A stretch of DNA of 64,000 nt from positions 124,001-188,000 of the forward strand of contig NZ_JAYGHP010000005.1 of assembly GCF_034932065.1 (NCBI RefSeq), written 5' to 3'. A program made the translations under genes and the position numbers. The DNA comes from Crocosphaera sp. UHCC 0190 (GTDB taxonomy: Bacteria > Cyanobacteriota > Cyanobacteriia > Cyanobacteriales > Microcystaceae). Below, piece by piece: positions 1 to 64,000 of this stretch (within the stretch, counting starts at the first letter, position 1; the number at the start of each line of letters is the position of its first letter). A model generated the notes under the pieces. The model was not told the DNA's origin. It searched no databases and saw nothing but the letters and a program-made list of their open reading frames with translations.

Positions 1-445
1 CCATTCCTTTTAACGCTGCTATTTCACCGGGATTTGCCGCTAAAATCTCTCGATAGGTAGCCGTCGCTCCTTCATAGTCTTGTAACTGTTGTTTCCCTTG
101 AGCTAATAATAAGCCATACTGAGGTTGTTGGGGGTTCAGTTGGGCCAATCGTTCTAAGGGAATGAGTGCAGCGGCCAAATCTCCCTGTCTTAGTCGTGCT
201 TCTAACAATCCACGCAGGGCATTATCATTATCAGGTTCTCTTTCTAAAACCAATTGATAGCCTAGGGCTTCATTCTCTAATTTAGCGGATTCTGTGGCAG
301 CTAAGGATAAATTCTCCCCTTGAGGTTGACTGGCTTGAACAATACTACTGACTAAGGGTAAAATGGAAAAAGAAATTAATGCTAAGAGCATTAACACTAA
401 AGCAGTATAAATCCAGCGGCGATGCTTGGTTTTAGAGATTTTCAT
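1..445 (-). CDS. TPR-repeat membrane-anchored protein, N-terminal part (cut by window edge)
   Basis: The reading frame opens at the ATG complementary to 443-445 and runs off the window, so only the first 148 residues are present. Residues 1-10 are basic and residues 11-30 are a single hydrophobic stretch, which suggests a membrane anchor or uncleaved signal. The rest is helical, with tetratricopeptide-like spacing (alternating LxxxR and AxxxY/L residues around 50-148). TPR proteins are scaffolds for protein-protein contacts; no partner can be named. It is divergent from the gene at 602. The call of TPR is by pattern, not by profile search. Confidence 0.7.
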   Translation of the reverse strand, partial: MKISKTKHRRWIYTALVLMLLALISFSILPLVSSIVQASQPQGENLSLAATESAKLENEALGYQLVLEREPDNDNALRGLLEARLRQGDLAAALIPLERLAQLNPQQPQYGLLLAQGKQQLQDYEGATATYREILAANPGEIAALKGM

Positions 446-601
446 AAAGAGATAATTAAGTGAAAGGGTTCGAGTGTTTTGTTAATTTGTTTGGTTTCCC
501 AAACCATACTAAACATTGATAGGGGGTAACAAAGGTTATTTTAACTTGTTAGAGTAAATATCATCTGAAGTCTATCGTTTGATTGCTGTTAGGGGTGTAA
601 T

Positions 602-1513
602 ATGCGTTTTTCTGTGAATCGACCATTCGAGTCACTTCATCTGATTGATCACTTATCATCAGGATTATCTAGTCAACCTACTCCAATTATGCCATCTCAG
701 ACTGACAAGGGCCTTCAGCATAATGTCCCGATTCCTCTCCCCAGTCATCCCAGACAGTATCGGGCCATTGGTTTAATTGAGGGTCAGTATCAACGTTCTG
801 AAGGGCAAATGACGCGAGGCCTACTGACAACAAAGGAGGGAACGACTATTGATGCGGTGATCCTTGGTAAAGTGATTAGTGTACTCAAAAAGCACGTCGA
901 TCTCGATCAACCTCACCTGTGGGTTGTTTACCCCCGTATTCGACTAACCAATGATCAACTCCAACTACAAATTGCCGGGGTTTGGGAACCGGAAACCTTG
1001 CAACCCTCGACCTATCAAACCCTAGACTCCCTCTCATCAACGGAAGCGTCCCTAACCTCTCCTACCATTCCTATCAAAAGCGGTTACTTTTCTATTCGCG
1101 GGGAAGTTGTCTATGTCTCTCCCCAGAAAAAGACTGTTATTATCAAAATTCGTCAATCTCCTAAGAGTCCTTCGGAAAAAACTAAGTTTTTTAAGTTAAA
1201 ACTCAAGGGGACACTTCCTGATAAGTCTGTGGGTCATTTTTGGGATTTACAAGTACAGTTAGAGCAAGATATCCTGATTCTCAAAACGGGGACAAATCTC
1301 GGCCATGTTCCGAAGAAAAAACCAGTTTTTCGGAATAATCACCGAAGTGTTTCCCAATTCCCTCCCCAAAAGCCTGTAATTTCTGGCGATCGCTCTCCAT
1401 CTTCCCTAAAAACCCCTTCCCCTCGTCTCACACCCCTTCCCAAACCTGTGAAGCATCACCAACCCAAACCTCAGCCAAATTCTCAGGATATCCTGGAAAG
1501 TGAGGGCTTTTAA
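602..1513 (+). CDS. conserved hypothetical protein with proline-rich basic tail
   Basis: 303 residues, no recognised domain. The ATG at 602 follows an AGGGG ribosome-binding-like stretch. Residues about 40-215 look globular, with alternating beta-type segments. Residues about 235-303 are low complexity, rich in Pro, Lys, Ser and Gln, and look disordered. There is no signal peptide or membrane segment. It is divergent from the TPR gene and convergent with the small gene at 1538. I do not recognise a function. Confidence 0.7.
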   Translation: MRFSVNRPFESLHLIDHLSSGLSSQPTPIMPSQTDKGLQHNVPIPLPSHPRQYRAIGLIEGQYQRSEGQMTRGLLTTKEGTTIDAVILGKVISVLKKHVDLDQPHLWVVYPRIRLTNDQLQLQIAGVWEPETLQPSTYQTLDSLSSTEASLTSPTIPIKSGYFSIRGEVVYVSPQKKTVIIKIRQSPKSPSEKTKFFKLKLKGTLPDKSVGHFWDLQVQLEQDILILKTGTNLGHVPKKKPVFRNNHRSVSQFPPQKPVISGDRSPSSLKTPSPRLTPLPKPVKHHQPKPQPNSQDILESEGF

Positions 1514-1537
1514 CGGGGAAAGCCCTCGTTCAAAGGG

Positions 1538-1735
1538 TTAATAAGCCAAGGTTTCTAAGGTTTCCCGAAGATATAACCGTACTTGTTGATCGAGGGATAA
1601 AATTTCTGGGGGAGTCTTCTGTCTGGCTTGCCATTGTTGAAATCCAGAACAATCAGCGATCGCCTGTTGAAGACTTTCCCAAACCTCCCGTTCTTCATCA
1701 GCCGGACGGTCAGGGGAAACGGTTAAGCTTGTCAT
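1538..1735 (-). CDS. small conserved hypothetical protein (65 aa)
   Basis: 65 residues, acidic and helical, with a short polar N-terminus. It carries no cysteine cluster, signal or transmembrane segment. It ends about 25 bases from the convergent gene at 602-1513. Codon use resembles its neighbours, and a HIP1 octamer lies inside it. The function is unknown; I accept it as a gene because the frame fills the gap and starts well. Confidence 0.6.
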   Translation of the reverse strand: MTSLTVSPDRPADEEREVWESLQQAIADCSGFQQWQARQKTPPEILSLDQQVRLYLRETLETLAY

Positions 1736-1826
1736 GGGCTTATCTCTATTCGTTTAACGTTACCTCCCTAAGCATAACCCAGATGCTTTTGACCCTGCTG
1801 ATATCTATGACACAATTAGGAAGAAA

Positions 1827-2453
1827 TTATGAAGTTTCTTCCTTGAGATTCTCTGATGGGGGCATTGTCGGGATTAAGAAGATTTTGTTAACCCGTAATC
1901 CTAGGATAGTGAAATCCTTGAGAATTTTTTCGAGATCATAGGGGGCAGTGTTTAACCACTGTTGTTGTGAGGTCAATAAAACCCCCACAACACTCACGGG
2001 AATTTGGATAAATAGGTTACTTAATAAAAAGGCGATCGCTGCGATTATCAGTCCTAAAATACGCCATTGAGGAAGCATTTGTGCTGTGATTGCACCAAGG
2101 GGGGCCCAATGATACAATTGCCATGCAATGCCTAATAATACTAAGGCGGCAATCGTATTAAAAATCTTATTTTTTCGCGTTTTCAACAGAGTTAAAATCT
2201 TGCGTTGGTCAGGGGTTAAGCTGTTGGGTTTAATGGCAACAATTAAGATACTAAAAATATCAAAAGGCCTTGTCCATTGCATCCACAAAATAGGCAGAAT
2301 CCCCACGGTTACTACTAACAATAATTCTAGCCAATAAAAAGGCAAAGGATCACCTACCGCTAGTCCTAACCCCATTACCAGTAATAATAAGGGAGCAACG
2401 GCTATCCCGGCCAAATGAATCCACAAAAAGGGTTCAAGACGAAAATTGTTCAT
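1827..2453 (-). CDS. multi-spanning membrane protein of the cyanobacterial low-complexity-tail type
   Basis: 208 residues from the ATG at 2453. A longer frame reaches 2549, but its extra 32 residues are polar and overlap the divergent gene, so I prefer the inner start, which begins just before a hydrophobic helix. Four or five transmembrane helices are visible (about residues 8-30, 36-52, 82-102, 118-140 and 140-165), with a hydrophilic loop in the middle. The N-terminal EPFLWIHLAG motif resembles a family annotated in cyanobacteria as low-complexity tail membrane protein. The biochemical role is unknown. Confidence 0.65.
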   Translation of the reverse strand: MNNFRLEPFLWIHLAGIAVAPLLLLVMGLGLAVGDPLPFYWLELLLVVTVGILPILWMQWTRPFDIFSILIVAIKPNSLTPDQRKILTLLKTRKNKIFNTIAALVLLGIAWQLYHWAPLGAITAQMLPQWRILGLIIAAIAFLLSNLFIQIPVSVVGVLLTSQQQWLNTAPYDLEKILKDFTILGLRVNKIFLIPTMPPSENLKEETS

Positions 2454-2534
2454 TGTTTTTTTTAACCCATAATTCTGTTTTCTTGGTAAGCTAAATTCTA
2501 GCGTTTTTTTATGAGTTATTTCTTTTAGATTAGC

Positions 2535-3074
2535 ATGAATTGCCCACAATTGTCTCCTCTATTAAGCTTTTGGCATTGCTCAAAAACAGGATTTTTTGAC
2601 CGTTGTCTATCATCGGTTGCTGCTTATCTGCCTTCTCTCAAAAAGCTTTTCAGAAGAGGCTTATTAATGACAGTTTTGTTAATTTTTTTAACGGCTTGTG
2701 GTACGGCAACTGCCCCCATTGAGTTTGCCCCTGATGGAGACATTATACAACAAGCCATCCGCTTACAACTCCGTCAGCGATTAAATCCTCTGAGTCAACA
2801 GTTAAATACGAAGCATCCTCAGTTAGAAATTGGTCAAATTAATGTTAAAAATCTTGAGTCAATTGTGGTTTCTGAATTGCCAACTTATCATCTGCAAGGA
2901 ACTTATAATTTGAAATTGATTTTACCCCGTCAACAAGTGAATCAGAAAAATAATCAATTTGAAATTTATCTTCAGCGACAAGCTGAGGGGAAAACCTGGC
3001 GACTCTTGAGTAAAGATAATCAAAAAGCTTCTGAAGAATTATCTTGGAAAAGCTACTTAATTACGGCTCAATAA
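2535..3074 (+). CDS. putative lipoprotein
   Basis: A hydrophobic segment ends in LTAC (lipobox, cysteine about residue 55 of the 179-residue frame), so the product should be a lipid-anchored envelope protein. The mature part is about 125 residues, polar, with alternating strand-like segments. The start is unsure. The ATG at 2667 has a good AGAAGAGG ribosome site but would leave no positive n-region; the longer frame from 2535 includes KK and RR just before the hydrophobic core. Function unknown. Confidence 0.65.
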   Translation: MNCPQLSPLLSFWHCSKTGFFDRCLSSVAAYLPSLKKLFRRGLLMTVLLIFLTACGTATAPIEFAPDGDIIQQAIRLQLRQRLNPLSQQLNTKHPQLEIGQINVKNLESIVVSELPTYHLQGTYNLKLILPRQQVNQKNNQFEIYLQRQAEGKTWRLLSKDNQKASEELSWKSYLITAQ

Positions 3075-3191
3075 TAATTCTAATTTAGATTAGAACTGAC
3101 ACAATATTTTGATAAATTGTGTTTTTTATAGGGGTAATTCATGAATTACCCCTATCAATAGGATTTGTAAGTAAGTCCTATCTTTATAAGT

Positions 3192-4073
3192 TTAATGACT
3201 CATCACCCAATCATGAATTAAACGGTTAACTTCATCAGGAATTTCATCATGGGGACAATGACCAGCTTCTAGATAATATTCGGTTAAATTAGGATAATAT
3301 TGGCGGTATTTTTCCCCTCGTTGTTTTGCATTCATCCAAGGATCACCGCTACCCCATAACATTAATAAAGGATGGGTTAATTGTTGTAATAAATTGTCTA
3401 CAGTTTCTCCTTGGGGTGTCTTGAAAACGGAGGCAAAAACTTGGACAGCACCCTCATCACAAGAGGGACGATAAATGTCTTCAACTAACTTATCTGTTAC
3501 TGCCTCTTGATTGAGATATACTTTTTTTAAGGTCTTGCGAATATTAGCCGGACGACGCATATATTGAAATAATAAATAGCTAGGGAAAGGATGGAGTAAA
3601 ACAGAACGAATTAACTTTTGAATAGGATTAGGTTTCTTGGGATTTTTACTATCACTAAATGGGCCAGCACTATTAAGTAAAATCAGTCCTTTAGCAGCAT
3701 TTGGACATTCTGCCGCCACACAAAGCGAAGCATAACCCCCTAAAGAATTACCTGCTAAAATGACAGGTTGACCAATTATTTCGGTGATAAAATCATTGAG
3801 TTGATCGCGCCAAAGATTACCACTATATTGTAAATTGGGTTTTGCAGAACGACCAAATCCTAATAAGTCAATGGCCCAAACTTCAAAGGTTTCTTGTAAT
3901 TGAGCAATATTTTTATCCCAATGATCTGTAGATGCACCAAAACCATGTATCAAGAGTAAAGGGGGACGTTGAGGCTGTTTAACCCCTGCTCGGACATAAT
4001 AGATATTATGTCCTTGCCATTGCCAATAATTTCCAGATACAGCAGAATTAGGGGAAATGGGAGCTATTTGCAT
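3192..4073 (-). CDS. alpha/beta hydrolase
   Basis: 293 residues of the alpha/beta hydrolase fold. Visible features are the oxyanion-hole HGFGAS motif (about 43-48), the nucleophile elbow GNSLGG with Ser110, an acidic residue near 243 (GSGDPW) and the catalytic His272 (EAGHCPH). A cap region lies around 140-215. The family includes esterases, epoxide hydrolases and chloroplast-like lipid hydrolases; the substrate cannot be read from sequence. It stands alone on the minus strand, followed by the glycosyltransferase-like gene. Confidence 0.85.
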   Translation of the reverse strand: MQIAPISPNSAVSGNYWQWQGHNIYYVRAGVKQPQRPPLLLIHGFGASTDHWDKNIAQLQETFEVWAIDLLGFGRSAKPNLQYSGNLWRDQLNDFITEIIGQPVILAGNSLGGYASLCVAAECPNAAKGLILLNSAGPFSDSKNPKKPNPIQKLIRSVLLHPFPSYLLFQYMRRPANIRKTLKKVYLNQEAVTDKLVEDIYRPSCDEGAVQVFASVFKTPQGETVDNLLQQLTHPLLMLWGSGDPWMNAKQRGEKYRQYYPNLTEYYLEAGHCPHDEIPDEVNRLIHDWVMSH

Positions 4074-4169
4074 GGCGATCGCAGTTTATGAAGTAATGTT
4101 AACTTCTTTCTAGTGTAACTCCCTTTTTGTCAATTGACATCCTAACGCCCTAATTCGCTAAATTTAAGT

Positions 4170-5840
4170 TTATCTAACCGAGTTTTCTGTAGAAAAATAG
4201 GGTTTTAATAAATTATGTGCTTTATAAACATAAAAGACATTAACAATAACTCCTCCTCGTTTAATTTCTACTGTACCAATTTCTTCAATACTGTCAAAAA
4301 ATGCGCTAAATTCGGCGGTTAATTCTGGCATTTCAGCAAACCGTTTCAAGGTGATATAAAGGGCATTTTTACCAACCCATTGCTCCGTATCCGGCCAAAA
4401 AGGAAACCCTCGTCTATCATAACTGAAACAAGTTACAGGAATTGGATTTAGGGGTTTAAGGGCTAAATCGATTAATCCTCCTAAATAATAGGCATTAGTA
4501 AACAGAAAATCAGCCTCTTTTAACGCCTTATAAAGAATGGGAGAGCTTGCCATTCCTTGTCTTAATTGTTTAACATCAATTAGTTCATTAGAGGGATCAT
4601 TATCTGAGGTAAAAACACCACCGAACAAAACATTTTGACTGGATTTTAAGAGAGTTCCTGTATTAAGATGAATTAAAAATAATAACAAAATAGTTGTAAT
4701 TATAATGGTGCTTCCTTTTAACCACCATTCCACCCAAAACTTTGAATATTTTTCCCATTTAGCTGCATATAATCCTAATAACAAAGTAGCTCCCCAATAA
4801 CCAGGAATAGGCCAAGTCACCAAAATTTGTTGTTTCCCACCTAAGATAATTAATCCTAATGTTAAGGGTAAAGATAACCAGAGAATAAATAATTGTTTTT
4901 CCCAGAAATAAGGTTTATTTGCACTATCTAAATCAATTTGACCATCTTTTCTTAAGGGTATGAATAATTGTAATAATAAACTTCGGAATAGAATCCACCA
5001 TAAGGGGAAGCCAATGGTCGGAAATAATAGTCCAATTCCTACCCCAAATACAGCTAACGAATTCAAAAGATTGTAGGAAGATTCTGGCACATTGGGAACC
5101 GGGAGAAAACGATTAAAAAATTGAAATTTAAAAGATATCCAATCATGATTAAAATTCCAGAATAAGAGAGGAAATAATGTTATAATAAATAAGATTAATC
5201 CTAATCCTGTCCAACGGGAAAATAAAGCACGACAATGAGGATAACTGGTTAAACAAAAGGCAACTAAAGAGAAACCTAAAACAAACCCATGATATTTACT
5301 TAAGCAAGCTAAACCGATTAAAATACCTAAAATACTAAGACGATAACTAGGAATATAAATTTGATTATCTACAGGAAAAAATTCAGAAACAGCACAATAT
5401 AAAGCTGCTGACCAAAAGAAGATTAAAGGACTATCAGGAAGGGTGACAATACCAAAACCAATTTGAAAAATGGGAATAATTGACGCAATAATTAAGGTAA
5501 TTTTAGCGGATTTAACATTGAACAATCTGGCACTGGTAAAGTATAATAATAATAAGCTACCTGTATATAAAAATACTGTGCCAATGCGTAGGGTAAAGGG
5601 GGAGGTAATACCTGTTAACCAAATACCAAACCCTGTAGTTAATGCGACGAAAACAGGATGATCAAAGTAACTCCAATCTAAATGTTGGGTGTAAAGATAA
5701 TAATAGCCTTCGTCATAGCCAGGAAGCAACCAAAAAGCAATGATAGAACGGAATATTAGACCAAACAGTAATATCCAAATTACTGAGGGTGGGAGTTTGG
5801 GGAACACGATTTTTGTCTTAGAAATAGGGATAATCAACAA
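4170..5840 (-). CDS. GT39/ArnT-like membrane glycosyltransferase
   Basis: 556 residues with about 10-12 hydrophobic helices and a soluble C-terminal region (about 400-556). The first large loop contains DEGYYYLYTQHLDWSYFDHP, the acidic Asp-Glu region typical of the PMT_2/ArnT superfamily. These enzymes move sugars from polyprenyl-phosphate donors to lipids or proteins on the far side of the membrane. There is no ATG at the 5' end; a TTG at 5840 or 5837 is the likely start, inside the 3' end of the antitoxin-like frame. The acceptor is unknown. Confidence 0.8.
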   Translation of the reverse strand: MLIIPISKTKIVFPKLPPSVIWILLFGLIFRSIIAFWLLPGYDEGYYYLYTQHLDWSYFDHPVFVALTTGFGIWLTGITSPFTLRIGTVFLYTGSLLLLYFTSARLFNVKSAKITLIIASIIPIFQIGFGIVTLPDSPLIFFWSAALYCAVSEFFPVDNQIYIPSYRLSILGILIGLACLSKYHGFVLGFSLVAFCLTSYPHCRALFSRWTGLGLILFIITLFPLLFWNFNHDWISFKFQFFNRFLPVPNVPESSYNLLNSLAVFGVGIGLLFPTIGFPLWWILFRSLLLQLFIPLRKDGQIDLDSANKPYFWEKQLFILWLSLPLTLGLIILGGKQQILVTWPIPGYWGATLLLGLYAAKWEKYSKFWVEWWLKGSTIIITTILLLFLIHLNTGTLLKSSQNVLFGGVFTSDNDPSNELIDVKQLRQGMASSPILYKALKEADFLFTNAYYLGGLIDLALKPLNPIPVTCFSYDRRGFPFWPDTEQWVGKNALYITLKRFAEMPELTAEFSAFFDSIEEIGTVEIKRGGVIVNVFYVYKAHNLLKPYFSTENSVR

Positions 5841-5988
5841 TATGTTGGTAAATGTTCAGCAGTAGTGTAACATTATCTTGCTTGGGCAGGATAGTTACGA
5901 TCAGCTTTGTGTTTGGTTCCAGTTCAAAAGGCTCGTCTAATAAAATTCGTTCACCATCAAAATGAGCGGATACTGATACGGTGTCCAT
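5818..5988 (-). pseudogene. DUF104/AF2212-like antitoxin relic
   Basis: 56 residues from the ATG at 5988. Residues 1-35 fit the cyanobacterial antitoxin type with an AHFDGERILLDEPFELEPNT core, normally 75-85 residues long and followed by a PIN-domain toxin gene. Here the frame loses family resemblance after about residue 36, stops early and overlaps the glycosyltransferase start. No PIN gene is present. I read it as a broken antitoxin whose partner has been lost. A longer frame to 6177 exists but runs through a palindromic repeat and into ndhD. Confidence 0.55.
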
Positions 5989-6101
5989 CGGATTTACCTG
6001 TCTATCCATCACCATCTCTATGAATCTATGTGGGGATATGTTAATCATACCCCATGTATAACTTGATGTATAAGATGTTCTGGCTTCTGACTTGGTGAAA
6101 A

Positions 6102-6118
6102 GGTGGGCATTGCCCACC
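6102..6118. terminator. palindrome GGTGGGCA-T-TGCCCACC after ndhD
   Basis: A perfect 8-bp stem with a single-base centre lies 7 bases past the ndhD stop. On the minus strand it is followed by TTTTC, so it can serve as the ndhD terminator. The same GTGGGCA type of palindrome is a common dispersed repeat in cyanobacterial genomes. Confidence 0.55.
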
Positions 6119-6124
6119 CTACAT

Positions 6125-7705
6125 CTACTTAATAGCGGGTGCTTTGAGTGGCATATTATAGGTTGAAGCAACTTCAACCTTTTCCACTAAACTTGGCACG
6201 GAATGTCTCAATCTTGCGGTTAATTGACTGGTGGTTGCATCATAAATCTGGGTCACAATCTTAGGATACAAACCAATGCCAATAATAGGAATTAGCAAAC
6301 AACCAATGATAAATACCTCTCTGGGTTCAGCATCAATGAGTTTTGTATGAGAAACTAACTCTTTGTTTTCTGGGCCATAAAGTATTTCTCGCAGCATTGA
6401 CAGTAAATAAATGGGCGTTAAGATCACACCTATTGCAGCTAAAAAGACAACAATCACTTTAAAAGTTGAATTATAAGCATCGCTGGTAGCAAAGCCCACA
6501 AATACCATTAATTCTGCGACAAAACCACTCATTCCGGGCAAGGCTAAAGAAGCCATGGAACAAGTTGTCCACATAGCAAATATCTTCTTCATTTTCTTGC
6601 CAATACCCCCCATTTCATCTAACATCAGGGTATGGGTACGGTCATAGGTAGCACCTACCATAAAGAAGAGACTCGCCCCAATTAAACCATGGGAGATCAT
6701 CTGTAACATCGCCCCACTTACACCAATCTCGGTAAAAGAAGCCATACCTATGAGAACAAAACCCATGTGAGAAATAGACGAATAGGCGATCTTTCGTTTG
6801 AGGTTTCGTTGAGCAAAAGACGTTAAAGCCGCATAAACAATATTCACCACCCCTAAAATTACCAACACAGGGGCAAAATAAGCGTGAGCATCGGGTAACA
6901 TCCCCGCATTCATCCGTAACAGGGCATAACCTCCCATTTTTAAGAGGATACCCGCCAGTAACATATGGGCCGGTGCTGTTGCTTCTCCATGAGCATCAGG
7001 CAACCAAGTATGCAGGGGAAAAATGGGCAATTTGACCCCATAGGCAATCAATAAACCCGCATAGAGGAATAATTGTAAATTAAGGGGAATTCCTTTGGCG
7101 GCGATCGCACTCATATCAAAGGTAACAGTATCCCCAAAAAAGGCCATGGTTAAGGCAGCAACCAGGATAAATAATGATCCCCCTGCGGTGTAGAGAATAA
7201 ACTTAGTTGCAGCGTAGAGACGACGTTTACCCCCCCAAATGGAAAGAATTAAATACACAGGGACTAATTCTAATTCCCACACCAGGAAGAACAGCAACAT
7301 ATCCTGTACGGCAAAAACGGCAATTTGTCCGCCGTACATTAACAGCATCAGGAAGTAAAAGAGTTTGGGTTTAAAGGTGACAGGCCAAGCAGCCATGGTG
7401 GCTAAAGTGGTGATAAACCCTGTTAATAAAATTAGGGGCATGGATAACCCATCAGCACCCACTGACCACTTTAAGTCGATTTGGGGAACCCAAGCATAAC
7501 TTTCCACTAATTGGAGATTGGGGTTACTGAGATCGTATCCTGTGTAAAAGGCATAGACAATAATGACAAAGTCGATCAATCCTACTGTCAGGGCATACCA
7601 TCTAACGGTTTTACCGTCCTTGTCAGGAATGATCGGGATGAACAAGGCGGCCACAATGGGGAAGAGAATAATGGTGGTTAACCAAGGAAAATTAGCAAGG
7701 TTCAT
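6125..7705 (-). CDS. ndhD: NAD(P)H-quinone oxidoreductase subunit 4 (NdhD)
   Basis: 526 residues, about 14 membrane helices, the usual length of cyanobacterial NdhD1/NdhD2. It is one of the antiporter-like, proton-pumping subunits of the thylakoid NDH-1 complex, which serves respiration and cyclic electron flow around photosystem I. Visible hallmarks are the conserved Glu-rich helix ([12 protein letters not shown]), the Lys/His helix with [10 protein letters not shown], and the KMGGYALLR region. The start ATG is at 7705. The sequence is of the D1/D2 class rather than the CO2-uptake D3/D4 class, but assigning D1 versus D2 needs a tree. It appears monocistronic. Confidence 0.92.
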
Positions 7706-8323
7706 TGGAAATTTCTTCTAAAGTTCATCAATAAGTTGGCGTTTGACATGGACTAGGGATCAGGGTTTAGGAGTTTGAAGCTTGGTGGATACCCGTTTAA
7801 TTTGGCAATTTGGGGGAGATCGCCCTACCACAAACAATCTAGCAACATTTTTGAGGAGAGACTATTTTGACAATCTTAAGTTTAAGGTTTTAGTCTGTGA
7901 CAATTTACAAAGTGTCACAATTACTGTGGGGATTAAGTATTTCGACTGATAGATTATTCTTGTGTGTGAGGAGTAAGAGTGATATGCAAAAGCCTTTGGA
8001 GTCGAAACACGGCAAGACGCCCGAAGGCTTTTCATTTTTATCTCATTTTGGTTAATAGAAATAATCGACAATTAACAATAAGTCATTGGCAATTGATTAT
8101 CAAAAACGACACAACAACAACTGTCCTCAAAGGAGCCACTCCTTTAAGAAATCCTTTGTTATGATGTCCGAAGACTTAAATGGAACTTAGCCTAAGCGTA
8201 ATCAGTCGTGACGCGAATAGGGGTAGCCAAATTGGTCAAGCCTCCCAGGTAATCCGATCTGGTGAGGGGATATCTTGATAATTTTCCCATTATACATACC
8301 TGTAAAACCTGAGGTCAGTTTAT
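7706..8323. other. 618-base gap between ndhD and the Tic22-like gene
   Basis: It holds the divergent promoters of ndhD and the Tic22-like gene. One hairpin is visible: 9-base arms AAAAGCCTT at 7988-7996 and AAGGCTTTT at 8024-8032, followed by CATTTTTA on the plus strand. Small frames here (for example 7979-8164) lack coding character. The region 8165-8290 is slightly GC-richer, but I can assign nothing to it. Confidence 0.4.
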
Positions 8324-9085
8324 ATGAAATCTTTGATCCGTTGGAGTGCTACTTTAGGGTTAGTGGGAAGTACGCTCTTAACTTCTTGGTTGGGTCATCT
8401 TCCCAAAGCCCTGGCCTTGCCTGAAGCAGATGTTCTGAAAGTCCTGCAAATTCCTGTGTTTACGATCACCACAGCAGACGGTGGCCCACTTATTGCGACT
8501 TTGGCCGATAACCAAAAAGTTACCCAAGTCTTTATGAGTCAACAAGATGCGGATACTTTTTTAGGGAAACTCAAAGAAGCTCAGCCAGATTTAGCCAAAC
8601 AAGTCAAGGTTCAGCCTGTTTCTTTGGGTCAAGTCTATCAATTAGCGATCGCCAGTAGTAAAGAAGCAGAACAGTTAAAGTTTGCTTATATTCCGATGCA
8701 AAGTGCCGTTGACTCTGCGAAAACAGTCTTGAGTGAGAGTGGACAAGAGTATAAGGGGGGTGTTCCTTTGTTCATTTTACGAGGGGGCCCGGAACAAGCG
8801 ATGTTAACTATTCAACAAAATAATCAAGAAGTGATTCCTTTCTTCTTTGAAAAAGCTCAAATCCAAGCCATTGCTGATCAGTTGAAGAAGGATCAACCTG
8901 ATCTTGCTGCTACTATGAAAATAGAGGTAATTCCCCTAGAAAATTTGATTGCAGCATTACATCAAAAGGATGATGCAATGCTTAAGCAAATTCAACTGAT
9001 TCCCTCCCAGGAAACAATTAAATTTATTCAACAATCTATGCAATCTCAACAGGGACAATCTCAGCCCACTACCCCTAAAAAATAG
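8324..9085 (+). CDS. Tic22-like periplasmic/thylakoid protein
   Basis: 253 residues. Residues 1-32 form a signal peptide (basic start, hydrophobic core, cleavage near ALALP). The mature part has two Tic22-type halves, each with an IPVF/VPLF strand, a QQDAD or EKAQIQA helix and an IPLEN/QPVSL segment. Cyanobacterial Tic22 is a soluble envelope or thylakoid-lumen chaperone-like protein linked to outer-membrane biogenesis and is related to the chloroplast import factor. It is monocistronic, with its own terminator. The C-terminal 20 residues are Gln/Ser-rich. Confidence 0.85.
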   Translation: MKSLIRWSATLGLVGSTLLTSWLGHLPKALALPEADVLKVLQIPVFTITTADGGPLIATLADNQKVTQVFMSQQDADTFLGKLKEAQPDLAKQVKVQPVSLGQVYQLAIASSKEAEQLKFAYIPMQSAVDSAKTVLSESGQEYKGGVPLFILRGGPEQAMLTIQQNNQEVIPFFFEKAQIQAIADQLKKDQPDLAATMKIEVIPLENLIAALHQKDDAMLKQIQLIPSQETIKFIQQSMQSQQGQSQPTTPKK

Positions 9086-9127
9086 TCGGTTGCTGTTAAG
9101 ATCTAAGAAGAGTATTGCCTCAATTGT

Positions 9128-9160
9128 AGCTAAGGTCGTTTCGCCTTAGCTTTCTTTTTT
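9128..9160 (+). terminator. Rho-independent terminator of the Tic22-like gene
   Basis: An 8-bp perfect stem (AGCTAAGG at 9128-9135 with CCTTAGCT at 9144-9151) and an 8-base loop are followed by TTCTTTTTT. It lies 43 bases after the stop of the plus-strand gene. Confidence 0.85.
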
Positions 9161-9433
9161 GCAGCCACAAACCCTATCCGTGGGGGTGATCTCGTGAACA
9201 ATCTGTTAGATCAACCCTCCCCTAAAATCAATTATGAATAAGTATTAATTTTTATAACATATTGTTGACTTTCAAGGAATAATGTTAATAGTTCTCCGTA
9301 AAATCCTTTAGAATTGAGTTATTAGATGCTGACATTTTGACCTTAATTTGAAAACTTGTCCCTAAACAAAATACATTTTTTCCCTAAATTTAAGCCAAAA
9401 ATAAGCGCATAAGCTCATTAGGAGGGCGCAGTG

Positions 9434-9964
9434 ATGAAAGAGAGAGAATTATTTACTCACTACCTCAAAAATCAACGAAATTTTCAAGAAGAAAACCTAC
9501 ATCAAGCTAACCTAGAAGGACTCAATTTGCAGCGCATTGATCTAACCCGTGCGGACTTGAGTGGGGCTAATTTAAAAGAAACCGATTTAAGTGGTGCTTG
9601 TCTCGCTCAAGCCAATTTAACCGATGCTGATCTGAGTTACTCTCATTTAGTCGGTGCTAATCTCACGGAAATTAACCTCATTGGGGCCGACTTAACAGGG
9701 GCAGATTTAGCGGGAGTTAACTTAACCCATGCTGATCTCCGCTGTGCTAATTTGCAGAATGCCAATCTTACCAGAGCCAACCTGAAAGAAGTTAACTTAG
9801 ATGGGGCTGACTTAAGGGGTGCAAACCTTTGCCATGCGGTTATTGTTAACACCGATTTAAGCGTGGCCGATACCACAGATGCCCATTTAAAAGGTAGTCA
9901 ACAGTGTGAGTTAGAACAACCCCTATCAACCCATTCTGCTAATTGGGTGAGTTGGTCAGGCTGA
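9434..9964 (+). CDS. pentapeptide-repeat protein
   Basis: 176 residues; the ATG at 9434 sits 8 bases after AGGAGG (a GTG lies just upstream at 9431). Residues about 20-155 are a run of A(D/N)LXX pentapeptides, which fold as a right-handed quadrilateral beta helix. Such proteins are common in cyanobacteria, in cytosol or lumen; few have known roles. There is no signal peptide or second domain. It is convergent with pdxH, only 3 bases apart. The antisense frame at 9643-9876 is a by-product of the repeats. Confidence 0.88.
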   Translation: MKERELFTHYLKNQRNFQEENLHQANLEGLNLQRIDLTRADLSGANLKETDLSGACLAQANLTDADLSYSHLVGANLTEINLIGADLTGADLAGVNLTHADLRCANLQNANLTRANLKEVNLDGADLRGANLCHAVIVNTDLSVADTTDAHLKGSQQCELEQPLSTHSANWVSWSG

Positions 9965-9967
9965 GAT

Positions 9968-10606
9968 TTACGGGGCTAAACGATGGATTTCCCAAGTTCT
10001 ATCATCCCCGGAGGTATAGGAGAAGCGATCGTGTAAACGGTTCGGTCGCCCCTGCCAAAATTCAAACCGTCGGGGAGTAATGCGATAACCTCCCCAGAAG
10101 GAAGGTAGGGGGATTTCTCCCTGCTGGAATTTGTTTTTAATTTCCTCAAACTTCATTTCTAGCAGTTGTCGAGAGGTAATAACAGAACTTTGTGCCGAAC
10201 ACCAGGCCCCCAATTGACTGCCTCTAGGACGAGTTGTAAAATAGGATAAAGACTCTGCTGTAGAAATTTTAGTTGCAGTGCCTTGGATTTTAACTTGCCG
10301 TTCTAAGGGCAGCCATAAAAATAAGAGGGCAACCTGGGGATTTTCGGCAATTTGTTGAGCTTTTCGACTTTCATAGTTAGTAAAAAAGACAAATCCTTTT
10401 TCATCAAAATATTTTAACAGTACCGTTCTAATCGAGGGTTCTCCTTGGGCCGAAACCGTGGCCAAACTCATGGCATTTGGCTCCGGTAACTCCGCTTGAC
10501 AAGCTTGTTGAAACCATTTTTCAAACTGTTTAAAGGGGTCTTGATCAAGAGCTTTTCGGGTTAGGCCATTGCGGGTATATTCTTCTCGTAATGCACTGAG
10601 ATCCAT
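9968..10606 (-). CDS. pdxH: pyridoxamine 5'-phosphate oxidase
   Basis: 212 residues, the normal family length. The enzyme uses FMN and oxygen to turn pyridoxamine- or pyridoxine-5'-phosphate into pyridoxal 5'-phosphate in the cytosol. Visible family marks are the N-terminal [10 protein letters not shown], the FMN-binding [20 protein letters not shown] region (about 60-80), the SRKAQQI helix, [12 protein letters not shown], and the C-terminal [15 protein letters not shown] with the substrate-binding Arg/His. It is a single gene. Confidence 0.95.
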
Positions 10607-10704
10607 TGTAAATTAAAAAATAAGTAAAGATTTATTACAAAGTTATTATAAGACAAAAATGAATCCAGACTTTATACGACTTCCAATTTTTTAACTTAAA
10701 TGTC

Positions 10705-11186
10705 GGCGTTGCATCACTGCGAGATGATTTGACTTTTTCCTAATTTTTAAAGTTTCTAATTTTAGCTGCGTTGCGGCAGCACTCGCTCCGCGAGACCGCC
10801 AAATAATCAAATAACAAGCTTTAACCCCTGATTATTGTAGTCTTTAGGACTATCTGGTAACTGATTAGCTGTCTGTCTTACCCAACGTATGACTGTGTTA
10901 TGGTTGACTTTAGTAATTCTTTCAATGGCTCTAAATCCGTTGCCATTAAGGTACATAGTCAAACAGTCTTCTTTAACTTTTTTAGGATAGCCCAGTTCTG
11001 AATAAAATTCGATAAATTGACGACCACAGTTCTTACATTGATAGTTTTGTTTTCCTCTTCGATGACCGTTTTTCCTAATATTATTAGAATCACATTTGGG
11101 ACAGTTCATTGTGTTTTGTTTAGCCAGCGATCGCTGCCATAAAATTTTTCCCTTTATTATAAATCATCCCGGAGTGATGCAACGCC
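10705..11186. mobile_element. internally deleted IS1-family element with intact inverted ends
   Basis: The two ends are 26-base inverted repeats with two mismatches (10705-10730 and 11161-11186, outer sequence GGCGTTGCATCACT). Between them lies only the first half of an IS1-type transposase, on the minus strand. The element is 482 bases, against roughly 700-800 for a full IS1. The catalytic half is gone, and a short GC-rich palindromic repeat (CTCGCTCCGCGAG, 10782-10794) sits where it should continue. I see no clear target-site duplication. It could move only with transposase supplied in trans. Confidence 0.75.
10807..11109 (-). pseudogene. IS1-family transposase N-terminal half (InsA-like)
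   Basis: 100 residues. Residues 4-32 are a zinc ribbon (CPKCDSNNIRKNG...CKNCG, with cysteines at 4, 7, 26 and 29), followed by an HTH (about 55-85, FRAIERITKVNHNTVIRWV). This is the DNA-binding part of an IS1-like transposase. The DDE catalytic part that should follow residue about 90 is missing; the frame ends in a few unrelated residues. It lies inside the inverted ends at 10705-11186. Confidence 0.8.
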
Positions 11187-11213
11187 CTGTGGGCAGAAAT
11201 ATCTCAATGTGAA

Positions 11214-11265
11214 TTGGGAAGCCCACCCTGTACCGCCTAAGCGGTCAGGGTGGGGAGGATGTCAC
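11214..11265 (-). mobile_element. right-end hairpin relic of an IS200/IS605-type element
   Basis: TTGGGAAGCCCACCCTG is followed by a near-perfect hairpin (CCCACCCTG at 11222-11230 with CAGGGTGGG at 11246-11254; inner ACCGC-CTAA-GCGGT), then GGAGGATGTCAC. This layout is the usual right end of IS200/IS605/TnpB elements. No transposase or TnpB frame remains beside it. It lies 27 bases right of the IS1 relic and 34 bases left of the split tRNA gene. Strand is a guess. Confidence 0.5.
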
Positions 11266-11299
11266 GTTTCAATGCTATTATTTATAAATCATAACCTAT

Positions 11300-11637
11300 G
11301 GGGCTGTGGCTCAGTAGGATAGAGCAAGCGCCTCCTGAAATATCGGGCATCCTGTATGGAAACGTCAGGCATGAATGTGGTCAAACTCAAGGAAGCCTAA
11401 GTCTAAGACTAAGATAGGGTAATCTTGAGCCAAGCTCTACGTCCCTGGTAGAGAAGGTGCAGAGACTGGTTGTGGGTTGCTAAGGGGAATTCATAGGATA
11501 GCAGAGAAAAAGCCTACAACATAACGGCCACCACCTACGGACAAGTTTATGTCTAGGGTGAAGGAATAGTCCAGAGAGTAGGGAAACCTACACGAATCTG
11601 AAGCGCTAGGTCGCCGGTTCAAATCCGGCCAGTCCCG
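11300..11637 (+). tRNA. tRNA-Arg (anticodon CCU), interrupted by a group I intron
   Basis: The exons are 11300-11336 and 11601-11637, 74 bases when joined. The acceptor stem GGGGCTG pairs with CAGTCCC (one G-T). The D arm is GCTC/GAGC, the anticodon stem AGCGC/GCGCT, and the T arm GCCGG/CCGGC around TTCAAAT. The anticodon CCT is at 11334-11336, directly before the intron. CCA is not encoded. It would read the AGG codon. Confidence 0.92.
11337..11600 (+). ncRNA. group I self-splicing intron (IC3-like) in tRNA-Arg(CCU)
   Basis: 264 bases, after the T of the anticodon and ending in the expected G. Core elements are visible in order: P (about CTCAAGGAAGCCTAAGT, 11386-11402), Q (AATCTTGAGCCAAGC, 11421-11435), R (GTGCAGAGACT, 11457-11467) and S (AAGGAATAGTCC, 11561-11572), plus a P9 hairpin GTAGG-GAAA-CCTAC. 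It closely resembles the Azoarcus/Agrobacterium tRNA introns and the cyanobacterial tRNA-Leu intron. The P1 pairing is short (CCT with GGG). It encodes no protein. Confidence 0.9.
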
Positions 11638-11767
11638 TTTCTTTATAAACTCTTAATTATGCTACTCTTTGATTAAGGGAGCATAATTGTTTGAGATGCG
11701 TCATCAAAGATAGGTTTATCCTGATAGTGATCGACGCATTCAAGATGTTGGTGTGAGAGTCTGATTC

Positions 11768-12361
11768 ATGTTGCTTAAGATACGTTCTCCCAGAAGAGAA
11801 ATTAAGGTTATTCCCCCTCGCAGAGCCAAAATGAGGATTTTTCCCCTGATTCCTCTGTTAACCCTCGGTCTATGGTTCGGTTATAAACAATTACAAAGCT
11901 ATTTTGTCCAACCTGAAGCGATCTTTGTTTTGGGGGGACACGAAGATCGAGAACACTTTGCCGCTCAATTAGCCCTAAAACACCCGAATTTGCCGATCTG
12001 GGTGTCTTCTGGCAGTCCCCAAGGCTATGCGACCAAAATCTTTACTAAGGCAGGGGTAAAAAGCGATCGCCTTCATCTCGACTACCATGCTAAAGATACG
12101 GTAACAAATTTTACTACCTTAGTTAAAGAATTAAAATCCCAAGGAATTGATAGTGTTTATCTGATCACTTCTGATAATCACATGAACCGGGCCAGAGTCA
12201 TTGGAGAAATCGTTTTTGGTAGTCAAGGAATTGTTATAAAACCCATTGCTGTTCCTTCTCATGGTTCCCCCGAACCCCTAGAAAAAATAGTAAGAGACGG
12301 GGGACGATCTTTATTATGGTTACTAACAGGAAAAACAGGGGAAAACTTAATCGATCCTTAA
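11768..12361 (+). CDS. YdcF-like DUF218 protein
   Basis: 197 residues. A basic N-terminus and a hydrophobic helix (about 22-43) anchor the protein in a membrane. The DUF218 fold follows (about 50-190): FVLGGHEDREH, WVSSGSPQGY, LHLDYHAKDTVTNF, then LITSDNHMNRA. This matches the YdcF/SanA family, whose members affect the cell envelope and whose chemistry is poorly known. It is convergent with the carotenoid oxygenase, one base between the two stops. Confidence 0.82.
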   Translation: MLLKIRSPRREIKVIPPRRAKMRIFPLIPLLTLGLWFGYKQLQSYFVQPEAIFVLGGHEDREHFAAQLALKHPNLPIWVSSGSPQGYATKIFTKAGVKSDRLHLDYHAKDTVTNFTTLVKELKSQGIDSVYLITSDNHMNRARVIGEIVFGSQGIVIKPIAVPSHGSPEPLEKIVRDGGRSLLWLLTGKTGENLIDP

Positions 12362-12362
12362 C

Positions 12363-13769
12363 TTATACCTGTTTCCAAGTACCATGAAAACCTAAGGGAA
12401 TCACATGAGGTAAGGCTAAACAACAGATAGGATCATGATCTAAGGCTTCACTATCATAAATTCTGACTTCTGAGCGATCCCTATCTCCATGATAAACAAC
12501 TGTTAAGACCCAACCTTGTTCTGAATTAGAGCTATTGGGAACAAAAATTGGTTCTGATGGATAGCCATTTTCTCCCATGTCTGCAATACTTAGGGTATTT
12601 AATTGACGATCAAAACGAGCGATCGCCCCAAAAATTTCTTGAGATAAATTTGCCTGATCTCGATGGACTGATAGATAGGTATAACGCCAAAATTGTCCGG
12701 TTTGATGTTTAGGAGTAATGGGAAAATCCAAGCCACGATCTAATAATTGTTGTTGATTAATGACTTGACTATTACTAGGATTAATTTCAATTTCCCAGAG
12801 AGTTCCTTTGGCGGGTGTTTGTATTTTTCCCGTAGCAACTTCTTTTAAATTTTGATTGGTTTTAAAGTCAGGATAACGCACAAATTCAACAATAATATTG
12901 CCTTGATCGTTAACATATCCATTAGTATGATGCCATTGAAACCAAGGATCAGTTTCACTTCGACTAACTAAAGATAAAGTTTCCCGATCAAAAATCAAGA
13001 TTTCTGTCCCTAATTCCGGTTTCCATTCCATTGCATCACTTAAACTAGAAAACCCTAAAGCTGTGGGTAACAACTTCACACGAATAGGAGGTACAAAAAA
13101 GACTAAATAAGATCCTGCCAAGACGAAATCATGGACAATGCGTAACCCATCTAAAGGATAAGTTGATTTTTTGTTAACTTTTCCTGTCTTATCACTTTTA
13201 TAAAGATTAAGGATAACTTTTGCCCCTAAACTGATGCCAAAATTATAAATATTTCCTGTTTTTGCTTCAATTTTAGGGTGTGCTGAAAAGGGTTCTGTTA
13301 TGGTTAAAATCGATAAATTATCTAATCCTTTCGTTTCTAAATTATCTAAATCTAAAGCATAGGGATTTCCTCCTTCCCACAAAGCTAAAAGCTTATCTGG
13401 TAAAGCCAAAACAGATGTATTTGCTGCATTTTTTACGTCTTTTCCCCAAGTTTTCCAAAAGGGGCCGGGAACAGTCATGCCATAATTAGGGTATAAAAAT
13501 TGGTGGGCTTCAGCTTCTTTTTGATACCCTTGGGTGTTGACATAACGATAGGTTGCGGTTGCTCCTGCTGCACTGAAATGAACCGCTAAAATTGCCCCAT
13601 CTCCATCAAACCAATGACCTACTTTTTGACCCCCTCTTTCTAAGCGGCCTGGCCCATTCCGGTATAATGTGCCTCGTAGTCCATCAGGGATTTGTCCTGA
13701 TAGAATAGGTAAGGGTTTTAAGGGGAACTCTTGGGCCGGTTCTGCGATCGCCTTTGACCAAGTGGGCAT
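12363..13769 (-). CDS. carotenoid oxygenase (apocarotenoid-cleaving type)
   Basis: 468 residues, the length of cyanobacterial apocarotenoid 15,15'-oxygenase. The four iron-binding histidines are visible: His164 (SAHPK), His213 (IVHDF), one of His280/281 (WHHTNGY) and His462 (FHGTW) near the C-terminus. Such enzymes cut double bonds of carotenoids or apocarotenals with oxygen, giving retinal or other apocarotenoids. There is no signal peptide. It is divergent from glpK. The substrate and cleavage site cannot be decided here. Confidence 0.9.
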   Translation of the reverse strand: MPTWSKAIAEPAQEFPLKPLPILSGQIPDGLRGTLYRNGPGRLERGGQKVGHWFDGDGAILAVHFSAAGATATYRYVNTQGYQKEAEAHQFLYPNYGMTVPGPFWKTWGKDVKNAANTSVLALPDKLLALWEGGNPYALDLDNLETKGLDNLSILTITEPFSAHPKIEAKTGNIYNFGISLGAKVILNLYKSDKTGKVNKKSTYPLDGLRIVHDFVLAGSYLVFFVPPIRVKLLPTALGFSSLSDAMEWKPELGTEILIFDRETLSLVSRSETDPWFQWHHTNGYVNDQGNIIVEFVRYPDFKTNQNLKEVATGKIQTPAKGTLWEIEINPSNSQVINQQQLLDRGLDFPITPKHQTGQFWRYTYLSVHRDQANLSQEIFGAIARFDRQLNTLSIADMGENGYPSEPIFVPNSSNSEQGWVLTVVYHGDRDRSEVRIYDSEALDHDPICCLALPHVIPLGFHGTWKQV

Positions 13770-13993
13770 AATATTTTAACCTTTAATCTTTACCTTTATG
13801 AGCTTAACAATTTTGTCAGGATTTTTTCTGATTCCGACGCTATGGGCTATCAATTATCATATATTTATTATTAGCTTTTATGATAATTTTTGTATCAGAG
13901 AAACCGATGAGTAGACATTTTCTCGATTCTTTGATAAACCTAAGAGAACAATCTTTATAGATTGTCACTGAAGAATTCAAATTGTGATCACCA

Positions 13994-15499
13994 ATGACCC
14001 ATAATCAATCAAAGTACGTCTTAGCTCTCGACTTAGGAACGACGGGCAATCGTGCTATAATATTTGACCATCAAGGATCAATTGTCGGTCAAGCTTATAA
14101 AGAATTAACCCAACATTATCCCCACCCTGGTTGGTTGGAACATGATGCCTTAGAAATTTGGCAAGATACCCGTAATGTTTTAGAACAGGTATTAGAAAAA
14201 ACCAATATTCCCGCCAAAGATATCGCTACAATTGGTCTAACGGTACAACGAGAGACCTGTTTATTATGGGATAAAAATACAGGAAAACCCCTACATAAAG
14301 CCATTGTTTGGCAAGATAGACGAACTTCGCCCCTCTGCCTAAAATTGCGGGAACAAGGCAAAGCCGAAGAGATTGAAAAACGTACGGGATTAATTCTTGA
14401 TCCCTATTTTTCCGCCACAAAATTAGCGTGGTTAATTGACTGGGTAAAGGAAAATAAACCAGACATGAATTTTGATCATGTGATTGCGGGAACCGTTGAT
14501 ACTTGGATGCTGTGGAACCTAACCGGGGGTAAAGTTCACGCCACCGATCATAGTAATGCCAGTCGCACCATGTTGATGAATCTTGATACCCGAAATTGGG
14601 ATCAAACCTTGTTAGATTTATTCAAGATTCCCCCCCAGATTATGCCAGAAATTAAACCGAGTATGGGGCTTTTTGGTCATACGGATGCTGATTTATTGGG
14701 GGTAGAAATTCCCATTACAGGCATTTTTGGGGATCAAGAAGCGGCTTTATTTGCTCATGGTTGCAGTCGTCCAGGGTTGTTAAAATGTACCTATGGGACA
14801 GGCTCTTTCTTAATTGTCCAGGCCGGTCATGAAGTGATGCGATCGCAGAATCGACTCCTGGCCACCGTTGCTTGGACAACCGAAAAATCTGCTAATTACG
14901 CCTTAGAAGGGGCAATTTTTACCACTGGGGCCGCCATTCAATGGTTACGGGATGGCCTGAAAATTATTAATCATGCAGCCGAAACCGAAACCCTGTGTAA
15001 CCAAGTTGCTGATACCAATGGGGTGTACTTTGTCCCTGCTTTAAGCGGTTTGGGGGCCCCTCATTGGGATATGACCGCACGGGGGGCATTTTTAGGCATT
15101 ACAGGGGGTGTACAGCGAGAACATATGGTTCGGGCCGTTTTAGAGGCCATCGCTTATCAAGTTAAAGAGGTGGTTGAGGCCATTAACAAAGACTCAGATA
15201 TGTCTGTGGCCCGCTTAAAAGTGGATGGTGGAGCCTCACAAAATAACTTTTTGATGCAGTTTCAAGCAGACGCATTAGGGGTTCCTGTGGAACGCCCTGC
15301 GGTGTTAGATGCCACGGCCCAAGGGGCCGCCTTTGGAGCGGGTTTAGCCGTGGGTTTTTGGGATGATTATGATGCTTTAATTGCCCATCGTAAAATTGAT
15401 CGGGTGTTTGAACCTGGGGAAAATGCAGCGAAGGTTCAAGGGAATTTTGCGACCTGGAAACGGGCTGTAGAAAGGGCTAAACATTGGATTCAGGAGTAA
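13994..15499 (+). CDS. glpK: glycerol kinase
   Basis: 501 residues, full FGGY kinase length. It phosphorylates glycerol with ATP to sn-glycerol 3-phosphate for lipid synthesis or glycolysis. The ATP loop LDLGTTGNRAIIF is near residue 12; the substrate region has GLTVQRETCLLWD and HAIVWQDRRT-like motifs; GIFGDQEAALFAHGC and the C-terminal KVDGGASQNNFLMQFQAD close the active site. The usual TNQRE motif reads TVQRE here. No transporter or glpD lies nearby. The ATG at 13994 is preceded by AT-rich DNA with no strong ribosome site. Confidence 0.92.
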   Translation: MTHNQSKYVLALDLGTTGNRAIIFDHQGSIVGQAYKELTQHYPHPGWLEHDALEIWQDTRNVLEQVLEKTNIPAKDIATIGLTVQRETCLLWDKNTGKPLHKAIVWQDRRTSPLCLKLREQGKAEEIEKRTGLILDPYFSATKLAWLIDWVKENKPDMNFDHVIAGTVDTWMLWNLTGGKVHATDHSNASRTMLMNLDTRNWDQTLLDLFKIPPQIMPEIKPSMGLFGHTDADLLGVEIPITGIFGDQEAALFAHGCSRPGLLKCTYGTGSFLIVQAGHEVMRSQNRLLATVAWTTEKSANYALEGAIFTTGAAIQWLRDGLKIINHAAETETLCNQVADTNGVYFVPALSGLGAPHWDMTARGAFLGITGGVQREHMVRAVLEAIAYQVKEVVEAINKDSDMSVARLKVDGGASQNNFLMQFQADALGVPVERPAVLDATAQGAAFGAGLAVGFWDDYDALIAHRKIDRVFEPGENAAKVQGNFATWKRAVERAKHWIQE

Positions 15500-15529
15500 T
15501 ACCAAATCCGGTTATCAAAATAGATTAAC

Positions 15530-15557
15530 GTAGAGACGTTGCCTGAAACGTCTCTAC
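15530..15557. repeat. inverted repeat with GTAGAGACGTT / AACGTCTCTAC arms
   Basis: Arms of 10-11 bases around a short centre, 30 bases after glpK. A close relative lies at 21161-21190. It is a dispersed cyanobacterial palindrome that may also end transcription. Confidence 0.6.
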
Positions 15558-15622
15558 TGGGTTTTGTTGGTTTTAATAACTCCCCCCTCTCAGGGATAAG
15601 TTTGGTATAAGCTTCTTCCCCG

Positions 15623-16360
15623 TTATACCACCTCATGGCTTAGCGGGGGAACATTCAGCAACCTTTCATATTCCTTACGCACAAGCCAGTAACACTCACA
15701 AGCAAAGGCTTCTAATTCTCTTCGCTTCAAAATTTGAATTGTCCCACGATGATAATCGATCACGCCTTTTTTTTGTAAGAATTTGGCCGCTACCGTTACG
15801 CCAGCACGTCGCACCCCCAACATATCGGCCATAAATTCTTGAGTGAGAGACAAATAATGGCTATCGCTGCCATCTTGAAAAGACAACAACCAGCGAGCAA
15901 ATCGTTGTTTTATGTTATGATGGCGATTACAGGCAGCAGTTTGGGCGACTTGGGTAAAAAGAGCTTGATTATAGAGCAATAATTGTCTTTGCAGTTCGCC
16001 GCCACGGGCAAACTCCCGCTTGAGGACATCTGCTTTTAGTTTCATGGAACTATCGGCCATCTGTACTATGGCATGGGTAGTGCTAGAATTTCCTCCCCAG
16101 ATGACCGGAAGACCGATCATTCCTTCTCGGCCGATTAAAGCAATTTCAGTGGTTGAGCCATTCTCTAAGATAGATACGAAAGAAACGACGGCTTCACTAG
16201 GAAAGTATACTGATTCAATTAATTCTCCTGGTTGGTGAAGAACTTGTCCTAGTTCCAGGGTGACGCATTCTAAGTGTGGAATCAGGCGGTCATATTCTGA
16301 TTTTGGTAAAGCTGCTAGTCGTTGATTGAGGGGTTTAGAAGAAGCTTGGTCTGTTAACAT
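15623..16360 (-). CDS. Crp/Fnr-family transcription regulator
   Basis: 245 residues from the ATG at 16360, which has GAAGG six bases upstream; an upstream in-frame extension to 16534 has no coding character. Residues about 20-135 are a cyclic-nucleotide-binding-type beta roll (PGELIESVYFPSEAVVSFV), and residues about 165-225 are the DNA-binding winged helix (LSLTQEFMADMLGVRRAGV). The type with YFP...GREGMIGLP is a branch of Crp regulators without the canonical cAMP residues; the ligand is unknown. A hairpin TTCGCG-TTTTAA-CGCGAA at 16367-16384 lies in its leader. Confidence 0.85.
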   Translation of the reverse strand: MLTDQASSKPLNQRLAALPKSEYDRLIPHLECVTLELGQVLHQPGELIESVYFPSEAVVSFVSILENGSTTEIALIGREGMIGLPVIWGGNSSTTHAIVQMADSSMKLKADVLKREFARGGELQRQLLLYNQALFTQVAQTAACNRHHNIKQRFARWLLSFQDGSDSHYLSLTQEFMADMLGVRRAGVTVAAKFLQKKGVIDYHRGTIQILKRRELEAFACECYWLVRKEYERLLNVPPLSHEVV

Positions 16361-16556
16361 GATGCCTTCGCGTTTTAACGCGAAATGAAATATTGTTGAC
16401 CTTCTGCTTTTATTATCTTTCTTTATCGGATAAATTGCAAGTTTCAATCTGTTGCTGGAGTTTATAATATTTATATGGTCTAAAGCTAAATCAACACCTA
16501 CATACAGACTGAAGCCTGATACGATAGAAACCAAGTCTCCCTTCAGAGACTAAATC

Positions 16557-16581
16557 AAACCCGCGTAGGCGGGTTTTGTCT
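16557..16581. terminator. GC-rich hairpin AAACCCGC-loop-GCGGGTTT
   Basis: An 8-bp perfect stem (16557-16564 with 16569-16576) is followed by TGTCT on the plus strand and preceded by a short T/A stretch on the minus strand. No complete gene ends next to it. It resembles the hairpin at 63951-63970 near the window end. Confidence 0.5.
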
Positions 16582-16692
16582 GTATAGCTTAACCCTTAAG
16601 GGTTTGACTATATATTTTTTAATAGTTTTACATAGCAGGTTCGGTAGAGCCAAGATTTGCTATTTACACTGTTTATTATTTCATTTTTAATC

Positions 16693-18027
16693 ATGAGTAA
16701 CCTAACCATTCGTCCCGCTAAAATTAGTTATGTTTTACCGAATTCTATTGCTGAAGAAGTTGGCTTTGAAGTGGGAGATGCGATTATTTCGATCAATGGT
16801 ACAAAACCCCGTGATTTGATTGATTATCAATTTTTATGTTCCGAGGAATTTTTAGAGTTAGAGGTATTAGATACCAAGGGGAAAATTCATCAGGTAGAAC
16901 TAGAAAAAGACTATGATGATGATTTGGGATTGGAGTTTGAAACGGCTTTATTTGACGGTTTAATTCAATGTAATAATCATTGTCCGTTTTGTTTTATTGA
17001 TCAACAACCTCCAGGTAAGCGGGATAGTTTGTATTTGAAAGATGATGATTATCGTTTAAGTTTTCTTTATGGTAGTTATTTAACTTTAACTAATTTGACG
17101 CAAAAAGAATGGGATAGAATTGAAGCCATGCGCTTGTCTCCCTTATTTGTTTCGGTTCATGCAACGGAACCAGAGGTTAGAATTAGACTCCTAAAAAATC
17201 ATCGAGCCGGACAAATTATAGAACAGTTTAAATGGTTTCAAGAAAGACGCTTACAACTTCATGCACAAGTAGTCGTTTGTCCGGGGATTAATGATGGTAT
17301 TCATTTAGAAAAAACCCTGTTTGATTTAGCCAGTTTTTATCCAGGAGAAATCCCCACAATTATCTCCGCAGCAGTGGTTCCTGTGGGGTTAACTCGGTTT
17401 CGTCCTCAAGAAGATGAATTAATACCAGTTACTCCAGAAAAAGCCAAGGAAGTGATTAAACAGGTACAAATATTACAAGAAAAATTCTATCATAAACTTG
17501 GCAGTAATTTTGCTTGGTTAGCGGATGAGTGGTTTTTAATTGCTCAAGAAGAATTACCCCCAGAATCTCATTACGAAGATTATCCCCAAATTGGTAATGG
17601 TGTGGGTTCTATTCGTCAATTTATTAAGGAATTTCAAACCCTAGCAACTCAGTTATTACCCCCGAAAATAGATAGCTCAAAAACCTTAACCTGGGTTGTT
17701 GGCAATGCTGTTGAAAAAGCTTTTCAACCCTTAGTTAAACAATTGAATCACGTTGAAAATTTAACGGTTAATTTAGCTGCTTTACGGAGTAATTATTGGG
17801 GACAAGAAATTACGGTTACAGGACTTTTAACCGGTCAAGATTTACTATCAGGTTTAAAGGATAAAGACTTAGGAGATGGAATTTTATTACCATCGGTTAT
17901 GCTCAAACATGATGATACTTGTTTTTTGGATGATATGACGATTGATGAAATTTCTGAAAAGCTACAAATTCCCATTTTTCCTATCAGTAACATTCCCGGA
18001 TTAATTGGAACATTTTTGGACGGTTAG
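16693..18027 (+). CDS. PDZ / radical SAM cyanobacterial FeS oxidoreductase (DUF512 family)
   Basis: 444 residues from the ATG at 16693; the frame extends back to 16657, but those 12 residues are hydrophobic filler before the conserved start. Residues 8-60 are a PDZ-like domain. C93-x3-C97-x2-C100 (CNNHCPFC) is a radical SAM-type cluster motif. The C-terminal DUF512 domain follows (about 230-440). The family is conserved throughout cyanobacteria with no known reaction. It precedes the histidine kinase on the same strand by about 250 bases, probably as a separate unit. Confidence 0.85.
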   Translation: MSNLTIRPAKISYVLPNSIAEEVGFEVGDAIISINGTKPRDLIDYQFLCSEEFLELEVLDTKGKIHQVELEKDYDDDLGLEFETALFDGLIQCNNHCPFCFIDQQPPGKRDSLYLKDDDYRLSFLYGSYLTLTNLTQKEWDRIEAMRLSPLFVSVHATEPEVRIRLLKNHRAGQIIEQFKWFQERRLQLHAQVVVCPGINDGIHLEKTLFDLASFYPGEIPTIISAAVVPVGLTRFRPQEDELIPVTPEKAKEVIKQVQILQEKFYHKLGSNFAWLADEWFLIAQEELPPESHYEDYPQIGNGVGSIRQFIKEFQTLATQLLPPKIDSSKTLTWVVGNAVEKAFQPLVKQLNHVENLTVNLAALRSNYWGQEITVTGLLTGQDLLSGLKDKDLGDGILLPSVMLKHDDTCFLDDMTIDEISEKLQIPIFPISNIPGLIGTFLDG

Positions 18028-18088
18028 GATAAGCTGTTCGTCATCTAACTTGCTAGTTAAGACTGTCGAGGAGCAGGGAACAGGTTTA

Positions 18089-18108
18089 CACTGAGCTTAG
18101 TCGAAGTG
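18089..18108. repeat. dispersed palindromic repeat CACTGAGCTTAGTCGAAGTG
   Basis: A 20-base imperfect palindrome of the GAGCTTAGTCGAAG type common in cyanobacterial spacers. A related sequence sits inside the hairpin at 63238-63273. Confidence 0.5.
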
Positions 18109-18274
18109 GAGAAAGGGTTTAAAGTTTTGGTGCAAAACTTTAAATGATCAGTTTAAATGCACAACAGATTAAGTTAAGAATTGTACTTCTATCGATCATT
18201 CTTCATGATAACTGTTTATTCTATAGTTAGGAAGCACAGAATTTTAGGTTAGAGTCAAAGGTTAACTGATAAAA

Positions 18275-21076
18275 ATGTTTTTAAAACAAACTAACCAAGT
18301 CATAAAAAAACTGCCCTTACAAGCAGTTTTGATTGTTCCATTTGTGTTACAAATTGTGGGGACAGTTGGATTAGTTGGCTATATTTCTTTTCGCAATGGA
18401 CAAGTATCAGTTAATAATTTAGCGAATCAATTAATGGGGGAAGTAACTAACCAAATTTCTGCCCGTCTACAAAATTATTTAGATGCACCTAATCAAGTTA
18501 ATCAACTTAACAAAAATGCGCTAGATTTAGATCATTTAGATTTCAACAATCTCCAAACAATGGAACCTCATTTTTGGCGACAAAGTCAGGTTTTTAATTC
18601 AATTAGTTATCTTCAATTTGGTCGTAAAGATGGGGAATTTGTTGGTCTGGCAGTTAATGATGATGGAACTCTTAATTATCAGGTAACAGAATTTACTGGA
18701 ACCCTACGAACTTATGAAATTGATCCCCAAGGAAAACGGGGTAAACTGTTAAAAATTGCTCCTAATTTTGATGCTCGTGTTCGACCTTGGTATTTGGTTC
18801 CTAAACAAGCAAATAAACCTGCCTGGACTGATATTTATTCTTGGGTAAGTCCCCCCACTTTAGCTATTACTTTAGGGCAACCTTATTATGATAATAAAGG
18901 CATATTTAAAGGGATACTCGCCACGGATTTAACTATTGCTCAAATTAGTGATTTTTTGCGGGGTTTAAATTTAGGTGAATCAGGAAAAACTTATATTATA
19001 GAAAGATCAGGAAACTTGGTAGCTAGTTCTTCTCACCAGAATTCTTTTATTATTAAAAATAAACGCCCCCAAAGGTTAGCTGCAATTGACATTAATGATC
19101 CATTAATTCAGCAAACAACTCAATATTTACAGAAGAAATTTAAGGACTTTCATCTAATTAATAAACCTCAGCAATTGACGGTTGAAATTAATGGCGATCG
19201 CCAATTTATTCAAGTGGTTCCCTGGCAAGATAAATTTGGATTAGATTGGTTAATTGTGGTGGTAGTTCCTGAATCAGATTTCATGGGACAAATTAATCAA
19301 AATACTGATAATACTATCATCCTTTGTTTATTCGCTTTAATTTTAGCTATTTGGATTGGTATTTTAACAGCAAAATGGGTGACATATCCCATTCTAAAAC
19401 TCAATGAAAGTGCTAAAAAAATTGGGGAAGGAAACTATCATAAAATAGATATAGATAGAGAAGATGAACTAGGGGAATTAGTAAAATCTTTTAACCTAAT
19501 GACTAAACAATTAGAAGATAGTTTTAATTTATTAGAAAAACGAGTTCAAGAACGCACAAATGAGTTAGAATTAGCTAGAGAAAAAGCGGAAAGTGCGAAT
19601 CAAGCAAAAAGTGAATTTTTGGCGAATATGAGTCATGAAATTAGAACCCCTATGAATGCGATTTTAGGGTTTAGTGAGTTACTGCAAGACTCAGTTACTG
19701 ATTCTCATACCCTTTCCCATGTGATGGCGATTAATTCTGCGGGAAAAACCCTATTAGCATTAATTAATGATATTCTGGATTTATCGAAAATAGAAGCGGG
19801 AAAACTATCGGTTAATTATGTCCCAGTTAATCTCTCTTTACTCCTGGAAGAAATCTATCATATTTTTTTACAAAAAGTTGCGGAAAAACAGCTTGATTTT
19901 CACCTTGAAATTGCTCCAGATGTTCCCACTATTATCTTATTTGATGAAGTTCGTTTACGTCAAATTCTCTTTAATATTGTAGGTAATGCGATTAAATTTA
20001 CAGATCAAGGATATATTAAAATTAAGGTCAATAACCTTGGTAATATAAATCAGATTAATGAACCCCTGAAAACCACGATTAAAATAACCATAGAAGATAC
20101 TGGAATTGGTATTCCACTGAATCAACAAGATAAAATTTTTGATGCTTTTACTCAAATTGAAGAAAGCAGTACCAAACAATATGAAGGGACAGGGTTGGGA
20201 CTGACAATTACCAAAAAACTGACTGACATTTTACAAGGGACAATTTATCTCCAAAGTCAACTAGGAAAAGGCAGTGTTTTTACCTTTGTTTTTCCTAATA
20301 TTACAATTTTAGAAGAAACTGAATTCCTGAATAACATCCCCAGATTAGACCATGATTTTGAGCAATTTTCTAAATTAATGATTCTCATTGTTGATGATGT
20401 AAAATCTAATCGCAATTTAATCGCCAATTATTTGACGAATACCCACCATAATTTGCTCTTTGCAACTAATGGTTTAGACGCGATTGATAAAACATTAGAA
20501 TACCTCCCCGATTTAATTTTATTGGATTTGAGAATGCCTAATTTAGATGGAGAAAAAACTGCCAAATTCTTAAAAGACAATCCGAAAACTAAACATATTC
20601 CCATTATTATTATTACCGCTTCCCTTCTGCAAAATGAAGAAGAGAAACTCAAAAAAGTTTGTGACGGATTTTTAAGAAAACCTGTTAGTCGGTCTGAATT
20701 AGTGCTAAAATTGGAAGAGATATTTCCCACTGTACAATTATCCCACCGAGAGACTCAGCAGCAACAGGAATCTGACGAAAACATTATATTAGTGACGACA
20801 GAAAACAGAGAAATGCTGCAAGACCTCTTAGATAATTGCTATCAAGAACAAGACAATTGGCAAAAATTATGTCAGACCATGATTAGTGGTGATTTACGAA
20901 AATTTGCTCAAAAACTAAACACTTGGGGAGAAGAATATCAATATTATCCTCTTCTCAACTACGGAAAAATCCTGGCCCGACAGATACAGGAATTAGCCAT
21001 CGATGATTTACCCAAAACCCTAGATCAATTTGAAGACATTGTTAAAAAATTAGAGAATTTACTGAAAAATACTTGA
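18275..21076 (+). CDS. hybrid sensor histidine kinase (Cache-HAMP-HisKA-HATPase-REC)
   Basis: 933 residues. TM1 is about 15-37; an extracytoplasmic double-Cache sensor spans about 40-340 (RPWY in its ligand-pocket region); TM2 is about 348-366; HAMP about 367-420; then a coiled coil. The HisKA H-box is [11 protein letters not shown] with phosphorylated His454. The HATPase has NAIKFT, DTGIGI and GTGLGLT. A receiver domain starts near 700 with Asp751 (LLDLRMPN). Residues about 795-933 are helical and Hpt-like in size but lack the Hpt histidine. The ligand and output regulator are unknown. No response regulator gene is adjacent. Confidence 0.9.
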
Positions 21077-21160
21077 TTTCTAAACAATTTTATGTTTCTC
21101 TTATAAAATTCTTAGTAATTTGATGATTTCATAGACAATCAAAATTCATCGTTAAACTTT

Positions 21161-21190
21161 TGTAGAGACATTTCACAAAACGTCTCTACA
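21161..21190. terminator. inverted repeat TGTAGAGAC / GTCTCTACA between convergent genes
   Basis: 9-base arms with an 12-base centre between the kinase (plus) and pilC (minus). It belongs to the same repeat family as 15530-15557 and could end transcription from either side. Confidence 0.5.
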
Positions 21191-21212
21191 TCCCTTAGAT
21201 TCTCTAGATTTC

Positions 21213-22427
21213 TTAACCAAGTTGATCGAAGATTTTGAACATAGGTAGATACATTGATAAGAGAATTACCCCTACCATACCAGCAATTAAAACCATCATC
21301 AACGGTTCAATAATACTGGTTAATGCTTTCACCGATTGTTCAACTTCATCCTCATAGAAATCCGCAACTTTCATCATCATCGCATCCAGTTCCCCTGTTT
21401 CTTCCCCAATACAAATCATTTGAATAGCTAACTGCGGGAAAACATTAGCATTTTGTAGGGCCAAACTCATCATTCCCCCTTGTTGAATTTCTGCTTGGGC
21501 CCCGGCAATTGCATTAGAAATAACCTTATTTCCGACGGTATTACAGACAATTTCTAAAGAGGTTAAAATGGGAACCCCTGAACGCATTAAAGTCCCAAAA
21601 ACCCGACAAAAACGAGCCACTGCTGACTTTTCATTTAAGTCACCAAAGAGAGGCATTTTTAAGAAAAATTTATCAATTTGTAAGCGACCCATAGGGGTTT
21701 TATAGTATTGTTTAATGGCAAAGACAAAGCCAATAACTGAAACAATAGGAATCAAAATTTTCCAACTCCGCATAATACCACTGAGGTAGAGCATAAATTG
21801 GGTTAAAGCAGGTAATTCTGTCCCTAAATCTTGGAAAATTTTAGCAAAAACAGGAATTAAAAAGATAGTCATAGCAAAGAAAACAACCACAGCCAAAAAA
21901 CCAACTGTAACCGGATAGGCCATCGCTGATTTAATTTGGTTTTGTAGTCTTGCCATATCTTCTAAAAGTTTTGCTAAACGGTTAAGAACTTCATCCAGAA
22001 CCCCCCCAGTTTCTCCAGCTTCTACCATACTGACATATAGCTGATCAAAACAGTCAGGATGCTTGGCTAAAGCTTCTGATAAACTAACCCCTTGTTGCAC
22101 CTCAGCACTAATAGCAACTAAGGCTTTTTTCATTTTAGGATTACTAGCTTGATCAGATAAAACCCCTAAACATCGAACAATAGCAACCCCCGCATTAATC
22201 ATCACAGAAAACTGACGAGAGAAGATTGCTTTATCCTTGACTTTAACCGTATTTAGCATAGATTCTATGCCAGAAAAGTCAAATTCCATTCCTGCCTTTT
22301 TAATTTTTCCAATAGCAGGATATTGTTGTCTAAGCATTGCCCTAGCTTGTTCAGGGGACATAGCTTCTACTTTCGTCTTGGAAATTTTTCCTTTCGCATC
22401 TTTAACTTGAGCAATATAGGTAGGCAT
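21213..22427 (-). CDS. pilC: type IV pilus inner-membrane platform protein PilC
   Basis: 404 residues, the standard length. Two T2SSF/GspF domains (about 68-190 and 271-392) are separated by membrane helices near 170-190 and 220-240, with a third at about 375-400. PilC links the extension and retraction ATPases to the pilin pathway in the inner membrane. It is the last gene of a pilB-pilT-pilC operon, the arrangement found in Synechocystis, where these genes serve motility and DNA uptake. Confidence 0.93.
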   Translation of the reverse strand: MPTYIAQVKDAKGKISKTKVEAMSPEQARAMLRQQYPAIGKIKKAGMEFDFSGIESMLNTVKVKDKAIFSRQFSVMINAGVAIVRCLGVLSDQASNPKMKKALVAISAEVQQGVSLSEALAKHPDCFDQLYVSMVEAGETGGVLDEVLNRLAKLLEDMARLQNQIKSAMAYPVTVGFLAVVVFFAMTIFLIPVFAKIFQDLGTELPALTQFMLYLSGIMRSWKILIPIVSVIGFVFAIKQYYKTPMGRLQIDKFFLKMPLFGDLNEKSAVARFCRVFGTLMRSGVPILTSLEIVCNTVGNKVISNAIAGAQAEIQQGGMMSLALQNANVFPQLAIQMICIGEETGELDAMMMKVADFYEDEVEQSVKALTSIIEPLMMVLIAGMVGVILLSMYLPMFKIFDQLG

Positions 22428-22470
22428 CTTTTTTTAGGAATAATGAACAATCAATTATTAATCATTAAAA

Positions 22471-23583
22471 TTAGAGACGAGCCTTGGCTTTTATGCCAGT
22501 CGTTGCGCCGCCAATTAACCGTTGTAATTCATCGGGTCTACCACTTTTAGAGACAGCTTCTTCAAAAGAAACCATGCCACTAACAACCATACTAGCCAAA
22601 GCTTGTTCCATCGTTTGCATTCCTAATTTCATCCCTGTTTGAATAGCAGAATAAACTTGACCCGCTTTTCCTTCTCGCATCAGGTTAGCAATAGCAGGAG
22701 TAACAATCATAATTTCTTGGGCCATTGCTCGTCCAAACTCTCCTGGTTTGGGGCTTTTCTTTTTAACCAAACATTGACTAAACACCGCAATCAAAGAGTT
22801 AGATAACATGGCTCGAATTTGAGCCTGTTGGTTAGCAGGAAATACGTCAACAATCCGGTCAATCGTACCTGCGGCTGAATTAGTGTGTAAGGTGCCAAAA
22901 ACTAAGTGTCCAGTTTCTGCGGCAGTGATGGCTAAAGCAATGGTTTCTAAATCCCGCATTTCCCCCACCAGAATGATGTCTGGATCTTCCCGTAAAGAAG
23001 CTTTTAAAGCATTAGCAAAAGATTTCGTATCTTCCCCTTTTTGCCGTTGATGAAAGAGGCTTTTAATATTAGGAAAAACGTATTCAATGGGATCTTCTAC
23101 CGTTAGAATATGTTCTCCTCTAGTACGATTAATTAAATCTAAAATAGCAGCCAGGGTTGTCGTTTTTCCTGACCCCGTTTGTCCGGTAACTAACACCATA
23201 CCCCGTGGACGTTCCGCCATTTCTCGGACAATTGTGGGTAAACCTAACTGTTCAAAATTAGGAATTTTAGAAGATAAAGCCCGTAAACAAGCAGCATAAC
23301 AACCCCGTTCTTTATAAACATTGACCCGAAACCGAGCTAACCCTTTAACCCCATAAGAACAGTCTAATTCCCAATTTTGTTCTAACTCTTTCCGTTGAGT
23401 ATTATTGAGCATACTAAAAATCAATTTTTGACTTTCTTGAGGAGAAAGGGGTTCTTCGTCAATCGGGGCCAATTTCCCACTAATACGGAAGTAAATAGGC
23501 GCACCCGCTTGGATGTGCATATCAGAGCCACCCATCTCCACAAGTTGCTCCATTAAGTCTTCAATCATCATATCCATCGCCAT
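22471..23583 (-). CDS. pilT: type IV pilus retraction ATPase PilT
   Basis: 370 residues. PilT pulls pili back using ATP. An N-terminal PAS-like domain (about 1-100) is followed by the RecA-like ATPase with Walker A GQTGSGKTTT (about 132-141), an Asp box/Walker B with DPDIILVGEMRD, and the His box TAAETGHLVFGTLHTN. The AIRAML motif of PilT is present (AQIRAMLSNSL). The C-terminus is short and basic, as in cyanobacterial PilT1. It lies 43 bases before pilC and 27 bases after pilB. Confidence 0.95.
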   Translation of the reverse strand: MAMDMMIEDLMEQLVEMGGSDMHIQAGAPIYFRISGKLAPIDEEPLSPQESQKLIFSMLNNTQRKELEQNWELDCSYGVKGLARFRVNVYKERGCYAACLRALSSKIPNFEQLGLPTIVREMAERPRGMVLVTGQTGSGKTTTLAAILDLINRTRGEHILTVEDPIEYVFPNIKSLFHQRQKGEDTKSFANALKASLREDPDIILVGEMRDLETIALAITAAETGHLVFGTLHTNSAAGTIDRIVDVFPANQQAQIRAMLSNSLIAVFSQCLVKKKSPKPGEFGRAMAQEIMIVTPAIANLMREGKAGQVYSAIQTGMKLGMQTMEQALASMVVSGMVSFEEAVSKSGRPDELQRLIGGATTGIKAKARL

Positions 23584-23610
23584 GATTTTGCCTCCTAAAA
23601 TTGAGTTAAG

Positions 23611-25635
23611 TTAGTTGTTAATAAATCTGGGGGTCATACAATAGGGACAGTCCATCCACTCCGGTTGTAATTCTGCAGAACAGGTTTTACATTCGAGAGA
23701 ACTCTTGCGCTTGGCTTTTAATTCTGCTTCTAGTCCCGTATCAGTAAATGTGACCCTTTCCACTTCTTCTAGGGTGGTGTAGCCTTCTTGTACCAGTTGC
23801 AAACTATAAGCCAGAATGGTGATCATTCCTTCTTCAACGGCCGCTTCTTTAATGCGATCAGTGGTGGCCCCCTCATTAACTAAGCTTTGGATACGTTCTG
23901 TATTCCGCATCACTTCGTAAACCCCAACCCGTCCTTTGTAACCAGTACCACTACATTTTTGACATAATGTTCCTTGAGTTTTGGCCTCTGTAATTTCCTC
24001 TGGGGTTAATTTATTCGCTTTGTAAATGGTTACTTCCTCTTCATTGGAGGCCGATAGGCCAAAACGGGCTAATTCCGCTTTTTTAGGGTTATAAGGGACG
24101 CGACATTCACTACAAACTCGTCGCATTAACCGTTGTGCTAATACCCCTAATAACGCCCCAGAGATCATAAAGGGTTCTACCCCCATTTCATCCAAACGGG
24201 CGATCGCACCAGCAGCATCATTAGTGTGTAAGGTAGTTAAGACCAAGTGACCCGTTAACGCCGCTTCAATCGCAGTTTTCGCCGTTTCTACGTCCCTAGT
24301 TTCCCCCACCAGAATGACATCGGGATCTTGTCGCATAAATGCCCGTAAAATCGAGGCGAAGTTCATGCCTTTTTCCCGAATTACCTGAACTTGGGTAATA
24401 CCTGGCAAAGAGTATTCAATCGGATCTTCGGCGGTGCTGATATTAACATCTGGATGATTTCTTTCGGCCAACACCGAATACAAACTGGTAGACTTACCAC
24501 TTCCCGTCGGCCCCGTTACCAAGAATAAACCAAAGGGACGACTGGCCAAGTCTCTAACAATTTGTAGGGTTTCTTGGTTGGTAATTAATTTATCTAACCC
24601 TAATTGGGTGGCGGAGTTGTCTAAGATCCGTAAACAAACTTTCTCACCATAGCGACTCGGTAGGGTATTAACCCGAAAGTCTACCTTTCGTCCTTGATAA
24701 ATCCGTCGAATCTTCCCATCTTGTGGTAAACGACGTTCAGCAATATCTAAGTCAGACATAATTTTGAACCGCGCCACCACCGCCGGGGTGACTTTTCGGG
24801 GCAGGGGATCAAAGGCTTGAACCAGTACCCCATCCTTACGGAAACGAACCCTTAAGGTTTCTTCTTGGGGTTCAATGTGAATGTCTGATGTGCCTTCTTG
24901 GAGGGCTTTGGCCAGGATTTTATTAACTAAATTAATAACGGGGGCTTCATGGGCATCATTGGAGTCAAGGGCATCATGACTTTCATCACTCGACTCAGCC
25001 ATACTAGCATCGAGGTTGCCCACGATGTCGGTGAGATCAGCCATCTTTTGGAGGGCTTGCTCTTTGGTTAACCGTTCATTTTCTAGATCAATTTCCCCTT
25101 GAAGTTCATGATACTGTTCTAATAGTCGGTCATAATCTTCTTGGGTAATGACCATCCGTCGCAAATCGAGGTTTCTGGCCCGTAAAATGCGGTTGAGTTC
25201 ATCCTGGGCCGCTAAGTTATCGGGATCAACCATGGCCACCAAAACCGATGGGGGTGTGCCATCATGTTTGGAAAGGGGCAAGAGTTTGTGGCGGCGACAA
25301 ATATCAAAAGGAATTAATGCGTTAATTAATTCGGCCATCTCTCGATCGGCAACCGGAGACACCTCTGGATCGATGGAATCGACACCGTACAGAATTTTGA
25401 GTTCAAATAAGTGGTGTTTTTTATATTGCCGGATTAGATCAGGGGGTAACTGTTTACCTGTCATCACTTGTAAGACATCGGTCAAGGGACGACCAGTCTT
25501 ACGGGTTTCGACAAGGGCTTGTTTCATCTGATCAGGGCCGACAAAACCTGCTTCGATCAGTTTGTTACCAAAGGGAGAAAAGTAATTCCGCAGGGCAACG
25601 GCCCGACTGCGTTTTGAAGAAGGCGAATAAGTCAT
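23611..25635 (-). CDS. pilB: type IV pilus extension ATPase PilB
   Basis: 674 residues. N-terminal T2SSE_N domain (about 60-190), an acidic linker, then the hexameric ATPase (about 220-610) with Walker A GPTGSGKST, Walker B DPDVILVGETRD and the zinc-binding four-cysteine insert (CSEC...CQKC). PilB drives pilus assembly at the inner membrane. The extreme C-terminus carries a second four-cysteine motif, CKTC...CPYC (about 650-668), not found in the proteobacterial enzymes I know. It is the first gene of the pil operon. Confidence 0.94.
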   Translation of the reverse strand: MTYSPSSKRSRAVALRNYFSPFGNKLIEAGFVGPDQMKQALVETRKTGRPLTDVLQVMTGKQLPPDLIRQYKKHHLFELKILYGVDSIDPEVSPVADREMAELINALIPFDICRRHKLLPLSKHDGTPPSVLVAMVDPDNLAAQDELNRILRARNLDLRRMVITQEDYDRLLEQYHELQGEIDLENERLTKEQALQKMADLTDIVGNLDASMAESSDESHDALDSNDAHEAPVINLVNKILAKALQEGTSDIHIEPQEETLRVRFRKDGVLVQAFDPLPRKVTPAVVARFKIMSDLDIAERRLPQDGKIRRIYQGRKVDFRVNTLPSRYGEKVCLRILDNSATQLGLDKLITNQETLQIVRDLASRPFGLFLVTGPTGSGKSTSLYSVLAERNHPDVNISTAEDPIEYSLPGITQVQVIREKGMNFASILRAFMRQDPDVILVGETRDVETAKTAIEAALTGHLVLTTLHTNDAAGAIARLDEMGVEPFMISGALLGVLAQRLMRRVCSECRVPYNPKKAELARFGLSASNEEEVTIYKANKLTPEEITEAKTQGTLCQKCSGTGYKGRVGVYEVMRNTERIQSLVNEGATTDRIKEAAVEEGMITILAYSLQLVQEGYTTLEEVERVTFTDTGLEAELKAKRKSSLECKTCSAELQPEWMDCPYCMTPRFINN

Positions 25636-25742
25636 AAGGCAGTAATCATAGCTGCTTACCTATTCAGTGTTCCCAATCTTGTGATCGAAATTACCATGTT
25701 GGGTAAGAATTGTTGCTATGAGTAATTGCACAAAATTCCTGT

Positions 25743-25766
25743 AGGGGCGAACGGCTGTTCGCCCCT
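25743..25766. repeat. palindrome AGGGGCGAAC-GGCT-GTTCGCCCCT
   Basis: A perfect 10-bp stem with a four-base loop. Relatives occur at 36731-36751, 40371-40398 and 47890-47917. It is a dispersed palindromic repeat that can form a hairpin. Confidence 0.75.
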
Positions 25767-25882
25767 GCCGTGGGACAAGGGTTTTGGCCTTCGTAATTAA
25801 ATTATTTAGACAACAGTGTTAATAATTTCTGGAATTCTGGGCACACTAAGTTTAGTTAAATCTAGTCAGCTTAGATAAAGAC

Positions 25883-25987
25883 TTGACCTATCAAAACTCT
25901 TTTAATTATTAGTTTTTTTCTCCCGATGTCTTCTAAGAACTCATTGATATTCTCCTACTTGACCTCGATTAATTATCGGGGTTTTTT
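25883..25987 (+). ncRNA. possible small RNA between pilB and the GH57 gene
   Basis: A plus-strand hairpin followed by six T (CCTCGAT at 25963-25969, ATCGGGG at 25975-25981, TTTTTT at 25982-25987) looks like a terminator, yet both neighbouring genes lie on the minus strand. Upstream is TTGACC (25883-25888) and, 15 bases on, AATTAT, a weak promoter pair. A transcript of about 70 bases would contain an unpaired CTCCTAC stretch able to pair with ribosome-binding sites. There is no frame of useful length in it. This is inference only. Confidence 0.35.
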
Positions 25988-26009
25988 GTTGTTTAAAAAA
26001 TACAAAATA

Positions 26010-26044
26010 AAAAAAGATCGCCCCTAATTAAGAGAAGCGATCGC
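26010..26044 (-). terminator. terminator of the GH57 gene
   Basis: On the minus strand GATCGC (26042-26037) pairs with GCGATC (26021-26016), and the hairpin is followed by TTTTTT. It lies just past the GH57 stop. The stem overlaps a HIP1 octamer. Confidence 0.6.
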
Positions 26045-26071
26045 CTTTAATGTACCCAACAATTCTGAAAG

Positions 26072-27556
26072 TTATTTGACTAACTTTTCGCCGCGATTAT
26101 AAAGTTCACGGGCGTAGTCTGTCCAAGTTCCCTGGCCCCAATAACGGAAACAGCTAGTTTCCACTAATAAGGTGTATAACAGAGCTTCCTGATATTCAGG
26201 AGTTCTGGTAACATTGGGATCTTGTTGCACTAAAGAATCGAATTTCGCGTGAAAATCAGCACTGAGTTGGTTCATGGGTTCTAGAACGTTTTCGTAACCG
26301 GAAACCCAACTTAAGTCATCTGTCCAAGATGCACCGTCCATGTGGAATTGGTGATCGTTGGCGTTTAAATCGGCGATCGCATTGGCAACTGCTTCTGGGG
26401 TAACATTGTTAATATCTACCTTGTTCCAGATTTTGTGTTGTCCTTTGGCCTGACAAACGGGATAATCATCAGGATTGACCCCATTGGCTTCTAAGAGTTC
26501 AATATACTCAGTGCCATTGAATCCCACCACATCAGAATTATCCTTAATGTTATGCCAAGTCGGATTAAATCCGTTGGGGAATTCATTCATCATCACACCG
26601 CCATTTTCCCCGTCAGCAATTTGGGAAACACAGCAAGGTACTTCTACATTGCCAATTTTTTGCCGTCCCCGTGATTTGGCCTCATGATAGGGCTGCATTT
26701 GGGCGACTAATTTAGTATCAGATCCCTGAGTTTTAATTAAGGCCGTAATACTGATGACTTCACCATGAGAATTACGGGCCACTAAACGGTTAGGAACATA
26801 TCTATCATCACCCAATAGGTTAGCACCGTCTAAGCGTTCGACGGAATGTTCTTGCACCAATAACCAACGATAACCGCACTCTTTAAGAGCTTTGATATAT
26901 TCGTAAAGGGTATCAGGGTTATTAGGTAGGTGCATTTCTGGAGGAGAAAAGCCTTTAACCCGTTTCAGGGCATCATAACCAAACATAGAGGCAAATTGAT
27001 GTTGCCATGCCTGAATTTGTAATTTTAAGTCAGGAATGGGGGTAGAAGGAGCAACAGCATGACTCCACATGGTTCCTAACCATTCTACATAAGGCTGGTA
27101 TTGGGGATCACAAGCAATGCGCTTGAGGTTATTAAGAATGTCATCCCGTCCCATTTGTTGGAGTCCCCAGAAAAGATTTCCTGAATAGTCCAACATAATG
27201 CGAGGATTACAACCATTAGCCACTAATTCGGGGATAAAATCACCCATGCGGCTATAACACCAAGCAAAAACCCCTGCGTTATGATTATCGCCCATTCCTT
27301 GATTTTCAAACATATTTTGGAGGTTACTAACTAACGCTCCGTTGGCACCAGCAGGAATGGTGGGTTGGTGCATATGAAGGGCGCAAGCAAAACCCGCTTT
27401 AATATTGCTTAAATTGATGTTGGAAGTGGGTAAGAAAACCTGATCATTGTTTTGAACAATTGAAGTGATTTCTGCTTCCCAACCACTGATTGGTGGTAAT
27501 TCTGGTTTTAATCCTTGGATATTCGTTCCATTGGAGGCGGGTGCTGTAGCAATCAT
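26072..27556 (-). CDS. glycoside hydrolase family 57 protein
   Basis: 494 residues. The family 57 motif 1 is seen as ALHMHQPTIP (about 59-68), and a PPEMH motif (about residue 210) precedes the central barrel. The GH57 family includes alpha-amylases, 4-alpha-glucanotransferases and branching enzymes acting on glycogen or maltodextrins. This type is widespread in cyanobacteria without an assigned substrate. There is no signal peptide, so it acts in the cytosol. It is monocistronic and followed by a terminator. Confidence 0.85.
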   Translation of the reverse strand: MIATAPASNGTNIQGLKPELPPISGWEAEITSIVQNNDQVFLPTSNINLSNIKAGFACALHMHQPTIPAGANGALVSNLQNMFENQGMGDNHNAGVFAWCYSRMGDFIPELVANGCNPRIMLDYSGNLFWGLQQMGRDDILNNLKRIACDPQYQPYVEWLGTMWSHAVAPSTPIPDLKLQIQAWQHQFASMFGYDALKRVKGFSPPEMHLPNNPDTLYEYIKALKECGYRWLLVQEHSVERLDGANLLGDDRYVPNRLVARNSHGEVISITALIKTQGSDTKLVAQMQPYHEAKSRGRQKIGNVEVPCCVSQIADGENGGVMMNEFPNGFNPTWHNIKDNSDVVGFNGTEYIELLEANGVNPDDYPVCQAKGQHKIWNKVDINNVTPEAVANAIADLNANDHQFHMDGASWTDDLSWVSGYENVLEPMNQLSADFHAKFDSLVQQDPNVTRTPEYQEALLYTLLVETSCFRYWGQGTWTDYARELYNRGEKLVK

Positions 27557-27872
27557 ACTTATTTATTTTCCTTCGATTCTTGATAGGGATAATTTAGCTA
27601 CTCATCACACTTAAAGCAAATTAATCTCCTGCTTTGAATCATACTATACATTTTTGATTTGTAAACCTTAAGATTTACCTAAATTGTCATGATTTGTTGA
27701 TGATTTGAGGGAATGAATGGGGTGAAATAGAAGTCACTAGGGGCTGGTTTTCTAGGGGAGATTTTTAGTCAAAATTACGGATGAAATATTGATTTACATG
27801 ATCTGAAAAGTTTTGTGGAGTTACAGGGAATACTAGCCATAGAGATCTCAGCTTAAACCAAGATTGACTCCT

Positions 27873-28145
27873 ATGGCACAAGCACACAAAACCAAACGAA
27901 GTATTGCTGCAACTCCCGCAGGAAAACGCAAGCTTAGAGAAGCCCAAAAATCAAAAAGTGGTGAACGAATTACTTATGAAGATATAGAAGAATTATTAGA
28001 ATTTCATGTGTCTAGAAGTACCATTGAACGGTTTTTTCGGGGAAAAGCGGTAGATATTGCCAATGCTATCAGCATTACACAGGCACTCGGATTAAACTTA
28101 GAGGAAGTGGTTGAAATCGTTCAATACAGTGAGTTTGTTCCATAG
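27873..28145 (+). CDS. small lone helix-turn-helix protein
   Basis: 90 residues from the ATG at 27873; an in-frame TTG at 27864 is less likely. The first 30 residues are very basic. Residues about 38-85 form a Cro-like HTH (ITYEDIEELLEFHVSRSTIERFFRG, then ITQALGLNLEEV). The same HTH shape is found at the N-terminus of cyanobacterial NACHT/WD40 STAND proteins, but here it stands alone. It is probably DNA-binding. It has its own upstream region and a downstream phytol kinase gene 64 bases away. Confidence 0.65.
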   Translation: MAQAHKTKRSIAATPAGKRKLREAQKSKSGERITYEDIEELLEFHVSRSTIERFFRGKAVDIANAISITQALGLNLEEVVEIVQYSEFVP

Positions 28146-28209
28146 GACTTCTACTTCTGACCGCCTTTAATATAACCTGATAAGAGTAAATCTTTTCTTT
28201 GACTGTACA

Positions 28210-28914
28210 TTGTTGTCTGACTCACTTTCTTTGTTTAACCCTCTTTTCTCTGTTTGGTATCCCCTCAGTCTTGTGATTCTGTATTTAGGGGCTATTATTG
28301 CTCTGGCTGAAGGATTAAACCGTTTACGGGGTACTAATGCCGAATTTACCCGTAAAATCGTTCATATTGGCTCAGGAAATGTTGTTTTAATTGCTTGGTG
28401 GCTACAACTTCCCCCTTGGGTATTAGTGGGAGCTTCTTTTATTGCGAGTATTATTGCTTTAATTTCCTATTTTTTGCCCATTCTTCCCAGTATTAATAGT
28501 GTAGGACGCAAAAGTTTAGGCACTTTCTTTTATGCTGTTAGTATTGGCGTTTTAGCTCAGTGGTTTTGGTCAAGACAACAACCCCAATATCTCGTCATTG
28601 GTATCCTGGTAATGGCCTGGGGAGATGGAATGGCCGCTGTTATTGGCCAAAAGTTTGGACGACACCCCTATCAAATGTTAGGGGTTAACAAAAGTTGGGA
28701 GGGGTCTTTGACTATGATGGGGGTAAGTTTTCTCGTTACCAGTTTGATTTTATTATCCGTGGGAGAATCATTCTCTATAACGATGATAGTTTCTTTAATT
28801 GTTGCTATGGTAGCAATGGGATTAGAAGCCTTTTCTGCACTGGGAATTGATAATTTAACCGTTCCCTTGGGCAGTGCCTTTCTCGCCTTCTATTTAATTC
28901 ATGGTTTATCTTAA
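28210..28914 (+). CDS. phytol kinase (VTE5/dolichol kinase family)
   Basis: 234 residues with about seven membrane helices. Family marks are RKIVHIGSGN (about 48-57), the GRKSLGTFFY segment and AWGDGMAAVIGQKFGRHPY, which together form the CTP-dependent polyprenol kinase site. Phytol kinase returns phytol from chlorophyll breakdown to phytyl phosphate for tocopherol and chlorophyll synthesis. No in-frame ATG exists near the 5' end; TTG at 28210 or 28213 is the likely start. It precedes the mutarotase gene by 8 bases, so the two are co-transcribed. Confidence 0.82.
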   Translation: MLSDSLSLFNPLFSVWYPLSLVILYLGAIIALAEGLNRLRGTNAEFTRKIVHIGSGNVVLIAWWLQLPPWVLVGASFIASIIALISYFLPILPSINSVGRKSLGTFFYAVSIGVLAQWFWSRQQPQYLVIGILVMAWGDGMAAVIGQKFGRHPYQMLGVNKSWEGSLTMMGVSFLVTSLILLSVGESFSITMIVSLIVAMVAMGLEAFSALGIDNLTVPLGSAFLAFYLIHGLS

Positions 28915-28922
28915 GGACAATT

Positions 28923-29795
28923 ATGGTATTTTCAATCTCTGTCAACCCGAAGCAATATTCTACCTATATTCTCTCGGATGATACGGCGTTATCTCGTCTA
29001 GAAGTTGTTCCCGAAAGAGGGGGAATTATTGCTCGTTGGGCAATTCAAGGTCAAGAGATTCTTTCTCTCGATGAAGAACGATTTACTCACCCAGAATTAA
29101 GTGTCAGGGGTGGAGTTCCCATTCTCTTTCCTATCTGTGGTAATTTGCCGGATAATACTTATATTTACCAGGGCAAAAGTTACACCTTAAAACAACATGG
29201 TTTTGCCAGAGATTTACCTTGGGAAGTAATCGATCAATCAACAAGTTCTTGTGCAAGCTTAACCCTAAGCTTAAGTAGTAATGACAAAACTCTTAACGTT
29301 TATCCCTTTGAATTCCAATTAAAATTTACCTACGAACTTGAGGGAAAATTTTTACGAATTCGTCAGCAATACATCAATAAATCCGAGAAAAAAATGCCTT
29401 TTTCTTTTGGTTTTCATCCCTATTTTTTGGTCAAAGATAAAACAAAATTAGCCTTTGATATTCCTTCATCCGCATATCAAGAGAAAAGCAGCACAGAAAT
29501 TGTCCCTTTTGAGGGAACCTTTGATTTTGATGCGGATGAAATTGATGTAGCTTTTAAATCTTTAACCCGTTCTTCTGCCAGTATGACCGATCATCAACGG
29601 GGACTAAAACTTACTCTGAATTGGTCAGATTCCTATTCTACCTTTGTGTTTTGGACGTTGAAAGGGAAAGATTATATTTGTTTAGAACCCTGGAGTGCGC
29701 CCCGGAATGCGATCGCAACGGGAGAAAATCTCACAGAACTTGACCCAGGAGCAAGCTATGAGGCAGTAATAGAAATGAATGTGGCTTCTATTTAG
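28923..29795 (+). CDS. aldose 1-epimerase-like protein (hexose mutarotase family)
   Basis: 290 residues, with a galactose mutarotase-like beta sandwich. Visible parts are RGGVPILFPICGN, KQHGFARDLPWEV with the conserved His and Arg, FSFGFHPYF, and the C-terminal CLEPWSAPRNAI with the catalytic-type Glu. It interconverts sugar anomers, perhaps of phosphorylated hexoses; the specificity is unknown. It follows the phytol kinase gene with 8 bases between them. A HIP1 octamer lies near its 3' end. Confidence 0.85.
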   Translation: MVFSISVNPKQYSTYILSDDTALSRLEVVPERGGIIARWAIQGQEILSLDEERFTHPELSVRGGVPILFPICGNLPDNTYIYQGKSYTLKQHGFARDLPWEVIDQSTSSCASLTLSLSSNDKTLNVYPFEFQLKFTYELEGKFLRIRQQYINKSEKKMPFSFGFHPYFLVKDKTKLAFDIPSSAYQEKSSTEIVPFEGTFDFDADEIDVAFKSLTRSSASMTDHQRGLKLTLNWSDSYSTFVFWTLKGKDYICLEPWSAPRNAIATGENLTELDPGASYEAVIEMNVASI

Positions 29796-29858
29796 AAAAC
29801 CTCTTGCCTTCTCTAAAATTCCATGCTATGATTAGAAATCGTGTGTGGAAAACACAAC

Positions 29859-29930
29859 GGGTCGCTAGCTCAGCGGTAGAGCACTCGGCTTTTAACCGAT
29901 CGGTCTTGGGTTCGAATCCCAGGCGACCCA
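29859..29930 (+). tRNA. tRNA-Lys (anticodon UUU)
   Basis: 72 bases. Acceptor stem GGGTCGC/GCGACCC with discriminator A, D arm GCTC/GAGC, anticodon loop CTTTTAA with TTT, T arm TTGGG-TTCGAAT-CCCAG. CCA is not encoded. An RNB nuclease gene begins within 60 bases of its 3' end. Confidence 0.97.
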
Positions 29931-29937
29931 TTTCAGG

Positions 29938-31851
29938 ATGTGTAGGGGGTATAATCAAAAAAAACGATTATACTCTGAAAGCGTGGCGAAATCATCACCG
30001 ATTATCCGCAGTGAAATCCAACAATTACTCGATGAACCCATCTTGGTATCAAACAGAGAAGCGGTATTAGGCTTCACTATTGATGGGCAAACCTCGAAAG
30101 ATCTCGATGATGCGATCTGGATACAACCGAAGCCATCAGGGGTCGTGATTGACGTGCATATCTCAGACGTGACTGCCTTAATTCCCATGGGTTCAAGCTT
30201 AGAAGAACAAGCAATATCACAAGTGGCCACTAACTATATGGCATCAAGGATAGAGCCAATGTTTCCCCATGAATTGTCCGAGGATAAACTATCTTTACTG
30301 GAGAACCAACTAAGGTTAACTGTGACCATTCGGGTAACTTTGGACGAATCAGCGAATATTAAGAAAACACAATTATTATTAACCCATTTAACTAGCCTTA
30401 AGCAGTTTTCCTACGGCTCAGCCGATGCCACCCTCAATGACCCCTCCAATCCGTTTTTCCAAGTATTGCGTTACTGTGAAGTCTGGGCTCAGAAATTCGC
30501 CTGGAAACGGCAAAGTCTAGGCGCGATTGGTCAAACGACCGTCGGGGGTGTCACTTTAGATGAAGAAGGACGACTCGTTGAAACATCAATGTACCATTCT
30601 CAGCAGATCATCCAAGAATTCATGATCTTGGCTAATACAGCAGTGGCGAACTTAGCTGAGCAGCATCAACTCCCTCTACTTTATCGCAATCATACAGCTT
30701 CGGCCGTAGCACCGAAAAGCAAGGAGTTAATCGAAACCTTGACCACATTAGGTTTACCCGAACTCATACGACAGAAGTTGCAAAGTTGGTTAAATGCGGC
30801 GACTTATTCCCCGGCCGTCATCGGTCACTTTGCTTTATCCCTCCCTGCTTACACTCACTTTACTTCCCCGATTCGTCGTGTGGCTGATTACGTTAACCAC
30901 CGTATTCTCAAAGCCGTTTTCATCGATAACGCCGAGTCCCCCTACACCGTGGAAGACTTAGAGGGTATAGCTGAACACATCAATCAAAAGCGACAAGAAG
31001 TTAAAGAAAAGCGCAATGATCATTACCGCGAAAAACGTCTCAGTCAGACGGTGAATCTTCTGCAAAAACGTGGTAAACTCCAAGGCCTGTCTGACAAAGA
31101 TTTTTCTAAGATTCTCAAAGATAGCCTCAAGGTTTCTAAGTTAGATCAAATGGTGCCAGAGGCGATCGCCAGATTAGAGGCTAGGGAACTAAAACCAGTG
31201 GATCTCTATTATTTGGCATTTGGCGAGTATCAAGACCCTGAGAATAAAGCCTTGATTAAAGAGAAGTTGTTAGGCTATATAGAAGAACAACCTGCCCATG
31301 CTACTCAGACCTTACAGATAGCCAGTGCCATTAACCAGACAACCCTGGAATATCTCGAAAAAACAACGGCATCAGGAAAATTTGCTTTTTGGTCTGTCTT
31401 TGAAGGTGAAACCACCAGCGTTCCTGCAATTGCCACCACGAAACAAGCAGCAAAACATCAGGCTAATTGCTTGTTATTACAGGGGGTCTTTGAACAGAAC
31501 TTAGTGCCATCAAAGTTGATCGACAAAAGTTCTCTACAAGACGTGGCAATAACGGAGACTATCGAGGACTCTATCATCGAATACGGCATCGCAGAAATTG
31601 ATCTATCTCTTGTTCCAGAAGAAGCCAGGGATTGTCCCGTAGGTTATCTACATGATAACCTACAGCAACTGAAGTTCAAAAAACCGGCCTATTTCTTCAA
31701 TAAAGTGCAGGATAAATGGCGGTGTTCTTGTCGCGTTTCCTGGTTCGATGACCTTATCCTGGAAACTGAAGCTGTTGCATCATCTAAGAAAGAGGCGAAG
31801 ACGATGGCTTCCTTGAAGGCGATCGCTGATCTTGAACGGCTCAGAAGTTAG
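29938..31851 (+). CDS. RNB-family exoribonuclease with C-terminal dsRNA-binding-like domains
   Basis: 637 residues in the longest frame; GTG at 29983 (residue 16) is another possible start. The RNB domain (about 40-350) keeps the four metal-binding aspartates Asp49, Asp55, Asp57 and Asp58 (TIDGQTSKDLDDA) and YTHFTSPIRR (305-314), so it should be an active 3'-5' exonuclease of the RNase II/R type. It has no N-terminal cold-shock domains and no S1 domain. Instead, residues about 463-520 and 565-635 resemble double-stranded RNA-binding motifs (the second ends ASSKKEAKTMASLKAIADL). It directly follows tRNA-Lys. Confidence 0.8.
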   Translation: MCRGYNQKKRLYSESVAKSSPIIRSEIQQLLDEPILVSNREAVLGFTIDGQTSKDLDDAIWIQPKPSGVVIDVHISDVTALIPMGSSLEEQAISQVATNYMASRIEPMFPHELSEDKLSLLENQLRLTVTIRVTLDESANIKKTQLLLTHLTSLKQFSYGSADATLNDPSNPFFQVLRYCEVWAQKFAWKRQSLGAIGQTTVGGVTLDEEGRLVETSMYHSQQIIQEFMILANTAVANLAEQHQLPLLYRNHTASAVAPKSKELIETLTTLGLPELIRQKLQSWLNAATYSPAVIGHFALSLPAYTHFTSPIRRVADYVNHRILKAVFIDNAESPYTVEDLEGIAEHINQKRQEVKEKRNDHYREKRLSQTVNLLQKRGKLQGLSDKDFSKILKDSLKVSKLDQMVPEAIARLEARELKPVDLYYLAFGEYQDPENKALIKEKLLGYIEEQPAHATQTLQIASAINQTTLEYLEKTTASGKFAFWSVFEGETTSVPAIATTKQAAKHQANCLLLQGVFEQNLVPSKLIDKSSLQDVAITETIEDSIIEYGIAEIDLSLVPEEARDCPVGYLHDNLQQLKFKKPAYFFNKVQDKWRCSCRVSWFDDLILETEAVASSKKEAKTMASLKAIADLERLRS

Positions 31852-31873
31852 CTAGGAAACTAATATAACTGGT

Positions 31874-34333
31874 TTATGTTAAAATTTCCCCTCCCATCAG
31901 CTTTTTATACCGTTCTTCTAACTCTTTTTTCAGAGAATACATTCCCCCTAAATTTTTATCAAGAAAGATGATTTTTTCAGCTGCAATTCTTGCTAATTCT
32001 AATACCTCTTGATCTTCCACTAAACTCACTAAAGCAAAATCAGGCAAACCGGATTGACGGGTTCCTAAAACTGTTCCTGGCCCCCGAAATCTTAAATCCA
32101 TTTCTGAGATAAAAAAGCCATCCTGGGACTGTTCTAACACACTTAATCTTTGTCTTGCATCAGGGGTTTTACTACTACTCATTAATAAACAATAGGACTT
32201 ATGAGAACCTCGTCCCACTCTCCCTCTTAATTGATGTAATTGTGATAGGCCAAATCGTTCGGCATTTTCAATTAACATCACCGTTGCATTGGGAACATCA
32301 ACCCCCACTTCAATGACGGTTGTTGAGACAATAATTTGATAGTTATTATCTCGAAATGCGGTTAATACTTCATCTTTCTCTGCGGAACTCATCCGACCAT
32401 GTAATAGACCGATTTTGAAGTCAGGGAATACGGTTTCTGAGAGTTTTTGATGTTCTTCTACGGCTGCTTTAACATCTAACTTTTCTGATTCTTCAATCAT
32501 GGGAAAAATAATATAAACTTGTCTCCCTTGGGCTACTTCTCGACGAATTAAATCATAAGCTTGAGTGCGTTCTTTGCCCGTTAATGCTGTGGTTTGAATG
32601 GGTTGTCTTCCTGGGGGTAATTCATCAACTTGACTCACATCTAAATCCCCATGTAAAGTTAAAGCTAAGGTGCGAGGAATGGGGGTCGCTGTCATGGTTA
32701 AAACATGGGGTGCTTGTCCTTTCGCTAATAATTTAGCCCTTTGTTGTACCCCAAAACGGTGTTGTTCATCAATGACCACTAAGCCTAATTTTTGAAAGTT
32801 TACAGGGTCTTGAATTAAAGCATGAGTTCCTATTAATAGGGGTAATTCTCCCGTTTCTAATTGACGATGGATTTCTCTTCTTTTAGCAGTTTTTGTAGAA
32901 CCTGTCAGCAATTCTACGGGTAAATATAATAAGTTAAACCAAGTAACTAATTTACGATAATGTTGTTCTGCTAAGACTTCAGTTGGGGCCATTAAAGCCG
33001 CTTGATAACCTGATTGTAAGGCGGCTAAAATGGCAAAAACAGCCACAATAGTTTTCCCTGCCCCTACATCTCCCTGTACTAAACGATTCATGGGATTTTC
33101 TGAGGTTAAATCCTCTAAAATTTCATTAATTACCCGTTCTTGAGCATTGGTTAATTTAAAGGGTAAAATTTGATTAAATTGTTTAATTAGATGTCCTTCA
33201 GGGGCAAAAATAACACTCTTTTCGGTTTCTTTTTGCGCTTGACGACGTTGCAAAAATCCTAACTGTAAATAAAAGAATTCATCAAAGACCAATCTTCTTC
33301 TTGCATGGGCTAATAATTCAGGATTTTCTGGAAAATGTATATTAGCGATCGCTTCTTTTAATTTGATCAATCCGTACTCATTTCTTAACTCCACAGGTAA
33401 GGGATCTTTTATTTGTTTTATTGCCTCTAAACAAGCAATGATTACCTTACGAACTAAGTCAGCCCCTACCCCTTCCGTTAAGGGATAAACGGGTAAAACT
33501 CGACCAATTTTTAAGGATTCAATGTTTGCTCCTAAACTGTCTAAAACTTCAATTTCTGGGTTTTCTAAGGTTAGTCCATAACGATTTTCTTTCACTAATC
33601 CTGAAGCGGCAACTACTGCATCTAAGGGATACAATCTTTTTTGTCTTTCTTGCCATCCTTTATTCGTAAAACGGGGGCCAGCAAAGAAGCGATTTAATTT
33701 AATTTGTCCCGTATGATCTCGCAAAACCAATTCAAAAATACTTAGTTTTTGATTCTTGGGACTGGTAAAACAATTACAACGTTTTACTGTTCCTATAATC
33801 GTCACCGTTTCCCCAGGAATTAAATGAGAAATCGTCACTTGACGGCCATAATCAATATGATCGCGGGGATAATAAAATAATATATCTTTAACCGTATATA
33901 GTCCTAACTTTTTTAATAATTCTCCCTTGTAATTACCCACTTCTGCTAAGGTACTTAAAGATTGATCCAAAGTAATCGGACGGAGAGCAGATTTATTATC
34001 AGTAATTGGGGCGGTTTTTGGTAACTTTGGCGGTGGGGGTTCTGTCGGGGTTTCTAATGTCCGTCTCAGTTGATATAAAAATTGACGGGTTTGGATGATT
34101 AAGGTTTTCCGTTGTGTCGTTGTCAAGTGATCATAATTAGCATATTGAGTGGCAAAATCTTGCCATCTTGTGCGATCCCTGGTAGGGGTTCCCACCGGAG
34201 GATTTTGACCAAAATTAAGGCATAAAAACTCATGAAAACGGTATTGATTACCCTGTAAATTGGTAAATCCTTTTTCTGCTTCAATTGATAGGGATTGATC
34301 TAGGCGTACCCACTCTGGTGTTGCTGCGGACAT
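31874..34333 (-). CDS. recG: ATP-dependent DNA helicase RecG
   Basis: 819 residues, longer than E. coli RecG (693) because of an N-terminal extension of about 120 residues, as is usual in cyanobacteria. The OB-fold wedge domain is at about 170-300. Helicase motifs are GDVGAGKT (Walker A), DEQHRFG, TATPIPRT and QLRGRVGRG. RecG remodels stalled forks and Holliday junctions. It is convergent with the RNB gene, 22 bases apart, and divergent from the DUF58 gene. Confidence 0.95.
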   Translation of the reverse strand: MSAATPEWVRLDQSLSIEAEKGFTNLQGNQYRFHEFLCLNFGQNPPVGTPTRDRTRWQDFATQYANYDHLTTTQRKTLIIQTRQFLYQLRRTLETPTEPPPPKLPKTAPITDNKSALRPITLDQSLSTLAEVGNYKGELLKKLGLYTVKDILFYYPRDHIDYGRQVTISHLIPGETVTIIGTVKRCNCFTSPKNQKLSIFELVLRDHTGQIKLNRFFAGPRFTNKGWQERQKRLYPLDAVVAASGLVKENRYGLTLENPEIEVLDSLGANIESLKIGRVLPVYPLTEGVGADLVRKVIIACLEAIKQIKDPLPVELRNEYGLIKLKEAIANIHFPENPELLAHARRRLVFDEFFYLQLGFLQRRQAQKETEKSVIFAPEGHLIKQFNQILPFKLTNAQERVINEILEDLTSENPMNRLVQGDVGAGKTIVAVFAILAALQSGYQAALMAPTEVLAEQHYRKLVTWFNLLYLPVELLTGSTKTAKRREIHRQLETGELPLLIGTHALIQDPVNFQKLGLVVIDEQHRFGVQQRAKLLAKGQAPHVLTMTATPIPRTLALTLHGDLDVSQVDELPPGRQPIQTTALTGKERTQAYDLIRREVAQGRQVYIIFPMIEESEKLDVKAAVEEHQKLSETVFPDFKIGLLHGRMSSAEKDEVLTAFRDNNYQIIVSTTVIEVGVDVPNATVMLIENAERFGLSQLHQLRGRVGRGSHKSYCLLMSSSKTPDARQRLSVLEQSQDGFFISEMDLRFRGPGTVLGTRQSGLPDFALVSLVEDQEVLELARIAAEKIIFLDKNLGGMYSLKKELEERYKKLMGGEILT

Positions 34334-34548
34334 TTTCGTTTATCGGTGAACTTTGAGACTTCTTATTGTGCCATGAGTAAACAATTATTACTCATTTTAT
34401 TTCATTGATTCAATTATATCAAATATGGAGTTGCTGTTTATCTAATTTAGTTTCTAACAGAATTTATGCAAACTTAACTTTTAATTGAATCAACTCTTGC
34501 TATGATACAAAAAGCAAGTAATAACGCCACAAATTATCAACTTATCCC

Positions 34549-35712
34549 ATGGCCAGTAAAGCATCTTTTTCTATCACGGAATGGTTAGAAACCCACTGGG
34601 CCACTCCTGCATTTAGTGGTTGGTTATTGGCCGGCCTGGCCCTTTGTTTTTTTGGGGCCGCCACCAATACCATGGCTGGATGGTTATATGTCTTAAGTGG
34701 CACTATTGCCGCTTTATTGGGTTTAGGGGCGATACTTTCCCTGCGATCGCTCAATCATTTACAGGTGCGTCGTCATCCCATTACCGCAGTGAGTGCGGGA
34801 GACGACCTCACCGTCGAAATTGTTATTCAAAATACCACAAAAAACCCCAAAGCCTTACTACAATTAGGGGATATGCTGCCGAGGGTCATTGATAAACCCC
34901 AAAAAACCGCCATAGAAGTCATTCCCCCCCAAGAAGAACATCATTGGACTTATTATGTTCCAACCCAACGACGAGGGGTTTATCATTGGCATGAGGTACA
35001 GTTGCGGAGTGGTTCACCCCTCGGACTGTTTTGGTGTCGTCGTACCCAAGAAGTTCCGGCCAAAGCGGTTATTTATCCCCAAATTTTACCCCTGAGTCGA
35101 TGTCCTTTGGTGGATACTTTGGGCCAAGATGAAAATGATCAGATGCAAAGCGATCGCCGTTTTAAGGCTGCTCAGGAAGGGGTAACAAAGGCATTACGTC
35201 CCTATCGTTATGGTGATCCGATGCGGATGATTCATTGGCGTACCAGTGCGCGGTTTGAGGAGTTTCAGGTGCGAGAATTAGAAGTGATCACAGGGGGTGA
35301 AGAAATTCTGATCGCCCTCGATAGTAGTTCTCAGTGGGGAGAAGATAATTTTGAACAGGGGGTTATTGTGGCGGCCTCTTTGTATTTTTATGCTAATCGC
35401 GCCCAACTTAATGTTAAATTGTGGACAGCTAAGACCGGGTTAATTCATGGTAATCGTACAGTTTTAGAAACCTTGGCCGCCGTGGAGACGGAAGAAACCA
35501 GAAAAGATGCTGATTTGCCTAAAATTCCCTTAATTTGGATTACTGAAAATTCAGCTACTTTAAACAGTCTTCCTCCAGGCAGTCGTTGGGTAATGTTTTC
35601 TCAAGAAACAGAAAAAATTACTTCATTCTTTGCTAATAATTTAACTGGATTGATGATTAATAATGAACAACCTTTAACCTCTCAATTACAACAACCTCCT
35701 CGTTCTTTTTAA
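34549..35712 (+). CDS. DUF58 domain protein
   Basis: 387 residues. Two hydrophobic helices (about 18-40 and 42-65) are followed by a beta-rich domain and the DUF58 signature (about 185-260: LRPYRYGDPMRMIHWRTSAR, then a von Willebrand A-like LIALDSSSQWG). Such proteins often pair with MoxR ATPases and transglutaminase proteins, but none is next to it here. The exact role is unknown. It starts at the ATG at 34549, with the RecG gene divergent. Confidence 0.82.
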   Translation: MASKASFSITEWLETHWATPAFSGWLLAGLALCFFGAATNTMAGWLYVLSGTIAALLGLGAILSLRSLNHLQVRRHPITAVSAGDDLTVEIVIQNTTKNPKALLQLGDMLPRVIDKPQKTAIEVIPPQEEHHWTYYVPTQRRGVYHWHEVQLRSGSPLGLFWCRRTQEVPAKAVIYPQILPLSRCPLVDTLGQDENDQMQSDRRFKAAQEGVTKALRPYRYGDPMRMIHWRTSARFEEFQVRELEVITGGEEILIALDSSSQWGEDNFEQGVIVAASLYFYANRAQLNVKLWTAKTGLIHGNRTVLETLAAVETEETRKDADLPKIPLIWITENSATLNSLPPGSRWVMFSQETEKITSFFANNLTGLMINNEQPLTSQLQQPPRSF

Positions 35713-35768
35713 TAATTTCACAAATTCAATCAAAATTTCTTTCATATTTTACTTACCATATTAATTCA

Positions 35769-35806
35769 GGGAAGCTAACTTTATCGGGATATTCAGTTAG
35801 CTTCCC
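35769..35806. terminator. bidirectional terminator between DUF58 and DUF1269 genes
   Basis: A perfect 12-bp stem (GGGAAGCTAACT with AGTTAGCTTCCC) and 14-base loop sit between convergent genes. An A-rich run lies on its right side, which gives a T run for the minus-strand transcript. Confidence 0.8.
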
Positions 35807-35817
35807 TCATAAAAAAT

Positions 35818-36309
35818 CTAAACTTCTGGGCTAAAATGCTCTCTCAGTTTAGCTTCTTCTTCATTGGATAAATTAGACTGAATTAGTTCGGCAGTTGTGT
35901 CACCTAAAGCTTCTTCTACTTTATCAAGGGTTACATTACCCGTGAATAAAAAGAGTGCCGATGTCCCTTCCGTTACTTTGCTTTTGACATCATTAATAAA
36001 GTTGTCGTTGATGCCATAATCCTTGAGAGAACCCCCTAAAGCTCCCATCGATGCACCAAGGGCAATCCCGAAAATGGGACAGAAAAAGATTAATCCGAAG
36101 AGTAACCCCCAAAAAGCCCCATCTAAGGCTCCTAAACCGACTAAATTGATCGCCTGTTTGGTTTTAGGTTTCTTTTTACCTTCTGGCCAAGAAACGGTAG
36201 CTGCGTCCTTAATTTCAATGACATGCTCTTTTTGCAAGGGTGCTAATTTAGTTAATGCTTTTTCGGCCCCATCAGCAGTATTAAATTTCCAAACAGTCAA
36301 AGTTGCCAT
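35818..36309 (-). CDS. DUF1269 membrane-associated protein
   Basis: 163 residues. Residues 1-60 are a soluble alpha/beta part, residues about 62-98 are a Gly/Ala-rich hydrophobic double segment (GALDGAFWGLLFGLIFFCP, then GIALGASMGALGG), and the C-terminus returns to a soluble fold. This is the DUF1269 arrangement. These proteins are often linked to stress and have no known reaction. It appears monocistronic. Confidence 0.8.
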   Translation of the reverse strand: MATLTVWKFNTADGAEKALTKLAPLQKEHVIEIKDAATVSWPEGKKKPKTKQAINLVGLGALDGAFWGLLFGLIFFCPIFGIALGASMGALGGSLKDYGINDNFINDVKSKVTEGTSALFLFTGNVTLDKVEEALGDTTAELIQSNLSNEEEAKLREHFSPEV

Positions 36310-36344
36310 AATTTTAGTGAGGTTTTAATGAATTTTGTGACACA

Positions 36345-36720
36345 GTGAAGTACCCCAACTCAACTTCGTTATAGTTGGGGCTTCCCAACACAACAAAGAT
36401 TTAGGACGGTCTTATTCGTCTTCGAGGTTTCCCGTCTCAACCGCCGTCGCCTCCACCAAACAAGTCTGATTTTGGTCTTACACCGCGTCCACAGGCAGAC
36501 TCCCTGCTTCCCAAGGAGTTATTGCTTTTCGTCCTACTAACCATATCTTCTGCCGATCGAGATAGCGGGCTTTGGGCTTCCCTGAATCTGCCGAGTACAT
36601 ACTTTATACGCAATGCGTGGCCTCTTAGTCAGTCAGGTTGGTCAGCAACCAATCCCCAGTATTGTCGCACAAATCCAAGAAATATTGTACTTTGCAGTTT
36701 ATTTGTTGGTCGGGATTCAT
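36345..36720 (-). mobile_element. relic 3' end of a TnpB-type (IS200/IS605) element
   Basis: Read on the minus strand, a TnpB-like tail frame (about 36600-36400) contains one TAA stop (36478-36480) and continues in the same frame to a second stop at 36415. It is followed by TTGGGAAGCCCC and a hairpin (AGTTGGGG at 36373-36380 with CCCCAACT at 36353-36360), then TACTTCAC, the layout of an IS605 right end and of a TnpB guide-RNA scaffold. The nuclease core is missing. Upstream parts have several stops. The family call rests on the end structure and tail. Confidence 0.5.
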
Positions 36721-36726
36721 GAGGGG

Positions 36727-36773
36727 CTGTGGGGCGAATCGCATTCGCCCCTTTATAAGCCCCGTCCCCACAG
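36727..36773. repeat. nested palindromic repeat
   Basis: The inner hairpin GGGGCGAAT-CGC-ATTCGCCCC (36731-36751) lies within outer arms CTGTGGGG (36727-36734) and CCCCACAG (36766-36773). The inner part belongs to the same dispersed family as 25743-25766. Confidence 0.65.
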
Positions 36774-36869
36774 TTCGGCTGACGCTCACGGAAGCCTAAA
36801 ATGTGGGTATTTTGATAGTATTTTTAGGTGGAGACTTCTCCCGACATTTTTGTTAAATCCTACATTAAT

Positions 36870-38114
36870 TTAGTTCTTAGCGAGTTGAGGATGTTTGCCT
36901 AATAACCCTGTCATCAGTTGTAAAGCCAACTTTTTCAACGGTGGCAACCAAGCCATTAACCTTAATCCTAACCGACGTACCACCATCAAAGGCCACCAAT
37001 GGTTAGAAAAGAACCGATCTAAAAAGTCAGTAAAGCCCAAAATCAGCCAATTTTCCCATCTCCGCCAATTTTCATAGCGTTTTAATACTTGTAAGTCTCC
37101 AATATCTTCCCCTTTTTCATGGGCCGCTTGCAAAACGTGGGCTAAGGCCGCAGCATCTCGAATACCTAAGTTTAACCCCTGTCCCCCCACCGGATGACAA
37201 CAATGGGCCGCATCTCCCACTAAAGCGAGTCGAGACTGGGTATAACGTTGACTCTGCATTAACTGCACGGGGAATAAATAGCGATCGCTGTCTAATTCTA
37301 TCTCTCCCAATGATTCTTGGGTGCGTTCTTGTAATTTAGCGATAAAATCCCCTTTTTCTAAGTCTTGAATCGCTTTTGCTTGGGCGTGAGGAGCCGTCCA
37401 AACTATCTGACAACGGTTTCCAGGTAAGGGTAAAATGCCCATGGGACCACTATACCAAAACCGCTCAAAAGCCACATCATTGCGCGGGGCCGTGTGTTTA
37501 ATGGTAAAGGTGAGACAAGATTGCCAATATTTCCAGCCTTGGGTTTTAATCCCTGCTAAAGTACGAATAGGCGATCGCGGCCCATCAGCCCCGATCACTA
37601 ATTTTGTGCGTAATTGTTGGGTTTTTCCCTCTTTTTCCAGGGTAATAATCGCTTCTGTGTCTTCATAGGTGACGTTAACGACTTGGGCCGGACATAACCA
37701 CTCAAGATTAGAACAATCCGCGATCGCTCTTTGTAAGATGCGTAAAATTACCCCATGCTCCCCTACATAACCAAGATAGTCTGTCCCTAAGTCCTCGGTT
37801 TGAAATTTAACCACCTCTGGATAGTCGGCATCTGAGAGACGAATGTGGCTAAATTTCCCAATCTGAGGCAACATTTCTGACCAAACCCCAAGGGAATCAA
37901 AAATGCGTCCAGACAGCAGAGAAAGGGCATAAGAACGCTCTCTAGATGCGACTTTTTCTAGGGGTTGCGCCTCAATCATCTTAATCTTTAACCCTGAATA
38001 TTTGAGAGCTAAAGCTAAGGTTGCGCCGACAATACCCCCTCCTACAATCGCTAAATCACAATCTAATGGGGCAACAGGGTTTGATTGAGCTAAGGTTATG
38101 GTTGGTGAGGTCAT
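36870..38114 (-). CDS. FAD-dependent hydroxylase of the UbiH/UbiF/VisC/COQ6 type
   Basis: 414 residues. The FAD-binding GGGIVGATLALAL motif is at about 25-37, the second motif VIGADGPRSPIR near 165-176, and LALVGDAAHCCHPVGGQGLN near 285-304. The family adds hydroxyl groups to the ring of quinone precursors; in cyanobacteria this homologue has been proposed for plastoquinone or a related quinone, which I cannot confirm. There is no membrane helix. It is a single gene. Confidence 0.85.
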   Translation of the reverse strand: MTSPTITLAQSNPVAPLDCDLAIVGGGIVGATLALALKYSGLKIKMIEAQPLEKVASRERSYALSLLSGRIFDSLGVWSEMLPQIGKFSHIRLSDADYPEVVKFQTEDLGTDYLGYVGEHGVILRILQRAIADCSNLEWLCPAQVVNVTYEDTEAIITLEKEGKTQQLRTKLVIGADGPRSPIRTLAGIKTQGWKYWQSCLTFTIKHTAPRNDVAFERFWYSGPMGILPLPGNRCQIVWTAPHAQAKAIQDLEKGDFIAKLQERTQESLGEIELDSDRYLFPVQLMQSQRYTQSRLALVGDAAHCCHPVGGQGLNLGIRDAAALAHVLQAAHEKGEDIGDLQVLKRYENWRRWENWLILGFTDFLDRFFSNHWWPLMVVRRLGLRLMAWLPPLKKLALQLMTGLLGKHPQLAKN

Positions 38115-38367
38115 GCTTGAGAATTATTGGAGAACAAGATACAAATGTTTACTTTTATTGTGACGCGAGTTTTTAAAGTATGCAAGAGAAATTAACATCA
38201 GGGGGTGACAATTAAAAGAATTTAGTATTAGTCAATTTCGATTGATTATATGGGAATTATTGGCACTCTTTTTAACGTTGATGATTTTTTAAGAGAATAA
38301 AAAACAATTATAATAATTATCACACTTAGTTCAATAATGACCACTCTCCTGTTTATTCCGACCAATT

Positions 38368-38745
38368 ATGCCCTTTCTAACTCCTTCAGAAATTACTTAT
38401 TATCGCTCCCAATTAGCCGACTATCCCGATGCTATCATGGCTTTGGATGAAATTTACGCTTGTGATGGCGATTTGCAAGATGCGGCCATCAATCTGGCGA
38501 TCGCTGCGGGGCAATTACCTGATCGCACAGACTGGTTAGAGGGTTTAGCAAAACGATATCGGGTAGAAATGTGTCAAGAGCAAATACAACAAGAAATATC
38601 TCAAGGCCATATTATTCCTGTGATTAATCATCTCATTGAAGCAAAAATCGGCCCAGATATTCTAGTAATACCTGTGGTGTTTTATGTCCTAAAAATAGGA
38701 ATTCAAGATTTTTGTTTTCCGTTAAATATCAGAACTAATCTGTAA
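38368..38745 (+). CDS. conserved hypothetical protein (125 aa)
   Basis: 125 residues starting at ATG 38368. The first 75 residues are acidic and helical (DEIYACDGDLQDAAINLAI resembles a UBA-like three-helix unit). The last 40 are more hydrophobic and end in a Cys/Phe-rich stretch. I do not recognise a function. It stands alone between the hydroxylase and the PAS gene. Confidence 0.6.
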   Translation: MPFLTPSEITYYRSQLADYPDAIMALDEIYACDGDLQDAAINLAIAAGQLPDRTDWLEGLAKRYRVEMCQEQIQQEISQGHIIPVINHLIEAKIGPDILVIPVVFYVLKIGIQDFCFPLNIRTNL

Positions 38746-38901
38746 ATTGACCAGAATCAGCAGTTTTTAACTTTAATCAATCAAGTAACTAAACAAAATC
38801 AATTATTTAGTATATAAACTAAATAAAATTGTGCTATTTTGTACAGAACAGTGATTAAACTGATGTTATCGTCAAGACATACAAATCATTTCCTAATCCC
38901 A

Positions 38902-39450
38902 ATGAAAATGAAGTTGCAGCTTGACAAGTTATTAGATGCTCTTGTCTCTAATTCTTTTGTTCTTAATAATGCCTCATTCTTTCAAAAACTTTCATTTCAA
39001 GGGAAACCAGCCATAAACAAAAAGAGAAAAAAGACAGATAATCAAAACATCAGTGAGGATTTTATCGCTCAACTGAGCCAAGAAAATGAGAAACTTAAGC
39101 AAGCATTAGAAGCCAAAGATAAAGTTATTAAACAACTCAAAAACCCAGATAACCTAGAATTCAACAAAAACGATTGTCAACGAATTCTAGAGGGGGTTGC
39201 AGATGGATTATTACTGGTTAATGATGAGGGAAAAGTACAGTTTATTAACCCAGCGGCCGAGCAACTATTTGCTCGTCCTAAATCTGAATTAATGAATCAT
39301 TTTTTAGGATTGCCCATTGCAGACGAAAAAACAGAGGTAACAATTTTTCGTCCTGGGGGTCACATGATTATGGCAGAAATGCGGGTTTCTAGCATTACTT
39401 GGGAGTCAAAGACTGCCTATGTCGCTTCCCTAAGAGATGTCACCGTTTAA
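38902..39450 (+). CDS. single PAS-domain protein with coiled coil
   Basis: 182 residues from the ATG at 38902; the frame extends to 38839 only through a TTG, and another ATG lies at 38863. Residues about 50-90 are a coiled coil (ENEKLKQALEAKDKVIKQL). Residues about 100-180 are a PAS domain (ILEGVADGLLLVNDEGKVQF, then INPAAEQLF). No kinase, cyclase or HTH output follows, so it may act by binding another protein. It is convergent with the radical SAM gene, 7 bases apart. Confidence 0.75.
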   Translation: MKMKLQLDKLLDALVSNSFVLNNASFFQKLSFQGKPAINKKRKKTDNQNISEDFIAQLSQENEKLKQALEAKDKVIKQLKNPDNLEFNKNDCQRILEGVADGLLLVNDEGKVQFINPAAEQLFARPKSELMNHFLGLPIADEKTEVTIFRPGGHMIMAEMRVSSITWESKTAYVASLRDVTV

Positions 39451-39457
39451 CAACAAC

Positions 39458-42079
39458 TCAGATTTCACGCTCTCCTAAAATCAACTCTTGACGATGCACT
39501 TTTAATAATTCTAATGCCTTCCCGGAAACCTCATCTAACATCAAGATAACTTGTTCAGGATGTAACATTGTCCCATCATTGCGACAACTTCCCACATAGC
39601 GCAAAACAGTAGTATTGTCATCCGTTGATTCTAAGGATAAAGCAAATAGGCGATCGCGTAAATTAACCATTGTCTTTTTCCCTGACTTGGTTGTTTTTTT
39701 CCAAAAAATTTCAGTCCTTTCCAAGACATTATTGACCCAACTTTGCCAAATTTCCTGAGAAATCACCTCATCGCTTCCCACCGTAATTAAATACTCTGCC
39801 TTTTCTAATAAACGGGTTGCTGCTAAAGAATTAATCGGCACTTCTTCAACCCGATAAACCGGAATATCTGACGGTAATTTTTCTACTAAAGCGTGACGAA
39901 ATGCTTCAATATCCATCGCTTTTGTCAATTCAAAATCCACAATTTCCCCATTACTTGTGACCCCCAAAGTTAAGGCATTAGCAATGGAAATTCTCGGGCC
40001 CGGATGATATCCTCCCGTAAAAGAAATCGGTAACGCTGCACGACGCACCACCCGATCAAATAGCCGAACCAAATCAAGGTGGCTAACTAAGGCCATTTCG
40101 CCAATTTTGCCAAAAAAGACCCGAACCCGTTGCAACCGTTCTGTATTAGCCTGGAAATGACCGCTAAACCCAGGAATGGGAGGGGGTTCCACCACAATAT
40201 TATGGCCAAAATCTAAGCCACAGACCCCACAATGAGAACATCCTTCAAACGCGCAGTCAGGAACCGTAGTCGCCTCTAAAGCCCGTTGTAAGTCTTCTTG
40301 TAACCAAGTTTTAGCAATTCCTGTATTAACATGATCCCAAGGTAACGGCGCGTCATATAATTCGGCCATGGTAGGGGCGAAGGACCCTTCGCCCCTACAG
40401 GTATCAGAAACAGCAAAAATATTCCATTCCCCACTTTCCACCTGACGATACTTCCAACTTAACCCAGCTTCCTCGATCGCCTGTTCCCACGCACCATAAG
40501 CCTTTTCCGTGCTTTCCCACCAAGCATCCATTCCGGCCCCTAATTCCCAAGCGCGACGGATCACAGGAGATAAGCGTCTGTCTCCCCGGCCCACAAAGTC
40601 TTCCATGCCCGAAATTCGCACATCAGTATAATTGGCTTTCACCCCTCTTAAGGAGCGAAAAGCCTCCCTTAATAATTCCTGTTTGCGCTTAAATTCTGTA
40701 GTTGACACCGAATGCCATTGAAACGGCGTATGAGGTTTCGGAGTAAAATTAGAGACAGTAATGGTAAATTGTAGGGGTTTGCGTCCCTGAATACGGCATT
40801 CTTGACGTAACCAGCGCACCGTCTCCACAATACCCAGGACATCAAGATCTGTTTCCCCTGGCAACCCAATCATAAAATAGAGTTTAACCTTATCCCAACC
40901 TTGTTCAACGGCAGTTTTGACACCGCGCAATAACTCCTCATTGGTTAACCCTTTATTGATCACATCCCGCATTCTCTGGGTTCCTGCTTCGGGGGCAAAA
41001 GTTAACCCTGACTTACGGTTTCCCCCAATAATGTTGGCAATATCTTCATCAAAGCGATCAACCCGTTGACTGGGTAAGGAAAGGGTAATATTTTCATCCT
41101 TGAGACGGTTTTTAATCTCCGTTCCCACTGCTGGCAGGGCCAAATAGTCGGAACAACTCAAAGACAGTAAAGAAAACTCATTATGTCCCGTTTCTCTTAT
41201 TCCCCGTTCGATGGTTTCGATCACATCTTCGGGTTTGACATCTCTTGCAGGACGGGTTAACATTCCTGGTTGACAAAAACGACAACCACGAGTACATCCG
41301 CGCCGAATTTCTACTACTAAGCGATCGTGTATTGTTTCAATAAATGGCACTAACCCAATGGCATAAGCTGGCATGGGATCGGCCACCCGGCGTAAAATTT
41401 TAGTAGGGACATCAGCACGGTTGGGAATAACGGAACCCGCGTCGGTGACATCATAGAAACGGGGAACATAAACCCCTGGAACCTGTGCCAAGTCTAATAA
41501 TAAGGCTTCTTTGCTTAACTGGTTGGCTTTTCCTTGTTCAATAATTAGGCCAATTTCGGGTAATAATTCCTCTCCGTCTCCCAAGGCCATAAAGTCGAAA
41601 AAGTCGGCAAAGGGTTCAGGGTTAGAGGTTGCCGTTTGGCCTCCCGCAAAGATTAGCGGATAGTTCCCAAGTTCCCGTTCCTTCCACGTCAAGGGAATAC
41701 CCGCTAAATCGAGCATTTCTAAAATATTAGTCCCCCCCAGTTCATAACTGAGGTTAAAGCCTAAGATATCAAAATCCGTAAGAGGATGACGGGACTCTAA
41801 GGCAAATAAGGGGGTGTTAGTTTCCCGTAATTTAGCTGATAAGTCAAGTGCAGGTAGATAGGCGCGATCGCACAGTTGACGGGGTTGGGCATTGAGGATG
41901 TTGTAAAGAATAATATGCCCCAAATTAGAAGCACCCAGTTCATAAACTTCTGGATAAGTGAGTACCCAGCGCACATTAACACTGTCCCAGGGTTTATGTT
42001 TGGCCCCCAATTCATTGCCGAGATAACGTGCGGGTTTCGCAATTTCAGCGGTAATCAGTTTTTCTACAGCAATGGCCAC
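39458..42079 (-). CDS. B12-binding/radical SAM protein fused to DUF2344 (TIGR03960-TIGR03936 type)
   Basis: 873 residues. A B12-binding-like N-terminal domain (to about 190) is followed by a radical SAM core with CTRGCRFCQPG (about 262-272), then a Cys cluster CAFEGCSHCGVCG (about 615-627) and a DUF2344 domain (about 645-870). Fusions of this kind occur widely in cyanobacteria and firmicutes with no proven reaction; they are thought to modify RNA or proteins. An intragenic palindrome (40371-40398) adds about nine residues near 560-570. Confidence 0.85.
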   Translation of the reverse strand: MAIAVEKLITAEIAKPARYLGNELGAKHKPWDSVNVRWVLTYPEVYELGASNLGHIILYNILNAQPRQLCDRAYLPALDLSAKLRETNTPLFALESRHPLTDFDILGFNLSYELGGTNILEMLDLAGIPLTWKERELGNYPLIFAGGQTATSNPEPFADFFDFMALGDGEELLPEIGLIIEQGKANQLSKEALLLDLAQVPGVYVPRFYDVTDAGSVIPNRADVPTKILRRVADPMPAYAIGLVPFIETIHDRLVVEIRRGCTRGCRFCQPGMLTRPARDVKPEDVIETIERGIRETGHNEFSLLSLSCSDYLALPAVGTEIKNRLKDENITLSLPSQRVDRFDEDIANIIGGNRKSGLTFAPEAGTQRMRDVINKGLTNEELLRGVKTAVEQGWDKVKLYFMIGLPGETDLDVLGIVETVRWLRQECRIQGRKPLQFTITVSNFTPKPHTPFQWHSVSTTEFKRKQELLREAFRSLRGVKANYTDVRISGMEDFVGRGDRRLSPVIRRAWELGAGMDAWWESTEKAYGAWEQAIEEAGLSWKYRQVESGEWNIFAVSDTCRGEGSFAPTMAELYDAPLPWDHVNTGIAKTWLQEDLQRALEATTVPDCAFEGCSHCGVCGLDFGHNIVVEPPPIPGFSGHFQANTERLQRVRVFFGKIGEMALVSHLDLVRLFDRVVRRAALPISFTGGYHPGPRISIANALTLGVTSNGEIVDFELTKAMDIEAFRHALVEKLPSDIPVYRVEEVPINSLAATRLLEKAEYLITVGSDEVISQEIWQSWVNNVLERTEIFWKKTTKSGKKTMVNLRDRLFALSLESTDDNTTVLRYVGSCRNDGTMLHPEQVILMLDEVSGKALELLKVHRQELILGEREI
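40371..40398. repeat. palindromic repeat inside a coding region
   Basis: GTAGGGGCGAAG-GACC-CTTCGCCCCTAC, a perfect 12-bp stem with a four-base loop, of the same family as 25743-25766 and 47890-47917. It lies inside the radical SAM gene without breaking the frame, and codes for RGEGSFAPT on the minus strand. Confidence 0.85.
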
Positions 42080-42180
42080 GAATAAACCTCCGGTACTGAG
42101 CAGCTAACTCTTAGCCTCTCTAATATACCGGAAGTATGGAAGAGTCGGCAGCACTTAAGATAATCCTTGGTTTTTTGGTA

Positions 42181-42534
42181 TTAAGCAGCGATAGTTTCTC
42201 CTAATGTCACTTCATAAGCTTGGCGTGTTTCATAGATTTCAAAAGCTCTATCTAACTGGGTTAATTCAAAGATAATGCGAACAGAGGGAGCTAGGGAACA
42301 AACCGTAAACCGTTTGTTTAATGTTTGGGCCAGACGAAACGCAGAAACTAGGGCCATTAACCCCGCACTATCAATAAACTCAACTCTGTGCATATCAACT
42401 AAAAAAGTAGAGTAATCATTATCCCTGACAAATTTGGTTAATTCTAGCTGAAATTCTGTGACATTTGCCGCAGTAATATAACCACTTGGTTCCAGAATGG
42501 CTGTTTTAAAACTGATCAAATTGCTCCCCATCAT
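42181..42534 (-). CDS. STAS-domain anti-sigma-factor antagonist
   Basis: 117 residues, a single STAS domain. The conserved phosphorylatable serine lies in EFIDSAGLMALV (Ser56). Such proteins bind anti-sigma kinases or act in partner-switching control. No RsbW-type kinase or PP2C phosphatase gene lies beside it. It starts at the ATG at 42534; the second residue is also Met. Confidence 0.87.
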   Translation of the reverse strand: MMGSNLISFKTAILEPSGYITAANVTEFQLELTKFVRDNDYSTFLVDMHRVEFIDSAGLMALVSAFRLAQTLNKRFTVCSLAPSVRIIFELTQLDRAFEIYETRQAYEVTLGETIAA

Positions 42535-43014
42535 TTGGATTTACCTTCTTTTCAAACGTTGATTCTTCTATATACTGACTAAATTATAATCAGTTTATCT
42601 AGCAATGATCCTTTGATTAGCTCCGGTGATAGAATTTTAAATGGGAGCTTAACCATTGTTTAACGGTTGGTTAATATTCCTTGAGGAATCTTACCCGTTA
42701 ATTTTGCTGATAGTTTAAGTTCGAGGAACTGCATTTAATACAGGATAATTTTTCTCAAGTTTGGACTAATTTGTCCCTCAAACTATTTGGATCTTGGTCA
42801 AGATGATTGATAGTTTAGCATTATATCAATTTTTTTGTTAAAAAAAGTTAAGCAAGCTACAAAAGACAGATACCTAATAATGATTTACTAAGATCATAGT
42901 CATTATCAAAAGATCCTAAAGACCATAATCGAAGGATCATCATCCATGTATTTTCTTGATCCATATACCAACTTAGCCTAAAATGCCCCTTTGTCAAGAG
43001 CGGAGAGTAAATCT
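42535..43014. other. 480-base non-coding gap
   Basis: AT-rich; it holds the promoter of the STAS gene and of the small gene at 43015. I see no hairpin with a T run and no frame worth noting. Several short TGA-less stretches are below 25 codons. Confidence 0.4.
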
Positions 43015-43215
43015 GTGAATACACCTCCTTTAATTCGCCAATTAGTCGAAAAAGCCTTATATCTTAAACAATTAACTCCTGAAATAGAAACTGCCATTAA
43101 TCATGAATTAACTCGCTTAGGATACATTTCCGATGTTGATTATGAGGCCTTAGAGTTACTCATGTATGAAATGGATGAAGGGCGCATTCGTTTAGCGTTA
43201 AGTCATCAACGATAA
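43015..43215 (+). CDS. small conserved cyanobacterial protein (66 aa)
   Basis: 66 residues. I chose the GTG at 43015 because GGAGAG stands at 43001-43006, a good distance upstream; a TTG at 42991 would add eight residues. The sequence is two helices with an acidic C-terminal half (YEALELLMYEMDEGRIRLAL). Proteins of this size and pattern are common in cyanobacteria, with no assigned role. It is convergent with pyrE. Confidence 0.7.
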   Translation: MNTPPLIRQLVEKALYLKQLTPEIETAINHELTRLGYISDVDYEALELLMYEMDEGRIRLALSHQR

Positions 43216-43253
43216 ATTGAAGTATTTGTGTTAAATGCCATCTTTGACTAAGA

Positions 43254-43865
43254 TTAGGACGACATTTTTTGTGAATAAGTTTCTTGAATTTCCCGAATCG
43301 AAAATACAAAAATAAAGTCTAACCCTTGATCCTGATAAAAGGCCGCCCCTCCCTGGTCTCGATCCACTAAAGAAATGATGGTCTGTACCCGATAACCCGC
43401 AGCACGTAACCTTTCCACCGCCAACATTGCTGATTTTCCCGTCGTCACCACATCTTCAAGCACCACAATGGGAGTCCCTGGTGCCAAGGTTGGCCCCTCA
43501 ATATAAGCTTGTGTGCCGTGGCCTTTCGCCACTTTGCGAATAATTAGGGCAGGAATCGGACAATTTTCGTAAGCAGAAACCACACTCACCGCCGTCACCA
43601 GGGGATCAGCCCCCAGAGTTAAGCCCGCGACTCCTTGGGTTCCTGATGGCAACAAAGATAATAAAAGCCGCCCCATGGCCAAAGCCCCTTGAGCCATTAA
43701 GGTCACTTGTTTACCATTGATATAATAGGAACTCGGTTGACCTGATGACAAGACAAAATCCCCTTCTTGGTAAGCGTGATCAACCAAGAGATTAAGAAGA
43801 TAAGAACGTAATTCTGATAACTCAGCCGTTGCCAGAGAAATTATAGGGGAAGAATCAGAAGACAT
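43254..43865 (-). CDS. pyrE: orotate phosphoribosyltransferase
   Basis: 203 residues. It joins orotate and PRPP to give OMP in pyrimidine synthesis. The PRPP loop reads VVLEDVVTTGKSA (about 133-145), and the substrate region has SSGQPSSYYINGKQ near the N-terminus. It starts at the ATG at 43865 and is monocistronic. Confidence 0.95.
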   Translation of the reverse strand: MSSDSSPIISLATAELSELRSYLLNLLVDHAYQEGDFVLSSGQPSSYYINGKQVTLMAQGALAMGRLLLSLLPSGTQGVAGLTLGADPLVTAVSVVSAYENCPIPALIIRKVAKGHGTQAYIEGPTLAPGTPIVVLEDVVTTGKSAMLAVERLRAAGYRVQTIISLVDRDQGGAAFYQDQGLDFIFVFSIREIQETYSQKMSS

Positions 43866-44090
43866 AATAATATATTGGGATAAAACTTCAAGTCAAAAGA
43901 CGCGGGCAGAAAAATTCGCTAGAATACGGTTGGTCAAACCGGATCTAAAGGGTTAATTATGGGGTTTAGGAATATCCTAATACTCTACCGAAAAACGGCA
44001 CAAAACTGATAGAGTCATCCGATAAAATGCCCCTGTTGATCCCAAAAAATTAACCAACTCGGTTAAATTTTACTGTGAGGAGAAGTTTAA

Positions 44091-44891
44091 ATGATGTATC
44101 GACCCCCCTTACCTGCTTTATTATTGGGATCACTGTTCCTAGGAACTGTGACAGGTTTTCCGGCCTATGCCGATGATCCCTCCCCCTCTTCTGCTCCTCT
44201 GGCCAGCCCAACCCCAAGGGAAGTAGCCCAAGAAACCAATGTCTATCCGACCTCTGATTATCAAACAATTTTGCAGCAGTTGAATAGTATTCAACAACTG
44301 CGAGATGTTTCCCCGATCGATTGGTCTTATCAAGCTCTGAAAAACTTGGTAGAAAATTATGGTTGTATTGTCGGGTATCCTGATCGGACTTTCCGTGGCG
44401 ATCGCCCCTTAAGTCGTAATGAATTTGCGGCCGGTTTAAATGCTTGTATGGAGCAGTTAGAACGGCGTTTATTGGAAGCTCGTGGCCAGGGACAAGGCCA
44501 AGCAGGTTATCTGGGAAGTCAGCCTGGGGTACAAGCCATCCCGACGCAACCAGGAGAACACTTTGTCAACGTTATGAATCGCGCCTTTTACAATGAAAGT
44601 CTGCGATTCTATGATAATACTGATTTTTCTGGACAACTAAACAAGATTTTCGGTTGGCGGTATGCCCCTGGATCTTTCTTTGATAATCAAATCGCCAACG
44701 ACGGGAAAACTTTAGAAGCTGTTTATCGTGACGGACTCGACCAACAAACTGCCGGGCCCAGAATTCGGACTCCAGACATTATCAATCCCTATAATTCTTC
44801 CTTAAACGGGAATCCTCAATATATCCAGACGGAACCCCCAAGTTTACGGCAGATGGAAATTAATCGACAACAAATTCCGATTATCCCCTAG
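44091..44891 (+). CDS. S-layer homology (SLH) domain protein
   Basis: 266 residues with a signal peptide (about 1-25, cleavage near AYA). One SLH domain is present at about 78-130 (YQALKNLVENYGCIVGYPD then RTFRGDRPLSRNEFAAGLN). The C-terminal half (about 150-266) is of unknown fold and rich in Asn, Gln and Pro. It lacks the beta-barrel found in cyanobacterial SLH-OprB porins. SLH domains bind cell-wall polysaccharide, so this is an envelope protein. The ATG at 44091 has GAGGAG upstream. Confidence 0.82.
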   Translation: MMYRPPLPALLLGSLFLGTVTGFPAYADDPSPSSAPLASPTPREVAQETNVYPTSDYQTILQQLNSIQQLRDVSPIDWSYQALKNLVENYGCIVGYPDRTFRGDRPLSRNEFAAGLNACMEQLERRLLEARGQGQGQAGYLGSQPGVQAIPTQPGEHFVNVMNRAFYNESLRFYDNTDFSGQLNKIFGWRYAPGSFFDNQIANDGKTLEAVYRDGLDQQTAGPRIRTPDIINPYNSSLNGNPQYIQTEPPSLRQMEINRQQIPIIP

Positions 44892-44980
44892 GGTAATTGA
44901 CAAGGTTCATCTCTTGCCGATCCAGGGTGCAGGAGTTGAACCGCCAGTTATCCTCAAATCCCTGGCTCACCCTGACTGAA

Positions 44981-45018
44981 TTTTACTCAATTAACCATCT
45001 GAGCAAAATTGAGTAAAA
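44981..45018. terminator. inverted repeat TTTTACTCAATT / AATTGAGTAAAA
   Basis: Perfect 12-base arms and a 14-base centre, between the SLH gene (plus) and tRNA-fMet (minus). The A/T-rich arms could end transcription from both sides, though no long T run follows. Confidence 0.45.
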
Positions 45019-45061
45019 GACTAGCAGAAACCTATAATCCAATAATAACGGGATTTATCAA

Positions 45062-45135
<74 letters not shown>

Positions 45136-45200
45136 TCGCCTTTTCTAGTATAACAACAAGTTATTCTAAATGGCAAGGGTTTTGAGAAAATTAATTTAAT

Positions 45201-46154
45201 TCAGAGCATGGATAAGTCTCCAATGACTTCTAGTCGTTTGTAATTACTCAACATCATAAATTGCTCCCCTAGGGTTTCTGCCACACTAGGAGAAAGCCAT
45301 CCCATTTGTCGCAAAAGATGGATTGCAGCCGCATTTTTAGCCCGTTTTGAGCCATCAACGACCTTAATCGCTAATCCCATCCCTTCCCCAACTCGTCCGA
45401 TACATTGAATCCCTTCTGCCCCTGACTTACTGACTAATTCTCCTTCTGTCAAGCGCATCAATTCCGTATCAAAGGAACCTTCTCCTGCTACCATCGTGGG
45501 ATAATAGGTCATTGATCGCAAAATTCGTTCAAGATCAAGACTATTACCTGAAGCTAACTGAGCATAGAGATGGGCCATTTGTCCCAACTTCATGGAATAA
45601 GTCGGGGCCCCACAGTCGTCGTGGGCCCCAATTAATTCATCTCCTGGCATTCCTAATAATTCGGCAATTTTGCTTAAAATTAGCTGTTGAACGGGAGAAG
45701 ACCGACGCAAATAGGTATTGAGGGGCCAATTGCGTTGTTGACAAACCGCTAACATTCCCGCGTGTTTGCCTGAACAATTATGCTGAAGGGGACTATTGCT
45801 TCCTTCTGGGATCGGACATTGTAAGGCACTGGGATCAATATCAGCCCGCCACAGAACATTAAAGACTTGTCGCGCTTGTTCCACATTGCCTTTATGGGAA
45901 CTACAGATGATCGCTAAGTCTTTATCATTGAGATCATAGCGTTCCAGGGTTCCGGTAGCAATCACCGCTAAAGCTTGGAAGGGTTTAAGAGCAGAGCGGA
46001 CAAAAGCCGTTGTTTCTGAGCTTCCCGCGACGGATAACACCCGTCCCCGATCATCAGAGACAGTCGCTTCAACAAAATGGGTTGATTCGATAATGCCTTC
46101 TCGGAGTAAGTGGACTTCTATTTTGGGCGCGGAGTGGCGTTTTCCTCTGGTCAT
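45201..46154 (-). CDS. asparaginase (asparaginase II family)
   Basis: 317 residues matching the Asparaginase_II family, not the classic AnsA/AnsB type. Conserved parts are RSALKPFQALAV (about 50-61), CSSHKGNVEQ, HNCSGKHAGMLA and GAHDDCGAPTYSM, which hold the Ser-, Cys- and Lys-type catalytic residues. It should release ammonia from asparagine in the cytosol. It lies last in a minus-strand group with the CGLD27, rsfS and yqeK genes, 68 bases after the CGLD27 gene. Confidence 0.85.
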   Translation of the reverse strand: MTRGKRHSAPKIEVHLLREGIIESTHFVEATVSDDRGRVLSVAGSSETTAFVRSALKPFQALAVIATGTLERYDLNDKDLAIICSSHKGNVEQARQVFNVLWRADIDPSALQCPIPEGSNSPLQHNCSGKHAGMLAVCQQRNWPLNTYLRRSSPVQQLILSKIAELLGMPGDELIGAHDDCGAPTYSMKLGQMAHLYAQLASGNSLDLERILRSMTYYPTMVAGEGSFDTELMRLTEGELVSKSGAEGIQCIGRVGEGMGLAIKVVDGSKRAKNAAAIHLLRQMGWLSPSVAETLGEQFMMLSNYKRLEVIGDLSML

Positions 46155-46222
46155 GGGATATTAAATTTAAGAAATTTTAGGATAAATTGGTTCTATGGCT
46201 GTGATTGACATTTTTATCAGTC

Positions 46223-46723
46223 TTACAAACATAACCAAACCATACTATCACCCATCATCAACAAAGCTAAAATTCCCGTCGTACGGATTAAGCGTTGTAA
46301 AATGGGGGCGACTTGGTAGGAAACAATCAGGCGATCGCGGGTTAACATTTCTGGGGGTTTGGGCCAAGTTTGACCATCATACCAGCCTGACTCTTCATAA
46401 AATATCGTTTCTTTGCTCAAGCGATCGCTGACATAACGCCATCCCAAATACAACTGCAACAAAATCAATCCTAAAATTAGCCCTGCGCCTAAATTACTGG
46501 CAAGGGTAAAGCCGAGTAAGCGTTTTTCTGGGGGAAAACTGGCAGCGGCGATCGGACTAGCCATGACCCAGCCTATTCCCCAGATCCAAGCTATTTTACG
46601 CCAAAAGTCTCCTTTTTCCAGGGTTGCCCAGCGAAAAAACCAAGATTCCTTTAAGGACTCATACTCAATAACTGGTTGTTGTTCCGTTGGGACGGGACAA
46701 ATTTGTATAGATGATTCCCGCAT
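46223..46723 (-). CDS. CGLD27-like protein (DUF1230)
   Basis: 166 residues. Two membrane helices are visible (about 46-62 and 70-95), plus a third near the C-terminus. The N-terminal CPVPTEQQPVIEYESLKESWF is the DUF1230 hallmark. The family is conserved in green plants, diatoms and cyanobacteria (conserved in green lineage and diatoms 27) and has been linked to iron stress and photosynthesis. It follows rsfS with 5 bases between them. Confidence 0.88.
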   Translation of the reverse strand: MRESSIQICPVPTEQQPVIEYESLKESWFFRWATLEKGDFWRKIAWIWGIGWVMASPIAAASFPPEKRLLGFTLASNLGAGLILGLILLQLYLGWRYVSDRLSKETIFYEESGWYDGQTWPKPPEMLTRDRLIVSYQVAPILQRLIRTTGILALLMMGDSMVWLCL

Positions 46724-46728
46724 AATGC

Positions 46729-47157
46729 TTATAATCTTGTAACTCCCTCGGATGAAAATTCTAGACGTTCGGCGTGACCCCAGAATGCTTCTAGGTTATA
46801 AAATTCTCGCTCTTCAGGCAAGAAAATGTGAACGATCACTTCTCCAAAGTCTTGTAATACCCAGTTACCTTCACTTTTTCCTTCTGTGCGTAGGGGCAAC
46901 TTATTATAAGTTTGGACGACTTGATGTTCGATCGCCTCAGCAATGGCTTTTACCTGAGTTCTGGAAAATCCGGTGATAATTATAAAATAATCGGCTAAGT
47001 AGGAAACGTTGGCCACTTTTAATAAGACAATATCATCGGCTTTGCGATCATCTGCTGCTTGGGCGATCGTTGTTGCTAAGGCTTTAGTTTCTGGGTCACT
47101 GGCATTATCGATTACCATTGTGGAAGGGTTGGGGGTCAATTGGTCGTAATTAGTCAT
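46729..47157 (-). CDS. rsfS: ribosomal silencing factor RsfS
   Basis: 142 residues. It binds L14 on the 50S subunit and blocks joining of subunits in starvation. The core [22 protein letters not shown], then EAIEHQVV and [20 protein letters not shown], are typical. It is the middle gene of the yqeK-rsfS-CGLD27 row; yqeK next to rsfS is common in bacteria. Confidence 0.93.
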
Positions 47158-47213
47158 TAAGTTTGATTTTAAATGAATTGGGTGGGTTACTTTGGGCCGT
47201 GGCTTAACTGAGA

Positions 47214-47882
47214 TTAAGGTTTTTTGTTCACTAGAGATAATTGTTGTTTACTGAGGTGTAATGCCCAATTGCGAGTCAGGATCGCCCTAGGGTGAATTGT
47301 CCGATGAGTCTGTATTAAATATTTTAGAGAATACTCAGAGGTTTGTTGTACACTTTTGTAAAGATTTTGCCAACTGACCTGACGCATGGCTTCTAATTCT
47401 GGTGTTTGACCTCGGTTGGGTTCTAAGGCATCCGCAACGAATACAATACAACTGAGATCACTCATCTGAGGGTTTCCCAAGGTATGATTACGAATGGCAT
47501 TTAAGATTTCTTCATCTTGGATATTAAAGGTATCTCTAGCAACCATCGCACTGGCATCAGCATGAAGTAAATGGGGGTTGGTTGCACATACGGGATCAAT
47601 TTCCGCCATTTCCTTCTTAGCCATTTCTAAGAGTTTGGCCCGGGGGAAAAATTTGGCTAAGTCGTGCATTAACCCTGCTTGGGCCGCTTTTTGGGGGTCA
47701 ACTTGATGACAATGGGCTAATTCTATGCACAGTTGCTCCACCCCTAAAATATGTTGTAGGCGATGGTCAGAAACATTATCTTTTAACCAGGTAATCACCC
47801 GTTCTCGCATAGGAAGTTGGGATCTGTGAGAATTTCTTCTCCTATTGTAGCGAATTCTTGATTCTTTCATCATCAAAATCAT
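47214..47882 (-). CDS. yqeK: HD-domain protein YqeK (diadenosine tetraphosphatase type)
   Basis: 222 residues from 47882; a shorter start at 47810 ([10 protein letters not shown]) is likely the real one, since the first 24 residues are basic filler. The HD domain shows [19 protein letters not shown] and IRNHTLG, the metal-binding set of the YqeK family, which cuts Ap4A symmetrically into two ADP. It leads a group with rsfS, the CGLD27 gene and asparaginase. Confidence 0.88.
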
Positions 47883-47889
47883 CTTATGG

Positions 47890-47917
47890 GTAGGGGCAAA
47901 CGGCCGTTCGCCCCTAC
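47890..47917. repeat. palindrome GTAGGGGCAAAC-GGCC-GTTCGCCCCTAC
   Basis: Twelve-base arms with one mismatch; same family as 25743-25766 and 40371-40398. It lies just upstream of yqeK. Confidence 0.75.
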
Positions 47918-47980
47918 AGAAATGTCACATGAGCCAAATTCGCACATAGATGACGATATCTATTTAACAAAATATAATTA

Positions 47981-48005
47981 TAGGGCGCACGCAATACGCC
48001 CCTAC
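47981..48005. repeat. second hairpin of the GGGCG/CGCCC type
   Basis: TAGGGCG-loop-CGCCCCTAC, 63 bases past the first. The region 47883-48053 holds both palindromes and no gene. Confidence 0.55.
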
Positions 48006-48053
48006 CTAGGCAAACTACTGTATGTATAGACGACGAGGATGTTAACTATATGA

Positions 48054-49295
48054 TTAAAATTTGTCCCTTGCTTTGGTAAATAATTTAAAGTAAATTGTCT
48101 GCATCATTTCTTTAACGGGAAAGACAATAAATGTAATAGGATTAATCGTGACAATAATATTACGATTATCACTTTTTGCCCCTTTTATAATTTGTTTGGC
48201 TACCCAATCTGCTGACATGACACCAATGGGATTTAGATTACTTTTAAAGGGCCCTAAAATTAACTTTCTGACCACACAGGGCGCATCTAAACGCCGTAAG
48301 GTAATTAAATCACCAAAGGTTCTTTTACTTAGTTCATAAAGAGGACTTAAAGCGGGATTAACTTCTGCTTCTGAGGTATTAACCCAAACTTCTTTTCTGA
48401 CTTTATCTTGATTAGTTTTAACGGTTTTCAAGAAACATTCCATTAATCGCCAACCAGAAAAAGTATTGACTTCGTAGGATTTAATAATTGCTTTTTCACT
48501 TCTCTCTTGATGAACATTCAAACCATGATTGATAATTAAAATATCAATTTTGGTGAGTTCATCTATCAAATCTGTTTCCTTTCCTACTTGCCATGTTAAC
48601 GTTTTAATCGGTATTTCTTGAGCTTCAATTTCTAAATTTATTTGTTTATCTTGGGACGTTAAAGCAATTACTTTTGCCCCATTTAAGTGTAACTCTTTAA
48701 GCAAAGAAAGTCCCAAAGTTCCTGATGCACCCGTGACCCCAATTGTTTTACCTTTAAGAGATAAAGCCGTTCCCATGATTTTATCAACTAACGTTAAAGT
48801 TCCACTATAGTAAGCTTTTTGATTATCAAAATGATGTCGCCAATGATAAGGACGGTTAACAAACCAAGGGGCCGGAAGAGTGGTAAAATCTCCAGGACGA
48901 TGAGTAAGATCTGTTAATTCATCCACATAAGGAACCCCCGCACCACGAGCGATCGCCCCGAATAAAAAGGTTAAAGTATAAAGAGAACCCGTCCAAGCAA
49001 CCCAACTATAAGGGATAGTTTGCCAAGAAAAAATTAGGCCAGGAATGAAACTTAAGGTTAACATTACTAAAGCTTCCGGTAAATCATTATACCAATGAGC
49101 CTTACGATAAATATCTTCACTTACTGCAGTTAAATCAGGTCGAAAAACCTTATGATGCCAAGAATGAAGACGATATAACGGTTGCCAATAATGGGAAAGG
49201 GCATGATAACAATCTCGAACAATTTCTACCCAAATAATTGTTCCTAAGATAATAATAACAGGAGTAATAATAGTAATTAAGTTATCCAAATCCAT
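48054..49295 (-). CDS. sterol desaturase-like / short-chain dehydrogenase fusion
   Basis: 413 residues. The N-terminal membrane half (about 1-170) has four hydrophobic helices and the di-iron histidine boxes HALSH, HSWHH and HWRHH, as in fatty acid hydroxylases and carotenoid/sterol desaturases. The C-terminal half (about 180-390) is an SDR with the nucleotide motif GVTGASGTLGLSL. The same fusion is annotated in other cyanobacteria as a bifunctional sterol desaturase/short-chain dehydrogenase; its substrate is unknown. Confidence 0.85.
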   Translation of the reverse strand: MDLDNLITIITPVIIILGTIIWVEIVRDCYHALSHYWQPLYRLHSWHHKVFRPDLTAVSEDIYRKAHWYNDLPEALVMLTLSFIPGLIFSWQTIPYSWVAWTGSLYTLTFLFGAIARGAGVPYVDELTDLTHRPGDFTTLPAPWFVNRPYHWRHHFDNQKAYYSGTLTLVDKIMGTALSLKGKTIGVTGASGTLGLSLLKELHLNGAKVIALTSQDKQINLEIEAQEIPIKTLTWQVGKETDLIDELTKIDILIINHGLNVHQERSEKAIIKSYEVNTFSGWRLMECFLKTVKTNQDKVRKEVWVNTSEAEVNPALSPLYELSKRTFGDLITLRRLDAPCVVRKLILGPFKSNLNPIGVMSADWVAKQIIKGAKSDNRNIIVTINPITFIVFPVKEMMQTIYFKLFTKARDKF

Positions 49296-49386
49296 ACTTT
49301 ATTTAAAAATCCTTTGATGAGTGAGAGAGTAAATTTTATTTATTCTAGAATACTATCCTATAGTAATCCGACATGATTTGTAAGAT

Positions 49387-49695
49387 CTACTGTTCCCTGG
49401 AAAAATTAGGATGAATACGGGGGTGAAGTTTGGCAGTCACGGGGTTTCCTCCGTATAAATGTTGTTCTAAAATAATGGCCACATCTTGAGGTTGTACCCG
49501 ACAATACCAGATTTCTTCTGGAGTAATGCGTACCGTCGGGCCACTACTACATTGTCCCTGACACCCGGTAGACATAACGACTACATCAGGGGGTAATTTA
49601 GCCAATTGAAACACAAACAGGACTTGAGATGATCCGAAGGCCCGACAGGAAGAATGTTGACAGACGAGAATACATCGAGGGGATAGGTTATTCAT
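49387..49695 (-). CDS. thioredoxin-like [2Fe-2S] ferredoxin domain protein
   Basis: 102 residues. The four cysteines are CQHSSC (about 13-18) and CQGQC (about 45-49), the thioredoxin-fold ferredoxin pattern. It passes electrons or serves as an iron-sulfur scaffold. Its ATG overlaps the moaE stop by four bases, so the two are translationally coupled. The link with molybdopterin is by neighbourhood only. Confidence 0.82.
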   Translation of the reverse strand: MNNLSPRCILVCQHSSCRAFGSSQVLFVFQLAKLPPDVVVMSTGCQGQCSSGPTVRITPEEIWYCRVQPQDVAIILEQHLYGGNPVTAKLHPRIHPNFSREQ

Positions 49696-50162
49696 AATCT
49701 AACCGTATTTTCTTCGCAGGCCCCAATACTAACCCAGGTACTCGAACCATCAGACCAAAATTCTTTTTTCCAAATCGGGGCATTATGTTTTAAGGTATCA
49801 ATGCCATAACGACAAGCTGCAAACGCTTCGGCCCGGTGAGGACATCCCACGGCAACTAAAACACTAATTTCTCCAATTTGTAGCCGTCCGGTACGATGAT
49901 GAATGACGACTCGGTTAGTATCAGTCCATTGTTGACGAATAGTAGCCGCAATTTGACGAAAAATTTCTAGGGCCATGGGTTCATAGCCTTGATATTCTAA
50001 ATAACGAACTGCTTTGCCTTCCGTTTGTTGTCGCACTGTCCCACTCATTAAGGCGATCGCCCCATTGGCCGGATCATCCGCTAAATTATACACCTCCTCC
50101 AAAGAAAGGGGCGCAAAACTAATTCTCAAACTGTCTTGGGGGTTAATTGTACTACTATTCAC
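49692..50162 (-). CDS. moaE: molybdopterin synthase catalytic subunit
   Basis: 156 residues. The protein adds sulfur to precursor Z together with MoaD. Key parts are GTVRQQTEGKAVRYLEYQGYEPMA, RIVIHHRTG-like RVVIHHRTGRLQIGE, and KHNAPIWKKEFWSDGSS with the catalytic lysine. There is no moaD nearby. It is transcribed away from rpsB, and the ferredoxin-like gene follows it with a 4-base overlap. Confidence 0.92.
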   Translation of the reverse strand: MNSSTINPQDSLRISFAPLSLEEVYNLADDPANGAIALMSGTVRQQTEGKAVRYLEYQGYEPMALEIFRQIAATIRQQWTDTNRVVIHHRTGRLQIGEISVLVAVGCPHRAEAFAACRYGIDTLKHNAPIWKKEFWSDGSSTWVSIGACEENTVRL

Positions 50163-50254
50163 GAGAAGACGCTCCTACAGACAGGACTACCACGAAAGGT
50201 TTGCTAATACCGTCTAATAATATGTTATCCTAGAAGAGTTGTTTAAATCTCGCA

Positions 50255-50320
50255 CATCCAGGATTTCGGGTGTTTCTAATCAGAAAGACACCTGGATGGA
50301 GGATTAACCCGAAATAGGAG
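50255..50320 (+). promoter_or_regulatory. structured rpsB leader (possible S2 autoregulatory pseudoknot)
   Basis: CATCCAGG (50255-50262) pairs with CCTGGATG (50291-50298), enclosing a small hairpin (GTGT...ACAC). The bases directly after the first arm, ATTTCGGGT (50263-50271), are exactly complementary to ACCCGAAAT (50307-50315), which touches the ribosome-binding site AGGAG (50316-50320). This is an H-type pseudoknot layout right before rpsB. Binding of S2 to such a leader would shut its own translation, as known in other bacteria. Inference from base pairing only. Confidence 0.6.
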
Positions 50321-50331
50321 AAAAATTAATT

Positions 50332-51174
50332 ATGGCAGTGGTTTCTCTTGCAGAATTGCTAGAGTCTGGGGTTCACTTTGGTCATCAGACCCGTCGTTGG
50401 AACCCCAAGATGGCCCCTTATATTTATACCGCCCGTAATGGTGTTCATATCATTGATTTGGTGCAAACCGCCCAATTAATGGAAGATGCCTATCAGTATG
50501 TTCGTAACTCTTCTGATAAGGGCAAACGGTTTTTGTTTGTGGGAACCAAACGTCAAGCAGCAGGTATTATTGCCCAAGAAGCTTCCCGTTGTGGGGCTAA
50601 TTATGTGAACCAACGCTGGTTAGGAGGAATGCTAACCAATTGGGAAACCATTAAAAATCGGGTAGAACGTCTGAAAGAATTGGAGGCAATGGAAAGCAGT
50701 GGACAACTTGATCGTCGTCCCAAAAAAGAAGCCTCTGTTCTCCGCCGAGAATTAGGAAAACTTCAGAAATACCTAGGGGGGATCAAAACCATGCGTAAGC
50801 CCCCTGATATAGTGGTTATTGTTGACCAAAGACGGGAATATAACGCGATTCAAGAATGTCAAAAATTGGGAATTCCCATGATTTCTCTCTTGGATACCAA
50901 CTGTGATCCCGACTATGCTGATATTCCTATTCCCGCCAATGATGATGCGATTCGCTCGATTAAGTTAATTTTGGGTAAATTGGCTGATGCTATCTATGAA
51001 GGTCGTCATGGTCAATTAGACTCAGAAGAAGACTACGAAGAGTTTGATGAGAGTCTTGCTGAAGGGGACTACGATGATTATGATGAAGCAGATGAGCAGG
51101 ATGAAGAGGAAGGCGTAGAAGTTAACGCAGAATTCTCTGACGAAGAAGAAGAGGGTGAGGAAGAGAAGGAGTGA
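50332..51174 (+). CDS. rpsB: 30S ribosomal protein S2
   Basis: 280 residues. The core is standard ([23 protein letters not shown] start, [38 protein letters not shown]). The last 55 residues (about 226-280) are an acidic, Asp/Glu-rich tail not found in E. coli S2. S2 is needed for late assembly of the 30S subunit and for mRNA binding. It forms a transcription unit with tsf; the ATG at 50332 has AGGAG upstream. Confidence 0.97.
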
Positions 51175-51210
51175 AGAAGTGAGGAGGTCAGGGAGTGAGG
51201 GAGTGAGGAG
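51171..51210. repeat. short tandem G/A-rich repeat (GGAGTGAG units)
   Basis: The stretch after rpsB carries overlapping GTGAGGAG/GGAGTGAG units. It lies in the 209-base rpsB-tsf spacer, which has no terminator, so read-through to tsf is expected. Confidence 0.45.
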
Positions 51211-51383
51211 AAAATGTGTTGATCATCCCATTACCCCATTACCACTTCCTGAAATTCATAATTTTGAATTGGAGCGAAGCAACTTGACCTCCTCACCCCA
51301 TTACTCTTTTCAAAAGCCAATAAATTACAACTAACTATCCCCCTCATGTCATCATAGTTAATAGAGTAGGAACAGAAGTTAAC

Positions 51384-52190
51384 ATGGCCGAAATTTCAGC
51401 AAAACAGGTTAAAGAACTCCGTGAAAAAACTGGCGCGGGTATGATGGACTGCAAAAAGGCACTCCAAGAAAACCAAGGCGACATAACACAAGCTGTTGAA
51501 TGGTTACGAAAAAAGGGCATTACTTCCGCCGAGAAAAAATCTGGTCGACAAACGGCAGAAGGGTTGGTTCACAGTTATATTCATACTGGAGGACGCATTG
51601 GGGTTCTCGTAGAAGTTAACTGTGAAACTGATTTTGTAGCTCGTCGGGATGAGTTCAAAGAACTGGTTCAGAATGTGGCTATGCAAATTGCTGCTTGTCC
51701 TAATGTGGAATATGTGTCGCAAACTGAGATTCCTGACACCACAGTTGCCAAAGAAAAAGAAATTGAGATGGGACGGGAGGATTTAGCCAATAAGCCTGAT
51801 AACATCAAAGAAAAGATTGTTCAAGGGCGTATTGAAAAACGACGCAAAGAACTTTCCTTGTTGGATCAGCCGTTTATTAAGGATCAAAATATAACGGTTG
51901 AAGAGTTAATTAAACAAACCATTGCCCAACTTGGAGAAAATATTCAAGTTCGCCGTTTTGTGCGGTTTATTTTAGGGGAAGGTATCGAAAAACAAGAAGT
52001 CAACTTTGCTGATGAAGTGGCGGCTCAAACGGGTCAAACAACCCCTGAACCTGAACCCGAAGCGGAACCGGAAGCAACCCCTGAGCCAAAAGTTGAAGCA
52101 CTTGCTGAACCGACAACACCTGAACCGGAAGCAACTCCGAAACAGCCCCCCCTTAAAACCACTGGGAAAAAAGGGAAAAAAAGAAAGTAA
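51384..52190 (+). CDS. tsf: elongation factor Ts
   Basis: 268 residues. EF-Ts restores EF-Tu to its GTP form. The conserved N-terminal module reads [19 protein letters not shown], then [13 protein letters not shown]. Only one short core of about 215 residues is present, as in cyanobacteria and plastids. The C-terminus (about 220-268) is an added tail of Pro-Glu repeats ending in a lysine-rich GKKGKKRK. The ATG at 51384 is 10 bases past GGAACAGAAG. Confidence 0.96.
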
Positions 52191-52218
52191 TCCTGATGGG
52201 AACAATCTCATTAAAATT

Positions 52219-52262
52219 AAGGCAAAAGGTCGGAATGATTGTCCTACTTTTGCCTTTTTTTG
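52219..52262 (+). terminator. terminator of the rpsB-tsf unit
   Basis: AAGGCAAAAG pairs with CTTTTGCCTT (10 bp), then TTTTT. It lies 28 bases after the tsf stop. Confidence 0.85.
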
Positions 52263-52297
52263 ATCAATAATCTAAAATTATTATTCAAGCTTGAATT

Positions 52298-53161
52298 ATG
52301 GCCAAATCTCTCCAGCAAATTAGACAAAATTTGACCGCCTTGCAAGAACAAGCTACTCAACTTTCAACAGAGTTAAATGATCTTTATCGACAATATTTAG
52401 AGTCCTTGAGTCAGTCTGTTCATAAACAATTGATTTTAGCTGTATATCAAATTTGTACCCAGATTTATCCAGAGGAATTTTTAAAATTATCTTATAGTCA
52501 GAGGGAAAAATTTCAAGAAAAAATCCGTAACTTAGGGAAAGGTATTCAACCTAAATTATTAGCTTATTTGTCCTTACCTCAACCTGTCCCAAAACCGACG
52601 ATTACTGAACAACAAATTTTTATTCAATTATCGGGCAAAGATCCATCATTTCAGTTACCAGAATTACCAGAAGAAAACGAAATTTATACGATAAAAACCC
52701 CTGAAGATTTAGTGAATTGGTGTAAAAAGATAGAACAGGGAATTAGAATTATTTTAGATGAACTTTCTCAAGAAGTGAATAGTAATTTACAAAAAGCCCA
52801 AATTATTTCTAGTAATTTACCTCCCCAATTATTAGAAATGGCATTACAAGCAGAAGAAGGGGGAATGTCAGCCGGAAATTCACCTAATATTCTAAACTTG
52901 TTAGTGGAAACAAGTCATAAAGAAGAGGAGGAAGAAGAGGAGGAAGATGAAGATCAACCCTCAAAAATCACTAAAATTTCTGCAATTCATTTACGATTGT
53001 CAGAAATAGAATTTGCTGATCCTCAATTAAGTATTCAACGAAAAGGGATCATGAAACAGCTAGAAATGCTAAAAAGAATGCGAAAAGCTTATATTTTAGC
53101 TCAACAAGACTATGCTCAAGCTGAAGCTGAAGCCGCTTGGCGTTCTAGTTGGCATGAATAG
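52298..53161 (+). CDS. conserved hypothetical coiled-coil protein
   Basis: 287 residues, all helical. Residues 1-55 are a coiled coil, residues about 60-170 a helical bundle rich in Gln, residues 205-225 an acidic run (nine Glu/Asp in a row), and residues 230-285 another helix. No catalytic motif, signal or membrane segment. It is cyanobacterial in style, often near ribosomal genes; the role is unknown. Confidence 0.7.
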   Translation: MAKSLQQIRQNLTALQEQATQLSTELNDLYRQYLESLSQSVHKQLILAVYQICTQIYPEEFLKLSYSQREKFQEKIRNLGKGIQPKLLAYLSLPQPVPKPTITEQQIFIQLSGKDPSFQLPELPEENEIYTIKTPEDLVNWCKKIEQGIRIILDELSQEVNSNLQKAQIISSNLPPQLLEMALQAEEGGMSAGNSPNILNLLVETSHKEEEEEEEEDEDQPSKITKISAIHLRLSEIEFADPQLSIQRKGIMKQLEMLKRMRKAYILAQQDYAQAEAEAAWRSSWHE

Positions 53162-53273
53162 GCACAACAACAGAAATTTTTCAAGAAGTGGCGATCGCGT
53201 TCTCTTTTTTGGGGACAACCTAATTATATTACTGTCACAGTTTACAGTATCAAGTTTGTATCAAAAGAGCGAT

Positions 53274-53300
53274 GCAGTCGCACTCGCGGAGCGAGACTGC
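53274..53300. repeat. palindromic repeat GCAGTC...CTCGCGGAGCGAG...GACTGC
   Basis: Nested palindromes: outer GCAGTC/GACTGC and inner CTCGC-GGA-GCGAG (53283-53295). The inner core is the reverse complement of that at 10782-10794, inside the IS1 relic. Confidence 0.65.
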
Positions 53301-53316
53301 CAAAAATTAGATCAAT

Positions 53317-54213
53317 TTAGTTTAAACTTAACTTATTTAAGACAGATTTAGTGGAAACAATATGACGATCTAAGCCTAATTTTTCAGGCTCAACTCCCAA
53401 GGCTAAAGCCACTAATTGAGGTAAATGTAATACGGGAATACCTAATTTGTGACCGATGACTTTTTCAACTTCCGGTTGTCTTGAATCTAAGTTTAAATGA
53501 CACAAAGGACAAGGAGTCACTAAACAATCTGCTCCCGCTTCAATCGCTTCTGTCAGGTGATTTCCTGCCATTTTAAAGGATTGCTCTGTGGCATAACTAG
53601 ACAGGGGCCAACCACAACATTGTGTTCTTCCCTGATAATAAATAGGATTAGCTCCTACCACACGAAAAACGTTTTCTAAGGACTCTGGATGAAAGGGGTT
53701 ATCATAAGCTAGTTTGTCTTGACTGCGTAATAAATAACAGCCGTAAAAGGCCGCACAATTTAATCCTGAGAGCTTACGTTTGACTTTCTTTTGTAAGTTA
53801 TCAAGTCCGTAATCAGCCACTAATGCCCACAATAAATGTTTAACTTCTGTGCTACCTTGATAGGGGGAACATTGTTCTTTTTTTAAGAAACCATTCACTT
53901 TTTCAAGATAAGAAGGATCATTTTTTTGTGCATCTTTTAACCGTTCATCCACATGGCCAATGACTCCTTGACAGGTGCTACAATGGGTTAAAAGGGGAAG
54001 ATTAAGAGACTCTGCTAGGGCAATATTCCGCGCATTAACGGTATCTTCTAATAGTTGAGAATCTTCTTTATAAGTTCCTGAACCGCAGCAAGCGGCTTTT
54101 TTGAGTTCAATTAATTCTATCCCTAAGGCATCGGTTAAGGCCGCAGTCGATAAATAAAGTTCACGACAAGCTCCTTGAGCAACACAACCAGGGTAATAAG
54201 CGTATTTTAGCAT
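53317..54213 (-). CDS. heterodisulfide-reductase subunit B-like iron-sulfur protein
   Basis: 298 residues with two cysteine-rich CCG domains (AACCGSG near 41-47 with CVAQG/HCSTCQG, and [10 protein letters not shown] near 198-207 with CPLC). CCG domains bind an unusual noncubane [4Fe-4S] cluster in HdrB and related proteins. In cyanobacteria this gene is present without other Hdr subunits and its partner is unknown; some annotate it as a succinate dehydrogenase anchor-like subunit. It stands alone. Confidence 0.85.
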
Positions 54214-54332
54214 TGAATTTAATTTATCGATGGATAGATCTCTACTTTAATGATAATGAGAGATTGTCTACTTTTCCTCAAAGATATCAAGGTTTCTTAA
54301 TTATTGGTAGGGTTTTCGGAGTAATGATGATA

Positions 54333-55856
54333 CTAATTTGATTGATAATTGATCAGAGCATCAATTAGTCCCTCTAAGGTATATTCTTTGGCTTCTATAT
54401 CAACTCTCCCTAAGAGTTTATAACAGGTTGTGGAAGTTTGAGGCCCAATAGAAGCAAAACAAACATCTTCTAATAATGATAACATATTTAACTCAGAATT
54501 TCTATTTATTTCTTGTTTCAATAAGTCATGAAAATTCTGGACGGTTTTAGAACTTGCAAAGGTTATAATATTGACTTGTTTTTGTTGTATTGCTTCCCAA
54601 GCATCGAGATTGATTTTTTGAGGACATCCTGACTGATAAGCCGGAACTTCTCTTACTTCTGCTCCTTGTTTTTGTAATTCTTGAACTAAAATTTCTCGGC
54701 CACCTGTTTCAACACGGGGAAATAATATTTTTTGATTATTTAAAGTTTCTGGAAAGTTTTCTACTAAAGAGTCTGCCACAAAATTAGGAGGAACAAAGTC
54801 AGGAATTAAGCCATGATTCTGTAAAAAAGATGCGGTTTTTTTGCCAACAACAGCAATCTTAATTCCTCCTAAAGCGCGGGAATCTTTTCCTAATTCTTTT
54901 AAGCGTTCAAAAAAGAATTTAACCCCATTTGCTGAGGTTAAAATCAACCAATTAAAGGAAGATAATTCTTGAATTGCTTTATCTAATGCTTCCCAATTAG
55001 AAGGGGGTAAAATTTCCAATGCTGGCATTTCAATGGTTACTGCACCCTGTTGTTGTAAAATGACACTAAATTGACTTGATTGTTCAGCCGCACGGGTAAT
55101 TAAAACAGTTTTTCCCTTTAAAGGAAGGTCAGCAGATGAGGACATATTTCTTAAATTAACCACTTTTCCGATCACAATAATTGCTGGAGATAATGAGACA
55201 CCAGAAACTTGCTCTATTATACTCTTTAATGTACCTATCCAAATCTTTTGTTTTGGACTTCCTCCATCACGAATAATAGCAATTGGTTCATCTGGTGATC
55301 GCCCCTTTTCTAACAAATTGTAAATTATTCTCCCAAGTTTTTTTGCCCCCATTAAGATTACTAATGTGTCAATCTTTGCTAAAGCATCCCAATTTAATAA
55401 ATTTGGATCATGACCTGTCATTACAGTAAAACAATGACTGATAAATTTATCCGTTAAGGGAATTCCAGCTAATAAAGGAGCCGCCAAAGCAGAAGAAATT
55501 CCAGGCACTAATTCATAATTACAACCTGCTTTAATTAAGGCATTTATTTCCTCATTGGCTCTGCCAAATATTAAGGGATCGCCACTTTTTAATCTTACCA
55601 CTTGTTTGCCTTTTAAGCAGTAAATAATTAGTAAATCATTGATTTGTTCTTGATTTGTACTGGGTAAACCACCCCGCTTACCAACATTCAATTTAAGGCA
55701 ATTTTCGGGTACTAAATCAAGAATTTTCAGATTAACTAAAGCATCATAAACTAAAACATCAGCTTGAGATAAAAGCCATTGACCACGAATAGTTAAATAA
55801 TCTAAATTACTAACTCCTGAACCCACTAAATAAACTTTACCTGTCATGAAAACCAT
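54333..55856 (-). CDS. uroporphyrinogen-III methyltransferase / uroporphyrinogen-III synthase fusion (CobA-HemD)
   Basis: 507 residues. Residues about 5-245 are SUMT, with YLVGSGVSNLDYLT, VRLKSGDPLIFGRA and VPGISSALAAPLLAGIPLT; this makes precorrin-2 for siroheme and cobalamin. Residues about 255-505 are HemD, which closes the tetrapyrrole ring (VLITRAAEQSSQFS, LTSANGVKFFF, FASSKTVQNF). The fusion couples ring closure and methylation. Met4 is the likelier start. The Ser/Thr kinase gene lies 15 bases upstream, so they are probably co-transcribed. Confidence 0.9.
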   Translation of the reverse strand: MVFMTGKVYLVGSGVSNLDYLTIRGQWLLSQADVLVYDALVNLKILDLVPENCLKLNVGKRGGLPSTNQEQINDLLIIYCLKGKQVVRLKSGDPLIFGRANEEINALIKAGCNYELVPGISSALAAPLLAGIPLTDKFISHCFTVMTGHDPNLLNWDALAKIDTLVILMGAKKLGRIIYNLLEKGRSPDEPIAIIRDGGSPKQKIWIGTLKSIIEQVSGVSLSPAIIVIGKVVNLRNMSSSADLPLKGKTVLITRAAEQSSQFSVILQQQGAVTIEMPALEILPPSNWEALDKAIQELSSFNWLILTSANGVKFFFERLKELGKDSRALGGIKIAVVGKKTASFLQNHGLIPDFVPPNFVADSLVENFPETLNNQKILFPRVETGGREILVQELQKQGAEVREVPAYQSGCPQKINLDAWEAIQQKQVNIITFASSKTVQNFHDLLKQEINRNSELNMLSLLEDVCFASIGPQTSTTCYKLLGRVDIEAKEYTLEGLIDALINYQSN

Positions 55857-55871
55857 TAATGATTTTAAAAT

Positions 55872-57269
55872 CTATAAAATACGAGAAAGCAATTGATAAA
55901 TCAATCGAAATAAAGATGTAACGGCAATTAATCCGGCTCCAGAAATTACTGCAATAATTAATATGTAAGGCAAAGATAAGCTACCGCGAAGTATCGGCAT
56001 AAACATTAATAATAGCGCACTAATTACCCCAATAATCAGTAAATCTTTCCCCTCGATCATACGACGATATTGAGCATAAATTAATCCCCCAATTCCCATA
56101 CATCCGAGGATAATTCCAGGGGCAGCGATTAAACCTTTTAACACTATAATTAACAAAGCTCCTTCAAACCCAGTAAACCCCGCGCTGAGGAGTAATTCTA
56201 CACTGGAAAAAGAATGTTTAGCAACTTTTGAAGAAGGAGAAGGAGACACAATAAGAGGAATAGGTGAAGGCGTTTGAACAGTTGTATTTGGAGTCGGTTT
56301 TATAGGAAGAGAAGGAGAGGAATGTAATGCTTGTAAAACCTCGGTTGCACTGCCATAACGATCATTAGGAATAGGAAGTAAGAGACGATCTAAAATGGCG
56401 GCTAACTTATCGCTAATTTTGGGGACATTGGGTTTCCAATTCCAACAATTATGATAGGAATCATACAATTCTTCTGGGGGTTTTCCCGTTAAAAGATTAA
56501 GACAAGTTGTGGCTAAGGCATATAAATCTGTTGCTGGATAAACGGTTGAACCTTGCATTTGCTCAGGGGGAGCAAACCCCATCGAAAAAATTCCCGTTGA
56601 GCGTTTTTGTTGATTACCTGCCCCGGCGGTTACTTGTTTAACTGCCCCGAAATCAAGTAAATATAAACGCCCCTGTTTATCCCGCATAATATTAGAGGGT
56701 TTAATATCCCGATGAATACAATTATGATCGTGAATAAATTGCAAAACCCCTAAAATTTCCGTCATTACCTCTATTACTTCTGCTTCAGAGAATACCCCAT
56801 TTTTGCGTAATTCTGTTTCTAAATCTTCTCCATCAATTAATTCTTGAACTAAATAAAAAAATTGTTCTTCTTGCTTTGTTAAACCATTAGAAACGACCAA
56901 GGGAAAAAACGCATATAATTGGGGTATTTGGGGATGTTTACTCCCTAATTCTTCTAACGTCACCGCTTCTCGTTCAAATAATTCTTGAGCAATAGCCAAG
57001 GCTTGAGCAGTTAAGTTTCCTTCCGGTTGAAACTGTTTCACCACACACAAACGCATGGTGGGAGTATAGCGATCTTTTGCTAAAAATGCCGCCCCAAATC
57101 CTCCTTTACCTAGTAATTTAGAAGGAAGATAACGACCGGCTAAAATCAGCGGCATTCCACAACTGGTACAGTATTTTTGTTGAACTGTTTTTAGAGTCGT
57201 CGGGTCATCAAGATCCGAAAAATGATTTTTAGGATGAGAACATTCAGGACGAGTACAAAGGATTTCCAT
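55872..57269 (-). CDS. serine/threonine protein kinase with zinc-ribbon N-terminus and membrane tail
   Basis: 465 residues. Cysteines 5, 10, 34 and 37 (CTRPEC...CTSCG) form a probable zinc site. The kinase domain (about 45-310) has the Gly loop LGKGGFG, the catalytic HRDIKPSNIM and DFGAVK, and GFAPPEQ. After a Pro/Ser linker, four hydrophobic helices (about 345-465) anchor it. All active residues are present. It lies 15 bases before the CobA-HemD gene. It is not in the place of SpkG after the 58-63 kb operon. Confidence 0.88.
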   Translation of the reverse strand: MEILCTRPECSHPKNHFSDLDDPTTLKTVQQKYCTSCGMPLILAGRYLPSKLLGKGGFGAAFLAKDRYTPTMRLCVVKQFQPEGNLTAQALAIAQELFEREAVTLEELGSKHPQIPQLYAFFPLVVSNGLTKQEEQFFYLVQELIDGEDLETELRKNGVFSEAEVIEVMTEILGVLQFIHDHNCIHRDIKPSNIMRDKQGRLYLLDFGAVKQVTAGAGNQQKRSTGIFSMGFAPPEQMQGSTVYPATDLYALATTCLNLLTGKPPEELYDSYHNCWNWKPNVPKISDKLAAILDRLLLPIPNDRYGSATEVLQALHSSPSLPIKPTPNTTVQTPSPIPLIVSPSPSSKVAKHSFSSVELLLSAGFTGFEGALLIIVLKGLIAAPGIILGCMGIGGLIYAQYRRMIEGKDLLIIGVISALLLMFMPILRGSLSLPYILIIAVISGAGLIAVTSLFRLIYQLLSRIL

Positions 57270-57404
57270 ATTAAATGGAGAGAATAAAAATTTTATGTGC
57301 TTTTATTGTAAGCAAGGGATTAGATTTAGACAAATTTCTGGAACTGGAGACAACTTTACTGATAACTTCTGTAGGGGTTTAATATTATTAAGCCTCCACA
57401 ACTC

Positions 57405-57791
57405 CTAGCTTCTACTATATCGCGCCCCAGAAGTACAAGTTTCTTGAATTTCTACTCCTTGCAGTCCTGAAAGTCCCGCGGTTTCCAATTTCTCAAAAAT
57501 CCATTGAGCGATCGCTTCACTGGTAGGACTTTCTAACCCTGTGGTTTCATTGAGATAATAATGATCTAAAAAATTCTCGATCAGAGGCTCTAAATACCGC
57601 TTAATATCCCCAAAGTCCATAACCATCCCTTGTTTTGACCCCTCTGCTATCAGGCGATCGCTACTCACATAAACTCGGCCAACCCAACTATGGCCATGAA
57701 GACGACGACATTTACCATCATGATAGGGGAGTTGATGGGCCGCTTCAAAGCGAAATTCTTTATAGATAGTCCATTGATGGGGTGAATTCAT
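57405..57791 (-). CDS. queD: 6-carboxytetrahydropterin synthase (QueD)
   Basis: 128 residues. The enzyme converts dihydroneopterin triphosphate in queuosine synthesis. The zinc-binding histidines (FEAAHQLPYHDGKCRRLHGHSW) and Cys of CRRLHGH are in place, and ESPTSEAIAQWI is the family motif. It is a single minus-strand gene next to DUF1622. Confidence 0.9.
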   Translation of the reverse strand: MNSPHQWTIYKEFRFEAAHQLPYHDGKCRRLHGHSWVGRVYVSSDRLIAEGSKQGMVMDFGDIKRYLEPLIENFLDHYYLNETTGLESPTSEAIAQWIFEKLETAGLSGLQGVEIQETCTSGARYSRS

Positions 57792-57835
57792 GATTAAGCA
57801 AAACAGCGATCAGATAACACTTTATTTTAGACTTT

Positions 57836-58198
57836 TCAGTTTCCCCTACGTTCCCGAAGAGACTGTTCCGCTTCTAATTCCTGATTTAAGAAATAGTTGA
57901 GAAAAGTACGAATAACGGCAATGGCCCCTAATTTTCCCAAGGTTTCCCAGGAGGGAGCAACCGTCGTCGATAAAATGTCCGAGCCTAATTGAAATTCTAA
58001 GGCCAAAGCCAACCAAGAACCAAAGCGAATACGCACCTCTAAGAAAGGAAAAGACTGGCGACGAATACCCAAAATTAAGGCACGAAATGATCCGAAAAAG
58101 CCACAAATCACGCAAACCACCGAAACAAACTCTAATATTAACCGAAAACCCCCAACCCAACGTTCTAAGATCTCAGCTAAATGTTCTAATAATCTCAT
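57836..58198 (-). CDS. DUF1622 membrane protein
   Basis: 120 residues with three hydrophobic helices (about 18-40, 58-75, 90-105). The RFGSWLALALEFQLGSDI region is the DUF1622 mark. Function unknown. A shifted frame at 57846-58160 is a shadow. It is divergent from the V4R gene at 58439. Confidence 0.8.
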   Translation of the reverse strand: MRLLEHLAEILERWVGGFRLILEFVSVVCVICGFFGSFRALILGIRRQSFPFLEVRIRFGSWLALALEFQLGSDILSTTVAPSWETLGKLGAIAVIRTFLNYFLNQELEAEQSLRERRGN

Positions 58199-58438
58199 TT
58201 TCCTCTAGTCTAGTTACTTCAATTTAATCTTAGTGCCATTTTTGAGACAGCCGTTGTTTACTTTCTATAACCGATCTCAGTTTTTACTCTGTTGAATTAG
58301 GCATAACTACAGAGAAATAGAGAGAACCTACCCAGGATTTACTCAAAACTACTGAGGAAGGCGATCAGCAATTTTTCTAGAATGAAATCAAGTTAACAAA
58401 TACATAAATCACCTTCAACAGTTTGAGGTTTTCAAGCT

Positions 58439-59164
58439 ATGGTTTTCACCTCAAGTGACAGCAAACAAGAAACGAAACAATTATCCCAAAAAGTTGAGCA
58501 TATTTTAAAGAAGAAATATCCTAAAAGACATCATCATTATGGCTTAGAAGATTTTTTCTGTTTTCAAACACAAACTGGAACCATTATTGATTGGAATGAA
58601 TCCCGTAATATTTTAACCAGTGAAGATTTTATTCTGGGTTTAATTGAAGGATTAGAAGAAGAAATCGGCAGTGCAGCAGGAGTCGTTACCTATAACATTG
58701 GTAAAGAATGGGGTAAACGAGACGCTGTCTTTTTTCAACAGTGGCTTTATTCTGAATATGAGTATGAAAAACCCCTTAATCAACTCAATCTAAATTATGT
58801 TTTAGAAGCTTGGTGGTGGCCCTTTACTGCTCAAGGTTGGGGTAACTGGGAAGTGGATATGAGTGAGCAGAAAAATGGCTTTATGTTTGTCAATATTTTT
58901 GACTCTGCTGTTGCTCGAACTTTAGGGGATGTTGGTAAACCTGTTTGTCATATTTACGCTGGATTATTAGCAGGATTTTTCAGCAATTTAGTCAAAAAAG
59001 ACTTAAATGGTATTGAGATTCAATGCTATGCTATGGGGGAAACTTATTGTAAGTTTCTCATCGGTAAAAAAGATCGCATTGATGCAGCAACTTTTTGGTT
59101 AAATGAAGGCGCATTAGCCAAAGATATTGAAAAGCGTTTGTATCATGGGGAGTATCTTAAATGA
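58439..59164 (+). CDS. V4R-domain protein 1 of the PSII-assembly (Pap) operon, Slr0144-like
   Basis: 241 residues, no signal or helix in a membrane. The V4R (4-vinyl reductase) domain lies at about 90-235: GSAAGVVTYNIGKEWGKRDA, WWWPFTAQGWGNWEVDMS, then CHIYAGLLAGFFSNLV and CYAMGETYCKFLIG. The V4R fold occurs in proteins acting on chlorophyll precursors. In Synechocystis its homologue starts the slr0144-slr0152 operon, which is needed for photosystem II assembly or stability. Its stop overlaps the next start (ATGA). Confidence 0.88.
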   Translation: MVFTSSDSKQETKQLSQKVEHILKKKYPKRHHHYGLEDFFCFQTQTGTIIDWNESRNILTSEDFILGLIEGLEEEIGSAAGVVTYNIGKEWGKRDAVFFQQWLYSEYEYEKPLNQLNLNYVLEAWWWPFTAQGWGNWEVDMSEQKNGFMFVNIFDSAVARTLGDVGKPVCHIYAGLLAGFFSNLVKKDLNGIEIQCYAMGETYCKFLIGKKDRIDAATFWLNEGALAKDIEKRLYHGEYLK

Positions 59165-59541
59165 TGAGTATAACAGCTTGGGCAGGGTTAAGTGTCAATG
59201 AGTTTTTTAGTGCCTATAATTGGACTGGTCAACCCCCAAGACTTCAACCCTTAGATACTTCTAAAAATAACATAAAACCTTCATCTTTTTTATGTTTAAG
59301 TTTGGGAGATTTTCTCTCACAAGGTAACTGGACGGGAAAGATTTCTCATCAACCTTTAGTTAAAGCAATGCCAAGAACTCAGCAAGCTTTAATGACGTTA
59401 CCTGTGGCTGAATTTTTTCAAGAAATGGGCTGGCAAGGATTTTCTAAAATAGCTCCAATCGCTCAATCATCTTCTCTTAAAAAGGAAATTAATTCGTCAT
59501 CTCAAGACTTGAATGTAAACAATTTATCCGATTTATTCTAG
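59161..59541 (+). CDS. short triple-repeat protein of the Pap operon, Slr0145-like
   Basis: 126 residues with no known domain. It contains three copies of an L-x-V/L-x-x-F-F/L-x(4)-N/G-W-x-G motif: LSVNEFFSAYNWTG (near residue 10), LSLGDFLSQGNWTG (near 48) and LPVAEFFQEMGWQG (near 80). The repeats are likely short helices for binding a shared partner. The start overlaps the previous stop by four bases, so translation is coupled. Confidence 0.82.
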   Translation: MMSITAWAGLSVNEFFSAYNWTGQPPRLQPLDTSKNNIKPSSFLCLSLGDFLSQGNWTGKISHQPLVKAMPRTQQALMTLPVAEFFQEMGWQGFSKIAPIAQSSSLKKEINSSSQDLNVNNLSDLF

Positions 59542-59551
59542 AATCAAGACC

Positions 59552-60046
59552 ATGCAAAAAGATTTTGAACATTTATTCTATGAAGCAGAAGATCACTATC
59601 TTCAAACTTCAGACATTACGACTCTAAAAAATCAAGCTAATCGCCTTAGAGAATGCTTGGCAATTTATCAGTGTCTGCGGGATCAAGAAATTAGTATTTT
59701 TCAATCTGTTGCTGATAGTTTAGTTGAGGCATTTCCTGATGAAAATAGCCAACGTCTTGAACAGGCTTTAGGACATTGGATGTCCGTGATGCGTTATGGT
59801 GCTATGGCCCTGTTATTAAATAACCCTGATTATTTTAACCATCGTCTCTTAGAATGGCTGACAGATATGGTTCACGCGCAGGAAATGGTGGTCATTGAAA
59901 CTCATCTTTTTGAATGCTTAAAAGAAAAGTTAGAAGAGAGTTTTTCCTCAATACAAATGGCATTAATTAATCCTTTCTTGTCTCAAGCAAAAACCATATT
60001 AATCGAACCAAAATCTTCAGCTAAAATAGAGAACATAGGAGCATAA
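59552..60046 (+). CDS. phycobiliprotein-fold protein 1 (no bilin cysteine), Slr0146-like
   Basis: 164 residues, helical, of the phycobilisome alpha/beta-globin-like family. The bilin-attachment motif C-x-R-D is lost: the matching stretch is HWMSVMRYGAMALLL. It is thus likely a bilin-free relative. It follows the triple-repeat gene by 10 bases and precedes the second V4R gene by 5. Confidence 0.8.
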   Translation: MQKDFEHLFYEAEDHYLQTSDITTLKNQANRLRECLAIYQCLRDQEISIFQSVADSLVEAFPDENSQRLEQALGHWMSVMRYGAMALLLNNPDYFNHRLLEWLTDMVHAQEMVVIETHLFECLKEKLEESFSSIQMALINPFLSQAKTILIEPKSSAKIENIGA

Positions 60047-60051
60047 TTACA

Positions 60052-60729
60052 ATGATTGATGTTGCAAATTTAGCTAACAATTCATCATTAAAAGGAAATT
60101 ACTTTTCCCCTGATGCCTATCTTCAAGGAGACTTTGAATTTGGCTTATTAGAAAATCGTAGTGGTTCCCGTTTACTGGCCTTACCTCAACCTTTATTAGA
60201 GGCTATGTATGCTACTTTAGAAGATGAATTAGGACAAGGAAGTGGTGTCGCTCTATTTAGTTGTGGCCGTTGGTGGGGAAAAAGTTTCTATCAGCGATTT
60301 GCAGAGGAATTAGGGGAATACTATAAACAACCCTTAGCACAAATGGAGATGATTCAGTTTATTCAATGCCTAAAACAATGCTGGAAAACTCATGGATGGG
60401 GAACCCTAGAGATTGATCTAAAATATTATCAGAATGGGTTTTTAATTCCGAAAATTGTTAATTCCCCCTTTGCTCAAGTTGCCCCCCAAAATAAGCGTCC
60501 GATGTGTTTCTTAGAAGCAGGAATTTTAAGTGCATTTTTTACTCAATTAACAGGACAAGATTTACACTGTATTCAAACATCTTGTGAATCAATGGGAGCA
60601 GATTCTAATAACTTTGTTATTGGATTAGCTGAACGCATTAAACCCATTGAAGCTTGGATAGAAGAAGGTCACGATCACGCGACAATTATGGAATTATTGT
60701 GTCGCAATCAATCAAACTTAACTAATTAA
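60052..60729 (+). CDS. V4R-domain protein 2 of the Pap operon, Slr0147-like
   Basis: 225 residues. The V4R domain is at about 60-205 with GSGVALFSCGRWWGKSFYQR, WKTHGWGTLEIDL, MCFLEAGILSAFFTQLTGQ and CIQTSCESMG. It is a paralogue of the first gene of the operon with weak identity; together they may form a heterodimer. It lies 5 bases after the previous gene and 17 before the ferredoxin gene, with TTAGGAGC as ribosome site there. Confidence 0.86.
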   Translation: MIDVANLANNSSLKGNYFSPDAYLQGDFEFGLLENRSGSRLLALPQPLLEAMYATLEDELGQGSGVALFSCGRWWGKSFYQRFAEELGEYYKQPLAQMEMIQFIQCLKQCWKTHGWGTLEIDLKYYQNGFLIPKIVNSPFAQVAPQNKRPMCFLEAGILSAFFTQLTGQDLHCIQTSCESMGADSNNFVIGLAERIKPIEAWIEEGHDHATIMELLCRNQSNLTN

Positions 60730-60746
60730 TTTAGGAGCATTTAAAC

Positions 60747-61229
60747 ATGGCAAAAACTGTTAAACTTGACCCCATTAATCAAGAAGTTGCAATACAAACA
60801 AATGACAATCTTTTGAGTGGTTTACTGCAAAAAGATTTGAATGTTTGGAAAGAGTGCGGAGGAAGGGGAATGTGTTCCACTTGCCATGTTTTTATTACAG
60901 AAGGGATGGATAGTTTATCCCCTGTAAATCGGCGAGAAATGCGTACGATGGAAGTGATTACAACAGCTAATAAATTCTCTCGACTTGCTTGTCAAGCACG
61001 GGTAATTGGAGAAGGTGTTGTCGTTGAAATTCCCTCTGGTATGTATGTCAGTGAAATTGAAAATATTGAAGATTTAATTGGCCGTCGAGCAGAGGAAAAT
61101 ATCTTACATCCCATTACAGGAGCAGTATTAGTTGAGGCGGGAAAATTAGTCACTCGTTCGATGATTACCCAACTCAAAGATACTCAAGTCGAAGTGGCTG
61201 AATACATCGCCAAAACTCAAGATGGATAA
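60747..61229 (+). CDS. [2Fe-2S] ferredoxin, adrenodoxin/Isc type, Slr0148-like
   Basis: 160 residues. The cluster cysteines are Cys37, Cys43, Cys46 (C-GGRGM-C-ST-C) and Cys82 (LACQA). The C-x5-C-x2-C spacing is that of adrenodoxin-type ferredoxins rather than the plant type. A C-terminal extension (about 105-160) is unusual for a small ferredoxin and may bind a partner. In Synechocystis the homologue Slr0148 (Fd5) is a reported target of kinase SpkG. Confidence 0.9.
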   Translation: MAKTVKLDPINQEVAIQTNDNLLSGLLQKDLNVWKECGGRGMCSTCHVFITEGMDSLSPVNRREMRTMEVITTANKFSRLACQARVIGEGVVVEIPSGMYVSEIENIEDLIGRRAEENILHPITGAVLVEAGKLVTRSMITQLKDTQVEVAEYIAKTQDG

Positions 61230-61277
61230 AACACTTAACCTAGTTAATTCTATTGAAAACAAAGGAAAAATAAGCCA

Positions 61278-61751
61278 ATGTTAACACAGTTTTCACGATT
61301 AAGTTTAGAGGCAGATGGCCGTTATGCAACTGATGCAGAATTAGGGTTTATCGAAAGCTATTTAGACTCAGTAGATATGCGCGTCAGTACCTACGAAAAA
61401 ATTCGGGATAATGAAGTAGCAATTCTCCTGGAAGTTGAAGCAAAAATGCACGAATTAAATAAGGATAACTGTCTATATACGATGGGTGAACATGAAAAAG
61501 AAATTTGTCGCCGTGATCGCAAAAATGCCATCCGTTATGCTAGTTCTGCCATGTTAATTAACGACTTAGATCGTTTACGGGATGGACTTTTAATTTGGGT
61601 GCAAACCATTGTTCGTGCTGTGGGTTATAAATTCTTTGTCCGCACCCATTATCCGACAATTCAGGCAGTTATTAAAAAATATTTAACCCCTGAAGAAGCT
61701 GCCTTCATTCTTCCTGCTTTGCAACTTGATAGTACCATTCTTGGTGCCTAA
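61278..61751 (+). CDS. phycobiliprotein-fold protein 2 with bilin-attachment motif, Slr0149-like
   Basis: 157 residues, helical, of the phycobilisome protein family. Cys77-Arg78-Arg79-Asp80 in EICRRDRKNAIRYASSAML matches the C-x-R-D motif that holds the bilin at position 84 of phycobiliproteins, followed by the usual IRY...L. It may bind a bilin or another tetrapyrrole. It starts at ATG 61278. Confidence 0.84.
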   Translation: MLTQFSRLSLEADGRYATDAELGFIESYLDSVDMRVSTYEKIRDNEVAILLEVEAKMHELNKDNCLYTMGEHEKEICRRDRKNAIRYASSAMLINDLDRLRDGLLIWVQTIVRAVGYKFFVRTHYPTIQAVIKKYLTPEEAAFILPALQLDSTILGA

Positions 61752-61795
61752 ACCGTTCAGAAAAATTGAGCAATTTAATCTTGAGGATTTTTGTA

Positions 61796-62116
61796 ATGAA
61801 TGATCAAAATACTGCTTTTAATGTCACTTTAATTAATGCTAAAAAAGATCTAAATAAGACCATTAAAGTGACAGCTAATGACTACATTCTTGACATGGCT
61901 GAGCAACAAGGAATTAAGCATCCTTGTTCTTGTCGCGCTGCTGCTTGTTTTGATTGTTTAGCTAAAGTTATTGAGGGTAATGTCGAACAAAGTTCAAAAG
62001 CTTTATCATTTCTCCGTCCTCATGAAATAAAAGAAGGTTATATCTTGCTTTGTGCGGCATCTCCTACCTCTAATTGCACAATTTTAACTCATCAAGAAGA
62101 AGAATATCTTGCCTAA
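61796..62116 (+). CDS. [2Fe-2S] plant-type ferredoxin, Slr0150-like
   Basis: 106 residues from the ATG at 61796, with TGAGGA upstream; an in-frame TTG at 61766 lacks a ribosome site. The plant-type cluster set is Cys46-x4-Cys51-x2-Cys54 and Cys86, in HPCSCRAAACFDC. There is an added Cys44 two residues before the first ligand. It is shorter in charge than photosynthetic PetF and has little acidic surface. It lies 44 bases after the previous gene and 43 before the TPR gene. Confidence 0.9.
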   Translation: MNDQNTAFNVTLINAKKDLNKTIKVTANDYILDMAEQQGIKHPCSCRAAACFDCLAKVIEGNVEQSSKALSFLRPHEIKEGYILLCAASPTSNCTILTHQEEEYLA

Positions 62117-62159
62117 AAATTCATTAATTTAACTCAGCAATTTAACAGGATTTACAATC

Positions 62160-63107
62160 ATGGAATCACAAGTAGAAACCCAGGAATTAGAAAATCAATC
62201 TAGTGGGAATAATCTCTCTGATATTTTCGATTTATTATCAGGAGTTGGCCTATTTGGCGGTGTCGTTGGCTCATTCTTTGGGAATGCTGCTTTCGCTACA
62301 ATTCCCCTTTCTTTTTCCCTCGCTTTACAAATGGCTAATCGCCGTCAATTAAAAGTAGAAATGGCTCAGGTTCAGCAAACAGCAATTATGCAGTTAACTG
62401 AGCAAATAAATAACAATAAATCTGTGATTTTTGAGCAATTTAACCAGTTACACCAAGAGACTCAGAATAACTGGGAGAAACAAAATCAAGCCTTTCAATC
62501 TAAGGTCAATGATTTGTCAGATAAATTACAAGATTCTCAACAATCTCTTGATGGGTTAATGCAAGAAGATAGAAAACTCAATGAGTTTACTAATGCTTTA
62601 AATGCTCAGCAACAACAAGTTGAAGAAATTGTCAAGAGTTTACAACAAATTGAAAACTTATCCCAAGTAATTCGGAGTAATCCTGATGGGGTTGAAGCTT
62701 ACTATCAACGGGGGTTAAGTCATCAAAAATTAGGGGATAAAACCGGAGCAATTGAAGATTATACCGAAGCCTTACATCTAGATTCTACCTATGCTAAAGC
62801 TTATCACAGTCGTGGCATTTTGTTGGCAGAATTAGGCAGTAAAAAACAAGCAGTTGAAGATTTACGACTGGCAGCTAAATATTACTTTGAACAAGGTGAT
62901 ATTGAAAGCTATGAACAGGCCAGAAATCTGAGCAAAGAATTTTATGAAGTACGTCATTCTCTTATTAACGACGAGGAATCAGAAGTAACTAATTCTGAGG
63001 AGTCAATGATTAAAGGAGATACATCACAAATGATAGATTTAATTGCAGTGGGTAATCTTTTCGATGAAGAGTCTGGGACTGAGAAAAACGTCAGTATACT
63101 TGGTTAG
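62160..63107 (+). CDS. membrane-anchored coiled-coil TPR protein, Slr0151-like
   Basis: 315 residues. Residues about 30-58 are a Gly/Phe-rich hydrophobic segment, probably one membrane anchor; residues about 65-170 are a long coiled coil; residues about 175-245 are two TPR units (AYYQRGLSHQKLGDKTGAIE, then AYHSRGILLAELGSKKQAVE); the C-terminus is acidic. In Synechocystis the homologue Slr0151 affects photosystem II repair and thylakoid organisation. It is the last gene of the operon and is followed by a strong terminator. Confidence 0.88.
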   Translation: MESQVETQELENQSSGNNLSDIFDLLSGVGLFGGVVGSFFGNAAFATIPLSFSLALQMANRRQLKVEMAQVQQTAIMQLTEQINNNKSVIFEQFNQLHQETQNNWEKQNQAFQSKVNDLSDKLQDSQQSLDGLMQEDRKLNEFTNALNAQQQQVEEIVKSLQQIENLSQVIRSNPDGVEAYYQRGLSHQKLGDKTGAIEDYTEALHLDSTYAKAYHSRGILLAELGSKKQAVEDLRLAAKYYFEQGDIESYEQARNLSKEFYEVRHSLINDEESEVTNSEESMIKGDTSQMIDLIAVGNLFDEESGTEKNVSILG

Positions 63108-63154
63108 ACTAGACAAAAAAATGCCATGCTTTGTGTCTTAATTCTCCTTGTTGT

Positions 63155-63187
63155 CAGCGATCTTTAGGACAAGATCGCTGTTTTTTT
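63155..63187 (+). terminator. terminator of the 58-63 kb operon
   Basis: CAGCGATC (63155-63162) pairs perfectly with GATCGCTG (63173-63180), followed by TTTTTTT. It lies 47 bases after the TPR gene stop and closes the unit before any kinase gene. Confidence 0.9.
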
Positions 63188-63237
63188 AGGAATTCTTGCT
63201 CAATGTTTATGATGTTATTAAGCGACACATTTTCCTG

Positions 63238-63273
63238 GGGGTCAACCCTAAGCGGAGTCGAAGCGTTGACCCC
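63238..63273. repeat. hairpin with GGGGTCAA / TTGACCCC arms
   Basis: Perfect 8-base arms around CCCTAAGCGGAGTCGAAGCG, a dispersed cyanobacterial repeat type. It breaks into the beginning of the fragment at 63290. Confidence 0.55.
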
Positions 63274-63289
63274 TACAACATCCACATCT

Positions 63290-63412
63290 GTAGTCCCAGT
63301 TGATGAAAATGGTATGAAGTCAGTCGGGGTGGCAGTCCAAGACGCGATCGCAGCCTTATTTCTGTTGAAAACCGCTCAGGAACAGGATTTAGACATTTTA
63401 GTCGAACTTTAA
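63290..63412 (+). pseudogene. C-terminal fragment resembling ornithine cyclodeaminase family
   Basis: The last 41 residues of a frame (VVPVDENG, then MKSVGVAVQDAIAALFLL) match the C-terminal FKSVGxAVQD signature of ornithine cyclodeaminase/alanine dehydrogenase-like proteins. The rest of the enzyme (about 280 residues) is missing; a hairpin repeat lies directly upstream. It is a leftover, not a working gene. The match is by pattern. Confidence 0.5.
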
Positions 63413-63485
63413 AAAAGTTTTTTTAGCAAATCTCTTGACAAACTTTCGTTAACCTTGGTATGATTATATTCGGCTCAAAAAATAT

Positions 63486-63559
63486 GGGACTGTAGTTCAA
63501 TTGGTTAGAGCACCGCCCTGTCACGGCGGAAGTTGCGGGTTCGAGCCCCGTCAGTCCCG
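63486..63559 (+). tRNA. tRNA-Asp (anticodon GUC)
   Basis: 74 bases. Acceptor GGGACTG/CAGTCCC with discriminator G, anticodon stem CCGCC-CTGTCAC-GGCGG, T arm GCGGG-TTCGAGC-CCCGT (one G-T pair). CCA is not encoded. Confidence 0.97.
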
Positions 63560-63586
63560 TAAAAAAAAAGACAACAGCGTCGTCAG

Positions 63587-63814
63587 TTAAACCATCTGCT
63601 CTTCGAGACGAGCTTGAGCTAAATCTCGGATTAATGTAGCGCGTAGAGTTATGTAATGATTCAGATGATGGTATTCGTCATGACTGAGGGGTTTCTTTTG
63701 TTGAAGCTTTGCAATCAAGCAATTGACTAAATCAGCTTGACTCAGACTGAGTAGCGTTTGAGCTTGGGTTTGTTCAATAATAGACCATAATTGCCGTAAA
63801 ATCGTGGGACTCAT
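63587..63814 (-). CDS. small conserved cyanobacterial protein (75 aa)
   Basis: 75 residues, helical, Leu- and Gln-rich, with no cysteine cluster or membrane segment. The core [20 protein letters not shown], then [18 protein letters not shown], is cyanobacterial in style. The ATG at 63814 begins after an A/T-rich gap. Function unknown. Confidence 0.7.
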
Positions 63815-63950
63815 GAGAGATTAAACCTCACACTCACAAAAATCTAAAAAGATTATAAAATTATTTGTGCATTTTTGACAGTAGCAACAGTAACATTTTT
63901 TCCCATTGGTGTTAAATTCCCTCAGTCTAAAACCTGGGGTTATACAAACT

Positions 63951-63970
63951 AAGCCCGCCTTCGCGGGCTT
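63951..63970. terminator. GC-rich hairpin AAGCCCGC-CTTC-GCGGGCTT
   Basis: An 8-bp perfect stem with a four-base loop, followed by TAAGCTT on the plus strand. The gene it serves, if any, lies outside the window. Confidence 0.5.
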
Positions 63971-64000
63971 TAAGCTTAGATTTCAAGTATTTTTTCAGGG

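Follow-up and report, generated by a model that had tools for sequence, protein, structure and literature searches.

Introduction

In Synechocystis PCC 6803, slr0144-slr0151 have been defined as an operon of eight genes, with transcript mapping cited for this definition (PMC4853703), and spkG (slr0152) has also been described as the last gene of the operon (PMC11863333). Since one definition comprises eight genes, having only eight does not in itself make a version incomplete. The products are named photosystem II (PSII) assembly proteins (Pap) (PMC4853703), and the operon has a role in PSII assembly and repair (PMC4853703, PMC9145668). Slr0151 has CP43 and D1 as partners (PMC4853703), and a Slr0144-Slr0149 interaction rests on co-fractionation and on affinity purification of Slr0149 with AP-MS (PMC9880817). 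SpkG, a Hanks-type kinase, is linked to phosphorylation of the ferredoxin Fd5 (Slr0148). This phosphorylation was reported to be lost in a Synechocystis spkG mutant, and kinase activity of SpkG itself has never been directly demonstrated (PMC11863333). The V4R, Fe-S and globin part of the cluster derives from pre-PcyA bilin-reductase clusters of other bacteria, and the BBAG globins of other bacteria bind bilins; the same 2023 study set slr0150-slr0152 aside, as often missing from the cluster neighbourhood (PMC10151467).

Here we analyze a related locus of Crocosphaera sp. UHCC 0190, a member of the Synechocystis/Crocosphaera family. It lies in a window of 64,000 nucleotides, the whole stretch of DNA that was analyzed, which is C5:124001-188000 (C5 is contig NZ_JAYGHP010000005.1; coordinates without this prefix are those of the window). 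The locus is very probably the Pap operon, a complete slr0144-slr0151 copy with its SpkG gene 84 kb off on the same contig.

Results

All eight genes are on the plus strand. The first, g1 (58439..59164), encodes a V4R protein of the Slr0144 type (Pfam V4R, 3.9e-22) and overlaps by 4 bases with g2 (59161..59541), a Slr0145-type gene recognized by its repeats and conserved tail. The other gaps are 5-48 bases. They separate g3 (59552..60046), a Slr0146-type phycobiliprotein-fold gene (Pfam Phycobilisome, 7.1e-8); g4 (60052..60729), a second V4R gene, of the Slr0147 type (Pfam V4R, 1.1e-18); g5 (60747..61229), encoding an adrenodoxin-like [2Fe-2S] ferredoxin of the Slr0148/Fd5 type (Pfam Fer2, 1e-8); g6 (61278..61751), a Slr0149-type phycobiliprotein-fold gene (Pfam Phycobilisome, 7.2e-12); g7 (61796..62116), encoding a plant-type [2Fe-2S] ferredoxin of the Slr0150/Fd4 type (NCBIfam fdx_plant, 4.3e-30; Pfam Fer2); and g8 (62160..63107), encoding a Slr0151-type TPR protein (Pfam TPR). 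The most likely start of g7 is the ATG at 61796, versus a TTG at 61766 in the ORF list. Behind g8 is a rho-independent terminator-like element on the plus strand (63155..63187), with a hairpin of a 10-pair stem (63155-63180) followed by T7. A tRNA-Asp gene (gtc; 63485..63560, plus strand; ARAGORN) lies outside the operon, and a sigma-70-like promoter at 63435-63464 (promoter scan, 11/12) belongs to it. The spacing, and a terminator solely after g8, support the prediction that g1-g8 share a single transcript.

A preliminary description of this DNA had reported eight tightly spaced genes with a terminator and a tRNA-Asp, and had equated their order with slr0144-slr0151. Both points are borne out, the first by ORF coordinates, hairpin and ARAGORN, the second by the Pfam and NCBIfam families and by recurrence in relatives. 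Profiles place g1 and g3-g8 in named families, and g2 belongs to no family in Pfam, NCBIfam or PHROG. In NCBIfam, g7 scores 103 bits for the plant type, over the cut-off of 81, and the ISC/adrenodoxin type is the top match of g5, under its cut-off. The same eight genes occur in the same order in other genomes of the window's family, and this order is also found on named Crocosphaera, Synechocystis and Hydrococcus contigs. Because it recurs in other genomes, a chance arrangement is excluded. At 13 related loci the orthologues of g5 are 64-84% identical to it, and across the phylum sample most genomes with the cluster have a g1 that is 63-80% identical. The locus thus matches the Pap operon of Synechocystis PCC 6803 in its eight genes, their order, strand and tight spacing; it differs in what follows, as there is no kinase gene downstream of g8, where the terminator and tRNA-Asp stand instead. 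As a locus it is ordinary, adding one more case to an operon type already known.

Several proteins carry features that bear on the working of the cluster. The g1 protein is strikingly conserved, with Cys170, Cys196 and Cys204 present in 59/59 orthologues, and among solved structures g1 finds weak sequence matches only, to phenol-sensor V4R domains. The four cluster cysteines of g5 are invariant among 14 orthologues, and its invariant Ser/Thr candidates include T18, T45, S58, T72 and T136. Phosphosites of Fd5 were not found in the literature searched, and hence we claim no site. The g2 protein has three copies of an LSVxEFFxxxNWxG-like motif and a conserved C-terminal LSDLF; its model is mostly of low confidence (pLDDT 60, pTM 0.22), and no convincing match to the repeat motif was found elsewhere in the genome. 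The g2 protein looks largely unstructured, with three short helical motifs and the conserved tail, features that would suit a tethering role. The nearest solved chain to g7 is 6iri, and g8 has a hydrophobic N-terminal segment and a coiled-coil-like stretch, both read from its sequence. An LSDIF-like motif in the g2 tail and the g8 N-terminus, at first a candidate docking motif, was set aside, the g8 form being limited to close Crocosphaera-type relatives.

The two phycobiliprotein-fold proteins differ in their bilin motif. The g6 model (pLDDT 94) resembles allophycocyanins in fold (TM ~0.8), and its CRRD motif at residues 77-80 places Cys77 on the bilin cysteine of allophycocyanin beta in a profile alignment. 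With both the fold and CxRD, g6 has the marks of a cyanobacterial BBAG. In contrast, g3 carries ALGH at the place of the motif, and CxRD is found in 0/65 of its relatives. Unlike allophycocyanin itself, g3 and g6 fall far under the apcA/apcB cut-offs (g6 reaches 27 of 228 bits), and they miss the cpc and cpe cut-offs as well. Among 69 relatives of g6, the bilin cysteine is kept in 39 and is Trp in 26, and the aspartate is kept in 68. The Trp forms come mostly from Microcoleus- and Leptolyngbya-type loci. In this copy, covalent bilin attachment would be possible for g6 only. Clusters of this kind do not generally require it, because Cys is changed to Trp in many g6 relatives and no g3 has CxRD.

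These data bear on an alternative in which the cluster would serve as a redox enzyme system: a bilin or chlorophyll precursor, held by a V4R or globin protein, would be reduced by the ferredoxins, and the effects on PSII would be secondary. The descent from pre-PcyA clusters speaks for such a system, as do the CRRD of g6 and the three invariant cysteines of g1. Like those clusters, the locus has two V4R genes, an Fe-S ferredoxin and a CxRD globin, but the operon has neither a bilin reductase nor a heme oxygenase gene, and g2, g3, g7 and g8 are extra. The Trp forms of g6 and the g3 sequences also argue against it, and Fd5 was inactive with HoxEFU (PMC7363133). We consider a redox enzyme system unlikely. 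The preliminary description had suggested a redox-driven step on a tetrapyrrole; the bilin motif of g6 favors this suggestion only in part, and it stays hypothetical given a g3 that lacks the motif and a g6 cysteine that is often Trp.

Profiles for SpkG were built from kinases of ~600-627 aa that adjoin the cluster in relatives, downstream of it in loci L058, L059, L062, L065 and L066 and upstream in L069. These kinases align with one another over their full length (36-97% identical). Profile A1 comprises their C-terminal non-kinase halves and A2 the full-length kinases; a second SpkG search besides A1 used A4, a profile of 24 diverse SpkG members, whose lowest true match is 127 bits and whose background begins at 29 bits. 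We surveyed 291 cyanobacterial genomes, with thresholds of E up to 1e-30 for g5 and up to 1e-20 for g1. The g5 gene is present in 48 of the 291, and g1 in the same 48, though in G042 its match is weak, at the level of a V4R paralogue. With only these 48 genomes carrying it, the cluster does not count as a core PSII factor.

SpkG was detected by A1 and A4 in 40 genomes, comprising 40/48 with the cluster and 0/243 without it. By genus, it occurs in 26/33 cluster-bearing and 0/82 cluster-less genera (Fisher p ~1e-41 by genome and ~1e-19 by genus, values that are not corrected for phylogeny). Eight cluster-bearing genomes have no detectable SpkG: G030, G042, G198 and five whose g5 is divergent (40-52% identity). 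Within the window's family, SpkG is present in 16 of the 17 cluster-bearing genomes examined and is unlinked in nine. The exception, G021, has g5 and no SpkG; it is a draft, 90% complete and in 430 contigs. Within one mixed genus (g13), G012 has both SpkG and the cluster, 128 kb apart, and both are absent from G020, G204 and G287.

Of the 40 genomes with SpkG, 26 have it at most 10 kb from a cluster gene. In the others it is on the same contig at a distance (nine genomes) or on another contig (five), and because 14 of the 40 SpkG-bearing genomes are of this kind, its absence beside the operon is common. In six of the 26 linked genomes the cluster is split or on two contigs, and SpkG keeps with one part. 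Gene order was compared at 96 loci, as the preliminary description had proposed, and three arrangements are seen repeatedly. With K for the kinase, they are 1-2-3-4-5-6-(7)-8-K; in Microcoleus and Planktothrix, K reversed beside 5-6, facing 4-3-2-1; and in Leptolyngbya-like loci, 5-6-1-2-3-4-K. The kinase has stayed beside the cluster through rearrangements, and elsewhere, as here, it has been separated without loss. As for the other genes, it is chiefly the Synechocystis/Crocosphaera-like family that has g7 (Slr0150-type) within the cluster, and several other lineages lack it there or have it behind the TPR gene (L069, L096, L100, L104). In Acaryochloris marina MBIC10699, g5-type ferredoxin genes (60-65% identical) are on plasmids NZ_AP026077.1 and NZ_AP026078.1; several g5-matching places per plasmid suggest plasmid-borne copies of the cluster.

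Could SpkG and the cluster simply share ancestry and have survived jointly by chance, without functional need? The genomes lack independence, and no phylogenetic correction entered the test, which leaves room for this reading. However, the nesting also appears at the level of genera, and it persists for unlinked genes inside a single family and inside one mixed genus. In at least three different gene orders, SpkG has also kept its place next to the cluster. A comparable search with a TPR N-terminal profile, by contrast, was not nested, matching 82 genomes, many outside any cluster, although this profile is not specific. We judge shared ancestry alone to be distinctly improbable. From the sequence survey, the co-occurrence supports SpkG being a dedicated kinase of the Pap complex.

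In Crocosphaera sp. UHCC 0190, the SpkG orthologue proposed as a check in the preliminary description was found at C5:96416-98239, outside the window and 84.2 kb upstream of the operon on the same contig. It is an intact ORF of 607 aa. Searched against its own genome, A1 gave a single match even at E 10, at C5:97277-98221 (E 4e-87, 293 bits). With A2, the gene scored 2.9e-218 and the next of 21 kinase matches 1.3e-36. The catalytic Lys, GQGQFG, HCDIKPEN, DFG and APE motifs are all present. A kinase domain together with the best and unique match to the SpkG-specific C-terminal domain identifies the gene as SpkG. It resembles slr0152 in matching over the full length, in the C-terminal domain and in its HCD non-RD loop, and differs in standing outside the operon, so that the nine-gene version with SpkG directly downstream is not found here. 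SpkG kinases are almost all non-RD, with HCD for HRD in the catalytic loop (L058, L062, L071 and others); that of L146 is an exception with HRD.

It is very improbable that this genome has lost phosphorylation control and that the kinase found at a distance is another paralogue. No kinase adjoins the operon, and the genome has ~21 Hanks-type kinases, which speaks for this reading. Yet the C-terminal domain is found in this gene alone, the gene exceeds all other kinases by ~600 bits with the full profile, and its catalytic motifs are intact. As the match is unique and the gene intact, the kinase is not lost, and its control looks relocated rather than uncoupled. The preliminary description had called the operon complete but without its kinase, which is correct for the neighborhood and wrong for the genome; of its two options for phosphorylation control, "located elsewhere" agrees with the intact SpkG gene, and "uncoupled" finds no support, with SpkG intact here and occurring only in cluster-bearing genomes. 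Replacement of SpkG by the neighboring kinase at 55872-57269 is hardly credible: it is only 1.2 kb from the operon start, but it lies on the minus strand with other ORFs in between, has a 4-Cys prefix and C-terminal hydrophobic segments without the SpkG domain, scores 57 bits against the SpkG profile, among the weakest kinases, and stands in a genome where the real SpkG is present. This neighbor is of the NCBIfam 4Cys_prefix_kin type (44 bits versus a cut-off of 24).

Discussion

How might the Pap proteins and a relocated SpkG work together? We tentatively propose a mechanism that, taken as a whole, we rate at somewhat below an even chance. One thylakoid-associated complex would comprise both V4R proteins, both globins and Fd5, as in the Synechocystis papers, and the motif protein g2 may tie it together, a scaffold role that we infer. 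The TPR protein g8 would link the complex to nascent or repairing PSII, and SpkG would phosphorylate Fd5 and so set the activity of the complex; both the docking and the Fd5 phosphorylation come from the Synechocystis papers. While PSII is assembled or repaired, the complex may then sense or pass on a small hydrophobic ligand, for which a bilin or a chlorophyll precursor is plausible. We infer the ligand and the direction of this step. What the present analysis brings to the scheme is the identity and order of the genes, the presence and intactness of SpkG, orthology and co-occurrence.

A bolder proposal goes further. The Pap cluster and SpkG may be a conserved regulatory module in which g6 is a tetrapyrrole sensor, with (Cys) or without (Trp) covalent bilin, and its state, through phosphorylation of Fd5 by SpkG, gates PSII assembly or repair; selection would then keep kinase and cluster in the same genome after they have separated. 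This is speculative, and we regard it as rather unlikely in its entirety.

We did not find the relocated SpkG, the strict co-occurrence or the Cys/Trp split of g6 in the literature searched, which is no proof that they are unpublished. The strict co-occurrence of kinase and cluster is a useful new point of analysis. The natural change from Cys to Trp in g6 makes it possible to test if covalent binding of a bilin is of importance to the cluster. When SpkG does not neighbor the cluster it is usually still in the genome, and when the cluster is absent so is SpkG. The survey thus yields a set of linked and unlinked genomes in which SpkG may be tested as a dedicated kinase.
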